A stretch of 64,000 nt of DNA from Dioszegia crocea. Taxonomy: Eukaryota > Basidiomycota > Tremellomycetes > Tremellales > Bulleribasidiaceae. The notes under the pieces were generated by a model, which worked only from the letters and a program-made list of their open reading frames with translations, had not been told where the DNA came from and did no database searches. Both the position numbers and the translations under genes were made by a program. Position 1 is the stretch's first letter, and each line of letters starts with the position of its first letter. Where the stretch lies: NCBI GenBank assembly GCA_001600615.1, contig BCKK01000004.1, positions 1,871,893 through 1,935,892 of the forward strand, written 5' to 3'. Below are positions 1 to 64,000 of this stretch, piece after piece.

Positions 1-39
1 CATCTCCCCAACAGCCCCAATTGCGATAATTCTCCCTTA

Positions 40-800
40 TCACGCCGCAATTTCCCTAGCAGCCTCTTCCACCCCCTTCAAGACCACTCCAGACCCATTG
101 ATCCCACCCCCGGTCTCCCCACCACCCCTCGCCATAATCTTCGCAATCTCCACCACCTGATCCATCTGCTCCTCCACACCCGTCTGCCCCGCATTACCCA
201 AAACCTCCTTCAGCGTCTGACCGACGTTCTCTTCTATAGTCGAGGCAATTATGCTCTGGGTGGATGATGATGTAGTGGAGAAGTTGGGCTGGGCGTGAAG
301 TATGTTGGAAGGACGAGCGGTAAGAGAGAGATGTTGCGAGAGGACCGATTCTGGACGTCAGCTTAGTTCGCTCTGGTGGTTCTGAGGGTATATGCGTACC
401 TCCTGCGCCATCTTTGAGGGTGGCTTCTACAGCTTGTCGAGAGAGAAGAGTCGTAGCTTGACTGTCAGCAACATTTCAGTACAGGTCAGATAAAGAACGA
501 ACATCCAACATCTTTAGCGGAAACTTCCAAAGCCTGCTTCAATCCCATACCGCCCACTACCCATCATCAGCTCTATTTCGCTTCTTCAAATCCTCTCCAG
601 AGAAGACACTTACATCCCGAGCTTTCCTTCACGCCAGCTTCAACAGCCTGCCTCACAGCTAGAGGGTTCATTTCCGCCGCTACCCTCCCCGCTCCACTCG
701 CCGACTCGGTCATCGCCACTCGACCTGCCGAGGCGAGTTCGGACGTCAACAGGGTGGTTTCTTCTCTCACGAGCGAAAGCATCGGGCGGAGAGCTGCCAT
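40..800 (-). CDS. Small helical protein of unknown function
   Basis: Four short exons can be joined into a protein of about 200 residues. It begins MAALRPMLSLVREETT at 800 and ends EAAREIAA at 40. Donors and acceptors are canonical: GTAAGT after about codon 62, then GTTCGT, then GTACGC, each closed by a branch-like GCTGA and an AG. The last exon covers 40-350. Two segments resemble each other, VRQAVEAGVKESSG near residue 50 and SRQAVEATLKDGAG near residue 85, suggesting an internal repeat. The sequence is rich in Ala, Gly, Ser and Thr, with predicted helices and no membrane span. I do not recognise a family. Later Met residues cannot be excluded as the start. Confidence is moderate for the gene and low for exact junctions. 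Confidence 0.55.
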
Positions 801-923
801 CTTGTGTAGCGGGGCGAAGGGGGCTGACGGTAGTATGTATAAAAGATCGAGATGATATGGGTGATGGAAGATGTTTGGATTCACAGGCTTTACGATAAGG
901 TTTCTGCTCCACCCAAGGGGGTA

Positions 924-938
924 TGACGTAACGCGTCA
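924..938. promoter_or_regulatory. TGACG/CGTCA imperfect palindrome with an ACGCGT core
   Basis: The 15-mer TGACGTAACGCGTCA lies about 125 bp upstream of the gene starting at 800 (-). It holds a MluI-type ACGCGT box (931-936), the motif read by MBF/Swi6-type factors in fungi, and a flanking TGACG/CGTCA pair typical of bZIP sites. A regulatory role is inferred from sequence and position only. Confidence 0.25.
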
Positions 939-1123
939 TCATCTACCTCTCTCCCTTCATCACCTCCATCTTTCCTTGTGCTGGTACGGGATGGTGGAAT
1001 GAGAGGGGAGGGGACACGTGAATGTGGTAGCTCGCTGTGCTACCTAGAGATACATACTGATTTGACTGTACTTTACCAACAACTACAAGCTATCTGACGT
1101 ATACAAACTTAGACCCAACCCCG

Positions 1124-3972
1124 TCATCTCAAATCCCCTAGATCATCCACTAGCGTCTCCCCACTTTGCTTCTCTCTTCCCTTCTCATGACACACCTCAA
1201 CCTCTCCATCCTCCACCACAATCTCCAAATGCGTCGGCACGCCCTTTGAGTACATGCTCATTGGCGATACCTGGCCCAGCGTGCCCCCCTCTGATCCCAA
1301 TCTCGCCCCTCCCCTTCCAACCCGCCCATCACCCGCCAACATCCCTTTACACGCCCTAGGATCCATCCATCTTCTCAATGTCCGATTCACACTCAGCCCC
1401 ACCGGCCATAACATCGCCACGGCATACAGCCCCGTCGTTACCCGGACCGAATACCTTGCATCGTCCGTATGGCGCAGATCGACGGCGTAGACTACGGAAG
1501 GCCAGGTGGCCCCGCCTGAGATCGCCATGGTTATTGCCGTTGCAGCGAATTTTGTATGCTTCCCTTGACCCCGGAGGACCATGGCGAATATGAGTGGGAA
1601 AATCGCCGATTGGAAAAATTGGAGTAGGATGAGGAATGTCAGAGCGGATGGTCCGGGGGGAAGGACCATGCCTAGTAGGGAAGAGAGGAAGGCGCCGAAT
1701 ATGTATCCGAATAAGACATAGCGGGGTGGGAGGTAGTATGTTAGGGCTGAAGCGATGAATCTGCCTAAAGCGAATAGGCCAGATCCGATTGATGATGAAT
1801 CGCCCGCATTGAATGAAGGGTAGGCGCCGCGGGATACCGAGCCCCAGAAGTAGGAAACGGATTCCTGCGCTCCGACATAAGTCGCCATAAGGACAACACC
1901 GGAGATGAGGAGGAGTTTTCGCGCGTCGACACCGTACGCTTTCTCCCCTTTGTCTAGATCGGCATTGTAGAGGCGTTGAGTGGCCATTGCCTCGAGTTCG
2001 TCGTCTGATACTTCGGATAAGGGTACGTAGAAAAAGACGACGGCGAGCGCGACGACAAAGAGCGCTACTGCGAGGTAACAGTACTGAACGCGGAAGAGGT
2101 CATCTTCGCTTATAGCTTGGAAGAGGGCTCGATTGGCGATAAGTGGGGAAATGACCGATCCGACACCTTGGATACCTTGCGAGAAGCAAAGACGGGATTC
2201 GCTAAGGTGTCCGGGACCCGCTAGGGCTACGAAGGGGTTTGCGGCGTTTTCCAAGACGGAAAGACCGAGAGCGACGAGGAAGTTGGAGATGAAGAAACCG
2301 GGGTAGGATTTAAGGACGGATGATGGCCAGTATGACATTGCGCCACATGAGTAGATGGCTAACCCCGCGATGAAGGTTGCTTTGAAGCCCTCACGAGTGA
2401 GGGTCCAGTAGCCTATGAGGAGAGGACCGAGGAAGTAGCCTATCCAATAGGCGTTGTGGAGTGCGAATGCCTGGGATGGGGAGTAGTTGAGAAGGGATTG
2501 GGTTTGGGCATTGAGTGTGCCCAGTAGGCCATAGGCGAAACCCCATAAGAAGAATAGACTCGATACTGGTATCAGCACCGACGAGAATAGGACATACCGA
2601 ACATTATCGGCCACCAAGCCTCCCGGGCCGTGAGCTGAGTCAACGGTGTTCGGCCCTTCATATTGACAAAATCGAAGAAGTTTTGGGTTACTTCTTGGTT
2701 TGGATCGGGTTGGGGACGTTGAGAGACGGTTAGGCGGCGAACGAGGGATACACTCCTAGTGCGAGAGGAGGGATTTGGGGGATGGAGAGTGGATGGGTCG
2801 GGGTCGTCGGACTGTTGGGAGGTAGTAGTCCTACGACCGACAGATAAGCGGTGTGGTCGATGGGTGGGGGGAGGAGGGGATATTTCGGCGGGAACGCTAG
2901 CGAGCATTTGGAAAAAGTCCATCCCGTCATCATCTTCATCGTCGGCGTTCCCGCCTAGCACTGCACTTCCGCCAACGACAGGACTGGTGGATGCTGAGGG
3001 CAAATCAACATCGCCGACCTGCAGAGATCCCGCCCGCTCCTCCTTGGTTTCCCTCGACAACTCCGCCGCTGCGGCTGCTGCATGTCTCGATTCCCGCCTC
3101 TCTCGTCCTAAGAATCCGGGCATCACCCGCATGACCAGTGGCTTAAGTACAAGCACGCAGCAGCACATCAAGCCGACCGACACTTCCACCGCGGACCACA
3201 TGAGGGAGAAGGACGCGTGGTAGGTGAAGTTGGGAGGTCGGGTTGCGGCAGTGATGGTTGCTGCGCCGGCATTGAACTCTCTCGTCTCTCGGAGGGCGTT
3301 TTGGAGATAGAGGATTCGGACGACATCGACAATGGCGACGAAGCCACCGACGATGAATGTGCAGACTAGGGCGCATTTCTGCTTAAACTCCATTCGGAGT
3401 TGAGTGAGGATGGGGAGTGGGAGGCAGAGGATGGCAAGATCGGTGAGGATGTTGATGGGTGCGGAGGCGAGATACATCGAAACGACATCGATGCATTGAC
3501 CATCGACGCCGTATTTGAATGCGGCTGCGATAGGGCTGCACTGAAACAGCCCTAGGAAAGTGAGGACAAACCCGGCAACGTTTACGACGACGGCAGTAGC
3601 AATACTGGCGTATCGGAGGAACCGGTGGGCGGCGGCCATACGGATATAGAGGATGAGGATGGATGTTTTCGTAGCCATCAAGGCTGGATTGTAGAGGACG
3701 GTAAAAGCGTAAATCGCCCGCTTCATCGGATTTTCCCATTCCGGCTTGATGAACTCGTCATACTCCCCCAACCCATTCTTGGCGCCTGCACAGACCACCG
3801 CCGATACGCCCGTGGCGAACACCCAGGCTATAACTGCCAAGGTGTCATCGGATGTGAAGCGCTTGACGACCCATACTTTGGATATAACGCGGAGAGCGAC
3901 GAAAACGGTGGCGATGATGCCGAGGGAAAGGGTGACTACAAAGACGGTCGGAGCGCGAGTATCTGTCTCCAT
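1124..3972 (-). CDS. Fused fungal rhodopsin-like 7-TM domain and FucP-type MFS sugar transporter
   Basis: Exon 1 (3972-2598) is open throughout. It encodes a Fung_rhodopsin/PTH11-like 7-TM domain (about residues 10-290, with the family's paired Asp in RFTSDDTLAVIAW), then a Ser/Pro/Arg-rich cytoplasmic tail (about 290-445). Without any stop the frame enters MKGRTPLTQLTAREAWWPI, which resembles the N-terminus of fungal FucP-like transporters. A 32-nt intron (2597-2566; GTATGT, GCTGAT, CAG) is spliced in phase to VSSLFFLWGFAYGLL. Exon 2 (2565-1124) encodes a 12-TM FHS-family transporter with the family signature ENAANPFVALAGP. Joined length is 938 residues with about 19 predicted spans. The transporter probably imports a sugar by proton symport; the 7-TM part is of unknown ligand. 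Alternative: a stand-alone transporter starting at Met 2661 (501 residues), in which case the upstream gene has no stop of its own. I saw no convincing intron that would supply one. Confidence 0.75.
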
Positions 3973-4712
3973 TCTGGGGTAGTATTATGGCGGGCGTCTA
4001 ATCATGGTGCTTTGAGAGGGTATACAGAGTGTAGAGTAGGATATAGAAGGGTGAGAGATGATGGATATTGACAGGCTGCGCAACATGCGGGATCTCCAGC
4101 GCTTACGGCATGCCCCACAATGTTCCAGGCCGAGCGATCGGGGGCTCCACATCTCCCAGCTTCAGTTCACAACAGCAAGCAGTTTAGAGCTAACTATACA
4201 CTTCCATCGCACTGTCAGCATGTCATAGCAGACAGCTAGTGTACTCACTGCTCATGCAAGGATGCTCGTCTAAGGCTTTCACTCGCCCTCATACCCCCAA
4301 AATCGAGAACGACGATCCGGCGGTGATGGCCGCCCAATGCCACCATATCTATAACTCTTGCCCCTACTTCCTCCATACTACCCACTCTGGTGGTACGGTC
4401 TGCTCCTCGACGCACACAGTAGCAGGCAGTAAGATGTGATCGCCAACATGCGCATGGCATTGCCACAGCAGCCTTGCGGCAACGTCGACGGCTCCGCGTC
4501 TCGGCCGGAAGTCGCCGAGCCGTGCTATGGCGCGATTTCCGCTCATATCTCGCAACCATCATCCCATCTGAGGTCTGCAGTAATAGCTCCAATGCCGCAT
4601 CTCATCAGTATGATTGAAGAGCATCCAGCGATGACGGCCGCTTCAAGCTTCAACAACAGCTTACACATCTCTCACAATTTTACTGTCGACACACCTACCA
4701 CCCATCCTCACA
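3973..4712. other. Divergent intergenic region, no gene seen
   Basis: This 740-bp spacer separates the divergent starts at 3972 (-) and 4713 (+). Short overlapping open frames exist on both strands but show no splice-consistent or family-like coding. It presumably carries both promoters; I see no clear TATA box. Confidence 0.5.
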
Positions 4713-6427
4713 ATGCAGCTCAAAGATCACATTCTCCTCACGCAAGACTTTGCAGAATCCTCCACCTCCAGTTCACCCGCCCATGACTCTCGACCATCCG
4801 TCCGCATTGCAGTGATCGGTGTAGGCTCAGCAGGCCTTTCGCAGATTAAGCAATTGGTCGATGCTTTCAACCGGCCTGGAGTGACGCGGCGTCTGGAGCT
4901 GGTGGCTTATGAGCCGAGATCGGGTGTTGGCGGATTATGGTATGGCCCTCCTACTCTCTAAAGCTCATGAGCAGGAATTACGATCCAGACCCTAAACCAT
5001 TCGCCGCTTCAGTCATTGGCGAGACATTACATACCTACCCTGCAAAGGACGATGATCCGACGCCGCTATATGAGGGCCTTGTCGCGACGCTGCCATATGT
5101 ACGTCCTCATCTTTGGTTATTGTCAATGCTGACAATCAGCAACTTATGGCATATCGAGATCACCTCTTTCCCGCAGACACAAATCCCATCCCAACCGCTC
5201 AACAAATAAGCGACTACCTTCATGACTACGCAACCAAATTCGATCTGCGCCAATACATTCATTTCCAGACCCGTGTAGACCGACTGTACAAAGAAGAGTC
5301 AGGGCGGTGGATCGTTGAGTCTCGCGGACCCAGGGGTGAAAAGAGGGAAGAATTCGACTATGTATCAGTGGCCAATGGGCATTACTCTGATCCATGGACG
5401 CCTGCCATACCGGGTTTATCGTACGTTTCTCCTCGCATTCTCAGCTGACGATAGAACTTTCCCTGGACGTCTGATGCACTCTCGGGAATTCAGACGAGCC
5501 TCCGATTTCGCCGGACGAACCATACTCGTCATTGGCTCCTTTTCTTCCGGATCGGATATAACCCGCCTTATCGGCGGTCTCAACATCAACCCCTCTCATC
5601 CCCGGACTAAAGTCTATCAATCCTCAACGGGTATCGGCAACTCATCAGCCGTTATAGATCCTGATGAGCCCTGGCGACCTTATATCCACACCGTACCCCT
5701 TATCGACCATATCAACGGCGGATATATCCACTTCCAAGATACACCATTCTCGCACGATCCGATAGATGGGGTGGACGTGATCATCTTCGCTACGGGCTAT
5801 TACAACTCTCTACCGTTCTGCAAGAAGTATGATGAGCCGTGGCGGTCGCAGAGGGTGCTGAAGGAGGAGATCTCAGTCCGGGACGGAGGGGATGAGAGTG
5901 AGTTGGGCGGGTTGAGGGGTTTGCATATGGATGGGATGGACGAGATGTTGCTTTTTCTCAAGGATGATCGGAGCATTGCCTTTCCGGGTTTGCGTGAGTT
6001 GATATACCACCCTCCTCAGTCCCCAGACACGCTTCTCTGTCGTCCATCGAATTTGCGCTAATAATCAGCCTACCAAATCGTCCCCTTCCCCTTCGCCGAA
6101 GCCCAATCCCGACTCGTCTCCCTATTCTGGGCCGGCCTAGTCACCATCCCCCCAAACCACGCCCCNCCACCCAACACCGCCAATGTCTTCACCGGCGCCC
6201 CAGCTGGCGGGTTGACGGCCGATACCGCAATCCGATATAGCATCAAATCGAGGAAAGAGTTCATTTTCCCCAATCCGTACGAATGGAGTTATACCGAGGA
6301 TATATTCCGCTTGTTGAAGGATTTGGATCAGGGAGAAGAGGTGCCCCAGTGCTGGAGAGAGGTGGAGGGGTGGAGGCGGGAAATGAGGGCTGATACGGGG
6401 ATGAGGAAGCGGTTGTTGGGGTACTAG
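4713..6427 (+). CDS. Flavin-containing monooxygenase, paralog 1
   Basis: Five exons: 4713-4939, 4975-5098, 5140-5420, 5455-5993 and 6069-6427, giving 509 residues. The N-terminal Rossmann motif GVGSAGLSQ binds FAD, followed by GGLW completed across the first intron. The FMO-identifying stretch FPGRLMHSREF, the second nucleotide-binding motif VIGSFSSGSD (NADPH) and the FATGY motif (IIFATGYYN) are in the usual order. It should hydroxylate a nitrogen, sulfur or other soft nucleophile using NADPH and O2; the substrate is unknown. Exon sizes match the paralog at 9349-11055 almost exactly, so the two arose by tandem duplication. An ambiguous base (6166) falls in exon 5 and could change one residue. 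The first three introns are 34-41 nt. Confidence 0.88.
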
Positions 6428-6865
6428 TGGAGTCTTGGCGCGGAGTGCCTCATAGTGATGATACGATCTGGATTTAGGCAGAGTATGGAGTATGGGACAA
6501 ATTTGTAGATAGCGATGAATTCTGCAATTAGCTGAAATCTGAAACGAATTTGACCTACAGCCAAAATCTATAATCCCGCAATTCTCCGGGTCGGTTTTGG
6601 ACAGCGACCCGACTTTGAGAAATCGGGTCCGGTTTTGAGACATTCGGACCCGATTTGCGACCCTACAGCTTAGACGTCTTGTAGACTGGAATGCAGTGGG
6701 GCAAGCAGCAGGATGTCCACGGTCCCTGCAGGCTGTAAGATCCGAAGGAGATGCTCGGATCGCCCTTGTGCTCGGACATGGAAGGCGACCTATTCTGACC
6801 CAGACGGAGACCCAAGAGCAACTGATGCTTTTCATCTCCCACGAACCAAACTGATAACGTCCGCC
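6428..6865. other. Convergent 3' spacer
   Basis: The spacer lies between the stops of the first monooxygenase (+) and the 2OG oxygenase (-). The stretch 6590-6660 has repeated CGGGTC/GGTCCGGTTTTGAGA-like units. No coding sequence was found. Confidence 0.4.
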
Positions 6866-8238
6866 CTATACGTAGTACTCCACTTTCCGTCCCAAAACCT
6901 CCTCCACGACCTTCCCATTCCTCTGCTTGGAATTCGCATCATCTGGAAGGTCAGCTCCAGGAATCCCCGCACTGCTCTGGGCAGAAACTCACAAAGCTCA
7001 TTCCCCGTCCTCTTGATTCTCTCCCTCAACCACTCATCCTGCGTTGGCGCCTTCCCCCCGGCATCAATCCGATCTTGAAACTCATTCTTGCCCAACCGAG
7101 CAACGACGGGTGAGTCCCAAATAGGTTCCAGAGGGAGATCGCGGCGTACGCGAGCAAAGTGGATAAGGATGTATCGGATTATATTCGCTTGGTCGTTCGG
7201 CGGTCGGATGACGCGGTGGCGCGTGGCTTTGAAGATACCGCCAGTGAGGAACTGGAGTGCGTCCGCTGTGTTGACTACGACTTAACGTGAGCTGAGGTTG
7301 AAAATGTGGACTTACCGGCACCTTGGACATGTTTGACCCAGCGCCATTCGTCGTCCTTCGTCAATATCTGAAGAGCCGAGATGGGTTGGGAATACAAGAG
7401 CGAGACGCTATTATCTGATAGCCATCAGTGAGGGTCCTGGCAAATCGTAAACTGAAAAATGACTCACAGTCCGTATGACCCTTACTCCAAATCCCCTCGG
7501 TGGCTTTCTCATCCTCCGCACTCCTAGGGAAATACCCCATGAATCGCTGACATGCCGCGCCTATCGCCCCCGTCTGGTCATGCAGTCCCCACAAGTAGTC
7601 TTCGGGCAACTCAAGTGCAAGTGAGATGAGCTTGAGGATACGGTAGACGACGTGATAGTATGTGTGCTCAGCGAATGCCCGGATTTCAGGCAAGTAGGGC
7701 AGGAGTTGGGGCGGGTGCTGGCCTTCTGGAGATTCGAAAGATGATGACTCGAGATTGTAATGCTGGACCATCAGCGAATAACCAGACATTGACTTACTTC
7801 AAGATTATCAGGCACCCCGCCTTCTTTCTGCCATATCCCCCGCAACTTGTAACCCTTATAAGAACCCTGATCCAACTTGGCGGCAAAAGGAGCCTTGTCG
7901 CCAGCTGGAATCCCCGAAATGGCATATTGGGCAATGGCGAGGTTTCGACGGAGTGTCTCGTCAGACACACCAGTGCCAGTGACGAAGAGGAATCCGTCCA
8001 CTGACAGGGCCTTTTTGGCGCTTTCGACAAGCCTGGACCGGACGGCGGGGTCGGAGCTGTCCAATTGGGTCAGGTCGATACTCTCGAGTTCAGCCCATGG
8101 CACTGGGTCATTAGCACACTCTGAGATGGAGTGAGTCGGGCAGAACTTACAGTCTTCAGTAGTCTCTGCCGGTGCAGTCCAAGCGGGAAGCTTGACCGTC
8201 TGGTGTGGCGTGGTGTCGGTAAGGGCGATGGGGCTCAT
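6866..8238 (-). CDS. 2-oxoglutarate/Fe(II)-dependent dioxygenase (isopenicillin N synthase-like)
   Basis: Six exons (8238-8151, 8102-7798, 7762-7468, 7414-7316, 7274-6993, 6942-6866) give 381 residues. The N-terminal DIOX_N-like part contains VDGFLFVTGTGVSDE. The signature PDNLEHYNL is completed across intron 2. The double-stranded beta-helix domain has the iron triad: His and Asp in GHTD at the end of exon 3, and the distal His in ATRHRVIRPP. The NTADAL stretch upstream of that His is typical of fungal members. The usual RxS 2-oxoglutarate motif is degenerate (IIRYILIHF). It lies between two flavin monooxygenase paralogs and is divergent from the second, so a shared oxidative pathway is plausible but unproven. 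Start MSPIALTD is preferred over an upstream Met at 8346, which lies in probable 5' UTR. Confidence 0.85.
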
Positions 8239-9348
8239 AATGTTGGCGCGGTTGAGAGAGGTGCATGTCTGACTGACCACCTCGCACTTAAGAGTGGTGC
8301 ATGAGTGATGATGAGTGCACGGCCGTATCCGACGGCATGATTGCATGTCATGTCATCTCATGTGCTGAATCGTCATTTGGGCAAGGTATGGCGACACCGG
8401 CAGTGAGCCGGTTGAATTGCGCTAGCCATCAGTGAATCAGTCTCTGTCGCGTATTCCTCCTAGATCCGCAGCAGGCTTCATACTGGATATGAGCAGCGAT
8501 TTGGCGGTGTATTGAGCGATGGCGTGTTGGGCATTGCATGATGCAAATACAGCATCGTAGGAGGGGTGTTACTTTTTCCACGCGTCCGGAACTACTTTTC
8601 CACGCTGATCCTGGCTGAGAGATAATGTGAAGCCCATGCATAGACTCGGCCAGTCTGCTTGTGCGTATTCTGAAGACATGTACGGATAGCTCTAGGTCCC
8701 AGCTTCAAGCCAGTCAAGACTTTATCGAGTTTGAGCGAGGACTGACGGAGATAATCAGGTCATGATATCTCGGGCCCCCCTGCACGCCTAGACAACTTTT
8801 AGGATACCATTCTGTTCGTATGACTCGTAGCTATCCAGCCAACTACGTCTAGAACGGCTGCGAGATGAATTGGATGCGCTATGAGCGAAAAACCAGGATC
8901 TCAGCGTGGAAAAGTAGTTCCGGACGCGTGGAAAAAGTAACACCCTCGTAGGAGGGACAGCACGAATCCACGATGTATGGTGCCGCACGCCTAACACAAA
9001 GGACTGTCCCTGACCCGAGCCTAACCTCCCGGAAATTTCGTGAATCAATCCGGACACCAGCGAATTCCGGGCTCTCCTCCAGACTGGTACATCTTCGAAC
9101 TTGTCCTCTCTACATACACCTTCGATGATTACACAGTCATGTTATGGCGCTATACGCGTGCTGCTTGCCCCACTAGAGCTTGAGCATGAGCTGGTTGGAG
9201 CTTCCGCAAATTTCACCCACCCCGCACAGCATTTCGGACCAAAGGATGTCCCAACAATGACGGACACACACAGCCACACAACAACGCTGGATGGCTCTTT
9301 TGACAAACATGTTTGTCTTCTCCCCAGCTCTAATCACCTCTGTCTAAC
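8239..9348. promoter_or_regulatory. Divergent promoter region interrupted by a MITE
   Basis: This 1.1-kb region separates the start codons of the 2OG oxygenase (-) and the second monooxygenase (+). About a third of it is the MITE at 8564-8945, which increases the spacing between the two promoters. No conserved coding sequence was recognised. Confidence 0.5.
8564..8945. mobile_element. MITE with 45-bp perfect terminal inverted repeats and 9-bp target duplication
   Basis: The left arm (8564-8608) begins GGGTGTTACTTTTTCCACGC and is the exact reverse complement of the right arm (8901-8945). Identity continues into a CCTGG block after a 2-bp indel. The flanks are the identical 9-mer TCGTAGGAG at 8555-8563 and 8946-8954, a clean target-site duplication. 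The interior (292 bp) has no coding capacity. A 9-bp duplication with long inverted repeats is typical of Mutator-like (MULE) elements; hAT elements make 8 bp and Tc1/mariner make TA. It is therefore best called a non-autonomous MULE-type MITE. The class is inferred, because no transposase is present. Perfect arms and duplication suggest recent insertion. Confidence 0.88.
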
Positions 9349-11055
9349 ATGGCCCGATCAGACCATGCGGAACCTAGCAAAATCCGGCTCGAGACCCCAA
9401 ATGGCCGACCGATCATTCGCATCGCCGTAATCGGTGCCGGCTCTGCAGGCCTTTCGCAAATCAAGCAGCTCGTCGACGCGTTCAGTCGGCGTGGTGTGAC
9501 TGGGAATCTGGAGCTTGTGGCCTTTGAGCCAAAATCTGATGTCGGTGGTTTATGGTACGTGCCGGTGGTTTTTGGTACGTCGAAGACCCCTGCAAAGCTG
9601 ATAATCAGGAACGATAGTTCTGGTCCAAAACACTTCATCAATCAGCTTGTGGGCGATACGCTGCATACCTACCCTGCAAAGGATGAAGATCCCATACCAA
9701 CATATGAAGGGCTGGTTGCGAATCTACCCTTTGTAAGTTTGCGCGTGGACGTTGATCCTGTTCCCGCAGCTGACGAGTTAGGAACTGATGGCTTATCGCG
9801 ATCACACGTTTCCAGCCGGTACATCCCCCATGCCTACTCCTCGGCAGATACGCGACTATCTGCAGAGCTATGCTACCAAATTTGGTCTACGACGGTATAT
9901 CAGGCTCCAAACTTGCGTCGACAGGCTGTACAAGGCAGCTTCTGGCCGGTGGATCATCGAGTCAAACGGGCCAGGAGGAGAAAAAAGGGAGGAGTTCGAT
10001 TATGTGTCGGTAGCAAATGGGCAGTATTCTGAGCCGTGGACACCTGAGATCTTAGGTCTTTCGTAAGTTCCTCTTGATTCCTCTATGCTGACTGCAGATC
10101 ATTCTCTGGCCAAATGATTCATTCTCACGCTTTCCGACAAGCGTCAGCTTATGCCGGAAAGACTGTACTTGTCATCGGCTCCTACTCCTCTGGATCGGAC
10201 ATCACACGCCTACTAGCCACTTTAAACTTTGATCACTCCTCTCCAATTACGAAAGTCTACCAATCTTCGAGCGGGATAGGCAAATCAACCGCAGACATCT
10301 CAGACGAACCCTGGCGACCCTTCATTCACGCTGTACCCCTCATTGATCACATCGCGGGTGGGACTATCCACTTCCAAGAAACTCCTTTCAGTCACGATCC
10401 GATCGAAGGCATCGACATCATCATCTTCGCTACGGGCTATCACAAGTCGTTGCCGTTCTGCAAGCAGTCTGACGAGCCCTGGCGGTCTGACCGGGTATTA
10501 AGGGAGGAAATCACCGTGCGCTCAGGAGGCAATGAGCGTGAAATAGGCGGATTGAGGGGTTTGCATATGGAGGGGATGGATCCAATGCTCATGTTCCTGA
10601 AGGATGATCGGAGTGTGGCTTTTCTCGGTCTGCGTGAGTTCTCTTGCGACCGTATTTGCTTCAAATTTACCGCGTGGCGTGATCTCCGCTGACAGATAGC
10701 CTACGGAACCGTCCCCTTCCCATTTGCTGAAGCTCAATCTCGGCTTGTTGCGCTCGTATGGGCCGGCTTAGCATTCATTTCGGCGGATCATGCCTCGCCC
10801 CCCAATACCGCCAACGTCTTCCATGCGCATGGCGAAGATGTCATGGCGGACAACACAATCCGGCACAGAGTCAAGATGCGCAGAGAGTACATGTTTCCAA
10901 TTCCCTACGAGTGGGAATATACCGAGTACATCTTCGGTCTGCTGGCCGAGGTCGATAAGGGGATGGAAGTACCGGAGTGTTGGCGGAAGGTTGAGAAGTG
11001 GAGGAAGGACATGAGGGCGGACACGGGATTGGCAAAGAGGTTGTTGGGATATTAG
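9349..11055 (+). CDS. Flavin-containing monooxygenase, paralog 2
   Basis: Five exons (9349-9554, 9609-9732, 9782-10062, 10098-10633, 10700-11055) encode 500 residues. FAD motif GAGSAGLSQ, FMO signature FSGQMIHSHAF, NADPH motif VIGSYSSGSD and FATGYH are all present, so the enzyme should be active. It is clearly paralogous to the gene at 4713: exons 2 and 3 are identical in length (124 and 281 nt) and the C-terminus RLLGY is shared. Intron 1 is 54 nt rather than 35 because a 20-bp tandem duplication (9541-9580) copied the splice donor. Only the first donor keeps the frame. It is transcribed divergently from the 2OG oxygenase across the MITE-bearing promoter. Substrate unknown. Confidence 0.88.
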
Positions 11056-11417
11056 AATTTATACATACTGTGCGTTTGATATATGTCATTATAGTAGGGC
11101 TATCTGGGGGGCGCTGGACGTCCAACTATGCCCGACGGGATCTACATATTGCTTGATAGGTGAAGTAAGGCAAGCCGATCATCCGGACCTATCCGGACGC
11201 CTGAATTCGGCCAAGCGTTTCAGTGCGTGCCTGAATTCAAGCGCGGTATCCATCACCTTTCAACTTCTCAACAAGCACATCTGCTACTTTCTATAGCCAC
11301 CATTGCTTGAGCTGGTCTCGCGGCCGTGGGCCTTTGCAGATGCTCGCGACTTGACGACAGCTAGAAAGAGATATTTTCCTCCACGGTGCTCAGCCCACGA
11401 ACTCTTCTTATTCCAGA
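11056..11417. other. Intergenic spacer
   Basis: Between the second monooxygenase and the next + strand gene. Repeated CCGGACCTATCCGGACGCC-like text and GCCTGAATTC at 11180-11240 are the only patterns seen. It presumably holds the promoter of the gene at 11418. Confidence 0.35.
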
Positions 11418-14400
11418 ATGTCAATTTCCCGCGCACAGCTCGCTGCTGCTCTAGTCGGTATGTCCTTTTCTTTGCCTCGTCGTGCTCATAGCTAACTTAG
11501 GACAGAATACGATAACGATGATGTCGCGCCCCATCAGCGTAAAAATCACCGCGAATCTGCCCTCTTCACACATTCCCAACCTGGCCCACCTCCGCCACCT
11601 CAACATCCATCACACCCCTCTCCTATCCCCCGCCTCAATGATGAGCAGGCCCAGCCTCACCAATCCCGTCGAAGCACTTCGAGCGAGTACTGGAGATCGC
11701 CCAACGACCCAAACAATCCCCATCACCCCGCCGAACCTTCTCAACCGCTCGGACGTTCCCCCGAGCTCGAAGAGGATGTGGACGTCTCGCGATGGGGTTT
11801 GCCAGACCATTTGATCTCCACTGCGCCTGCCAAGTCTCCGGATCTCATCAATCCCATGATGGCTTCCAGATCTTCCATGCCCTCCATCACTACAAGATCG
11901 GCATCTACACCCGTTCCCAATCCCGAATCATCCCCCTTCCAACATCGTGCCCGATCCATCCATCTAGATCATCCCGATAACCCCGATAACGCCTCTCGGC
12001 CAAGTTTTGATTCTGGGCGGCGGAGGAGCTCAATGGAGCTTGACAGGGAAGCGGAGAGTGTTCGGAGGCGGACTCATTCGGTATACCTCTCTGGCGCAGA
12101 TGAGGCCTTGGCAGCGGCAGATCGAGCGCTGGCTTTGGCTGGCATGCCGAGGGCGAGGTCGGCAGCTGGAGTTCTAGGAGAATATGGAGAGGGTGGTAGG
12201 GTTAGGGAACCAATGATGATCCCACTCCCTGGTTCTCCGACTTCGGTGCATACTCGCCCGTTATCGTCGATGTCAAGGGGGCGGTCATTCGATATGGACC
12301 GGAGGAGATCATCTATCGGCGACGCGTATATGGAAGCTCATGATGAGGAGGAAGAGTTATCCACTCCAAACCCCTTCGCACTTCCTGCCCCACCTTCGAG
12401 CCAGGCATCTCGCTTTGATCCCAAATATGCCGAATCAGCCGCTTCGCCTCCCCTACCTCAGACCGATAGGCGAAGCTCTACCATGTCCAACTTGGACCCA
12501 AATAGAATCTCTCAATCCCATTCTCAACCATTCCTATCCCGCATATCCACCGCTCCACAATCCCACTCCATCCCACCCAGGTTCTCAATCGCCGACGATC
12601 CCACTCGACCAACCTACGCCGACATCCCCACTCCTGGCGAATTCGGCAAACCCCTCATACCGCCCAAATATGCCCGGCGCCAACCCCATCCTGATCGCCG
12701 CTCCCTCTTACGGCCCAAAACACTCATCATGCCTGCTTCATTACAAGGCATGGACTATATACCCGAAGAGAAAGTCCGGGCGGGATTTACACTGGGTGAA
12801 AAGCCTTTACCGGCCGGGGCAAGGAGTAGTATTCTCAGTATGGGCGCTGGAGGGGTTGGGGAAATGTGGAGAGGACCCGGAGGGTTACCTGGGCAGGTCG
12901 GTGAGGTGCAGCAGCAAAGAAGGGAGTTTGGACGCGGACTGGCGCAGGAATTGCAATTTGAGGAAGAGGAGGATAGGCTGAATAGGGAAGAGGAGGAAGA
13001 GGGTAGGATGAGGACTGAGAATCGCCGCAAGGATAAGATGCCTGGAAAGCTTTATGTGAGTGAGGAGTCTACAGTCCAGATCTCGTGCTTATATACCAGG
13101 GCACGAGCTTGATGGACCAGCTCGAGGCTAGGAAGCAGTACACCAAGAACAAACAACGGTCAGTTGTATGAAGCATGCCGCTCATTTGCCCTCTGGCTGA
13201 CACTCTCAGGACATTCTCAGGAGACTCTAGACCAACCATGTTCGCTCGTCAATCGACTTACTTATCCAATTCCACATCCACCCCACTGCTCTCCCCTCAT
13301 CCGCAAACTTCACCCCAGCGCCCACTAATCTCTCCTCCTGGAACTCAGCTACAGCAACTCCACTCCACATCGCCCGACAAAACCAGCCGGCAATCCCTCC
13401 GGGCCCCATTACTCCAATTCGACGGGAATGACCCCAACATCAGTCCTGGTTCTGCCGATGCGAATGCCTTACGGCCCGGATCCATGCCTCGCTCGCACTC
13501 CGTTTTCGGAGTTGACGAATTGTGGGAGAAGGAGATGGCCAAGTTGAAGATTATACAGGCAGAGGATGAGGCTCGAAAAGCTAGACAGCTGGAAGATGCC
13601 GAGAGGGAGAAGGAGAAGAAGAAGAAGGGATGGTTGGGAGGTGGTAGGGATAAGGGGAAAGGGAAGGGTAAAGAGAGGGAATCTTTGGGCTCGCCAGGTC
13701 AGGCTCAAGGATTATCGCTCTCGCCTCGGAAAGACGGGGACAGCTTTGGTGGTGCTGCGAATGGAGGTATCGGCGGATATCCTGGTGGGGTCTCACCAAT
13801 CAAGAAGAAAGTCGGCGATCTTCCGCCTACACTCCAATATTCGCCAGAGAAGGCTTCGGTGCCCACTGTTTTACCCGACATTGACGCTAGAAGGCGACCG
13901 GCAAGTCGGGCAGGGCTAGACGGGTGGACAAGCGAAGATGAGGATGAGCAAGAAGCTCGACGGCGGGCAAAGGGGAAAGGGAAGGCAAATGCTACGCCCG
14001 TAGTCACTTATCCCGCCGAAAACTCCGATTCGGAAGACGATGTCCCTCTCTCTCGCATTATCCCTCCTACTTCCCGACAGGCCGGTGGAGTCCGTCTGGT
14101 CCCTCAGCCCGACTCGGAGTCAGATTCAGACGAAGACATACCCCTCTCGCGAATCGCTCCTCGGATCCCTCCGCAAGCCGGACAACCACTCCCAGCGAAG
14201 CTAAATTCGGACGTCCATGGCTCATTGGGTCTTTCTGTTCCCGCCCTTCCTCCCTCCATCTCACCTCGACCACCCACCATCACACCTGACTTCAACCCTT
14301 CAACCCTTCCCGTGCTCTCATTGCCGATGGCGAACGAGGACGAGGATGATGATCAACCACTCGGACTTCGGGCAAGTAGGCCCAATCTGGCCTCTTTGGG

Positions 14401-14893
14401 CGGCGGTGGCGAGCGTACCGAAGCGGAGAAGGCGGAGATTGAGGATGATCTCCCACTGGGGTTCAAACATGCTGGCGCTGCTCAACGGCAGGTATCAGGA
14501 AACAGCCAAATGGCAGATATGGGCATGCAGGGTCAGGGCTATGGCGGTTGGGGAGGAATGCAGGGGTACGCGCCTTATCCACCTCAACAGGCAGGTTGGG
14601 GTATGCCGCATATGCCCAGGCCTATGCAGATGCCCCAAATGCAGATGGGCGGAATGGGGAGTATGTACGGGATGATGAGTCAGGGATATCAGCCGGGATA
14701 TGGAGGAGGGTTTGGGGCTCAACCGCTGCCTATGTCAACTTCGGGTCTGCCATTCTTACCTGCGCCTCAGGGTCCGATGGTCAATATGGAGGGTCTGGGA
14801 CCTGCGCCGCCGGGCCCGGGACAGAATATCGATAGTTGGCGGAAAGGCGTGAGGGCGCCTAGTACTGTGGGGACGGAAGGAGCGAGGGGATGA
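11418..14893 (+). CDS. Large disordered protein with acidic PL-R repeats and Met/Gly/Gln-rich tail
   Basis: Four exons (11418-11457, 11506-13055, 13100-13158, 13210-14893) join in phase to 1110 residues. It starts MSISRAQLAAALVEYDNDD and contains a WGLPDHL motif near residue 120. Long stretches are Ser/Arg/Pro-rich, consistent with phosphorylated disorder. A short conserved-looking block, GTSLMDQLEARKQYTK, spans the third exon, followed later by a charged helix (ELWEKEMAKLK). Four acidic repeats of the type D-D/E-x-P-L-x-x-R/K occur in the C-terminal half (VPLSR, IPLSR, QPLGLR, LPLGFK). The last 120 residues are a Met/Gly/Tyr/Gln-rich, prion-like segment. I do not recognise the family. The exon model is well supported by frame continuity. 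Confidence 0.75.
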
Positions 14894-15719
14894 GCTTGGG
14901 GGTTGGCGGTGGTGGTTGCTAGGGTATTTGGGACCGAAGTTGAGGATTATAGGGAAGCGGTGCGGTGTTACTTGGACAATGAGCTACTTGAGTTTGCGCA
15001 GGCTATATACGAGGGGGAACGAGACACGACTTTGCTGAAGCAGGAGGGCAGGCGATCCCGGAGCGGGGTTGATGTATGATGGTGTTTACCATACGGGTAA
15101 ACATGACTTCGGTGCATAACGTTATCGCTCCCTGATCCGACTACCCTCCATAGCTCAGTCGCCTGGCCATATACACAGCTGATGGCATGGTCCTATCCAG
15201 CGTCACACATTACATGGGCGTGACGCATCCAGTCACGGTGTCATAGTCGTGTTTCAGAATTTCGGCCGTGTTTGGCTTTCGGAGCTTTGACATCAATCAC
15301 CCCCTCACTACATATCCATCCTTTCGCCCTGTCGAGGCACTCCATCCCTGATGGGCTCCGAGCACTAGCACTACCCGTCGACAAGCAGTGTCAGTGTCAT
15401 GCCCGCGCTATCCCGAAACAGCCCGAAGAGCGGTCTGACGCCGAGCTCGATGGCACTGACCCTCCTTGCGCCCGACGCGTCGACAAGCTCGGACGGGTGA
15501 ACCCAGCCATATCGCTATGACCATAGCTCGGACGATATAAAATGACTAAAGAGTGCACCGCATTCTCCTTCGCCCAGTCTTCACTTCGTCGTCCTGATCG
15601 GATATCAAACTCTTCCCTCATCTTTCCTCTCGACACAATCCCGATTGCTCAGACCTCAGCACCCACTCCCTCTTCCCCCCTGATTAATCCCCTGATCGCT
15701 ATATCACCACCATCGACCA
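14894..15719. promoter_or_regulatory. Intergenic region with TATAAAA element
   Basis: No gene seen in this 826-bp stretch. TATAAAA at 15536-15542 lies about 180 bp upstream of the next start codon (15720) and is followed by a CT-rich tract typical of fungal 5' UTRs. Confidence 0.4.
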
Positions 15720-16656
15720 ATGTCTACTTCCGGTCCCGTCAAAAGACCTGGTGCCAGATGGGTAGCTGCGTCAGACTCGGCCGCCCCCTCGAGTTCCCCA
15801 GGCCCAGAAGTGCGCGTGAAGAAGAAGGCTGCGCGCGTGAACCACCGTGGTGAGCTCGGCCCGAGGGTTTCTAGAGTTCTGTAGAGCAAACGCTGACCCT
15901 TCAGTGTTATCACCGGATGACAGTGACCCTTCTACTGCATCCACCTTATCCTCATCCTCATCACTACCCAGCTCGAGCCCTCAATCCACACTTGCCTCTT
16001 CGCCCACTACCTCTCGATCAGCATCTCATACATCATCTTCATCGTCCTCATCTACCCCCGCCCAAGCTGAACCACTCAACAAAGGCAAGGGCAAGGAACG
16101 TCGCAAAGCCACTCCTCCGCCGCCGGCAAAGGCGTCTTCGTCTACCGGAGGCAGCAGGGCAAAGGGTCCGCAGCAACAGCTTCCGGCTGCTAAGCCACTC
16201 AGCAACGAGCAGCGGGTAGATGCTGAGGTTGAGAAGCACTACGGCGGACACCTACGATGGGGTCTGCTGGGTATACCCGACATGCAGCAAGCTCTCAAAC
16301 GGGTGAATGGGGCAGTCGAGGAATTGAGAGACAGTGTGACGTATATGGAGCTGTGGTACCAGAAAATGTCAGAAGCGGCTGCAAAGCTGAAGGCAGACGA
16401 TATGACCCGGCTGGAACTCACGGAGAAGACGGCAGCTTTGGTCGAGGAGGAAGAGAGGCTAAGGGAGAGACTGGCGGTATTGACGGAGGCGGTGGCGGTT
16501 TTGGAAAGGGAGAGGGATGAGCGGGCGGGGAATTCGGCCAAAGCTGGAGGGAAGAAGAGGAAGAGTAATGAGGGGCATGAGTCACGGTCTAGGACTCCCG
16601 GGGGAGGGATGCAGTTGGATGATCCGGTTGATTTGTCTCGTGCTGAGGATTTCTGA
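15720..16656 (+). CDS. Ser-rich protein with C-terminal coiled coil, unknown function
   Basis: Two exons (15720-15849 and 15905-16656) encode 293 residues, starting MSTSGPVKRPGARW. The N-terminal half is low-complexity Ser/Thr/Pro with a basic KGKGKERRK patch. From about residue 140 (NEQRVDAEVEKHYGG) the protein becomes helical, and residues 180-260 form a likely coiled coil with many Glu, Leu and Arg. The tail carries a basic GGKKRK cluster, a possible nuclear signal. I cannot assign a family. The intron is canonical, GTGAGC to CTGACCCTTCAG, and phase-consistent. Confidence 0.7.
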
Positions 16657-16741
16657 TCGATTCGGTGAGTGTTGTCCTTCTTCGTCACTACTGGATCTGC
16701 TGCGCATATAGAGAGGAGGCAAGCTGACAAATGTAGCGTAG

Positions 16742-16960
16742 ACCCACTACACCTCTCTCACCTTCAAACCCCCCAGCCTCCATCTGCCCCTCCATCCCCA
16801 CCCCATCAAACTCATCATCGACATCATCAATCCCCATGCACCCTTTAATCGCGATCCAGCCAATTATCTCCCGCTCGCCTTCTACCTGTTCATTGTCCCA
16901 CAATACCACTGTCTACACCGATACGTCCACCGGGATATCGCCATGTTTATGTTTGTCTGA
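16742..16960 (+). other. Possible coding remnant, unassigned
   Basis: One frame opens after an intron-like end (GCTGACAAATGTAGCGTAG) and reads PIKLIIDIINPHAPFNRDPA, then YLPLAFYLFIVPQYHCLHRY, before stopping at 16958-16960. The hydrophobic periodicity and the LIIDII start recall an F-box-type N-terminus, but no extended match is visible and the frame breaks soon after. It could be a pseudogene, an exon of a gene I could not complete, or 3' UTR of the upstream gene. Confidence 0.2.
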
Positions 16961-17688
16961 AGGAGAGTCCGAGAGGGATCCACTATCCGCAGGAATGTCT
17001 CGAGGGTATACTTCAGCTCCGAATTGGTACCATGCCAAGTACCAGGTCCAAAATGTCTATATGCACAATGGATATCTGGCCTATCTATGGAACCGCGAAT
17101 AACTCGAGGCTTATTCACCCTTACCATGTCTGAAGCTTTGAAGTTGAACTGTGGAGATGCCAGGCATGGAACGCAGTTAACGCGCCGGACTATAGTTATT
17201 TTGGAATCTATCGCTCGTAATGTCAAGCCGCCTACATGGGTGGGAGTAGCAAGTTCATTTCTCGATAGACGGCGAGTTGCTAAGATAGGCCCTGGAGCAT
17301 GGCATGGTCGGTCGTCGGTCATGCCACCTCACTGTACACATAGGGACGAATATGGCTAAGATCGATTAATTTCGCCTCGTTTCAGCTTGTCACGTGCTGC
17401 CCTCGAGCTCGGACTCGCGATCGCTTTTGCTCTGTATCTCGCCTCGATGGTGTATAGCACACAGAGCAAGATGATTAGATCGACGATACGCAGTCCGATA
17501 GGGCCGACTGATATCTTGGTGGACCATTGCTTGACGAAACACCGATCACCTTTGACCGACTAAAGTTTCCCCCGCCATCGATACCGAAACTCATCCGAGC
17601 TCAGCGATCAGATTCAGCGCTCGAGCATACCTTTGCTCAACTACAATAGCTGTGCGTCTTTTCTTCATCTTGTCGTCATACGTTGCTG
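16961..17688. other. Intergenic, nothing certain
   Basis: Open frames exist on both strands here (for example 16882-17322 minus) but none has splice-consistent extensions or a recognisable domain. The last 300 bp is probably the promoter and 5' UTR of the gene starting at 17689. Confidence 0.35.
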
Positions 17689-18582
17689 ATGTCTATCAAA
17701 GAGGAGAGAGAGCGTAGAGAACGTACTGCATCTGTCTTACTCGAAATTGACGAAAAGCCCCCTCGTAAGCTCAAGAAGAGACGCCGTGAATCGGCTCCGA
17801 AGATCAAGCAGAAGTGGGACGGCCCGGATCAGACATATTGTACGTCTTCACACCCACTCGAGTCCAGAATCTGACCTTCTTTAGTGATTCATACGCCTAC
17901 GAATCGTACTCCTAAATCCTCTCGACTTCTACGTTCCGATCCGGTATTCGTAGAGCACTGCCAGAATATCCCATCGAACGCTCGGTCACGACCCTCCCAT
18001 ATTCCCCACAAGACATCCCACACTACCACACAAGGCCTGACACGCCCACACGTTCAGCCCATCGTCCTTCTACCAATCGTAATGATGGATGACGAGGCGG
18101 CTATGTTGGCTGAGGTTGAGCTGGAGATGGAGAGGGAATTTGGAGATGATCTGAAGACTGTGGAGGCGACGGTCAAGGCGCAGACGTCATTGAAGAGGAA
18201 TCTGACCAAGAAGGTCGATCTTCTGATTGGTCAGAAGCGGTTGTTGGCGAAGGACAGATTGTTGGCTAAGCGGAGGTTGGAGGAGACCGCCAAGCTGCGG
18301 CATAAGCAGGAATTGGTGAAAAGCCTGAATGCTGAGGTGAAGGGATTGGAAGTGCGACAGAAGGCGATTCAGGGGGAGATAGATGTGTTGAAAGGTGGTA
18401 CGAGGGCAATCAATGGCGGTGCGGCGAGCGGTTCGGGACGGCAGCAGGCGGCTGCGCCGGGGAGGACGTCGAGAGTGATGGTGATCGTTGATGAGGAGAG
18501 CGATGAGAAGCATGAGGATGATGAAGACAATGCGGCGATCTCTCGTCCTCGAGGCAAGAACAAGACGGGGGCGAGTGCGTGA
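17689..18582 (+). CDS. Basic coiled-coil protein, unknown function
   Basis: Two exons (17689-17839 and 17885-18582) encode 282 residues. The N-terminus MSIKEERERRERTASVL is followed by a very basic stretch (KPPRKLKKRRRE), probably nuclear. After an Arg/His/Thr-rich disordered part, an acidic start (MMDDEAAMLAEVELEMERE) leads into a long coiled coil of about 100 residues rich in Lys, Leu and Arg. The tail is acidic and then basic (RPRGKNKTG). The intron begins GTACGT and ends CTGACCTTCTTTAG. No family was recognised; a chromatin-associated or structural role would be a guess. Confidence 0.65.
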
Positions 18583-19523
18583 ATTGGCCAACTTGACTGG
18601 TTCCTACAGTCAGATCAGTGAGTTTTCCTGGGATCTTCGCTGGGACTTGCCTGAATTCCTCCCATCGTCATATCTTGCTGACTTCACAAGCTGACCCATA
18701 TCCACCCCACCATCCCAAGCATCCTCATCCCCGTCTAAACCTCCCCATCGTCCTCTATATCCCTCCGACCGTCCAGCCTCGCTCTCAGTTCCACTACCAC
18801 CCGAACCTCGTCGTATACCCGTCAAATTCACGTCAGAACATCTCTCTTCCCGTTTCCTCATCGACCGGGTAGAATAGACGTCCACAATTTTGTCTCAGAA
18901 GCCAAAGATGTCGTTCAGTCTTGATTGAAAAATATGCATATTTTACGCGCGAAAGGCAAATACCTGTCGAGTGGTCAGTGACGGGACTTGATCTGACACG
19001 TTGATACACTCACGATCATCATCATCAGAGCTGACCAAGGGATAAGCTGTGGATAAGGCGGACGATGGACATGATACAGTAGACACCGACCAAATTCATC
19101 GACTGCCCGCCGGAAAGGAGCGGAAAGGACGGAATCCGGATCCGGAAAATCAGCATTCCTCATCGGACATCTCTGTCTCACTCGGATACTCTCGGATACG
19201 GCCGAACGGAGTTAAGGTCACCTTGCTACTGTTGCCAATCCACTCACTCTTCCGCTATTTACAGTGCGTTTCATTGCCTCATCATTAGCGCGGGGGATGT
19301 CGCCATCATCCACCAGCCTCGCGATCAGCTATGATCCCTCCGTGTCGACAATGGCGTGCAAGATGACAATCATACCTCACTTGCGTCCTCCATGGTGTGC
19401 CCTCCGCGTCGGCGCCGAACGGAGCCGATAGGCACTGCTGGACACGGCTTACATATAGTCGAGCCTACATCTGTAGAATGCCAGTTCACAGCTTGGAACT
19501 CCTGATCCCGACGCCTAAGATCG
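18583..19523. other. Intergenic region upstream of the permease gene
   Basis: The spacer is 941 bp and no gene was supported. GATCATCATCATCAGA and repeated CGGAAAGGA/CGGAATCCGGATCCGGAA text near 19110-19150 are the only patterns seen. It likely contains the promoter for the gene at 19524. Confidence 0.35.
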
Positions 19524-21677
19524 ATGTCTGATCAATCCGGAAAGGCCCAAGTGGTCAACACGCGTAAACCATGGTATTATTACCTCTGGGATTCATTTGG
19601 GAAGCCCCCTGCCGGTGAGTACAGTATAGGTCTGTGGATCGTAGATAAAGCTTATGAGGCAGAAAGACGGCTATTGCGCAAGCTTGACGCTTCGCTTTTG
19701 GTCTTCTCGGTTTTGGGGCTGATTATGCGATATGTTGATCAAACGAATTTAGCCACTGCTTGTGAGTCCCCGCGAGCCTGTTTGAGCTCGAGCTGAAGAG
19801 ACAGTCGTTTCCGGAATGAAGTGATTTACAGTGTACTCCTCCATAAAGCTCAAAGCTGACTGATCAGGGAGGATCTTAATATGTTTGGCCTGGAGTACAA
19901 CTATTGCGTGACTGCTTGGTCTGTGTGAGTTGGACCGTTCTTGCCCGCGAGTGCTGTGCTGACTTGTCAAGCGGCTATGTTATTGGCCAAATCCCAGGCA
20001 ACATCCTCTTGAATCGATTCTCGCCTCATTAGTACGTATCCCCATTCCCCTCAGAGGCTAACATCAGTATCGTCTTCATCCTGGAGTTCGGTTGGTCCAT
20101 CATGACACTCTGTACCACCTGGGTCAAGGACTATAAGCAGCTCGTGAGTCTGGTGTGAATAGCTGAGCTGATCTTCAGATCTTCATCCGATTTATGGTGG
20201 GCCTATTCGAATCGGCCTATTACCCTGGTCTACGTGAGTCATCGCACGAGCCCTCAAGCTGACATTACAGTATTCCTCATTGGATCTTGGTATACCTCTG
20301 ACGAGCTCGGAAAACGATCCAACATCTTTCAAGCCGCCACAGCCGCGGGAACGCTCTTGTCGGGCGTACTGCAAGCTGGGGTACATACCACCCTGAATGG
20401 GAAACAAGGGATGCCAGTGAGTTACGGACTGCACCGTCACTTGTAATTGGACTGACTCCAAAAGGGATGGCGATGGATCTTCATCATTGACGCAGTCATC
20501 AGTATACCCGTCGCTATCGGTGCCTTCTTCTTCATTCCAGATCTACCATGGTCCATCAAGCCAAATTGGATATTTGGGCAAGATGACATTGATTTGGCAT
20601 TGAATAGAGTCAGTAGTGTCGGTCGTGTCGGTCCTGCCAAGGATGGACTGGGGAAACGGGCACTTTGGAACTTGGTGTCCACATGGCATATATGGGCATT
20701 TACAGCTACGTACAGCTTGTACATTTTCTCACAGAGTGAGTCCCTAGTCTCTTGCCTCCCCTGTTCTGGTCGCGCTGACTTTGTAGATCCTCAACAATCC
20801 ATGTCATTCTGGCTCAAATACTCTACAGACCCCGTATACTCCATCGAACAGATCAACTAGTAAGTACCAAATCCCCGGACTGCAGCTGACGGAAACAGCT
20901 ATCCAAGCGGTATTTGGTCTACCCAGATCGTATCCGCCTTAGTCTTTGCGTGGATAAGCGACTATGTCTTGAAAGGCAAACGATGGCCGCCTTTGATCTT
21001 TGTCGCTCTGTGGCATTCGCTCGATTGTGCACTTCTGGCTGGTCTACCTGTATACGCCGATAATCGGGCGACGCGATGGGTGAGTAGGGTCTGATTGTTA
21101 ACGGCGTCCGTTCGGCCGCTGATAGAACCCAGGTACTGTATTACTTGTCCGGAATCGTCAATTGTACCCCTGGATTGCTTTATGCCTGTACGTATCTCCC
21201 TCCCTCTCAGTGCTGATATCAGGGTGCACAGAGATCATAGGTGGCTCGTCCGAAAAGAGGGGTATCGTAATGGCAACTTTCAACTCTGTGGCTTGTGAGT
21301 GTGCCTCTGCCCGTATCAATCAAGATGCATCTACAGCTGACATTGCACAGTCTCCTTCAATGCTTGGCTACCTCGTGAGCACTCTCCACCCAAACAACAC
21401 TGACGATGCAGTCCTACTCTTCAAGCAAACCGACCAACCAGCCGTGCGCTCGGGCAATATCGCGGCAACAGTGACCAGTGCCGTTCAAGCCGGCATGATT
21501 GTCCTCATGCTCTATCTGTCCACGCGAGATAATACCCGTCGAGCCAATGCGTCGGAAGCGGAAGGTGATTTGCAAACTAGGGTGCCGTCTTTATCTGGTT
21601 CGGACGAAAAGGCGAGGGATAGCGAGCCGATCACGCCGTCTGTGGAGCTTGAGTCGGAGGAGAAAAGGAGGGTTTAG
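19524..21677 (+). CDS. MFS permease, anion:cation symporter family (Fen2/Dal5-like)
   Basis: About 14 small exons separated by introns of 35-60 nt can be followed in frame. The N-terminal cytoplasmic part ends in RRLLRKLDASLLVF, and the first span carries the family motif RYVDQTNLATAFVSGMKEDL. Further family features are GYVIGQIPGNILLNRFSP, the loop-2/3 region ESAYYPGLLFLIGSWYTSDE and, after the central loop, WCTEIIGGSSEKRGIV. The cytoplasmic tail is Ser/Glu-rich. Yeast relatives carry pantothenate, allantoate or nicotinate across the plasma membrane; YVDQTN and VSGMKEDL fit the pantothenate/vitamin branch best. Substrate is inferred only. Total length is about 480 residues, normal for the family. 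It stands alone with no obvious metabolic partner next to it. Confidence 0.85.
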
Positions 21678-22195
21678 AATTCCTGTTGGAGGTGAAGGTT
21701 TGGGGTTTATGGCTAGAAATCTAGATGTCGCGTTATTGAGATGAAGTACAATATGTTGCTTGCTGCGAATAGCCTCTGCTTATTGAATCAAGTATCATTG
21801 CCTCTCACTTGCTCTTCGGCCATAAAGATGTCATTCCGCGTTAGGCAAGGGGGCATGAGCTGTGATTGAGCGCATCAGTTATGTCAAGTGTCTCCGTTGT
21901 CTGAGCATTCCGATTCCAAGAATGCGAGAGGGTGATTACATGCATGATCATGTCCACCCGAGCTTTGTCCCTACTACTCTCCTAACTAACCCAACGCCCC
22001 GAATCCCGCCAGACCGGGGCCAGTACAGCCTAAACACTGGAAAGAAACGGCCAAGCCGCTTCATGACTCACCTGGACGAATGCTTTTGTCCCTTGATCGC
22101 AAGGCTTGCAAACGAGAACTTGCGTGGACCTAGAGATTGGCGTCAGCGCAAGTCCTCAGATATGTAGAGAAGTTATGAGGAGAGATTGAGGGGGC

Positions 22196-22278
22196 GATTC
22201 AGGAAGCTAAGTGGGATCTGTGTCCGGAGACATCACAGGAAAGAAGACATGTATTAAATACGCAAAACATCATTGAAG
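22196..22278. repeat. 83-bp direct repeat, copy 1
   Basis: It begins GATTCAGGAAGC and ends CATCATTGAAG. It matches the copy at 22524-22606 at 77 of 83 positions with no gaps. The perfectly shared core includes ACATCACAGGAAAGAAGACA. The spacing is 328 bp. Confidence 0.85.
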
Positions 22279-22523
22279 CAGGGAAGGGGGATGGGGTGAT
22301 GATGGATGTGGAGCAGGAAAATGTGACTAACCTGTTGGATATTGGGATATCAGAGGCAAAGGTAGCCCGGCACCGAGGTCCTCTATGAGGCATAAACAGC
22401 TAAGCTCAATCGTGACGGTGGGTTGGTTGACAGTGAGCCTAGGCTGATTGCGCCCTTAGAGCAGTCTGTCGTGTCAGCCACAGTCGTACCTTCCAACAAG
22501 AAAGATCGATGAAGGTGGAGTAG

Positions 22524-22606
22524 GATTCAGGAAGCAAATTGGGATCTTTATCCGAAGACATCACAGGAAAGAAGACATGTAATAAATACGCAAAACATCA
22601 TTGAAG
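22524..22606. repeat. 83-bp direct repeat, copy 2
   Basis: Second copy of the repeat at 22196-22278, same orientation, six substitutions. The sequences just outside the copies do not match obviously, so this is either a diverged local duplication or two insertions of a short dispersed element. Confidence 0.85.
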
Positions 22607-23263
22607 GCGCCAAGGCGTAGGGGTATTGACGGGAATGCGAGATGGAATCAAGACTTACCATCAGTCTCACTCGAGCCCTTTCCAAGCGTGTTTCGCCGAC
22701 TGGATCATTCTGTATGAGTTAGCAGGAGGTCGCAGTGACAGAACACAATCCTGTATCACAGCCAGGATGGTTTCAGTGTATTATTTGCAGTCTTCGTCGT
22801 AGGACGTCCTAGCATTCGCATTTTTGAACATCATGGAAGAAGGCTTGTCCTGGGAAGAAGGCTGATACTTACTGCTTGGTCAATCCGCCGATAGCTCACC
22901 ACACGCAGTCGCTCTACATCCCCTAGGCACTGGGGTCAAGGAGGTCAGCGCGTGCATAGACGTCGAGTGAGGATGGTCGATGTATAGTAGAGTCGCACAC
23001 TGAGGAGTTTCGAGCACAGCCCTGAGTGCCACGTGTTCTTTCATACGTAATCTGATTCTGAAACGTGAAACGGGGAGGCCCGTGCGCGTGTTTGAGCTCA
23101 AACTCTGAATTTGGGTGGGGAGCGATATTTATGGACACTTCACACATCTCATCCACTATGCTCATACCTTCAATACATTCATCACATAGATAGCATAGGC
23201 AGGAATCGATAGCTGCCTGTCTCCTTGTCAACAAGCTCGTTTCCAACCCCAGCTTAATCGAGG

Positions 23264-25953
23264 ATGGCGCCGTCAAATCGGGTCTTGCTCGTTTCTTTCG
23301 GCCTCAACTTCCTCCTTGCCCTTCATCTATACTCGTCAAGAGGAGCAAGCAGCACCTCTGCACTCCGTTCAGATCATGAAGATAGTAGAGCAGAGCTAGC
23401 GTACTCTGGAGATCTGTCAGAGAGGGGGAATGGAGGTGCAGGATGTACGATGTGCGGTGTCGCACCTGATCTGTGTGATGAAGTCGGGTGAGTCCTTTGG
23501 CTTCCAAGTTGGCGGAAAGTTGGGCTACATTATGCTGATACTCCTAAGTGCAGATCTTCTAGAGACAGCGGTAGCTTTCGGCGGTACCAACGATCGACTC
23601 AGAAGGCTACTTGCCAAAATCCAATCTGGACAGCCATTCTCAATGGGCGTAGTTGGTGGTTCAGGCAAGTCTCTCACATACTTCATAACTCTACTCAGAA
23701 AGCTGATTCACACAGTCTCTCAAGGCACAGGTTTCAAGTGGGGTGACGACAATGATCACCCACGAGAACCATGGTATCGACCCACAAACCTCCATCGGAT
23801 CATATTCGAACATCTCCACGCCCTCTCCCCACTCTCTGCGTCCGACGCAATTCCATTCGATATAGAAGCTACAGGTCCGAGTGGCGCTGCATCAGGTGTA
23901 AAGGCGGTGTTTGATGTTCCGGGCAAGAAGGAGGGCAAGAATACATTGGTTAATGGGGCGCAGGGCGGGACGGGGAGTGGATACTTTGCGTATTGCTGGG
24001 GTGAACATTTGGAGCAGGATGTGGATCTGTTCGTTATTGAGCTGGGTGAGTTGGTTTTTCGGTGACTAAGATCTGCTGCTAGGTTTGATTGAGATGGAAG
24101 TCAGGCTGACGTCCGATAGCCATCAATGATGAACCGTAAGTCTAACTTTCACCTCGTCATAATCCATCTACCCTTCCTAAACCGTCTCTCCCCCATGTCA
24201 TCCACACTCCGCCTCCCTTATCTCCATCAAACCCTCACTGATCCTATTTCACCCCACCCTCTCGTCAACCAAGGCCACACAAAAGCTAAATGCCACAGCC
24301 TGCTGAAGAATCTCGAGTCATACGAGCTACTCGTCAGGTCATTACTGGATCAACCCCACAAACCGGCCGTAATCAACGTCGAGTGAGTTTAACATGTTCT
24401 CGAAATCTACTCTGGACGAAGCTGACACCCTATCAGAGTCTTTGCACTCTTATTTGAAACGATCGGATTTGGTGGAGATCTGGTACGTTGTCTCTTCCTC
24501 TCTTCCTCTCCTCTTCTTCCCCCTCCCTCACATTCCGCACCAAGTCCGACTCCACCTCAGGCAGGCGAATGACATCGCCCGTCGTATCCAAAACTTACCC
24601 TACAGCATAAAGGCATCAACCAATTCTACAACATACCCTCCATATCCGTCCGGAATCCATTCTTACCGCAGGTCATGGCCGATTTCTCACAGACGGAGAT
24701 GTTCTTTCAGCGCAATAAGGGCAAGAAGGGGGATGCTGAAGGATTAGACTTGAGACATGTGAGTTTATGCCTCGGAGGTATGGGCAAGCGAGGTCGTACG
24801 GAAGGGGGATCATTGAGGTTTCATGCCCAGTCGAGCCCTATTGGCTTGTCACATCGCTTCTCCTGCCTGTCAATTCGGGTCTGATCCCGGATCGAAGCGT
24901 TCAACAGCTGACATACCAGCTAAGTCCGTACGGACATCAAAAAACTGGCGACCTCGTGAATGCCTATATCGACATGCAGCTCTGCGAGATGGAACGGCAC
25001 TCCCCACTCCAGCCTGGGGAGATGGGGATCAAGCACATCGAGGCGAAATATCCAGTGATGGATATACCTAAAGTAAGTCTTAGCGTTCCCTGCTGCTCCT
25101 CTTTCCGCCATTCCCGGTCTTTGCCTCAGGGAGATCTGGGTTGAGCCTCGCCCGTTATTTGGAAATCATGACGACGTCTCGGCTTGCGCTGATCTCCAGA
25201 TGCGCCTTAATCAGCAATATCACCCAAACAACATCGTACCCAAACTCCAACCTCAATGTTACTCTATGAAATCCACAAAGCACAAGCTGGAACCATTGAA
25301 GCAAGAAGGATGGTGAGTTTTGCCCTGTCCACCAGACCATGTTTCATTCCCTTTCGGCTATGACCCTTACACGTGCCCCTGGCCCTTGCTGATGACATTC
25401 AGGAGAACATGGTCACACGGCGAAAAGCACTACCTCATCAGTACCCAACCAGGATCCACAATCTCCTTCGCCTTCTCCTCAGCTCTTGGCGAAGTTCAAC
25501 TTCATTATCTCCGAAGTAAGATCTTTGGATTGGGGAATCTGTGGTGCTGGGTAGACGACGATAAGGATTCGGGAGAGAGGATTGAGGCATACTGGAAACA
25601 AAACTTCAATATCGCTCAGTGAGTCTTACGGCTACTCTCCTCCTGCACCAACTCGGCGTTGTCATCGAGCTTGGCGTTGTCATCGAGCTTCGCGGACGGT
25701 CGTGCTCTGGAGATCTTCCTTGACGCTTCGTGGGCGGATATTGCCATACCATAGGCAGGAGCTGATACTCCAGATCAACAAGCTTCTCGGGTTTCAAACC
25801 GGGTCAACATATCCTACACTGCGAGAATGAGGTGCATACTGCCGATCCGGGCGGAGGACACGAATTTAGGATTATATCTTTGACGAGGTGAGTTCTGCTC
25901 GATACTAGGAGGACAATATCATGTGGGCTGAAGCTGACGTTCGCAGTATCTAG
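23264..25953 (+). CDS. SGNH/GDSL-hydrolase-like protein with N-terminal membrane anchor
   Basis: The start MAPSNRVLLVSFGLNFLL is a signal anchor (residues 6-24), followed by a CTMCGVAPDLC segment. A multi-exon catalytic region follows: MGVVGGSVSQGTGF, assembled across an intron, is the nucleophile block (GGS); then HRIIFEHLHAL, VNGAQGGTGSGYFAYCWGEH and the VIELAINDEP block. The C-terminal half contains the YWLVTSLLLPVN stretch and a beta-rich domain ending HEFRIISLTSI. The final stop (25951-25953) follows a short last exon. About a dozen introns are present; the one at about 25620-25769 is unusually long and its limits are uncertain. Related proteins in fungi and algae are annotated as SGNH hydrolases, presumed esterases or acetyl-transfer enzymes in the secretory pathway. 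Substrate unknown. Confidence 0.7.
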
Positions 25954-26279
25954 AAGTTAGTAGATCACGAAGCTATGGGGTCTGCGACTCCGCCGTGTCT
26001 GGGTAGAAGCCACACTGTGCATACTATAGATTCTGCCGTCTGTCAAAAGAGGGAGCTGAGTCTTTTCATGGGTGTCAGTGCTGACTTCGACTAACCCCTT
26101 TGACTTACTGGAATCAATGTGTAGAGTCCTGCCCCGAGGCGAAGGCCAGGTGGAGTCCTCAAGAACAGTCTCAAACTACTATTGCTACATGCTTTCCGTC
26201 CGATGTGCGACTAACTCTAGGCACCGATTTAACTACTCCTACAGCACCGCTCAGCTCTCCCAGACATCCACCAACCCCT
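25954..26279. other. Convergent 3' spacer
   Basis: The spacer is 326 bp between the stop of the SGNH-like gene (+) and the end of the pRiA4b ORF-3-like gene (-). No gene was seen. Confidence 0.4.
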
Positions 26280-27257
26280 TCAACCCCACATTGTCTGCGC
26301 CACCTCCTCAAAGGCCTCATTCGCAACTTTGACATCAAAGAACTCCAGCCTCTTCTTCCCCTTTAGGCCTTTCGGATCCCCATTCAGACATTCAGTCTCA
26401 TACCACTCTCTCAACTCCGCTCCCTCGCTATCCTTCTTGTTGCCTTTCACTTTATACGCATCCTTCAACTCGTCCCAGCCTGGATACGACCCACAGTCCT
26501 CTGCGACCCCATGTCCCGACCCACCCATCACCTTCGGTACCACCCCCTTCGCCGTCTTCACATCCCCCGTACTACTCCTCTTCTTCCCCTTGGGCTTCAA
26601 AACACTCTCCGCCCATCCCTTCTCCGACACCTCTTCCTCCCCCACCCGCTTCTCAACCATAATCACATGCTCCCATGTATCACCCAAATCATACTCCTAA
26701 CACAAAATATGTTTATTCTTTTCGAACTCATACTTCTTCTCCAGTTCAAGGAGCGTAGTATCAGGGTCTACCCCATGATTCATACCCTTACTAACATCGT
26801 ACAAATCTTCAATATCGGGCTCATCGACCGTACGTCCCATTTTCGCCATGGGGATTTTAAAACCCTCGGGATTGGCCTCAGAGACCAAAGGTTCTGAATG
26901 CCCCTCGACGCCCTTGATCTCCCTTACGGTCCAGTTATGCTGGTGCGCCATCGCCCAGCCAAAAGCGGCAGTCATGAGGTATTGGAGTTGCTCGACTGTG
27001 ATGGAAGGGGGAACGAGCAGTTGACGATAGATTTCAGGATCGTATATCTCAATCATACGGGTGTGGAGGAGAAACCAGTCGGTCTCTCGCGAGGTGGGCG
27101 GGGTTCGGGCGGGGCGATATTTGAGCTTGTGGCGGGAGGAGGGAGTGGGGAGGTGGAGGTTGCTGTAGGGGAAGGGGAGGTAGGGAGAGCGCCTGATGCG
27201 TTGGATTTCTTCCTGGGTGGCATTTTGGAATGTGTAGGTATGGGAAGATATGGGCAA
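26280..27257 (-). pseudogene. pRiA4b ORF-3-like (IS1096 TnpR passenger family) gene with in-frame stop
   Basis: The N-terminal part MPISSHTYTFQNATQEEI includes MIEIYDPEIYRQLLVPPSIT and TVEQLQYLMTAAFGWAMAHQ, the family's hallmark strand-helix pattern. The frame stops at TAG (26699-26697), immediately before EYDLGDTWEHVIMVEK. It then continues in the same frame to 26280 with a family-like AEDCGSYPGWDEL. The family pattern is Y-x-Y-D-x-G-D-x-W-x-H, so the TAG sits where an aromatic residue is expected and one base change from TAT or TAC would explain it. No phase-correct intron removes it (a 37-nt GTATGA...TTAG candidate shifts the frame). Joined, the coding region would be 325 codons. Either a recent pseudogene, a sequencing error or a read-through stop. 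Function of the family in fungi is unknown. Confidence 0.75.
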
Positions 27258-27393
27258 GTCGATAATGTGGATAGGGTGGGAGACTATGGGTTAGTATTGG
27301 TATGGAGCGCTGTCTCATACACAGTGGACAGTTGACCAAACCTCAAATTCACGGAGGCAGATGACGTCGAAATCAAGGCGACGACGCGACGCG

Positions 27394-27430
27394 ACGCGTT
27401 TTGACGCGACACGCGTCATACCTTACGCGT
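27394..27430. promoter_or_regulatory. Cluster of three ACGCGT (MCB-like) boxes
   Basis: ACGCGT occurs at 27394-27399, 27411-27416 and 27425-27430, embedded in a run of CGACG/CGCGA repeats beginning near 27377. It lies about 140-170 bp upstream of the start at 27257 (-). In fungi clustered ACGCGT boxes are bound by MBF (Mbp1/Swi6) and drive G1/S expression; that role here is inferred. Confidence 0.4.
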
Positions 27431-27563
27431 CGAGGCGCTCCACCCAATCACTTGTAGAGTCTCGATGAGTACACCTAGGCACCTCAACTCATATGCGACT
27501 CTGCAAGATGTACAGTATACACCTAAAGAGAACCTAGAATCTAAATGAACCAAACTAAACTCT

Positions 27564-30500
27564 CTACTCCACTGTCAAGCGCAACGTCTTAATCTCGAAC
27601 CCCCGCATCTCTAGGCCAATCTCATACCCCCCATCCTTCTCCGTAACCTCGCACTGCGCCTCTGCACCCTCCAGAGCATCCTCAAGTACATTGGCATACT
27701 CCGCCTTCTTAACCTTGAACCCAGAACTATCCGTCAGTCAGATCCCTCTACGCCACCTCTTCGCCAAGACTTACACTTTCAATACACCCCTTGCTTTCCC
27801 ACCTTTGCCCTCGTACAATCGCAGAATGACAGCCTTGGACCCGTCCTTATCATCCTCGGCCCTCTTGATAGTCTCCACGACGATACCTGAGCTCTTATCG
27901 GAGACAGTAATAGACGGAAGGGAGATTGATACGGGCAGTACTAGACTATCAGCTCAACATCAGGGGTGCCACTAACTTTGGACATGGTTGTTGAATCGTA
28001 GAGCCTGCTGGACAATATCACTCTCTGCCAAATGGTTGGCATGTGGCAAGATGGCAAATGCCATGTGGTGTTTACCCTGATCGGCCGTTGGGTCAGGCGA
28101 AGCAGGCGCTCGGACGAGAGACAATCTGACATCAGCACAGTCTGACGATGGGACATACCGCATAGTGTTGCCCTCAACGGCATAGCCGTACTTGTCCCGA
28201 CAGGCAATTGCCACACCGTAACCTGCCTCGCTCAGATCCGCAAAGCCGTGAGCGCAGACTTCGAATTTGGCCTGGTCGAGAGTGGTATTTCGGTGAGTGG
28301 GGCGTTCAATTAGGCCGAACTGGGTACCGTATGTCGCATAGGCACTGTGGATGTCCAGGGGTAGAGCAACTGATATCAGCTGTGCCATACGCCAAACTCA
28401 CACTTCAAGAATCGGTGCGATTCGTGCCAGTCAATATCGGCAACGACGTGGATTGGTGTAGTTCGGACTGTGCTTGGGGTAGTAGCGTCCAGGGAGATCT
28501 TAAATCAGCCCAAGCAAGATAGATAGACTCACAGTCAATGTTCCGGAAGACTTTCCAAACTTGACACTAGCGACCAAACTGGACCTCAACCCATCCTCCT
28601 TAATCTCCACCTTGTCAAACTCAATCTCCTTGCCCATTTGCAAGTGGTACACCTCGACATCCCACGCATCATACCTCAATGGGTAATCCTCATAGATCAT
28701 GAAGCCGGCGGTATTGGTTCCGACACCAGGAGCGATAATCTCGCGCGAGTTGACATTGTCATAGATTGATGTGATGCGTTTAGAGGAAAGAGTGACGGTG
28801 TAGCGTTCGTTGGAGAGGGTATATGTATCGGCAGTAGATGAGGCTTTGGGTAAAGTGAGGTCAGAAGGAGATGTGATGGATCCAACACCAGAGTTGTCGG
28901 TTGTGATCCATGATAATTGACCAGGAGCAGTTTCGTACACCTGGTCTCGGGCAAGTCGGAGAGGGTCAACAATGGTAGTTTCACCGTTGTCGGATCGGAG
29001 AACATCGATAGCGCCCGCAAGAAGCTTTTCAGCTTCAGCGGTTCGTCGACCGTAAATCTCCATATTGTCGTCGACTACAGCTTTGATTGTGGTTCCAGGT
29101 AGACAATCGTGGAATTGACCAAGCATCATTTCCTGCCAAATCTCGCGAATCTCCGTTCTAGCCATCAGCCATGTCCAAGAAACGTACTCACGTTGGGTAT
29201 TGATAGTCTCCCTTGAGTGAGGCCAGAGTCGCAAAGTACTCTAAATCCCTCAAAAGGGTCTCCATATCCCTGTTACCCTTCTTGATGCACGCTTGAGTGG
29301 TGTAGGTCTTGCATCAGCTAAGCCGTGTAAGGAACTTACTCCACGATGCAGCTCGAGATACAACTCTCCTCTCCAGGTGGGCAGAGTCCGACCGCCATCG
29401 CTCTGCCGACACAAGTCGTCGAAGAACTCAATGGGACTAGCAATTTTGATAGCGGGCACTTCGGGGTTTAGACGAGCCATAGAGTCAAGTCGTTCGAGCT
29501 GACCGTTAGCAGTGTAATTACGCATGTCTCACCCTGTCAATCATAGCGGGCGTGGGTCCTCCTCCACCATCTCCATTTCCGAATAGGTACAAAGACTGAT
29601 CCGTCACGCCCAAGTTCTTGTTGTTTTGGATACCTTTGATGATGTCGCGGCTATCATCAGCCAAGCTCTATAAGACCACTCACAAGCTCGCTTGGCCGTT
29701 GTACCCGTCCACAGGAGTCATATGGGCCAAGACCTGGGTCCCGTCAATACCCGCCCAGTTGAAAGTGTTGTACGGGAAGACATTGATGTTGTTCCAGCTG
29801 ATCTGAATGTTAGCTTGACCAAAGATCAGACCTCACCTTTTGCGTAAAGAAGTAGTTCAAACCAGCAGATCGCAAAATCTGCGGGAGTTGACTAGCATAA
29901 CCGAAAGTATCAGGTAAGAATGCTTCCCTTGACACCTTGCCGAACTTCTCCTTAAAGTATCGTTGACCGTAGAGGTAGTGCCGAATGAGAGACTCGCCAG
30001 AGGGCAACATGCAATCGTGCTCGAGCCAAGCACCGCCGACGGGGTGGAATCGGCCCTTTTCGACGTATTCGGCCACTCGGGCGAACGCCTTCGGGTAGAG
30101 CGTCTCGAGCCAGTGATACTGGACAGCGGATGAGGCAGCGAACTGATGCCCTGGGAATCGGTCCATTAGGTCAACTTGGGATGTCCAACTTCGAGCAACC
30201 TAGAGTCAGCGCAACAGTGGGGGAAACTCACCTTTTGCTGAGTTTGGGTATAACGCCATAGCCACGCCGTATCAATATGGCTAACATCAGCTTGGCCTGT
30301 CGGTGTACTCACCAATGCCCAATAGCCCAGATGCCAGCCGGTCGTTCGGGGTCCGCCTTCCATACCGCTAGCTTCTTCACCTCCGCCTCGCTCATATTGC
30401 CCAGCACTTTCCACCCGATCTTCCGGCACCTAATCAACACCTCGTCAAACTCCTCCGCCGAATCTCCATCTGACCTGATGAACGCATTCATAATGTCGTC

Positions 30501-31394
30501 ACACGCCTTGAGCGCTTTCTGGCCCAGACCAGTCCCTTGAGCGGCGGGGTGCTTGGCTACCTCTGCCAGGATTCGGAAATCGGTACGGAGTGCGCGAGCG
30601 TGGGCGTTGGGCAAGATGATGTCGGCGGATAAGAGGGGGAAAGTCCGGTCAGGCTAGCTATCAGCGAGAAATAGGGTCAAAACTCACGGCAGGGTGCAAA
30701 TATCGCGAAGCGCCTAGACCAAACATCCCATTACACGATACTTCAAAGAAACAAGTGTATTTGCCCGCTTTGACCGCTTCGGCCGGGATAATGTGCTCTA
30801 CACGCCTATCTTCTTGCTCTCCTGGCATCCCATCTTTCATGGTGTTGGGACCTCCAGAGATACCTGTTATCAGCCAAGCCAGATGAGTAGACCCACCATG
30901 CAGCGGGGTACCATCTGTTGTAAACACCATCGCTTCGCACGAGGGATCAAATTCGACTATAATCAGTAATGTCAGATTTCAAACTCACAAATCAGTTCAT
31001 CTGCACCCCTGATCTCCTCCGGGATATCGAGCTCCACCTTCACCCAGTGATTGGTCCAGCTTAACCCAAACACATATCCAGTTTCAATAACTTCTCGCTC
31101 GCCCTGAGCCTGGAAGTTGTTGATGGCTTCATCAAACGACGGCTTGCCTCCGTCCGGCGCTGACCAGAGAGTCATTTTGACATGTGGACTTCCGGTATAT
31201 CGGGCTCGAGCCAGATACTTGTCGAGACGCTGCGAAGCATAGGCACCAGTGAAGAAGGTGTCGAGACGTTGATCGGTCTGTTTGTTAGCTCGCCCCTCTT
31301 CGCTCGGACCCTAAGACAAACTCACGATTTTTGTCAAGAGAGGGTGATTGACCGTCTCTGTTCTCTGAGCGTACTCTGGGTGATTACCGCACAT
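27564..31394 (-). CDS. AMS1: Class II alpha-mannosidase, GH38 (vacuolar Ams1-like)
   Basis: A multi-exon gene beginning MCGNHPEYAQRTETVNHPLL and running to ...EIKTLRLTVE at 27564, with no signal peptide, as expected for Ams1, which reaches the vacuole by the Cvt/autophagy route. Catalytic-domain hallmarks in order are the zinc motif HIDTAWLWRY, the nucleophile region FLPDTFGYASQLPQ, FNWAGIDGTQVLAH, and GQFHDCLPGT with the second zinc-ligand region. The beta-sandwich C-terminal half (SLSNER-type strands, HRFLKFALPLD, QFGLIERPTHRNTT, DLSEAGYGVAIA) is intact. Length is close to 1,050 residues, normal for the family. It trims alpha-mannose from free oligosaccharides and glycoproteins during turnover. 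It lies head-to-tail behind the deacylase gene. Exon borders were followed by frame but not all are listed. Confidence 0.9.
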
Positions 31395-31623
31395 GTTGAA
31401 CAGTGTTGGATTGATGTATAGATGAAGAAGGATGTCAGTGATATGATGGGAATACTTTTGGCTGGTCAAGTGGCGGTGGATATTCGGGAGGATTGTTCGG
31501 TGGGTTCGGGCCGGTTACCGGACCCACCCACATCAACCCACCGATATCAGATCTCTCTCCTTGTATAGATACCAACACCACTGCATGATCTATAGATACA
31601 AAGCAAGTACATGTACGCAATCA

Positions 31624-33444
31624 CTACAAGCTCCCAACTGTCCCATCCGCTCGTCTTCGCAATGTCCTTCCCGCTCGCGTTCCCAGGCACCGCCCCTCAT
31701 CCACCGCAATCTCCCCATTGACCAGCACGAACCGTATGCCCTTTGCCCGCTGCTTCGGAGCTTCAAACGTCGCCATATCTGCAATGGTTGCAGGATCGAA
31801 CAAGACGATATCTGCTGCTGATCCGACGGCGATGAGACCCCGATGCGGATAGATGCCGATGCGTTTGGCTGGGCGTGAGGTGAGATGGGCAATCATCTTG
31901 GGGATGGATAGGAGTTTCAAATCTCGGGCGTAGTGAGCGAGGAATCGAGGGAATGTACCGTATGCCTAAATGTCAGCTCTAAGCTAAGCTTGTACTCACC
32001 CTTGGATGTGTGTTTTGTCCGTGCAAGATCGCATCACTGCCCGAGCAGTGCTTCTCATCCATCATCATCGCCCGCACATTCTCCTCGTTCCCGATGTGCA
32101 TGAGTATGCTGGTGGAAAGCCGATCCTTGATCAAGATATCAAAGAAGACTTGGATGGGTGGGACCTTGAGAGCAGTTGCGATTTGCTGAACCGTGCGGCC
32201 CGGGTAAGACTTGAGAGCGGGATGGGAGCTTGATCCGATCTTGGATCAGCTTGGTCACAGCAGTACTCACTTGGATCACTCCCCAATTGGTCGGTATACC
32301 ATGACCACCATCACATCCTTCCACTTCCACCGCCACCCTTATCTTCTCCCTCAGCATCGCGTCGTCCAGCCTCGCCAGGGTTTCCTCTGGACCGCCGGAT
32401 GATGCCCAGCTGGGCAGAAGTGAGGCCAAAGTCGTACAGCCTGGAAGGTAGGGATAGGTGTCGAGGGTGATATCGCAGCCCTCCGTCCGGGCTTTGTTAA
32501 TGCGCGCCAGCAGCTCCGGCGCTCGACCAGAGTTGTCGGGGAAGTTGAGAGTGGCATGGGTGAGATCTAGGAGTTAGCCGGGATCTTTAGTGTCAACTTA
32601 CGAACTGGGCATCCCGTCGTTCTTGATAGATCCAACATCTCGTCGTAGCTCTCCATCGCCTTGAAACCATAGCTTCGATGATGAGGGGCATAGTACGCGC
32701 CGGGGAACTCATCGTTGAGGACTTTGCACAAGACAGCCAATTCAGAGTTCGACGCGTACATTCCCGGAGTATAGGTCAAGCCACTATCATCAGCTCCATC
32801 CATCGCTATACTCACCTGCTCATCCCTACCGCACCCTCCTGCATTGCCTGCCTCAACAGAGTGACCTGATCCCTGATCTCAGACTCCGAAGCGACAGTCT
32901 TCCTCGGCCCGCACGCCAACAGCCTCAGATTCCCCTGCGGCACCAATACCGCCACATTCGTCGCTGTCCGATTCCTCTCCAGACAGTCCAGATACCCTCC
33001 GAGAGACTCCCACTCAAACATCCCAACTCCAGCTAGAGAGGTGCGACATTCCTCGTCAGTCGGATTGCCATTCCAACCCGCGATTTGCTCCCGGATAGCT
33101 TTGAGCTCCTGGGGATGGCGAGTGGGGTAGTAGGATATGCCATCTTGGCCGACCACTTCAGTCTGGGGTCAGTTAGGTATAGGTGGAGGACTCACTGTAC
33201 ATCCCTGACTAATCTTTGCCTGGTGTTCCGGATGAGTCAAGAGGTAGAGGTCCGAATGTGCGTGCATGTCGATGAAACCCGGACAGAGTATGTGGCCCCT
33301 CGCGTCGATTTCCCGCGCATTCACCACCTGGATGTTCTGCCCAATCTTCGAGATGATACCGTCTGATATGAGGACATCTGCGGTATAGGGCGTGGGGTCG
33401 TCATCGCCATTGACGACAGTAGCGGAGCGGAAGAGGATAGACAT
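31624..33444 (-). CDS. N-acyl-D-amino-acid deacylase (D-aminoacylase), amidohydrolase family
   Basis: It starts MSILFRSATVVNGDDDPTPY and ends RADGTVGSL. The N-terminal beta-domain is followed by the metal-binding GFIDMHAHSDL (HxH) motif. Further family segments are VVGQDGISYYP, CRTSLAGVGMFEWESLGGYL, GAVGMSSGLTYTPGMYAS, HHRSYGFKAMESYDEML, SDAILHGQNTHPRAYGTF and, near the end, RIGIYPHRGLIAVGSAADIV, the usual PGxxADIVxFDP-type return of the beta-domain. Split by several short introns. It should hydrolyse N-acylated D-amino acids to D-amino acid plus carboxylate in the cytosol. It is divergent from the permease at 33899 with 454 bp between, which suggests coordinated uptake and breakdown of a shared substrate; that link is inference. 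Confidence 0.87.
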
Positions 33445-33898
33445 GGCTTGCGATGAGGGATGGTGGCTTCTCTTTCCCGTATTGATCGTTTTATTCACAG
33501 GGGTTTCTGGCCAGTATCTGGAGGAGAGGTTGAGCCAAGGTCGGACGCCATGTGTTTGGACAGGAGAGATGCATGAATGAGTAGAGTCGAGCGGAACGGG
33601 ATTAGACCGAAAGTGGGGAAGAAGCCGCTCCCCCCACTTTTGGGTTGGTGTACGTAAAGCGCTAAGACCCTCTCGCCTTACCCCTTGCCCGGACTTTGCT
33701 TATCTCCTCATGGCGCATAACCGAGCTCTAGTCCTACGAGTCCAGCGGTATATCTCGGCTGTGTCCTTATCATGTGCTCGTCACATCCGACGATGAGGTT
33801 GATAAGCAACCGCGAGTGGGGGAGGGTGGGGGATGTGAATGCGGTATAAAGAATGACCTTCCCCAACGGTTGATATACCTCATCGCCCACTAGCCAAG
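33445..33898. promoter_or_regulatory. Divergent promoter of deacylase and permease genes
   Basis: The two start codons are 454 bp apart and point away from each other. A TATAAA box at 33845-33850 sits 49 bp upstream of the permease ATG. No TATA box is obvious for the deacylase side. Confidence 0.5.
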
Positions 33899-35946
33899 AT
33901 GTCGACCAAACTCACAGTTACAGACGAGAAGATTCCCATCGACGAGGCTATCATTCAGAATGTGCTCAGTGATGAAGACTACCGTAAGCTCGACAAGAGA
34001 GTCACGAGGAAGATGGACCTTCACATCTTGCCTTGGATCATCGTCTGTGAGTTGGTTCAAGATACTTGGATAGCTGGTGCTGACCTTTGTAGCTTATCTC
34101 CTGTAAGAACATACATCCACTCCCACATACCTCTCTGCTGACTCTACAGTAACTATCTCGACCGGACCAACCTCGGTAACGCCCGCACCTTGAACAATGA
34201 CATCCCCGGTCATTCAATGGTCGAGCAGCTCAATCTCCAAGGCGACCGATACCTCCTCATTGTCGCCATCTTCTTCATCCCTTATGTCATCTTTGAGTTC
34301 CCCAGTAATCTCCTCATGAGTGAGTAGCCATTTCTTACTCCCGCTACGACCCCAGTCTGATCAAGCAGAGTACTTTACACCTTCTCGATGGATAGCCCGA
34401 ATCATGGTTTCATGGGGTATCGGTAAGTCCCACTCCACCCAAACTCGCTGACTCCAGTCACTTGCTGTACTGCCGCTGTAACGACATATGAAGGTCTGAT
34501 CGCGTGCCGTATCTTCCTAGGCGTTGCCGAGGCTGGCTTCTTCGTGAGTACCGACTTAAGGCCCATGCTGATAGTAGCCTGGAATCATGTGTTACCTCTG
34601 CTTCTGGTACCCACCCCGTATTCGCGGTACCCGAATGGCATTCTTTTCCGCCTCCATCACCATTGCAGGCAAGCCCTACCTCTCTGATCCAATCGTGGCG
34701 CTGATCCCCAGGCGCGTTCGGCGGTCTCATCGCTACCGGCGTATCCTTCATGTCCGGTAAGGGTGGCTTGTATGGGTGGCAGTGGCTGTAAGTCTTCATT
34801 GGCTACAATACACATCCCCCTACTATCCCGGATTGACTACTACCCTCATCCACTCAAATGTGCCCAGCTCATACCCCAGCTTCATCCTCGAGGGCATCCC
34901 CACAGTTATCGTCGGCATCCTCATCTGGTTCTTCCTCCCCGACTACCCAGAAACAGCAACTTGGTTGACCGAAGAGGAGCGTACGCATGCTATTGAACGG
35001 ATGGGTCCGTACGCTCCTAAAGGTACCGATAAGCATTTCGACAAGAAGGATTTCTTCAATACCATCAAGAGTGTGGAATTTTGGGCTTTCTCCATTGCCT
35101 ATTTGTAAGTCTTCTCACGGCCCTTCCTCCTCCTAACAGCATGCTGACAAGATCAGCCTGATGGCTAACTCCGGTAATGCCTTTGGATACTTCACACCAA
35201 CCATCGTCGCCACTCTGGGTTTCACGGGCTGTAAGTATATTCAAACATCACTCAAATACTATGCTAATTCTCTAGATCTAGGCCAACTCATGACTGTCCC
35301 TCCCAACGTCCTCGGCTTCTGCGCCATCATCGGTAACTCCATGTGGTCCGACTATCGGCGTGAGCGCCCAACTCACGTCCTCGGCGCCCTAGCATTCGTC
35401 ATGACGGGTTGGATCCTCCTTGCATCCGTTGATGGAGTTGCCGGTCGATATGTCGGAGTTCACATGGTGGCCTGCACGAACGCCGCCATCATCCCTTTTG
35501 TCGGATACTTGTCATCATCATTCAGCGGATCTACATCGACCGGTATAGCAACTGGCGGAGTGTAAGTCTTGCCTCCACTATACTTGGATCTAGAGCTGAT
35601 GGTCAGTATTGCTATTGCCAACTTATCAGGAGTAGTAACTCCTTTCGTCTTCCCCGCCGCACAGGCTCCTCGCTAGTAAGTTGACATATTCGACTTAGGT
35701 GTACACCGCTGACATATCAGCTACCCCGGACTCTGGACCCTATTCGCCATGCTCGCTACCTCAGCCTTGATTGTTTGCGCACTATGGTACCGTCTTGGCG
35801 GAAGTGCAGAGTATCGGAACAAATCCGACACGCTTGCTTCAGAGGAAGCTGTCGATCGGTCCGATAGGGCTAGTGTGCGGTCGGACCGAGTTGTTGTACC
35901 GGCGGCGCCATTCGTGCTTGAGGAGACTAGGACGACGAGGGGTTGA
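33899..35946 (+). CDS. MFS permease, ACS family (nicotinate Tna1-like)
   Basis: It starts MSTKLTVTDEKIPIDEAII. The first cytoplasmic part RVTRKMDLHILPWIIV leads into the motif NYLDRTNLGNARTLNNDI, diagnostic for the anion:cation symporter family. Further features are IFEFPSNLLMKYFTPSRWI, RIFLGVAEAGFFPGIMCYL, WYPPRIRGTRMAFFSAS and the inter-domain loop FLPDYPETATWLTEEER. The C-terminal half (NSGNAFGYFTPTIVATLGF, TPFVFPAAQAPRYYPGLW) completes twelve spans. Around ten introns of 35-60 nt. Length about 500 residues. Relatives move nicotinate, allantoate or other carboxylates across the plasma membrane. The divergent N-acyl-D-amino-acid deacylase hints at an acylated amino acid or carboxylate substrate. 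Confidence 0.88.
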
Positions 35947-37046
35947 GAGTTGGGTATTGGGGTTGGGGTTTGGTCTGTTTGTTAGGTTTTGTGTGCTCAA
36001 TTAAGAGCTAGGAGGTGGATCTTGTAATGTCAAAGTTGTCATCACGCAATCCATCCGGTTCTACATAAGCTACTTGAGTATAAGTTATAACGCTGTCTAT
36101 GAAGATGACGGATGGGGACCACTTCGGCGCTGGGCCCGATACGGTGTCTCCAGGCCGGGAGAGGATAGCATCCGCTTGTCAGACGCCCGCGTCTATTTCG
36201 TCAGTGATCTTGATCTTGCGAGTGGAAGTTGCTGGCCAGGACTCACATGTTGACTTTATGTCCCGTCATACGATACACATCCTCAGACAGCAGGTCTGGC
36301 ACCCCGCGAGGACGAAGAAGTACGCGAGGTGAGGTAGGGGATCTGACAAGCGGAAGCTATCCTCTCCAGGCCTAGAGAGACCTTATCGATCATAGCCAAG
36401 CTGGTGAAGATCTCCAGTGACGACGAACTGGATAGCGGGTGTAGAAATTGGTCGATATATTGCGTCGAGCAGGGGCTTCGGGCAAGCCTTGCAAGCCTTG
36501 CCAGCGGGGGCACTGCAAGTGTGACATGGTCAAGCCCGTCTACGCCTATGAAACGAGCGGCGGGGAGATGCAGAGGTCATCTGGAGTGTTAGTGTCATCT
36601 CAGTCTGATCAAGCTTACTTTTTAGGCTCCCGTCCAACTGCTCAGTGAAGCTCAGATCAACGCTCTCAATCAGGGGGAAGCACAATGCTGGGAGGCCTTC
36701 TATGGATTGCCCCACAATAGTACTATTGCCCGTCGTCGAGCCCGGCTTATCTCCTTCGTGATTGGTAACCAGCTGTCTGATGTCTTCAAAATGGACTGAC
36801 CAATGATGGTATTGAAAGTCGCAAGTGATCGACAGCGCGTAGTGCTTGTGCAGTGTCGGCTTGGAGCAAGGGCATGCCAAAGAGCTGTTGCTGTCAGCCC
36901 GGGATCGCAAGAAGCTTGGTAGGCAAATAGAAGTCTGGATTGATCCTGCGAAAGGGGTCGAAAGTGGCCTCAAAGGAGGTTGACTAGCAAACTCGTCAAG
37001 CAGTCCACTTCACTCGACATCTCCTCTCGGCCTCCCCTCCATCCCT
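35947..37046. other. Gene-poor region with inverted repeat and scattered coding-like fragments
   Basis: No complete gene was recognised in 1.1 kb. It contains the inverted repeat at 36143-36382 and, at 36478-36560 on the plus strand, a frame reading GKPCKPCQRGHCKCDMVKP that resembles a Zn2-Cys6 cluster lacking its last cysteines. A minus-strand frame of 147 codons (36530-36973) has no recognisable domain. Confidence 0.4.
36143..36382. repeat. Imperfect 42-bp inverted repeat around a 156-bp spacer
   Basis: The left arm 36143-36184 (containing GAGAGGATAGCATCCGCTTG) and the right arm 36341-36382 are reverse complements at roughly 85% of positions. Weaker matches (CGATA) continue outward. I found no flanking target duplication, so it could be an old MITE, a degenerate palindrome or a structured transcript. 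Confidence 0.6.
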
Positions 37047-37478
37047 TCATTCCGTCCTAGAGCGCACTGTCCAAGGGGAGTCTGCAGCCAGAGCCAGGTA
37101 TCGATTGGACAGCTGAAGGCAAATGAAACGAAACTGACATTAACCTTAAGGCTGAAGAGTGCCTCCCAGATCTTCACGTCCAAGTCTTCCTGATTTGTCA
37201 GCATATCAAACTACAGCAAGCCGACATACGACAAAATGCCAATACGAGAGAAACTTACTTTGGTGGTGTAACGAAGCGTCGAGCAGGCAGATGTCTGGAG
37301 ATGCTTGTTGAGGAGTTGTCGTATCTCGTGGAGCAACACCAACTGACAACCCTCATGCTGAGGAAGAAGTTGAGAAACCGGCGCGAGAGTCTACTCGGTG
37401 TCAGCTCTGAGCTTTTCAACCACGCCAACCAAAGATAATCAACGAAACTAACCGTCCCCACGACATCCGCACGTCCAT
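37047..37478 (-). CDS. Possible micro-gene, unknown function
   Basis: Three exon-like blocks read in one frame through canonical introns. The first is LAPVSQLLPQHEGCQLVLLH continuing to LRYTTK. The second is EDLDVKIWEALFSLK, after an intron GTAAGTTT...GCTGACAAATCAG. The third is LSNRYLALAADSPWTVRSR with a stop at 37047, after a 32-nt intron. A two-codon first exon (Met-Asp at 37478) with a GTGCGG donor would give 82 residues, but that start is weak. The phase continuity favours real or recently real coding. No family was recognised. Confidence 0.3.
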
Positions 37479-38052
37479 CGCGTCATTATGAAGGTGTAAG
37501 TGTAGTAAGCTCGTGCCAATCCGTCCGTAGGTATGAGGTGGGGGTTGAGTGGGATCATCTTAGTATGTTGGAGTATAGGAAAGATGAGAGATGATTGAGG
37601 AAGAGAAGCTGAGAGATGGGTGTAGAAGATTTTCGATGGCCTCGGAGGCTCTTTGCGTCTGTGGATGAACTCTAATCAGCCCATGGAAGGTTGTAGAAGG
37701 TCAGTTCATTAGTCCCCCCTCTTAAGGCTTTGTGAAACCTTATGCAGCTAAACAGGCATGAGAAGCTGTAGATATGCCTGGAAGGTGAATGAGTATGGAT
37801 GTATGGTATTGAAAGTGATTGGTGAAACTTGGATGGGGGGCAAAATATGAAAGGAGCAATTCGCCCGTGCCTGAATTTCGCCCTCCAGTCAGACCAAACT
37901 CCATCACATTGTTATTCCTAGAGCTACAATAATTTGAATCCCCAACACAAGCCCTATCTAGACCTACAATCCTTCATATCCACTTCCACCCCTCAGGGCC
38001 CAGTTCCCAAGTCTCACATTCTCAATCCAACCCGACTCAACCACCACCACCA
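37479..38052. other. Intergenic spacer
   Basis: No coding sequence was seen. It contains TAAGCTCGTGCCAATCCGT (37506-37524), found again at 47830-47848. The last part is 3' flank of the gene ending at 38053. Confidence 0.35.
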
Positions 38053-41000
38053 TTACCCCCCAAACGCCTTCCTCAGCTCATCCTGTATCGCCCGCCTCGA
38101 CGCCAAGTCCGAATCCCGATCCGACGCGAACCCAAACCCAAATGACTGACCATCCTCCGCCGTCCGGTCTAATTTGGGCCTTATCAACCTTGAAAAAGGA
38201 CCCGAGGGTATATTCTCAGTCGGAATGACCGACAGTGGTGATGGAGTTGATTTAACCCTTGCTGATATCTCCCCATCGACCGCCAAGGGAACGGGTAGTG
38301 GATCGTCCAACCTCCCCCTTGTCCTCTTCTCAGCCGCCATATCCAACTTTTTATCCCTAATGAGCCCAATAACCCCCTTGAGCTCATCAACGACTTTCCT
38401 CCCTCCCTCTTCCCTCTCCCTCTTTTCTTCACCCTTTGACCCCTTTTCACTATCCAGGCTCCGTCTAAGATACTCCCCCAATGTCAACCCCTTCTCCCTG
38501 GCCAGACGCATCATCTCCACTCTCTCTTCCCTTGACATCTTCCCCAATCCCGTCTCTCTCCTCTCGACCACACACAGGTCCGCCTCAAACACCTCATCCG
38601 CGCCAGCCGGTGCTAATACAGGCGCCGAAGCTGAATCCTCATCATCACCAGGATCAGGCGATAGGATATCGGTGAATGTGGTAGTATCGGAAGTTGAGCG
38701 ATGGGTAAGATTATCGTCATCCCACGTTTGGAGGAAAGGCGGTGGGATGCCAGTATCGGTTGAATCCAACGGGCCAGGTATATCAGATGGGGAATCATGA
38801 TCCATCTTCGCCAAGGTCTCCTTTCCCCTTTCCGCTTCCCTAATCATGATTCCCAATTCTTCCCTCAGTCCAGCCCAGCTTTGCACTTCCCCTTTGGTCC
38901 CACCATCCAAATGCCTTTGAACCATCACTGTCTCCTCCCATGCCCTGCCTAGTGCAAGTTGCACCACTCTCACATGCTCCTCCATCTTTTGCTTGGCCGA
39001 AGTGGTCGGCGCAAAGCTCTGAGGACCGTGGGGTATAGTCGACCAAGGCGGCGTTAACCGTCTCGACCGGTCCATATCGCCCATCATATCATCCTGCTTG
39101 ATTTCTTTAAGCTTCGATAACTCCCCCTCAATCCCTTCCCTTAGAGTATCCAGCACTTCCCTCACTTCACCCCAATACCCATCTGCCTCGTCCCATCTTA
39201 GCGCCAATAGGGCACAGGCGACTCGGCGGCGTTTGAGATGTACGCCCAAACATGCCGCTTGAAGCGCCGGAGTAGTCAGGGGGGAGACGGAGGGTATACG
39301 GTGTGGCTGAGCAGGTCGGAGGGCCATTGAAGAAGGAAGTGGGAGTGGAAGTGGAAGTGGAATAGCGGGAAGAGGGTGTCCGAATGAGGACGTAGATAAT
39401 GACATGGATGTCCGCCTTGATTTAGAACCCGTAGCTGACCTCGCCCTCGCATCTTGCAGATCAGACTGAAGAGATCGGGTCCGGCTCATACCGTGAGAGC
39501 CATAAGCGACAAGCGGGGAAGATGGGGCATGACAGTATGGCATATTGCCCAAACTGCGGCGTTTCGGATTATCGGTCGGTGGGGAAATGTTAAGATTTGG
39601 GTTGAGGCTTAGGCCAGTGGTGAGTGATCGGGATTGAGAGATGGGGGAATGGTATGATAGAGCAGCGAGGCGGATGGCTGATTCGGTGAGAGATGTACTG
39701 GGTCGGGTAGGGGTGTGCATATGGCCTGCGAGTGGTGATGTGTGTTTAGGCGTATGGAGGGTTTGGCGAGGGGAAGATAGGGTAGGACTTGACGGTAGGC
39801 TGAGGATACGCAAGCCATTCGAAGAAGTAGGGATAGGGGCCGATGGTCGATCTTCCTCGCTTTCCGTGGTATCCGTCGGTAAATCGTCTACACTTGTAGA
39901 GCTCCATTCTACATCCCCATCTTCATCCGCTTCTGTAATACGCTTCTCATGCACTACCGTGCGTGATCCAGACCGCTTCAACGGTTCAGACAACTTCCAC
40001 GCTGCGAGCAGGCCTGGACCCGGTTCTTCACCTGTACCTCGGCTGAATCGGCGCTTGTGCCCTATATCCCAACTGGCGCGCTTGGCCAACCGGGGGGTAC
40101 GTTGAGGGATAGACGTGAAGTGATCCGAGGGGATATCGGAGGGGAGGAGTGAGAGATGTCGAGCGTGGCGTTTATGGCCGGCAGATGGGGAGTCGGGGAC
40201 GGAACGAAGGGGTCGGATGGTAGATGGTGCTGAATCTAAACGACGACGAGGGCTAGGTACGACTCCGAGTCCAATAGGATACCGACCGGTATATCGACGA
40301 CTAGGACTGGGGATTGGTTCGTCCGAAGCTGAGACCGAAGCTGAGACGGAGATACCGGAGCTTTGCGTGAGATCTGATATTCTCTGCCGAGGTCTTCCGT
40401 CCAGAGGGATATCGTACATCTCGCCAAGGATTCTCATCTCGGTTCCATCGACCAGGCCCTGCAAGGAGCTGGAGGCAGTGGCGATATGATCTGTCATTTC
40501 TGAGCAGAGATGGTGGAGGGTTGATTGGAGTGCCGTTCCGCGGAAAGAGGGCAGTTGGGCGAGGGATGTAGAGAGGGCGGTGTCGAGTGATGCACTGCTG
40601 GAGAGGAGGGATTGGAGGGATGAGAGTGCCGATGCGCGAGGTGAGGGTTGGACCGGGAGTAGTGATGAAGGGGCAGGTGTAGGTTGTGCGATGGGTGGAT
40701 TGGTGGGACGTTGTATCTCCTCAGAAGGTGCTTTCTGTCGTTAGCGCAACCCTCGGCTAAGACTCACTTGTCGCTGCCAGACCTCTGCTGCTCCCATCCC
40801 TCCGACCACACACGCTATTGTCACCAACAGCTTAGACCACCCAACCACCGCGCCGACACCGCCAACAAGGACAAAAGCCGCCAATGAGATGTCCCATCTC
40901 ACGAGCGCCATCCTCAGCCACCATCCCCATTCGATGCTCGCCCACACTGAAGACTGCTCAGTCTGACGCGTCTCGACCGGGACCACCTCAACTTCCGCCA

Positions 41001-41545
41001 TCGCCGTCTCTTGTGGTACAGACGCACTTCCATCCCCTGCCGACGTGACGAAGTCTTTCTCGAGCAACCCGCTCGAGCAGACGATATACTTAAACCTCTC
41101 TGAAAAGGCTAGAGTATCGTCGGTCGTGTCAGTGGAGTTTGTTGAGTTGGGATTTGCCGAGCTCGGACCTGGTAGAGTCTGCTGGGGTCCGGTCCAGCCT
41201 TTAAGTGGGGAAGCAGGGGCATTGACCAGAGTCTAAGATCAGCACAAGACCTCTTAGATCGCTACCGCAAGTGGTCGTTTAGCCTCAAACTCACTTCGTT
41301 CCCCCACTCGTTGTCCTCATCTGGCTGTGGGCCGATCGTGTCCAACATGCTCGCCATGTCTGCATCTTCGAGCTTGCCGTCCACCTCTACTGACGTCAGC
41401 TAGGTCATTCTGCATACAATGTCAAGTAAGGGTACATGAGATGCCTTGAAGATCGCACACATCGCAAAGAGGACGATGGTGTGAAGGGGACAAAGGGACG
41501 CGACGAACCTCGGAAGTAGTCGTCCAGTGGGGATCTTTCCGCCAT
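38053..41545 (-). CDS. Vezatin/Inp2-like membrane protein (putative myosin-binding organelle receptor)
   Basis: Four exons (41545-41509, 41389-41295, 41232-40768, 40734-38053) encode 1092 residues starting MAERSPLDDYFRVEVDGK. Around residue 85 FSERFKYIVCSSGLLEKDFV precedes two adjacent hydrophobic spans (ISLAAFVLVGGVGAVVGW and LLVTIACVVGGMGAAEVW). Next is a helical region (SLDTALSTSLAQLPSFRGTA), a long Ser/Arg/Pro-rich disordered part, a helical bundle (LGVHLKRRRVACALLALRW to EETVMVQRHLD) and an acidic and charged C-terminal tail (MSREERVEMMRLAREKG). This order, with membrane hairpin, helices and long tail, resembles fungal vezatin-domain proteins such as the peroxisome myosin receptor Inp2. 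The assignment rests on architecture and short motifs, so it is tentative. Confidence 0.55.
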
Positions 41546-41795
41546 TCTTTCGCGTGTCGTTAGGTAGATTAGCGGTGAATGTTGATCTCTCCTGAGGTCA
41601 TATCGCCACCAGTCTACACAGGGGCGATAGTTATAGCCTCTTTAATGGATAGATGATTCTGAATGTGTTTGTGTTGGTTGTTTGAAACGTCCAAGTGGAG
41701 GTAACGTAATCTGTACGTAAGCCCCTCCACCCATGTTCCCTTTCCCGGCCACATTTCACATCCTCCATCATTCATCCATCATTCTTTCCTCTACG
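41546..41795. promoter_or_regulatory. Short divergent promoter
   Basis: The start codons of the vezatin-like gene (-) and the hydrolase gene (+) are 250 bp apart. The sequence is AT-rich compared with its surroundings; no canonical TATA box is placed convincingly. Confidence 0.4.
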
Positions 41796-43333
41796 ATGTC
41801 TGCACAGACCCCCACTGCTCAGCCCCAGGCAGTCTACCCCCACCCCATCACCGTCTACGATTCCCAACTCGCCCACCCCGGAACCACCGACGATGGTCCT
41901 GTCTACTTCCGCGACTCCCCGCTCAGGCTCGTCGCTAACGACCTCGGTGTCGTCATCCGACACTCTCCCCAGATCCCCAATATCATCTTCCCTCTCTCCC
42001 TGCGATCCGACTTGAGATTCAGGGGTCTCTTAGTCCAAATCGTCTACATTTTCATTTCCATCATCCTCACCGCCGTCGGTATCGCATCGTTCTTCACCGG
42101 CCTCCCCACCCCAATTTGGGCGGCATTGGCTATTGTGGTAGTCATAATCACAATGAGTCGAATCCAGGGCAACGTGAAGGATAATCATGATATGGAAGAT
42201 GAATTCCCAGAGGAAGCATGGCTATTGTGAGTTGAACCAAGATTTGAATATTTGGCTGACGTTAGCGTTAATGGTATTGCGACTTCTGGCTCTGGTCTTC
42301 AGCTCATCCTCACCCACCTTCACACTCTGTTCGGCCGTAAAGTTACCGGTATCCACAATAAGACATTTGGGATCTGGTGGGATTTGGTCGAGTGTCTACT
42401 GCAGAGAGAGTTTAGTTGGCCAACAGCAGATGTGAGGGTGGGGTACGAGGTGAGCCTATCCTTTATTACTCTCAGAACACGCTAATGCCCCCAGACAATC
42501 TGTCGCCATATCCGAGATCCTAAAAAGACCAAAGTCGTCCTCATTGCGCATAGTCAAGGAGGAATCATCATGTCTACTTGGATTGTACGTCCATTTTGGC
42601 ATACACGCTATCAAAGCTGATGAATCAGGATCAACTCCTCTCTGACTTCCCTGCCGACGCTCTTCGCAAGGTCGAAATCTACACCTTCGCATCGGCCGCC
42701 AACCATTTCAGCGTGCCCTCAGCGCCTATCAACCATGAGTCTCAACGACGAGAATCAGAGACGGTGCCTGAGAATGAACACGTTGAAGCAAGAGGGACAG
42801 GGTCGAGGCAGGTGGGCAGGCGCTTCGTCTTTGGCGCAACGGAGCATTTCGTCAATACACGAGATTACGTTTCGCTTATTGGTAAGTCTGTCTCCTCTTC
42901 TCAGCTAGAGATGTCTGGGTTGTGGAATTGTGCAAGGAGTGAAAAGCTGACCCTTTAGGCCTACTCGAATTCGCTCCTCTTCCACCTGACAACACCGTGT
43001 CTGGCGTCTTATCCGAATACGCAGCAGAAGGCAGGTTTGCAGGCCGTATCTTCAGGCGAGAGGGACATACTGGTCATTTACTCTTGGCGCACTAGTAAGT
43101 CTTTGCCTCGTGAACTACAATTAGCGCCCCAGCTAACCCTCAGCCTCAAACCCACCGACTCCATCCTTGATCATCCGACCGTGAAGAAATACAGCCAATT
43201 GGTTCGATACAAACATGGTCAGCGGGCTAGTGATGCTGAGAGGTATTGGAAACCGACAGCCTTTACAACCCCTGTGGCCTTGGTTTCGACTTTGGCGACT
43301 TCGTCCACATCCACTGAGCCGAAGGAGGCTTGA
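41796..43333 (+). CDS. Alpha/beta-hydrolase-like protein with N-terminal membrane spans
   Basis: It starts MSAQTPTAQPQAVYPHPITV; an upstream in-frame Met at 41733 is possible but probably 5' UTR. A hydrophobic hairpin (LLVQIVYIFISIILTAVGIA and PIWAALAIVVVIITM) is followed by FVNGIATSGSGLQLILTHLH, where the strand and oxyanion region begins. The nucleophile elbow is VVLIAHSQGGIIMSTW, a GxSxG-type motif (H-S-Q-G-G). Later exons give EIYTFASAANHF and HFVNTRDYVSLIGLLEF, which supply the acid-bearing region, and GRIFRREGHTGHLLLAHY supplies a candidate catalytic His. Six or so short introns. A DUF676-like or lipase-like serine hydrolase of unknown substrate, probably at an internal membrane. Confidence 0.72.
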
Positions 43334-43632
43334 TGAGGTGGCGAGAAGAAGGCAAGGGAAGCTCTGATATGGACAGTAAGGGACTGCGAGGTTTGTAAGA
43401 GTCACATTGTATAGGACGTATGCCATGTAACATATACACATTCAAGCTGACGAAAGAGGGCAGAAGAGAGGAGTAGAAAAGCTGAAAATGGGCAGATCGA
43501 TCCGATCGACGAGAGGCTGACCGTATTTCAGGCATATACCTGCATCATCCACATACATCGCAATCCTCGCGCCGATCACATGACGATACATGATATCCCA
43601 CATCGGCCAGCACCCCTACGTGACGATCGACC

Positions 43633-45936
43633 ATGTCTCAGACTTGTCCGTCTGAGACATCATTATCGACAAATGACGTTACATTTCCCCCACTTCACAC
43701 CCCTCAGATCCCTTCATATGTCCTCTCTCCACACCTCAGCGCAGGCGCTATCTCTTATTATACGATGGCAGGCCCACATCAACCCCATCAACCCCATATG
43801 GTTTTCCCCACTTTCCGCTCAAAACGCTCCCCACCACTCAACAACCCCCAACCTAGACCCAATATCCCCCCAACACCATCCTTTGGCCTATTTCTTCCAA
43901 CACCCATACCCGCCTCATCCAACCTTGCCTCTCCATACCTATCCTACTCTCCCGCGATCCTCCCAGCCGCCCCCGAATTCAGTCGTAATACCCTCAGCAG
44001 CGCCGCTCGGACCATCGCGCGCGTGAACCCCTCGGCGGGGACAATGAACCAGCCCCGGTACTCTCTGTACGAGCCTACCCAAGCGCACGAAGGAGCTTCT
44101 GCAGAAGGAGGATGGTTATCGCCATCGCCCGCTCCGCCTACTCCGGTAGTCAAAAGACCTCTACCTACACCTGCATTGTTCCACCCAAACCCCTTTGACG
44201 GACCGATCCGAGACGGATTCGACCCCTGCACCGCTTTTACAAATTTTGCACCGCCGACTCCGACTCCGCCTCGGATCCATCCACCGCTTCCGAACCCTCC
44301 TTCACCCTACACAGGTGTATCAGACCATGCACAGCCGTACGATCAGGCATATATACATGTCCCATCCCCCCACTCTGCGCAAATCCAACATCACCCCCAA
44401 CCCGAACCCGGCCAATTCCTTCCTACTTCCTCTACGGCCTATTGTCGCCAGATCCAAGATATGTCCCACAGCCGGAACACCCCACCTTGTCATCGGCCTG
44501 TAGGTCCCCGTCGTCTCCCCGACTATTCCGGCACCACTCCAATGAGTCGCGGTACCTCCTCTTCCTCCCAATCCTCATCCTCCAATGCCAATACGACTGA
44601 CCTCCGACGTCGCTCTGCCCTAAAATCTCTTCCACCATCCCGTGATTACTCTTCCTCATCTAATCAATCCCACCGCCTCTCTCTCCTTGCCACCATCAAC
44701 CGCCAACCCTCCCCACCTACTCATATCCTCGAGGACGATCTCGTCCAATCCCCACCCCAAGCGGATTTTATCCCCGATATAGCCGACGAGACGAATCCCA
44801 CTCTAAGCTGGCAGCCTGAGATGGAGGAAGACGATGAGGCACGGGCAGTATGGCGGAAATTGGAAGAAAGGATGGGGAGGCGGATGCATAGTGGCCTCAA
44901 TCAGCAAAGGGGACGATGGGTCGTTACTCCCGCTGCGAGCCCCATGCCTCTGCCGCCGGCGTGTGGAGGGGTCGAGATGTCTCCCGGACAATTCTCAGTA
45001 TCGGATTATATGGCATTTGGAGAAAAGGCGTATGGGGATGAGAATAGGGATCAGCCGACACTGGGAGAAGTCAGGTCGAATATCCGAGGAACGCCATACC
45101 CCAGGATCGACACCGACAGGGCGGATATTCGACGCTCTGTACGAACTCGAACAAGAGGTTCAAGCACCTATACTTCCTCCCTACCCTCGTTAGACCGATC
45201 AATACCCCCTCCTAACGTACTTGATACCCTCGACCATTCCCTCTTCCCCACTTTCCCAAATTCTAATCCCCCAAAACCCACCCAACCTCTCAAGCCCACC
45301 AAAAAGGCGCCCAAACCCAAATCCAAACCCACAGCCAAACCCGAAGTCAAACGCAATACCCTCTGCCGCCTAGACACACAAGTCATCTCGGCCCTCGAGG
45401 CGCTCAAGTCAGATTGGGCATCCCCAGATCTTGACCTGGCACTATCTGGGAATTTCTCGCAGAGCGCATCCCCATCTACTCCTACTCCCATTGCGTCACA
45501 TCCACCTCCTACATCTCGACCCCTTCCTCTCCCTTCCCTCACTCGACGCTCAGCCTCTCCCGCCGACTCCCAAATATACACTCCACCTCCTCTTCCTCGC
45601 CCACCCTTACCTCGCTCTCCTCTCGAGCGTGGTCTAGGTCTGGGTATGTCCCTCGGCACGACATACAACCTGCATTCTAAACCCACACCTGCCCTCACTT
45701 CATCCACGCGTACGCCCCAGCGTAAGAATACCAGACCACTCCCTTCGCCCGTCGGCGGAGGCGGCCTGTCGCGTAAGGCAACAAACGCTCTTTCGAGACG
45801 GAGTACGATGCGGGTGGAGAGGATGCCAAAGCAGGAAGGGATGTTTGTGATCAGGGATCTGGATACCGGTGAGGCGTTGGAAGTAGGTGTAGAGGGACTA
45901 GAAGCGGCGTTGTTTGAAATGGCAAGTAGGGCGTGA
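43633..45936 (+). CDS. Proline/serine-rich disordered protein, unknown function
   Basis: A single open exon of 767 codons starting MSQTCPSETSLSTNDVTF; a downstream Met (MAGPHQPHQPHMVFPTF) may be the true start. Composition is extremely Pro, Ser, Thr and Arg-rich, with several PPTP/PPSP-like potential SH3 or WW ligands and a basic KKAPKPKSKPTAKPEVKR patch. Only two parts look folded: DDEARAVWRKLEERMGRR near the middle and the last 40 residues (MFVIRDLDTGEALEVGVEGL, ending FEMASRA). Codon usage and the lack of stops over 2.3 kb support a real gene. I do not recognise the family. Confidence 0.65.
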   Translation: MSQTCPSETSLSTNDVTFPPLHTPQIPSYVLSPHLSAGAISYYTMAGPHQPHQPHMVFPTFRSKRSPPLNNPQPRPNIPPTPSFGLFLPTPIPASSNLASPYLSYSPAILPAAPEFSRNTLSSAARTIARVNPSAGTMNQPRYSLYEPTQAHEGASAEGGWLSPSPAPPTPVVKRPLPTPALFHPNPFDGPIRDGFDPCTAFTNFAPPTPTPPRIHPPLPNPPSPYTGVSDHAQPYDQAYIHVPSPHSAQIQHHPQPEPGQFLPTSSTAYCRQIQDMSHSRNTPPCHRPVGPRRLPDYSGTTPMSRGTSSSSQSSSSNANTTDLRRRSALKSLPPSRDYSSSSNQSHRLSLLATINRQPSPPTHILEDDLVQSPPQADFIPDIADETNPTLSWQPEMEEDDEARAVWRKLEERMGRRMHSGLNQQRGRWVVTPAASPMPLPPACGGVEMSPGQFSVSDYMAFGEKAYGDENRDQPTLGEVRSNIRGTPYPRIDTDRADIRRSVRTRTRGSSTYTSSLPSLDRSIPPPNVLDTLDHSLFPTFPNSNPPKPTQPLKPTKKAPKPKSKPTAKPEVKRNTLCRLDTQVISALEALKSDWASPDLDLALSGNFSQSASPSTPTPIASHPPPTSRPLPLPSLTRRSASPADSQIYTPPPLPRPPLPRSPLERGLGLGMSLGTTYNLHSKPTPALTSSTRTPQRKNTRPLPSPVGGGGLSRKATNALSRRSTMRVERMPKQEGMFVIRDLDTGEALEVGVEGLEAALFEMASRA

Positions 45937-46002
45937 ATTGGGAGGTTGTAGATGTTGTTGTATCAGTCGCTAGTCATCAAGCCAGTAATCAATTTCAGTG
46001 AC

Positions 46003-46520
46003 TTAATGTGCATACTCATACATTCTTGCTCTCGTACCTCCGTTCTTCGTTATATCTGAATCTTCGTTAGCCCTGGAAGCCCAGCTCATTTCTCGCACTG
46101 CTTCCACGCCTCCTGCTCTCCCCGATTTCTCATCCCCCGGGTCTCGCTCAGATACGATGCCGACCCAAGGTTCGTTGCGGAGCTTATCCCTCAGCAGACT
46201 CGCATCCACAGTCATGGACAGGCAAAGTGATATCGAAAGCACCTCATTCGCAGTGAAGAGCTTCTTAATGGCTGATTCAAGGCCCTCATTCGACTAGTAC
46301 AACAACACGGTGGTATGCATGAAGAATCACACCCTTAAAAACGTCGTGTGTCGCAAAAGAATTAGCTCCGGCGGTAGCTAACAAACAGTCAGCGCGAACC
46401 TCACACAAACATATGGGTCACGCTTACCGACAGAGTTCTATACCCATTCGTGTTGGGATATAGGAGGAATGTGCCGGTGGAGGCTAACGTGATATCGGGA
46501 GTGGAGGCAGGATACCCGAG
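46003..46520 (-). CDS. Small gene of unknown function, 5' end unresolved
   Basis: Three exon-like blocks splice in phase. PDITLASTGTFLLYPNTNGY continues to RTLS; LPPELILLRHTTFLR follows a GTAAGC...GTTTGTTAG intron; SNEGLESAIKKLFTANEVLS follows a 39-nt GTGTGA...GTACTAG intron. The last runs into MTVDASLLRDKLRNEPWVG and ends YEYAH at 46003. Phase continuity across two introns is unlikely by chance. The first exon meets a stop near 46530 and I could not place a convincing initiator, so the gene may extend upstream through another intron or be truncated. No family recognised. Confidence 0.4.
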
Positions 46521-46655
46521 TTCGCCACTTTCACTTGGTCATGGGATGATGGCGTCAACCGAACAGGCTGCGGGGTATATACTAGGCAGTCGAGCTCAAT
46601 GCATCTTCACATCGCTGAGAATATTCATCTAATAATTCGACCTTGTGATCTGAGC

Positions 46656-46663
46656 TATAAAAA
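46656..46663 (+). promoter_or_regulatory. TATA box
   Basis: TATAAAAA lies 89 bp upstream of the ATG at 46745, a normal fungal spacing. Confidence 0.5.
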
Positions 46664-46744
46664 CCCCTGACAGATCCCCCGGTTTCTGAAATATTCACAC
46701 ACTTCCTCACTTCTCCCTGATCTAGACACAGCCTCTCAGACACC

Positions 46745-47704
46745 ATGTCTCAGCCTCAGAACAACCATTCCGGCGACTTCGAGTATGATGAGATGACCAT
46801 CAACCTCCTTGTACGTCAATCCTAGTCACCTGCTTAGCCCTGCTGACATGTGTGTAGGTTGAGGCGTTGCGTGAGCACACTCAGAGTCAGATCCCTGAGT
46901 CCGATGTCACTGCCGTTGTTCCGCGCCTCTTGGCTACGGACTTTCCCACCATGTCTGAGTACAACTTTGAGTTGGACTCCGCCTCTACTTCGACTGATGG
47001 GGATTCGGTTCACACGTACTCCTACTCGGACTACCCAACCTCCTTCATCTCTGACGATCTCTCGGATCGCTCAGCCTCTGCGTATCCGTCCTTCTTCATC
47101 TCTGAAGATTTCTCGAGTGGGTCGGAGTCTGTCCATTCCTCCATGGTAGATACGACCGACTTCTTGACTCCTCCGACCTTCACCTTCCCTCCGTATTCCT
47201 GGGACTACATTCTAGCTCCCCCTGCGGACAACGGCACCATCGACCCTTGCCTTCTTCCAGGTGTCCTCCACACCAGCCTGCGGCTCCGCAGGCGACGCGC
47301 TATGGGTACGGCGTATCCATCATGCAGGCGGCGGGAGGGTATGGCCAACAGAGCTTGGGACATGGTTCTGATGGTATGTCTTCTTTTGAGCTCCGAGAGG
47401 AGTTCGCGTTTGTGGAACAGGCGGACTTCGATGCTGCGCTGACTGGCAGGTTCGACGTTACGCGTCTCCCCCGCCTCATTCCCAGAGTCGGCCTACCACA
47501 TCCCAGGCTCTCACGACGACCAGACCGCCCTCACCCTCAACGGGGACCAGCTCCGTCCCTCAGAGCCAGTCCGCCACAACCGAGCTAAGCGACCAGCTCG
47601 AAGTTGGAACAGAGTTTGATACGCTCGGCAGCTACCCACAGGTGGTAGTTGACCAAAGCGGCGTGGGAGTTGGGATGGAGGCGGTGGAGGCGGAGGAGTG
47701 CTGA
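46745..47704 (+). CDS. Ser/Asp-rich acidic protein, 3' exon structure uncertain
   Basis: Exon 1 encodes MSQPQNNHSGDFEYDEMTIN and LL; a GTACGT...TGACATGTGTGTAG intron joins it to VEALREHTQSQIPESDV. The next part is rich in Ser, Asp, Tyr and Phe, with two related units (SYSDYPTSFISDDLS and SASAYPSFFISEDFS). Beyond about 47240 three different frames all look protein-like. One can be spliced through GTATGT...GCTGACTGGCAG to VRRYASPPPHSQSRPTTSQA, ending EAVEAEEC at 47704. The other gives AYHIPGSHDDQTALTLNG and a stop at about 47622. Alternative splicing or a recent frameshift would explain this. No family recognised. The strong TATA box suggests good expression. Confidence 0.5.
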
Positions 47705-48305
47705 GGCGTGACCGATAAGGTATTTGCCACAGCCCGGCTCGAATAAATCCCGGATTTGGGAGTAGTCGTAGTCGTATCCCTCGCTGCTGCTGATCCTCCC
47801 TTCACGCTAACGCCGATGCTGCCCTCTTCTAAGCTCGTGCCAATCCGTACAAGCCTCGCCCGCCACCGTGTCCTCGCTCTCTTGGACGACTACGTCTGAT
47901 CCTGGAGAGCAAGATCCGATATGGGTCCATCGCTTCGCCGCCTTCTCCTCGATCGTTGAAATTCGGCGCGTTTCAATCCGAGCGGGAGATTCTGCCTAGA
48001 CGGATCGGTCCATGGACTTGGTGGTCACTCGAGGGAAGATGGGAGGGACGAGGTCGAGCAGGAGTGGGCGAATTGTGGAGGGGTTGATGTTGAACAGGAG
48101 TGGGGGAAGCCGGAGCATTTTGAGCATTGGATACGAGTGAGGGGATCTGGAGGGGTTTGAACGTCGAACAGGATAAGAGAGGAGTGGGTATGGCCTGGAC
48201 CTGGTCGAGCTGGTATGTCAGCGACGTACCTAGCTGTGTGTTCTTTCACTAGAATATGACATTCAACAGGAGAGTGTAGGTTGGGCAGATGAATCTGAAC
48301 TTACG
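47705..48305. other. Unassigned region
   Basis: A plus-strand frame at about 47835-48085 (PYKPRPPPCPRSLGRL, later GPWTWWSLEGRWEG) looks partly coding but has no start or splice support. The 8-mer GAACAGGA/GAGCAGGA recurs near 48055-48170. Nothing can be called with confidence. Confidence 0.3.
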
Positions 48306-48750
48306 TTACACCCCATTGACAATGGGCACGCCCGCCTGATGACCTGGGAAATCTGCCCCAGTCGCCGCATTCTCCTCCCCGTCCACATTGCCCGACTCGG
48401 AATCAGCCAAGATGTCGACCACCTTCGCACCGAGAGGAGCATTCCGGTTAGGGCGAGACAGGGAAGTGGAGTCTTTGCCATATGATATCATCGCAAGAAT
48501 ATCTGGAAGGTCAGCTCAGGCTTCGGCGTTGAGAATCTGATCAAATTTGGGGGTATGAGACTGCGACTCACATTTCTCGTCAAGACCTTGCTCTCCTCCC
48601 CCTGCCCAAGGAACTTTCCCGCGACGGTCCTATGTCCTTAATTATTAGCACAACCACCACTGCACTCCCTTCAACTTACCCGGCCTGAATGCCTCGCATC
48701 AAACCCTCCGTAGTGCCGCGCGATGAGATCGGATCGGAGATTACGGTATG
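48306..48750 (-). pseudogene. Decayed copy of the neighbouring beta-lactamase-family gene
   Basis: Three segments match the intact gene at 48938-50910 in the same order and orientation. ISDPISS...EGLMRGIQAG corresponds to the N-terminus; AGKFLGQGEESKVLTRN corresponds to AGKFFGEREKGKLMTRN at the same intron position; AKVVDILADSESGN...HQAGVPI corresponds to TKVVDIL...HQTGLPP. Lesions are a TAA at 48678-48676, a 1-nt loss shortly after it, and a 1-nt loss at the start of the second exon that shifts the frame ahead of the SxxK region. No C-terminal half was found. The copy is therefore partial and non-functional as a hydrolase. The TAA lies in a new GTAAGT donor (see findings). Confidence 0.75.
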
Positions 48751-48937
48751 CACTCTGCTGAGGCTGCTGTCGAGGCTGTGTAAGCTTGTTCAAAATCAGA
48801 CAGGACAGAGCTGGGGGAGAAAAGGGACAGAGCGGGGAGCTGTATCAGTTGATCTTGCACAGACAAAGGAGACAAGGTTCAAGGATGATCTGAAAGTCCC
48901 CTTCCGGTGACAGATACAGATTTGCATCTTCGCGCCG

Positions 48938-50910
48938 TTACTCCTCCGCAAAGATCAACGGGCAAGCAACATCCAGCTCTTCCTCACACCCGCTTAGACC
49001 CCTCACTTCCATAAACCTGCCTCCATCCTTGACAATCACCTCGAATGGCATTCCGTAGTATGTCCTCTCGCGAAATTTCCCTTCTTCCTCACGCCCGATC
49101 TTGCACTCAAAGCAGCCTGCAAACCTCTGGCCAGCATCGCTGAGTTCGAGCGGGGTGTACAGCTTCCGACATTCGCCGTATAGCTCGGGAAAGTAAGGTA
49201 GGGTGCCGAGAGTGGGTCGAGAGGGGACGATATCGGCCGGTGAGATGGTCCATTTGCCAAAAGATGGGTGGGTCCAAGATCCCATGATGAGGGTCGGGGG
49301 TAGATTGATGCCTTGTACAGGTCGCATCCATGGCTGCGGAGAGATTCGAAGGTTGTACCGCTCGTTCAGCCTGACATGTCAGCGCACAACCTTATGAGAA
49401 ATGACGAAGGGTTCAGCTCACTCCTTGAACCAATCCCTCTTCTCCAACCCCGCCGCCGCCTCAATGATCCGACAAGCGACCAAAGACCGTAGGACCGTCC
49501 CGCCAACATCGCTGTTTGACAATACCGCAAAGCCGAGTTTCAGCTCGGGAAGCCAGGTGAGCTGATGTGCGTACCCCTGCTATAGTCAGCAATGACCACT
49601 TTGCTCACCGAAAGCAGGCAAGACCTACCGGGATCGAGCCGTTGTGGCCTAGCACCTCCACTCCGCGGTGCCTGAATTTCCTCAGTCCAAGCCCGTATCC
49701 CTGCGCTTCGTCGGGAAAGAAGAGATCAGGATCGGGATCGGTAGTGCGGGGCATTGCAACCTTGTCGAACCCAGGTATCTGAGGTGCACAGACGAGCCAG
49801 CGAATCTGTCCAATCAGTCTCGGACATTATCGAATCTCAAACTCCTCTCGAGACTTACAAGGTCATCGCTGTTCATCCAGACTCGTCCTGCGCCCCAGGC
49901 TGCACCACACTTCTCAATCCCATACTCCACCTCCACCCCCTTCTCGACTGCCGTATGCCCAGCCTCGACTCCGGATCCCTTGACATCCGCCCCTGCGCCC
50001 AACGCTTTAGCCGTGCCATTACCGTCCTCAGCGCCGGACCCCTTCACAGGTTCCGATTTCCCCTCGATGGCAGCGACCACCACGACTGGCTCCTCGGATG
50101 CAGGCTCAATCCGGGTCCACCGCCCCACCGCCCTTTCCTCCACCTTTGCCGCTTCATAGCTCGCCTTCAGCCCGAGAGGAGTGAAGAATTCTTCTTGGAC
50201 GAACTGGTCGATAGGCTTGTTGGTCAAGCGGAGAACGAGGAGTGCGGCCAAATCAAAGAGGAGTGAGGTGTATTGGAAGGGTTTGGTGGTCGATGGGGAG
50301 ATTGGAGGGATAGGGAGGGTCTTGATCTTGGCAATCTGTAGGATGAGCAACCTGCGTTCGCCTCGGAGTTGTGGATTATGGTTCGAGCTAGACTTACGAA
50401 ATTGTCACTTAGCCCAGGCGCGTACATCCCATCCCAAGGTGGCAAACCCGTTTGATGCCCAAGTAGATCCGCCACAGTCACCCCCTTTCCTCCATTCCCA
50501 TCATTCAACCCGAACTCAGGTAGGATATCGACCACCTTGGTATCGAAAGTATGGCCCGATCGGCCAAGGGCGAGGTAGAGTGCAAGAGCTGTGATGTGTT
50601 TGCCGCACGATGCGAGGGGGAAAGAGGTCTAAATTGTCAGCTCGGGTACGGGTGTCATCATACAGAGAGTGAAGGACGGGAAGCGAGCATGTATTTGTGT
50701 ACGGAGGGAAAAAGGAAGACAACTCACATTCCTCGTCATCAACTTGCCCTTCTCCCTCTCTCCAAAGAACTTGCCAGCAGGCGGTCCCATCCCTCCAGTC
50801 ATCGGCACAATAACCACTGCGCACCCTTTGATATCCCACGCCTTCATACCTCGCACCACATCGTCGACGAACGCCTGCGATAAAATCTGATCAGCAATAC
50901 CTGTAATCAT
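48938..50910 (-). CDS. Beta-lactamase/penicillin-binding-like serine hydrolase (class C/EstB type)
   Basis: Start MITGIADQILSQAFVDDVVR at 50910; a further in-frame Met at 51036 is less likely. The serine nucleophile motif SxxK is present as SFPLASCGKHITA just after intron 1. The second motif YxN is represented by FQYTSLLFDLAALL, with Ser for Asn. The third motif H-x-G is LGHNGSIPGYAHQ. Other family landmarks are ITVADLLGHQTGLP-like (VTVADLLGHQTGLPPWDG), QEEFFTPLGLKASYE, and GAGRVWMNSDDLIRWL. An insertion rich in Glu, Gly and Ala (about 45 residues) separates the second and third motifs. A C-terminal beta-rich domain (LIMGSWTHPSFGKW) follows. No signal peptide, so probably cytosolic or mitochondrial. 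Relatives include esterases and LACTB-like proteins; substrate unknown. A decayed paralog lies just downstream. Confidence 0.85.
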
Positions 50911-51147
50911 TGTTGAGCTGTGCTGTAGAAGAGATGTAAGCTTGATCAAATGAAGCAAGATAAGAGGACAAGGTGGGATAACTAGGGTGAGCTTATCTTT
51001 GCCAGGCGAGGAGAGAGTCAAAGGATGGGTAGACAAAGGTTGAGTGATGTTCTACAGCCGAAACGGCTTTCGCTGATAAGGACATGTTGGGGACACTGCT
51101 GGTGTGCCCTTTTTACATGCCGAAGAGAGAACAATTAACAACACTGG

Positions 51148-53529
<2,382 letters not shown>

Positions 53530-53730
53530 ACTGGGTGTATTGTGAGGTATGGATGGTACATAGACAGGGGTTGTTGATGATGACGCTTGGACGTGCTTAA
53601 GTGGGCGGCTCAAATACGTCATCCGCCAATTCGCCGCCCATGCCACCCATTCACACCACCCACCCTTCTATAGCAACTCTTACCTCTGTACACTCTGCTA
53701 CGCGTCTATACGCAGCAGCATCCACCCAGC
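53530..53730. promoter_or_regulatory. Compact bidirectional promoter of VPS4 and SPT20
   Basis: Only 201 bp separate the two divergent start codons. GTACGTCATCCGCCAATTCG (CCAAT-like core near 53625) lies in the middle. No TATA box was seen, consistent with housekeeping genes. Confidence 0.45.
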
Positions 53731-54983
53731 ATGGCAAGCGCGTCAGGGTATAACCACCAAAGATTCGCTCGGACAGTCCTGAAAAAGGCCAGGAAATGGG
53801 AAGCGAGTCTCACAGTCCAGCTCTACCCTTCACATTGGAGATTCGCAGAGTCGGTATGTCTACATTTACTGACACTGGATTATACTGATACTTTAGCCAC
53901 ATAACTTCCCATATGAAGGACCTATGCGACCATTCCTACTAGCGCTCCGATCACAAGTCATACCCTCCGCCCTCATTCCTTTCTTGTACGATATCAATCC
54001 ACCCGTCGCGTTTGTGGATGGTTGTCTGGTGGTAGAAATACAGGACTTTAGGCGGGTGCCGGAATGTCGGAGCAGGGTAGTGATGCGGCCAGCGGCAGAG
54101 AGTCTGGCGCAGACTATAGATCATATGCTGGAGAGAAGAGGGGAGGTTTGGGAGGAGGAATTGTCGCTGGAGCTGGAGTCGAGGATTATTGTGAGTCAGG
54201 AATGGGCGAAGCTATGGCCAAATCTGGGTCAATAGTAGCAGATGGACGGACTAGGGATACTACGAGGATGTTGGAGCATCTGGCATAGCCTTTTCAACCC
54301 TTCTCATCTCATCATCCATACCAATCAAGCTAACTCTACAGGCAGCAACTTCCCCACCCCTCTACCTCGGCACATCCCTCCTTGCCACCCGAAACGCCGT
54401 CCTATCCATGGCTCTGACATCCCCCGCCACACCTGGCCTCTCCGCAGAAGGCCATCTCCGCTGTCCCCAAGCAGCTACCGAAGCTACCACATCCTCAGAC
54501 CGAATGCGGCGCATCCTCCAAGCAGGTGGCGGAAGCGGTACCGGCGCGAGCTTCCACCCCAATTGGAGCATCCTTCGTCTCAAGGAGAGAATGGCCAATG
54601 CCGAGCGGATCAAAGAGGCAGAGAAGGAAGCTCGGGCGGCCGGGATGTGGAACGGTGGTGCGAGTGGTACCGGGGGTATAGGCGGTATTGGGGATATGCA
54701 GGGACAGTCAGTGGGGCAATTACAGGGAGGTGGAGGTGGGGATGTAGGAGAGGCAGCTCAGGCGGCAGCGGCGGCGGCTAGTGCGCCTAAGAAGAAGAAG
54801 AAAAAGAGAGCGGCAGATGATGATTCGACGACGGTGACGACGGCGGTTACGACTGCTCCGCCGGCCAAGAAGAAGAAGGGGAAGGTAAATGAGGAGCCAA
54901 CGGGAGTGAAGGCGAAAGAAGAGCCGGCGGAAGTTAAGCCGAAGAAGAAGAGTAAGAAGAAGGTCGTCAAGGCGGATGGGTAG
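53731..54983 (+). CDS. SPT20: SAGA complex subunit Spt20
   Basis: Three exons (53731-53853, 53897-54190, 54342-54983) encode 352 residues from MASASGYNHQRFARTVLKKA. The Spt20 domain is recognised by the N-terminal YPSHWRFAESPHNFPYEGPM and by FVDGCLVVEIQDFRRVPECR, the family's YDGC-I-V-E-x-DR-type block, followed by VVMRPAAESLAQTIDHML. After it come a Gly/Ala-rich linker and a Lys-rich tail with three runs (PKKKKKKR, PAKKKKGK, PKKKSKKK) that could serve as nuclear signals. Spt20 is a structural core subunit of the SAGA histone-acetyltransferase coactivator. Shorter than yeast Spt20, but typical of basidiomycete forms as far as I can judge. Confidence 0.85.
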
Positions 54984-55320
54984 GGAGGGAGAGCCAACAG
55001 GCGAGATGGACATAGGGACGTTGTACCGGCATTTCGTTTTCAAAAGTTGTACCAAAGTAGCGGTGTGGCCAGATGTATCATTGTACTCTCCACATACCCT
55101 GATAGGTAGCTGGTCACTGTCAGTGTAGACTGGAGTCGACCGTAGTCTTGTTACAGCACTCAACATAGTACAAACCAGTATTTCCGAAGACCCCGAAAAG
55201 ATCCGGCGGAAGCAGCTTGTCCCGCTTGGCACCTATCTCCCCACCCACTCCCTACTTTTCCCCCTTGTCACTCACATCCGCCAGCTTTACTCTGACACCC
55301 AAGTCATTACTCCCTCGCCG
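54984..55320. other. Intergenic spacer
   Basis: Promoter region for the kinase gene. It is CT-rich just before the ATG (CCCACTCCCTACTTTTCCCC). No gene was seen. Confidence 0.35.
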
Positions 55321-56216
55321 ATGGACAGCACAGACACCAGCGCGACGCCTTACAAAGCAGGCCTCCTCGCGGCGTTCATCGCCAAGCACCATGCTGCCCT
55401 CCGCGCCTCCGGGTCCAGCCGGCCATTGATGGTATCCATGCAGGGTCCTCAGGGCTGCGGGAAGAGTACACTCGCTGCTGCCTTACTGGACCTCCTCGCT
55501 TCCAAGAACCTCAAGACGGCCGTAGCGTCTCTTGACGGTGAGTCTGCAATTCACACGTAGGCTGATCATCAGATTTCTACCTCCCCTATGCCGGCCTCAA
55601 AGCACTTGCTGCTGCCCACCCCTCAAATTCCTCCCTCTCCGGGCGCGGTCCTCCAGGCACACACGATGCTCCTTTCCTCTCCTCCACCTTGACTCTCGTT
55701 AGGGATATCAACCCCTCCTCTTCTGTCCAACTCCCCATCTTCGATAAAAGCCAATACGAAGGATATGGTGATCGATCATCATCCACCATAACCGTCACAG
55801 CCCCCATCCAGGTCTTTCTCCTCGAAGGCTGGAGTCTAGGCTTTGAGCCTCTTCCCCCTACTCCACTCGAGAACAACTGGCGTAAAGGTCGAGTAGCCCA
55901 TACACTCCCTCTCGACTCAATCACCCAGATCAACAATAACCTCACGGACTTCTCAGAGGCTATCCATCATTACTTTGATGTACATGTGGCTATCCGACCT
56001 GAGTCGTATGACTACGTCTATAAGTGGAGGTTGGAGCAGGAGCATCATATGAAGAGAGAGAATGGAGGTAAGGGGATGAGTGATGAGGGTGTCAGGGCGT
56101 TTGTAGATCGGTATATGCCGTGCTATGAGTTGTATGGGGCTCAGGAGGTGGGTAAAGCGGGACTCGTGTTGGAGTATGGAGAGAGGAGAGAGGTCGTTAA
56201 TGCTAGGGAGACATGA
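55321..56216 (+). CDS. P-loop kinase, D-glycerate 3-kinase/Tda10-like
   Basis: Two exons (55321-55537, 55573-56216) give 286 residues starting MDSTDTSATPYKAGLLAAFI. Walker A is SMQGPQGCGKSTLAAALLDL near residue 40. The intron joins AVASLD to DFYLPYAGL, giving the conserved SxDDFYL motif of the GLYK/Tda10 family. Next come GPPGTHDAPF (the family's G-x-P-G-T-H-D), PIFDKSQYEGYGDR and the Walker-B-like VFLLEGWSLGFEPLP. Then SYDYVYKWRLEQEHHMK and AFVDRYMPCYELY complete the domain. It likely phosphorylates glycerate or a similar small metabolite in the cytosol using ATP. All expected motifs are intact. Substrate by family analogy only. Confidence 0.88.
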
Positions 56217-56539
56217 TGCATGAATCGGGTCACTACACACACATGCTGCGTTTCGCGTTCTGAGCCGCCTGACTTCGATACTGCACCGATGTCTTGTGAC
56301 CATACTGGTGTATAATACCCTTCCGCTCCATGTAGGACATGCGTACTGTCTGCCCTGCCCGATGCATACCGGCAAGTGATAAGTCTATCAGCTTCGCGGG
56401 GTACAAGGTGGAGCTCACGGCCCAAGGTAGGGCAGGTCCGGATATACCCGTTGGGGGGGATTTCGGACTTAGCGACTTACCGGAAAATCCCCCTCCTCCA
56501 CTCCGGCTATTCGATCTCACCTCCATCCCTTGGCTGTTG

Positions 56540-56545
56540 TATAAA
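56540..56545 (+). promoter_or_regulatory. TATA box
   Basis: TATAAA lies 114 bp upstream of the dehydrogenase ATG at 56654, followed by a pyrimidine-rich 5' UTR. Confidence 0.5.
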
Positions 56546-56653
56546 GCGCTCTCCAGCTCCAGATATCAAGCCACTCATCACCTCCCTTACATTCAAGTAC
56601 ACTACACACTCATCAACTCACATCACATCTTCCACCAAGTACTTAGGTCCACA

Positions 56654-58035
56654 ATGCCCATCGCAACACACTCCACCGAGTCCAAGACCACCGCCTACCC
56701 CGCAGGCTACGCCGCTCCCCGTGAGTCCAGCCATACCAACCTGGACCCTACCTCCACCGCCAACTTAAGCTGACAACAAAGCTGAGCGTAAGAGCGTCTA
56801 CAAGATCGCCCAGATTGGAGCCGACGGTATCGGACCTGAAGTCATCAACGCCGGTGTCAAAGTCGTCAACGCCGTCGCTAAGAAGCTCGGCACGTTCAGT
56901 GTAGACTTCACCGAGCTTGACTGGAGTTCAGACAGGTACAAGCGTACAGGCAGCTATGTACCCGAGGACTACATCGAGGTACTCAAGCAGCACGATGCGA
57001 TCTTGTGAGTCTACCATCTTTGCAGTGGGCCCTTGGCTGACCGGTAGCTTTGGCGCTGTAGGAGCTCCGGACGTACCTGATCATATCTCGCTCTGGGGTC
57101 TCAGGTTGGCTATTTGCCAGCCGTACATGTATGCCAATGTCCGGTGAGTCCTTTGTCCTCTACTACGTTGTCCTAGCTGACTCTTAAGACCCACCAAGAT
57201 CCTTCCTGGAACCGAGTCCCCACTCCGCAATTGCAAGCCTGGAGATTTGGACTGGTGTATCGTCCGAGAGAACTCAGAGGGAGAGTATGCTGGTCATGGT
57301 GGTAGATCTCACAGGGGGTTGGAGCATGAGATCGGGACTGGTACGTCGGTTTCCTCCACACTCGAAGAATGGTAGCTGATGTCAACAGAGGTCACCATCT
57401 TCACCCGTACTGGCATCCGCCGTATCGCTCGATATGCCTTCCAACTCGCCCAGTCCCGCCCTCGCAGGATGTTGACCTATGTCACCAAGAGTAACGCGAT
57501 GAGGAACGGTATGGTACTTTGGGACGAGGTCGTCAAGGAGGTATCCAAAGAGTTCCCGGACGTCGTAAGTTGCCACACCATTCATGGATTGAGTCTCAAG
57601 CTGACAACACAGACCATGGACTTCATGCTCGTAGACGCAATGACGGTCCGAATGACCCTTCATCCTAAATCCCTCGACACTATCCTCGCCACCAACCTTC
57701 ACGCCGACATCCTCTCTGATCTCGCTGCTGCTTTGGCTGGATCAATCGGTGTTGCCCCTACTGCCAATATCGACCCTTCACGCACCATGCCATCCATGTT
57801 TGAACCCATCCACGGTTCCGCATTCGACATTACCGGCAAAGGCCTCGCCAACCCCGTCGGTACATTCTGGACCGCGAGCGAGATGCTCCACTGGCTTGGA
57901 GAGCACGAGGCGGCGGATCTGGTCATGAAGGCTACGGAGCAGGCTTGTGCGGATGGGATCAAGACGAGGGATCTGGGTGGAGAGGCCGGTACGGAGGAGG
58001 TGACAAGGGCTGTAATTGAGAGGATCATGGCTTGA
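56654..58035 (+). CDS. Tartrate dehydrogenase / D-malate dehydrogenase (decarboxylating)
   Basis: Start MPIATHSTESKTTAYPAGYA. After a short intron, VYKIAQIGADGIGPEVINAG opens the isocitrate/isopropylmalate dehydrogenase fold. Hallmarks follow: FFGAVGAPDVPDHISLWGLR, NVRPTKILPGTESPL, WCIVRENSEGEYAGHGG (the substrate-binding ENSEGEY of the tartrate/malate branch) and YVTKSNAMRNGMVLWDEV (catalytic Lys). The metal- and NAD-binding stretch is NLHADILSDLAAALAGSIG, then FEPIHGSAFDITGKGLANPV. It converts D-malate or tartrate with NAD+ to pyruvate- or oxaloglycolate-type products. Six or so exons, about 360 residues, normal for the family. Its neighbour encodes a glycerate-kinase-like enzyme; since some tartrate dehydrogenases yield glycerate, a shared tartrate-glycerate route is an attractive inference. 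Confidence 0.92.
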
Positions 58036-58336
58036 GTGATTGATAGCTCTTACTTGTCGGATGGATTGTATTGTCTCTAGGCTTCTCGACTCTGCTGCTG
58101 GGGCTGCTCAGTACCTCTATGGAGTTATATCCTCCTCTGCCATGTCCGCAGTCTCATCCTGTCTCATCTGCCACTCTCAGGATTGGCCAGATCTGTTACG
58201 AACACGATGCCGTAATTTCATGGCGTGCTTCCGAGATTCCGATTTGGGCGGCGACAAAAGATAACTGATGGTGCGATCTATTGACTCTTCCTATACCTCT
58301 CTCATCATCACATCACCATCGGCAGCAGTTTACAGG

Positions 58337-61110
58337 ATGGCTGGATCAGTACGGAAGCCAGCTCTCTGGATATCAGGATGGTTTGCCCTATCCACCGTGA
58401 TCGTCCTGTGGGGTGAGTCTCCCATCAGCGAAATTCGGTCTCGAGCGATTTTGATCCACTTGCTGATCGAGCTATAGATGCAGGCTACTGCTTCAATAGG
58501 CCTAGGAGTATGCCGGGTGGTGATCTATCTTGGATCTGGGCACCATATAAGTACGTCCTTCAGTTGCTCAAAGAGCTCGAGCTGACTTTCCAGTATGGTC
58601 CCCTACGCCGCTGTTGACTATATTTATGGCCTACCGTCTCTTGCTCGGCAAGACGGCTTCCCTAATGCCCAAGGTATGTCAACCTCGATACTGTTCCAGT
58701 AGTATCGTATACTGACCCCCTAGCTCTCATGAATGTATTCGAAGCTATCCTCAACGTCGAATACCTATACCTCCGACACACCTCATCTCGGACATCCAAG
58801 CTCCAGCCAGGCCAGAAAGAGCACGCCTACCACGGTCACGCGCCACTCGTAGGCTTCGCAGCCACAGTAATGACTTGCGCAAAGACGAGTCTATACTTCT
58901 GGCAAGGTAAGTTGGCCTCAGTCTCCTTTGGTTCCTGCGCTAATCCCAAAGATTACTTTTGCGGATGGTGCTCTACCGGCCACAATTCCCGCTGGCTATT
59001 CTGGTCTTCCTTCGTCGCTCCCAATGTGTAAGTTCTGCTAGCTCACCTTGCTGATGTCAGGACTTGGATCGTAGTTCCTGGCCTAGTCTCTATAGCCTTA
59101 GGTCGCTTCATGACCCAAGCCCTAAACCGAGAATACGCCTCTCAGGTCGCCTTTGAGGAATACTCCCAGAGTCCTACCGTCATCATAACGGAGAAGTCCT
59201 CTTCCGCTTCTGACGAAGGTCCCGCTCGACGCACTCGACCTCGAGCGGTCAAAGGCGCGCTATCGACCCATTCACGCACTCCATCCAGTCTCGCCCTCTC
59301 CTCTTCTGATCCCTCATCGTCATTCCCCACTCCCAGCCCAGGCGCAACCCTCCCAATCAGCTTCACACCTATCGGTCGGACCTGCATGGTTGTCGGTCAC
59401 AATCGACTTGCAGCAAGCCGGGTATTGGCTCTGCTGGAAGCTGAGGCGGATGTGATTCTGGCGTCAGAGGAGGATCAGCTCAATGAGGAGTTACGATATC
59501 GGATCAATAACGGCCAAATCGACTTTATCCCCCTTGACTCCTCTACCGAGAGCAGTAAGACATGGTCCAACCTTCTCTCATCCCATCGCGTAGCTCTCAT
59601 CTGCGTTACCGACACTCTTATCGCTTCATCCCGCCGGTCTACACGTTCTTCCGAATTCATCGCGATCGCCGCATCATCCCTTAATATCCCCATCAATATA
59701 TCTGATCAACCTCGTCTATCCACCTTCAACTTCCCCTCTGTCCACCGCTTCTCTGGTATTGCCGGACCAAGCAGTTTACAGGTCGCAGTCTCCACCAATG
59801 GCAATGGGTGTCGCCTCAACTCTCGTATCAAACGAGACATCGTTTCTCGTCTACCGACAGATGTTGGGTTGGCCGTTGACAATGTCGGCCGGTTACGCAC
59901 CAGCGCCCGAGCTCGATCATCCTCCCGGTCCCGCTCGACAGGCCGGATATCAGAGGATGATCCTGATACCCCTCTCAATGCTGCTGTACCTCAGCTTGAT
60001 ACACCCTCTTTGCTCAAACAGGCAGCATTCGAGCTGCGCCTGGTGGATACAGAGAATGAGGATGAGCAGCTGCGGCGGATGAGATGGGTGCATCAGATGA
60101 GCGAGTACTACTCGTACGAGGCATTAGCGAGGATGGGAGAGAAGGATATACAGCGGGCGTTGGTGACGTGGGAGAAGAAGGAGACAGGGGGATTACCACA
60201 TCATGAGGGTGTGTGTGTGCCACCGGTGGAGAATGGTCGAATATACCTCGTCGGATCAGGTCCAGGTCATCCCGGACTACTCACAGTTGCCGCTTCCACC
60301 ATCCTCCGCACAGCAAACGTCATCCTCTCTGACAAACTCGTCCCTGCCGAAATCCTCGCTCTCATCCCCAAAACTACCGAACTACACATTGCCAAAAAGT
60401 TCCCGGGTAACAACGAAGGGGCTCAAAACGAGATGATGGAGCTAGCGCTGGAAGCTGCGAGGCGAGGCGAGGTGGTGGTGCGCCTGAAGCAAGGGGATCC
60501 GTTCGTCTATGGAAGAGGAGGAGAGGAGGTGCTGTACTTCCGGCAAAACGGATTTGAGTCCACCCTCATCCCCGGTGTTTCGTCAGCGCTGGCGGGACCT
60601 CTGATGATGGGCGTACCGGTGACTCAGCGGGGAGTGGCGGAGAGTATGATTCTGTGTACCGGGGTCGGGCGGGCGGGGAAGAGTGTTCAATTACCTGGAT
60701 ATGTCCGGAGTAGGAGTCTGGCGCTGTTGATGGGTGTTGCGCGGATCAATCAGATTGTCGACGTCTTGACGAATCCAGCAACGGCAGGACGGGACGGTGC
60801 GGTCTATCCACGACATCTACCTATTGCAGTGATTGAGCGTGCGTCGAGTCCGGATCAGAGGGCCATTTTGTCTACTTTGGAGAATATCGAGGAGGCGCTC
60901 AAGAGTATGGAGGAGAGACCGCCGGGTATGATGTTGATTGGATGGGCGGTTTTGGCGTTGGAGGGTGAGGGTAGGGTGGATGTGTTGGATAGGGAAGAGA
61001 GTGGAGATGGGGAGATAGCAGAGGGTTGGATGAAGGGTCCAAGGTGGAAAGTCCGCGAAGGGTTGGGAAATGGATGGACGGGGTTAGACGGGTTGGGTAT
61101 GGCAATCTAG
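58337..61110 (+). CDS. MET1: EXPERA-like membrane domain fused to siroheme synthase (Met1-type)
   Basis: Six exons (58337-58412, 58478-58550, 58594-58673, 58724-58906, 58952-59027, 59061-61110) join in phase to 845 residues. Residues 1-180 form a four-span EXPERA/EBP-like domain: VLWDAGYCFNRPRSMPGGDL, MVPYAAVDYIYGLPSLARQD, HAPLVGFAATVMTCAKTSLY and APNVTWIVVPGLVSIALGRF. The frame then continues through a Ser/Thr-rich linker into a Met8-like Rossmann segment (GRTCMVVGHNRLAASRVLAL). The uroporphyrinogen-III methyltransferase domain follows, with YLVGSGPGHPGLLT, LSDKLVPAEI, VRLKQGDPFVYGRGGEE, IPGVSSALAGPLMMGVPVTQ and LLMGVARI. The second half makes precorrin-2/siroheme for sulfite reductase. Outside this region the two domains are separate proteins. 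An internal Met at 59110 would give a 666-residue Met1 alone, but the upstream exons would then have no stop. An upstream in-frame Met at 58268 is possible. Confidence 0.82.
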
Positions 61111-61408
61111 TCTGGTCAGGTCTCTCCTCGGAGATGTATGTATCTTTGATGCTTGGATTCTTTCTTCAGCTATCTGTGATGCTTGGATTCATTCTTCAGC
61201 TTATGAAGTGTTCGACAGGAGCCGTACTGCTGATGGCCAGCTTTACAAAGTGGTGCATATATTTTCATACCGCTACATGTACAATACTTCTTGATAGACA
61301 TCTTTACTTCTGATCTTTACTTCTGACCTCCCGCACTCAGATTATACTCTCGCGACGCACAATACCACGCCTCCTCTACTTCTTCAATCGCTCCTCCACC
61401 ATCCTAGC

Positions 61409-62921
61409 TTAGACGAGTGGTACACCAGCTGTCACTGCAGGACAGCCGAATGTCTGAGAGAAGATAGGGTTGATCTTAGCCGCAATACCGACAAGGGCGC
61501 CAACGGTAGAGGTGACAACTGTGCTGTCAGCGCTACTCCACTCTGGCAAAAAGGTGTCACACACTCCCTTGGACAGTGGAAGGAATCGCAGCAAGAGCCG
61601 CCTGCTGAATGATACAAGCAAAGTCATTCGGGCTCGAGGGGTTGAATTTGCCGTTAACGATACCGGTGGTAGTGTTGAGGCCCAAGAAGTTCTGGTAACC
61701 CGCGTTGAAACCGAAGAGTACGGGGCTGGCGAGGAATTGGGCGTTAATCTCGTTGTTTACGTCGATAAGGGTGTAAGGGGTCTGACGATTGAACCAGTTG
61801 TCAGGGATACGTTCGGGAACGTGACGGTAGGTTCCATCTCCGTTATCGACCGCACCGAAGAAGGTTGAAATGGTGGCGAAGTCGGGACCGCCCCCGTTGG
61901 TGGGCATGAGCTCGTATAGGAAGGATGAGGCACCGTAGAGTAAGAGTGCTGTAGGGAGGAAGACAAACTGACCATTGTCGGCTGACAGTCAGCATTGAGA
62001 CTTGAGGATGACTTACCCTTTGACTGAGCATATCGTTGAGCCCTGTACTTGGTCATGCAGGCCCGGTCAAAGACCTTGTTGCAAGTAGTAGTCATGAAGC
62101 CGAAGAGTGTTCCGTTGAATGAATAGTTGTCCCCGTTGTTGAGGAAGTAGTCGCTCCGAGTGAGAGAAGCGTCGGCTTCGAACTTGTTGTGAGTTGCAAG
62201 ACCTCCTTCGCGACTACCACCGAGGGCAGAGGTTTGGGAGGTAGCATCTCCGCCAAGACTGAGTTTGGTAGTGATCAAATCACCATCAAGACCCACGCCC
62301 TATCTATGTCAGCTAGGGTAAGGGGTGGATAGGGAAATAGCTTACAAGAGTGGCGAGGACGACAGCGAGGTCATAGCCGACATTATAGACATTCTGTTGG
62401 GCCTGGACAAGCTCGTTGAAGGTAACGATACCGTCTCGAGACTGGACGTCAGCGACTAGACAATGTTTATCAGGTCCATAGAACTCACAAGGAAGCCGTG
62501 ATTGGCAGCGGCATTAAGACTGCCCAGTCAGCATATGATCAAGGCACAGTGACACAAGATGGACATATGGACTGACCCAGGGCAAGGTCCACGGAAGGCA
62601 CCGGCGGGTGGGTCTTGGTACTGGTGGTCGGTATCGTTCAGAGCAGGAACGAGCCGGTTTCCGATCTGAGAGCCAGGAAGACCGTCGTTCTTGGCTCCGG
62701 TGTAAGGATACTTGGAAGCTGTCCGTCAGTCTCTTGTACCAAAGACGAGTAGGACTATAGAACTCACAGATCTCAACTGCAGATCGCTTAGTCTGGCGTC
62801 TGTACGCCTCGGTGAATTCGCGCTTTTCGACATCCGTCATGCGGTCGTAGTTGGCCATGAAAGGGAAGGCGTTGGTAGCCGCCAGGAGCGAGAAGACGGA
62901 GATGAGGTTTGTGAGTAGCAT
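61409..62921 (-). CDS. Secreted heme-thiolate peroxidase (chloroperoxidase/unspecific peroxygenase family)
   Basis: Start MLLTNLISVFSLLAATNAFP is a signal peptide. After YDRMTDVEKREFTEAYRRQ, exons give DPPAGAFRGPCPGLNAAANH, where the PCP Cys is the axial heme thiolate ligand. SRDGIVTFNELVQAQQNVYN and GLATHNKFEADASLTRSDYF follow; the latter holds the acid of the distal pocket (E-A-D-A-S, in place of the EHDxS of peroxygenases). Next are NNGDNYSFNGTLFGFM, RHVPERIPDNWFNR, VLFGFNAGYQNFLGLNTTTG and a C-terminal tail ending QTFGCPAVTAGVPLV. Five or six introns, about 400 residues. It likely uses H2O2 to halogenate or oxygenate organic substrates outside the cell. Potential N-glycosylation sites occur (NYSF, NGT, NTT). 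Function is by family. Confidence 0.88.
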
Positions 62922-63553
62922 TATTGATGAGGTGTGTGGCAAATAAGTTCTGGTGAGTCGGGTCGACCGCCCCCCGGTCCTCCCTCTATATGTACGCCCA
63001 TCTCTCCAACTTTTTTGGGGATACTCGGGTATGACTGTAACATCTGTGTACCGGTTTCAACGCTTGTGTCCAATTGCCTGTGCTATAGTTAGCCAACCGA
63101 CCAGTGAAAGAGGTGTAAGATGTCAGCTCCATCTCCGCTCCACACTTTTAGCTTCGATCAGTTTCGGAGTCCCCGCGTTTCCCCGCCAATTTCGGACTTC
63201 CCCGCTCTTCCCCGGAAGAAGATTACGGCAAGTTACGTTTGTGATGGGTCACATGCATCGATTGCTAGGTGCCTATTAGTCAGCTCGATTTGGTCAGCCT
63301 AGCCTCTCCCCAATGACCTGACATTCGCTGACTAGTGCGAGATCTGTCACTGTCGGATCTGCTAATGCGGAGCGCCTGCGGCGCGATATTAACCGGATTG
63401 AGGCTGACAAATGATGCTTACGCGGCTTCATTGAGCCAGATTGAGCCAAGGAAGGTCTCGAACCCCCCCCCGTGCCTGACTCAAGTCTCGAACCCCCCCC
63501 TCCCTGATTACGTCATGCATAGACTTGCCCCTTCGGGACTTTAGGGTCACGGA
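62922..63553. other. Upstream region of the peroxidase gene
   Basis: A TATATAG-like element on the minus strand (about 62986-62992) lies 66 bp from the peroxidase ATG. Further right the motif TCTCGAACCCCCCCC occurs twice 30 bp apart (63456 and 63486). No coding gene was found to the end of the window. Confidence 0.4.
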
Positions 63554-63632
63554 CCGGACAGCGTCCGGACTCAAAGCGGAGGTCCATAGGACTCCGCCCA
63601 GCTTCCGCCGGAAGGCAGCACCTGGTGCTGCC
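63554..63632. other. Cluster of short GC-rich hairpins
   Basis: Four consecutive inverted repeats are visible. CCGGAC/GTCCGG (63554-63568) has a 3-nt loop. GCGGAG/CTCCGC with an inner TCC/GGA (63576-63597) has a single bulge. CTTCC/GGAAG (63602-63614) is followed by GGCAGCACC/GGTGCTGCC (63614-63632). The density is far above the local background. It could be a structured transcript or part of a mobile element; I cannot identify a known RNA family. Confidence 0.4.
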
Positions 63633-64000
63633 GCATCTTTGCTTTGCGTGCACTACTCACTACTGCTTGCTCCATCGTACCTATTAGTATACCTCTTGTT
63701 ACCCATCTCCCATGGCCCACCTTGCCAAGCGGCTGAGCTGTGTCCATCTATTGTAGAGTCAGGCCGTCTGGCCACTATGACTGGGAGCCATCATACAACG
63801 CATCCGCAAACAATCCGCGAACAACGCATCGCTCATACCTCCGCCTAGCCAGCGTTTTGCGAGTCATTGCGCCATAACGGGGCCGAAAGATGTGAGTCTT
63901 GCTGAGGCGGAGCTGATCCTTAGAAGTACAGGTCACTCCATCCCATAGATCTCCCCGCGATCTCTTCTCTCCCTACCTCCGACATAAAAGACCATACGAA
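63633..64000. other. Right edge of window, nothing certain
   Basis: Short frames only. A donor-like GTGAGTC (63893) and branch-like GCTGATC (63911) near the edge suggest that a plus-strand gene may begin close to or beyond 64000. Confidence 0.25.

What the first reader, a model, noticed from the sequence alone, without database searches (positions are those of the whole stretch)
58337..61110. EXPERA-like membrane protein fused in frame to siroheme synthase
Seen directly: five phase-consistent short introns join exons encoding a four-span EXPERA-like domain to a final exon whose frame continues, with no stop, through a Ser/Thr-rich linker into complete Met8-like and uroporphyrinogen-III methyltransferase domains. 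Known: fungal Met1 proteins are normally soluble and start close to the Rossmann segment, and the EXPERA-type protein normally ends soon after its last span. Inference: siroheme synthesis would be tethered to a membrane, possibly ER or mitochondrial, or coupled to a sterol- or tetrapyrrole-handling domain.
Basis: partly seen in the sequence, partly recalled or inferred. Interest (0 to 1): 0.75.

Follow-up and report, generated by a model that had tools for sequence, protein, structure and literature searches.

The report
Membrane-tethered siroheme enzyme in fungi
In a group of yeasts and jelly fungi, an enzyme that starts making siroheme (the cofactor for sulfur assimilation) is built in one piece with a four-helix membrane protein of the sterol-isomerase fold, so the enzyme is probably held on a membrane instead of floating free.

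The parts
58337..58412 (+). exon 1: start codon and first span (aa 1-25); the codon of D26 is split by intron 1
58413..58477 (+). intron 1 (65 nt; alternative acceptor 58483)
58478..58550 (+). exon 2: D26...YC..RPRS loop motif
58551..58593 (+). intron 2 (43 nt)
58594..58673 (+). exon 3: second helix with D58, YG
58674..58723 (+). intron 3 (50 nt)
58724..58906 (+). exon 4: further membrane helices with E83 and K130
58907..58951 (+). intron 4 (45 nt, ends CCCAAAG)
58952..59027 (+). exon 5: FCGWC..GHN loop, start of last span (N162)
59028..59060 (+). intron 5, only 33 nt; alternative AG at 59074 breaks the frame
59061..61110 (+). exon 6: rest of span 4, linker, whole Met1 part, stop codon
58337..59121 (+). 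EXPERA-like membrane domain (aa 1-183, introns included)
   Evidence: fold tested on a stand-alone relative
59122..59379 (+). linker (aa 184-269), Ser/Thr-rich; the nearest in-frame ATGs lie outside it (59110 in span 4, 59386 in the first Rossmann strand)
59374..60183 (+). Met8-like module: NAD_binding_7 (aa 268-389), Sirohm_synth_M (401-425), Sirohm_synth_C (488-537)
60235..60951 (+). uroporphyrinogen-III C-methyltransferase domain (aa 555-793)
   Evidence: TIGR01469, 202.2 bits, cut-off 185

Best explanation
One gene encodes a membrane-tethered Met1. In a common ancestor of Tremellales and Trichosporonales a stand-alone four-span protein of the EBP/EXPERA fold became joined in frame to the N-terminus of Met1 (shown by comparison; the tree allows one origin). 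In EBP the C-terminus of this fold faces the cytosol, so the methyltransferase should sit on the cytosolic face of a membrane, probably the ER, within reach of its cytosolic substrate uroporphyrinogen III (inferred; the location of the substrate is recalled). Met8, which takes over the product precorrin-2, has a predicted C-terminal membrane anchor in this genome and in most of the relatives checked, so the tether would bring the first siroheme enzyme to a surface where the second may already sit (inferred, lower confidence). The EBP-like acidic and Asn/Trp positions are still present in most models, so the membrane domain may also keep a ligand or enzyme function of its own.
Confidence: 0.72

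Rival explanations
1. The membrane domain keeps an independent job (sterol isomerase-like or lipid/sterol binding), and the fusion merely makes two unrelated proteins from one gene, without a functional tether.
For: Of 21 fused rows, 18 keep D26, 18 keep D58, 19 keep N162 and 20 keep W165 (most misses are gaps in partial models); all 4 stand-alone relatives aligned keep all four. Fold match to EBP.
Against: No separate copy of the domain was found in the genome, and the pair has stayed joined across two orders. C. depauperatus and Vanrija models lack several motif residues but keep hydrophobic stretches ahead of Met1, as an anchor role would predict; both are annotations not checked on DNA.
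Confidence: 0.2
2. Two separate genes: the EXPERA-like gene ends by reading into intron 5 or by the 59074 acceptor, and Met1 starts inside exon 6.
For: Split models P0121/P0072, P0122/P0069 and P0123/P0067 in three Kwoniella. A 33-nt intron is short. An ATG at 59386 lies at the first Rossmann strand, and several Kwoniella have a Met just after span 4.
Against: The split models leave span 4 out of the membrane protein: P0121 runs on into non-homologous residues, P0122 and P0123 end there, and P0067 begins inside the span. They are nested among fused species in the trees. 11 of 20 fused proteins offer no Met in the linker.
Confidence: 0.05
3. The EXPERA-like domain senses or binds a tetrapyrrole or sterol and regulates Met1.
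For: Only the fold and the kept polar residues.
Against: No direct evidence; nothing here tests binding.
Confidence: 0.08

Closest known systems
Met1 of Saccharomyces cerevisiae and Agaricomycetes (uroporphyrinogen-III C-methyltransferase with Met8-like N-terminal module)
   Same: Same Pfam pieces; the 16 rows P0104-P0119 (15 named Agaricomycetes, one unnamed) are 46-49% identical over about 70% of the window protein
   Different: No membrane domain found in those rows; the ones printed start about 25-45 residues before the Rossmann strand. The yeast Met1 architecture is recalled; that yeast uses separate Met1p and Met8p is stated in PMC7018833 (passages seen)
Fused Met1 of Dioszegia hungarica, Kwoniella, Cryptococcus, Cutaneotrichosporon (public records)
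   Same: Same fused architecture, already deposited but named only for the enzyme half or as hypothetical
   Different: The window copy has a longer linker (88 residues by the count, against 48-73 in the other 19)
EBP / TMEM97 (EXPERA superfamily)
   Same: EBP-like four-span fold of a stand-alone relative; N..W of the last span aligns with EBP, though that match is not significant on its own; two acidic residues in the first two helices
   Different: Below the Pfam cut-off; the C-terminus carries an enzyme instead of the short ER-retention tail described in PMC4263179 (sections 6 and 7 read)
CysG siroheme synthase
   Same: Dehydrogenase-like module followed by methyltransferase; the Asp aligned with CysG D104 is kept
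   Different: Below the CysG cut-off (238.5 against 400 bits); the Gly motif is changed; MET8 is separate; membrane domain added

Membership tests
Met1-type uroporphyrinogen-III C-methyltransferase | TIGR01469 over its curated cut-off | tested here: met
   202.2 bits, cut-off 185; also PF00590 143.4 bits, cut-off 27.8
Met1-type uroporphyrinogen-III C-methyltransferase | Met8-like module ahead of the methyltransferase | tested here: met
   PF13241, PF14824 and PF14823 all over cut-off
CysG siroheme synthase | NCBIfam equivalog NF007922 over cut-off | tested here: not met
   238.5 bits against 400; TIGR01470 36.8 against 62.3
Active Met8/CysG-B dehydrogenase-chelatase | Intact Gly-rich NAD motif and catalytic Asp | tested here: inconclusive
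   Asp kept in the CysG alignment, but the motif reads GHNRLA; activity needs an assay
EXPERA/EBP (PF05241) | Pfam gathering score | tested here: not met
   16.4 bits against 25.7 for the window protein; 0 of 9 relatives reach it, 5 of 9 have a sub-cut-off match and 4 none
EXPERA/EBP (PF05241) | Four-span EBP fold | tested here: met
EXPERA/EBP (PF05241) | Conserved acidic residues (EBP 80, 108) and N193/W196 | tested here: inconclusive
   N162/W165 align with EBP N..W in a non-significant HMMER alignment; D26/D58 are matched only by order and rough spacing (32 against 28 residues); no residue-level structural alignment was available

The most novel reading that the evidence does not exclude
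Siroheme is made on a membrane in these fungi: Met1, held by a captured sterol-isomerase-fold domain, and tail-anchored Met8 form a surface-bound relay that passes precorrin-2 directly, and the membrane domain may add sterol or lipid control over sulfur assimilation.
Probability: 0.3. Interest if true: 0.7.

Novelty: new variant of a known kind. Interest (0 to 1): 0.52.

Why it matters
Siroheme synthesis is normally drawn as a soluble pathway (recalled). A fusion kept across two fungal orders, Cryptococcus included, suggests that selection holds the first enzyme at a membrane there. Together with the predicted anchor on Met8 it makes a testable case for a membrane-bound siroheme relay, and it gives a concrete partner for a fungal branch of the EXPERA fold for which I know no function.

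Tried and rejected
The Pfam EBP search of the own genome did not report this gene (short exons, sub-cut-off score); it found another EBP-family locus on C1. PDB sequence searches with the membrane domain gave only a weak EBP hit (E 0.61 and 0.3) among antibody and other chance hits. Linker codon bias and stop-freeness were weak tests. Hydropathy alone could not separate Met8 tails from the rest of the protein (105 of 120 reach 1.5 in the last 70 residues, but peaks elsewhere are often as high), so charge-free runs were used instead (33 of 105 also have such a run elsewhere). A profile comparison of the C. depauperatus N-terminus with the stand-alone domain found nothing (profile of 4 sequences only). 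No TMEM97 structure appeared; that says nothing either way. The TP_methylase search found one gene only; diphthine synthase, which I recall as a member of that family in eukaryotes, was not found either, so the search can miss genes. A direct search of the genome with the Met1 half did not complete in three tries.

Papers: no description of the fusion was found in searches (open-licence PMC library only). Of the hits I saw passages of PMC4102429, PMC7807804, PMC7018833 and PMC7242693, passages and two full sections of PMC4263179, and the rest as listings only.

Trees: the first tree (41 rows) had ten rows not trimmed at the motif, and its label test set fused against split models only (3 changes, 500 of 500 shuffles as low), which says nothing about origin. 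It was rebuilt with an unfused group and three long or odd rows (Kockovaella, Auriscalpium, Thelephora) left out (38 rows, one row untrimmed); that is the tree cited for a single origin. Both roots are midpoints. P0010 (record marked LOW QUALITY PROTEIN) and P0066 were in neither tree nor the linker count.

Full report
Observation. The six exons named in 'parts' join in phase to 845 codons, 92.1 kDa. The protein has Pfam matches over cut-off to NAD_binding_7, Sirohm_synth_M, Sirohm_synth_C and TP_methylase, and a sub-cut-off match to EBP at residues 121-173. NCBIfam supports uroporphyrinogen-III methyltransferase. Intron 5 is 33 nt; the next acceptor (59074) loses the frame and stops after 26 further codons. 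The 33-nt choice gives the fourth span as in relatives.

Is it one gene? One search scored 7993 candidates, found 834 proteins at E<=0.001 and listed the best 120. In one search, 20 of these 120 have at least 150 alignment columns of the membrane domain ahead of Met1: P0001, P0003-P0012, P0014, P0024, P0033, P0034, P0036, P0037, P0054, P0066 and P0075. 18 of the 20 bear names: Dioszegia hungarica, Naematelia, Saitozyma (record marked low quality), five Kwoniella, six Cryptococcus, two Cutaneotrichosporon, Cryptotrichosporon and Vanrija (only 29.5% identity, degraded); P0005 and P0066 are unnamed. K. bestiolae (P0017) has a partial membrane domain (120 columns). All eight genera were looked up: Tremellales or Trichosporonales. 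In the same list seven Naganishia (Filobasidiales), Phaffia and Mrakia (Cystofilobasidiales) and rows P0104-P0119 (15 named Agaricomycetes, recalled as such, and one unnamed) show no significant match to the membrane domain. Many of the other listed rows are unnamed raw-contig proteins that cover only the last exon, so they say nothing about the fusion.

Tree. With Met1 parts only, 20 fused and 12 unfused rows need one change of label (support 100/99, 200 of 200 bootstrap trees, 0 of 500 shuffles as low). The six rows without label (three split Kwoniella, K. newhampshirensis, Tremella mesenterica, C. depauperatus) fall inside the fused clade. The window sits with D. hungarica (86% identical in this part), so the genome is probably from Dioszegia or close to it (inferred).

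Against. K. dejecticola, Kwoniella sp. CBS 9459 and K. shandongensis are annotated as two genes. In the first two, span 4 is in neither model: P0121 reads on into non-homologous residues, P0122 stops, and the Met1 models start at the Met just after the span. In K. shandongensis the two records have consecutive accessions and Met1 begins inside span 4. They lie at three places among fused species. Annotation splits at a short intron are the simplest reading, but I had no DNA to check. Also unclear: Tremella mesenterica (partial record), Kockovaella and K. newhampshirensis (odd N-termini), C. deuterogattii (model lacks the stretch of exons 2-3), several Kwoniella models with small inserts at intron 5, and C. 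depauperatus (different hydrophobic N-terminus).

Start codons. Between span 4 and the Rossmann strand, 11 of 20 fused proteins examined (window included) have no Met. In the window the nearest in-frame ATGs are at 59110, inside span 4, and 59386, in the first Rossmann strand; D. hungarica has Mets at matching places and one more in the linker. In the 11, a complete soluble Met1 cannot start at an AUG in the linker. The genome showed only one TP_methylase gene and one copy of the membrane domain, but both searches work exon by exon and can miss genes; a direct search with the Met1 half did not complete.

Enzyme half. The methyltransferase part aligns with solved enzymes. The Met8-like module keeps the Asp that aligns with CysG D104, needed for both dehydrogenase and chelatase in CysG (PMC7018833, passages), but its Gly motif is GHNRLA. 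A separate MET8 with GGGVVA lies on contig C1. So the fusion most likely supplies the methylation steps; whether its Met8-like module is active is open.

Met8 anchor. Own Met8 ends in a 33-residue charge-free stretch followed by RRR. Of 120 listed Met8 relatives, 105 are at least 260 aa; 99 of these have a charge-free run of 18 or more in the last 50 residues, and 33 have one elsewhere. The annotated D. hungarica Met8 has a weaker tail without a basic end. Tails are also seen in fungi with unfused Met1 such as Naganishia and in Rhizoctonia, so the anchor does not depend on the fusion. It motivates, but does not prove, a membrane-bound relay.

Full-length model (D. hungarica P0001, 35-row alignment): mean pLDDT 71.5, pTM 0.37, last span continuing as a helix to residue 205, then low confidence at 206-226. 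Relative placement of the two halves is therefore not predicted.

Verdict. A real, conserved fusion, present in databases but, as far as the eight paper searches show, not described. Mechanism beyond tethering is inferred.

Noticed in passing
L008:1468-2319 (+), contig C1 of the same genome: Separate MET8 with a 33-residue charge-free C-terminal stretch followed by RRR, a predicted tail anchor; 99 of 105 relatives of at least 260 aa have a charge-free run of 18 or more near the end.
   Followed up: partly
window 59028-59060: A 33-nt intron; the alternative AG at 59074 would give a truncated membrane protein.
   Followed up: partly
P0077, C. depauperatus Met1: N-terminus is hydrophobic but not recognisably EXPERA, as if the anchor had been replaced or had diverged beyond recognition.
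   Followed up: partly
G000:C1:2160286-2160688 (-): Another EBP-family gene over the Pfam cut-off in the same genome.
   Followed up: no
window 57376-58035 (+): Upstream neighbour is an isocitrate/isopropylmalate dehydrogenase family gene, ending about 300 bases before the start codon.
   Followed up: no
window 61557-62299 (-): Downstream convergent open frames with a Peroxidase_2 domain, 44.3 bits over cut-off 26.9 in the better one.
   Followed up: no
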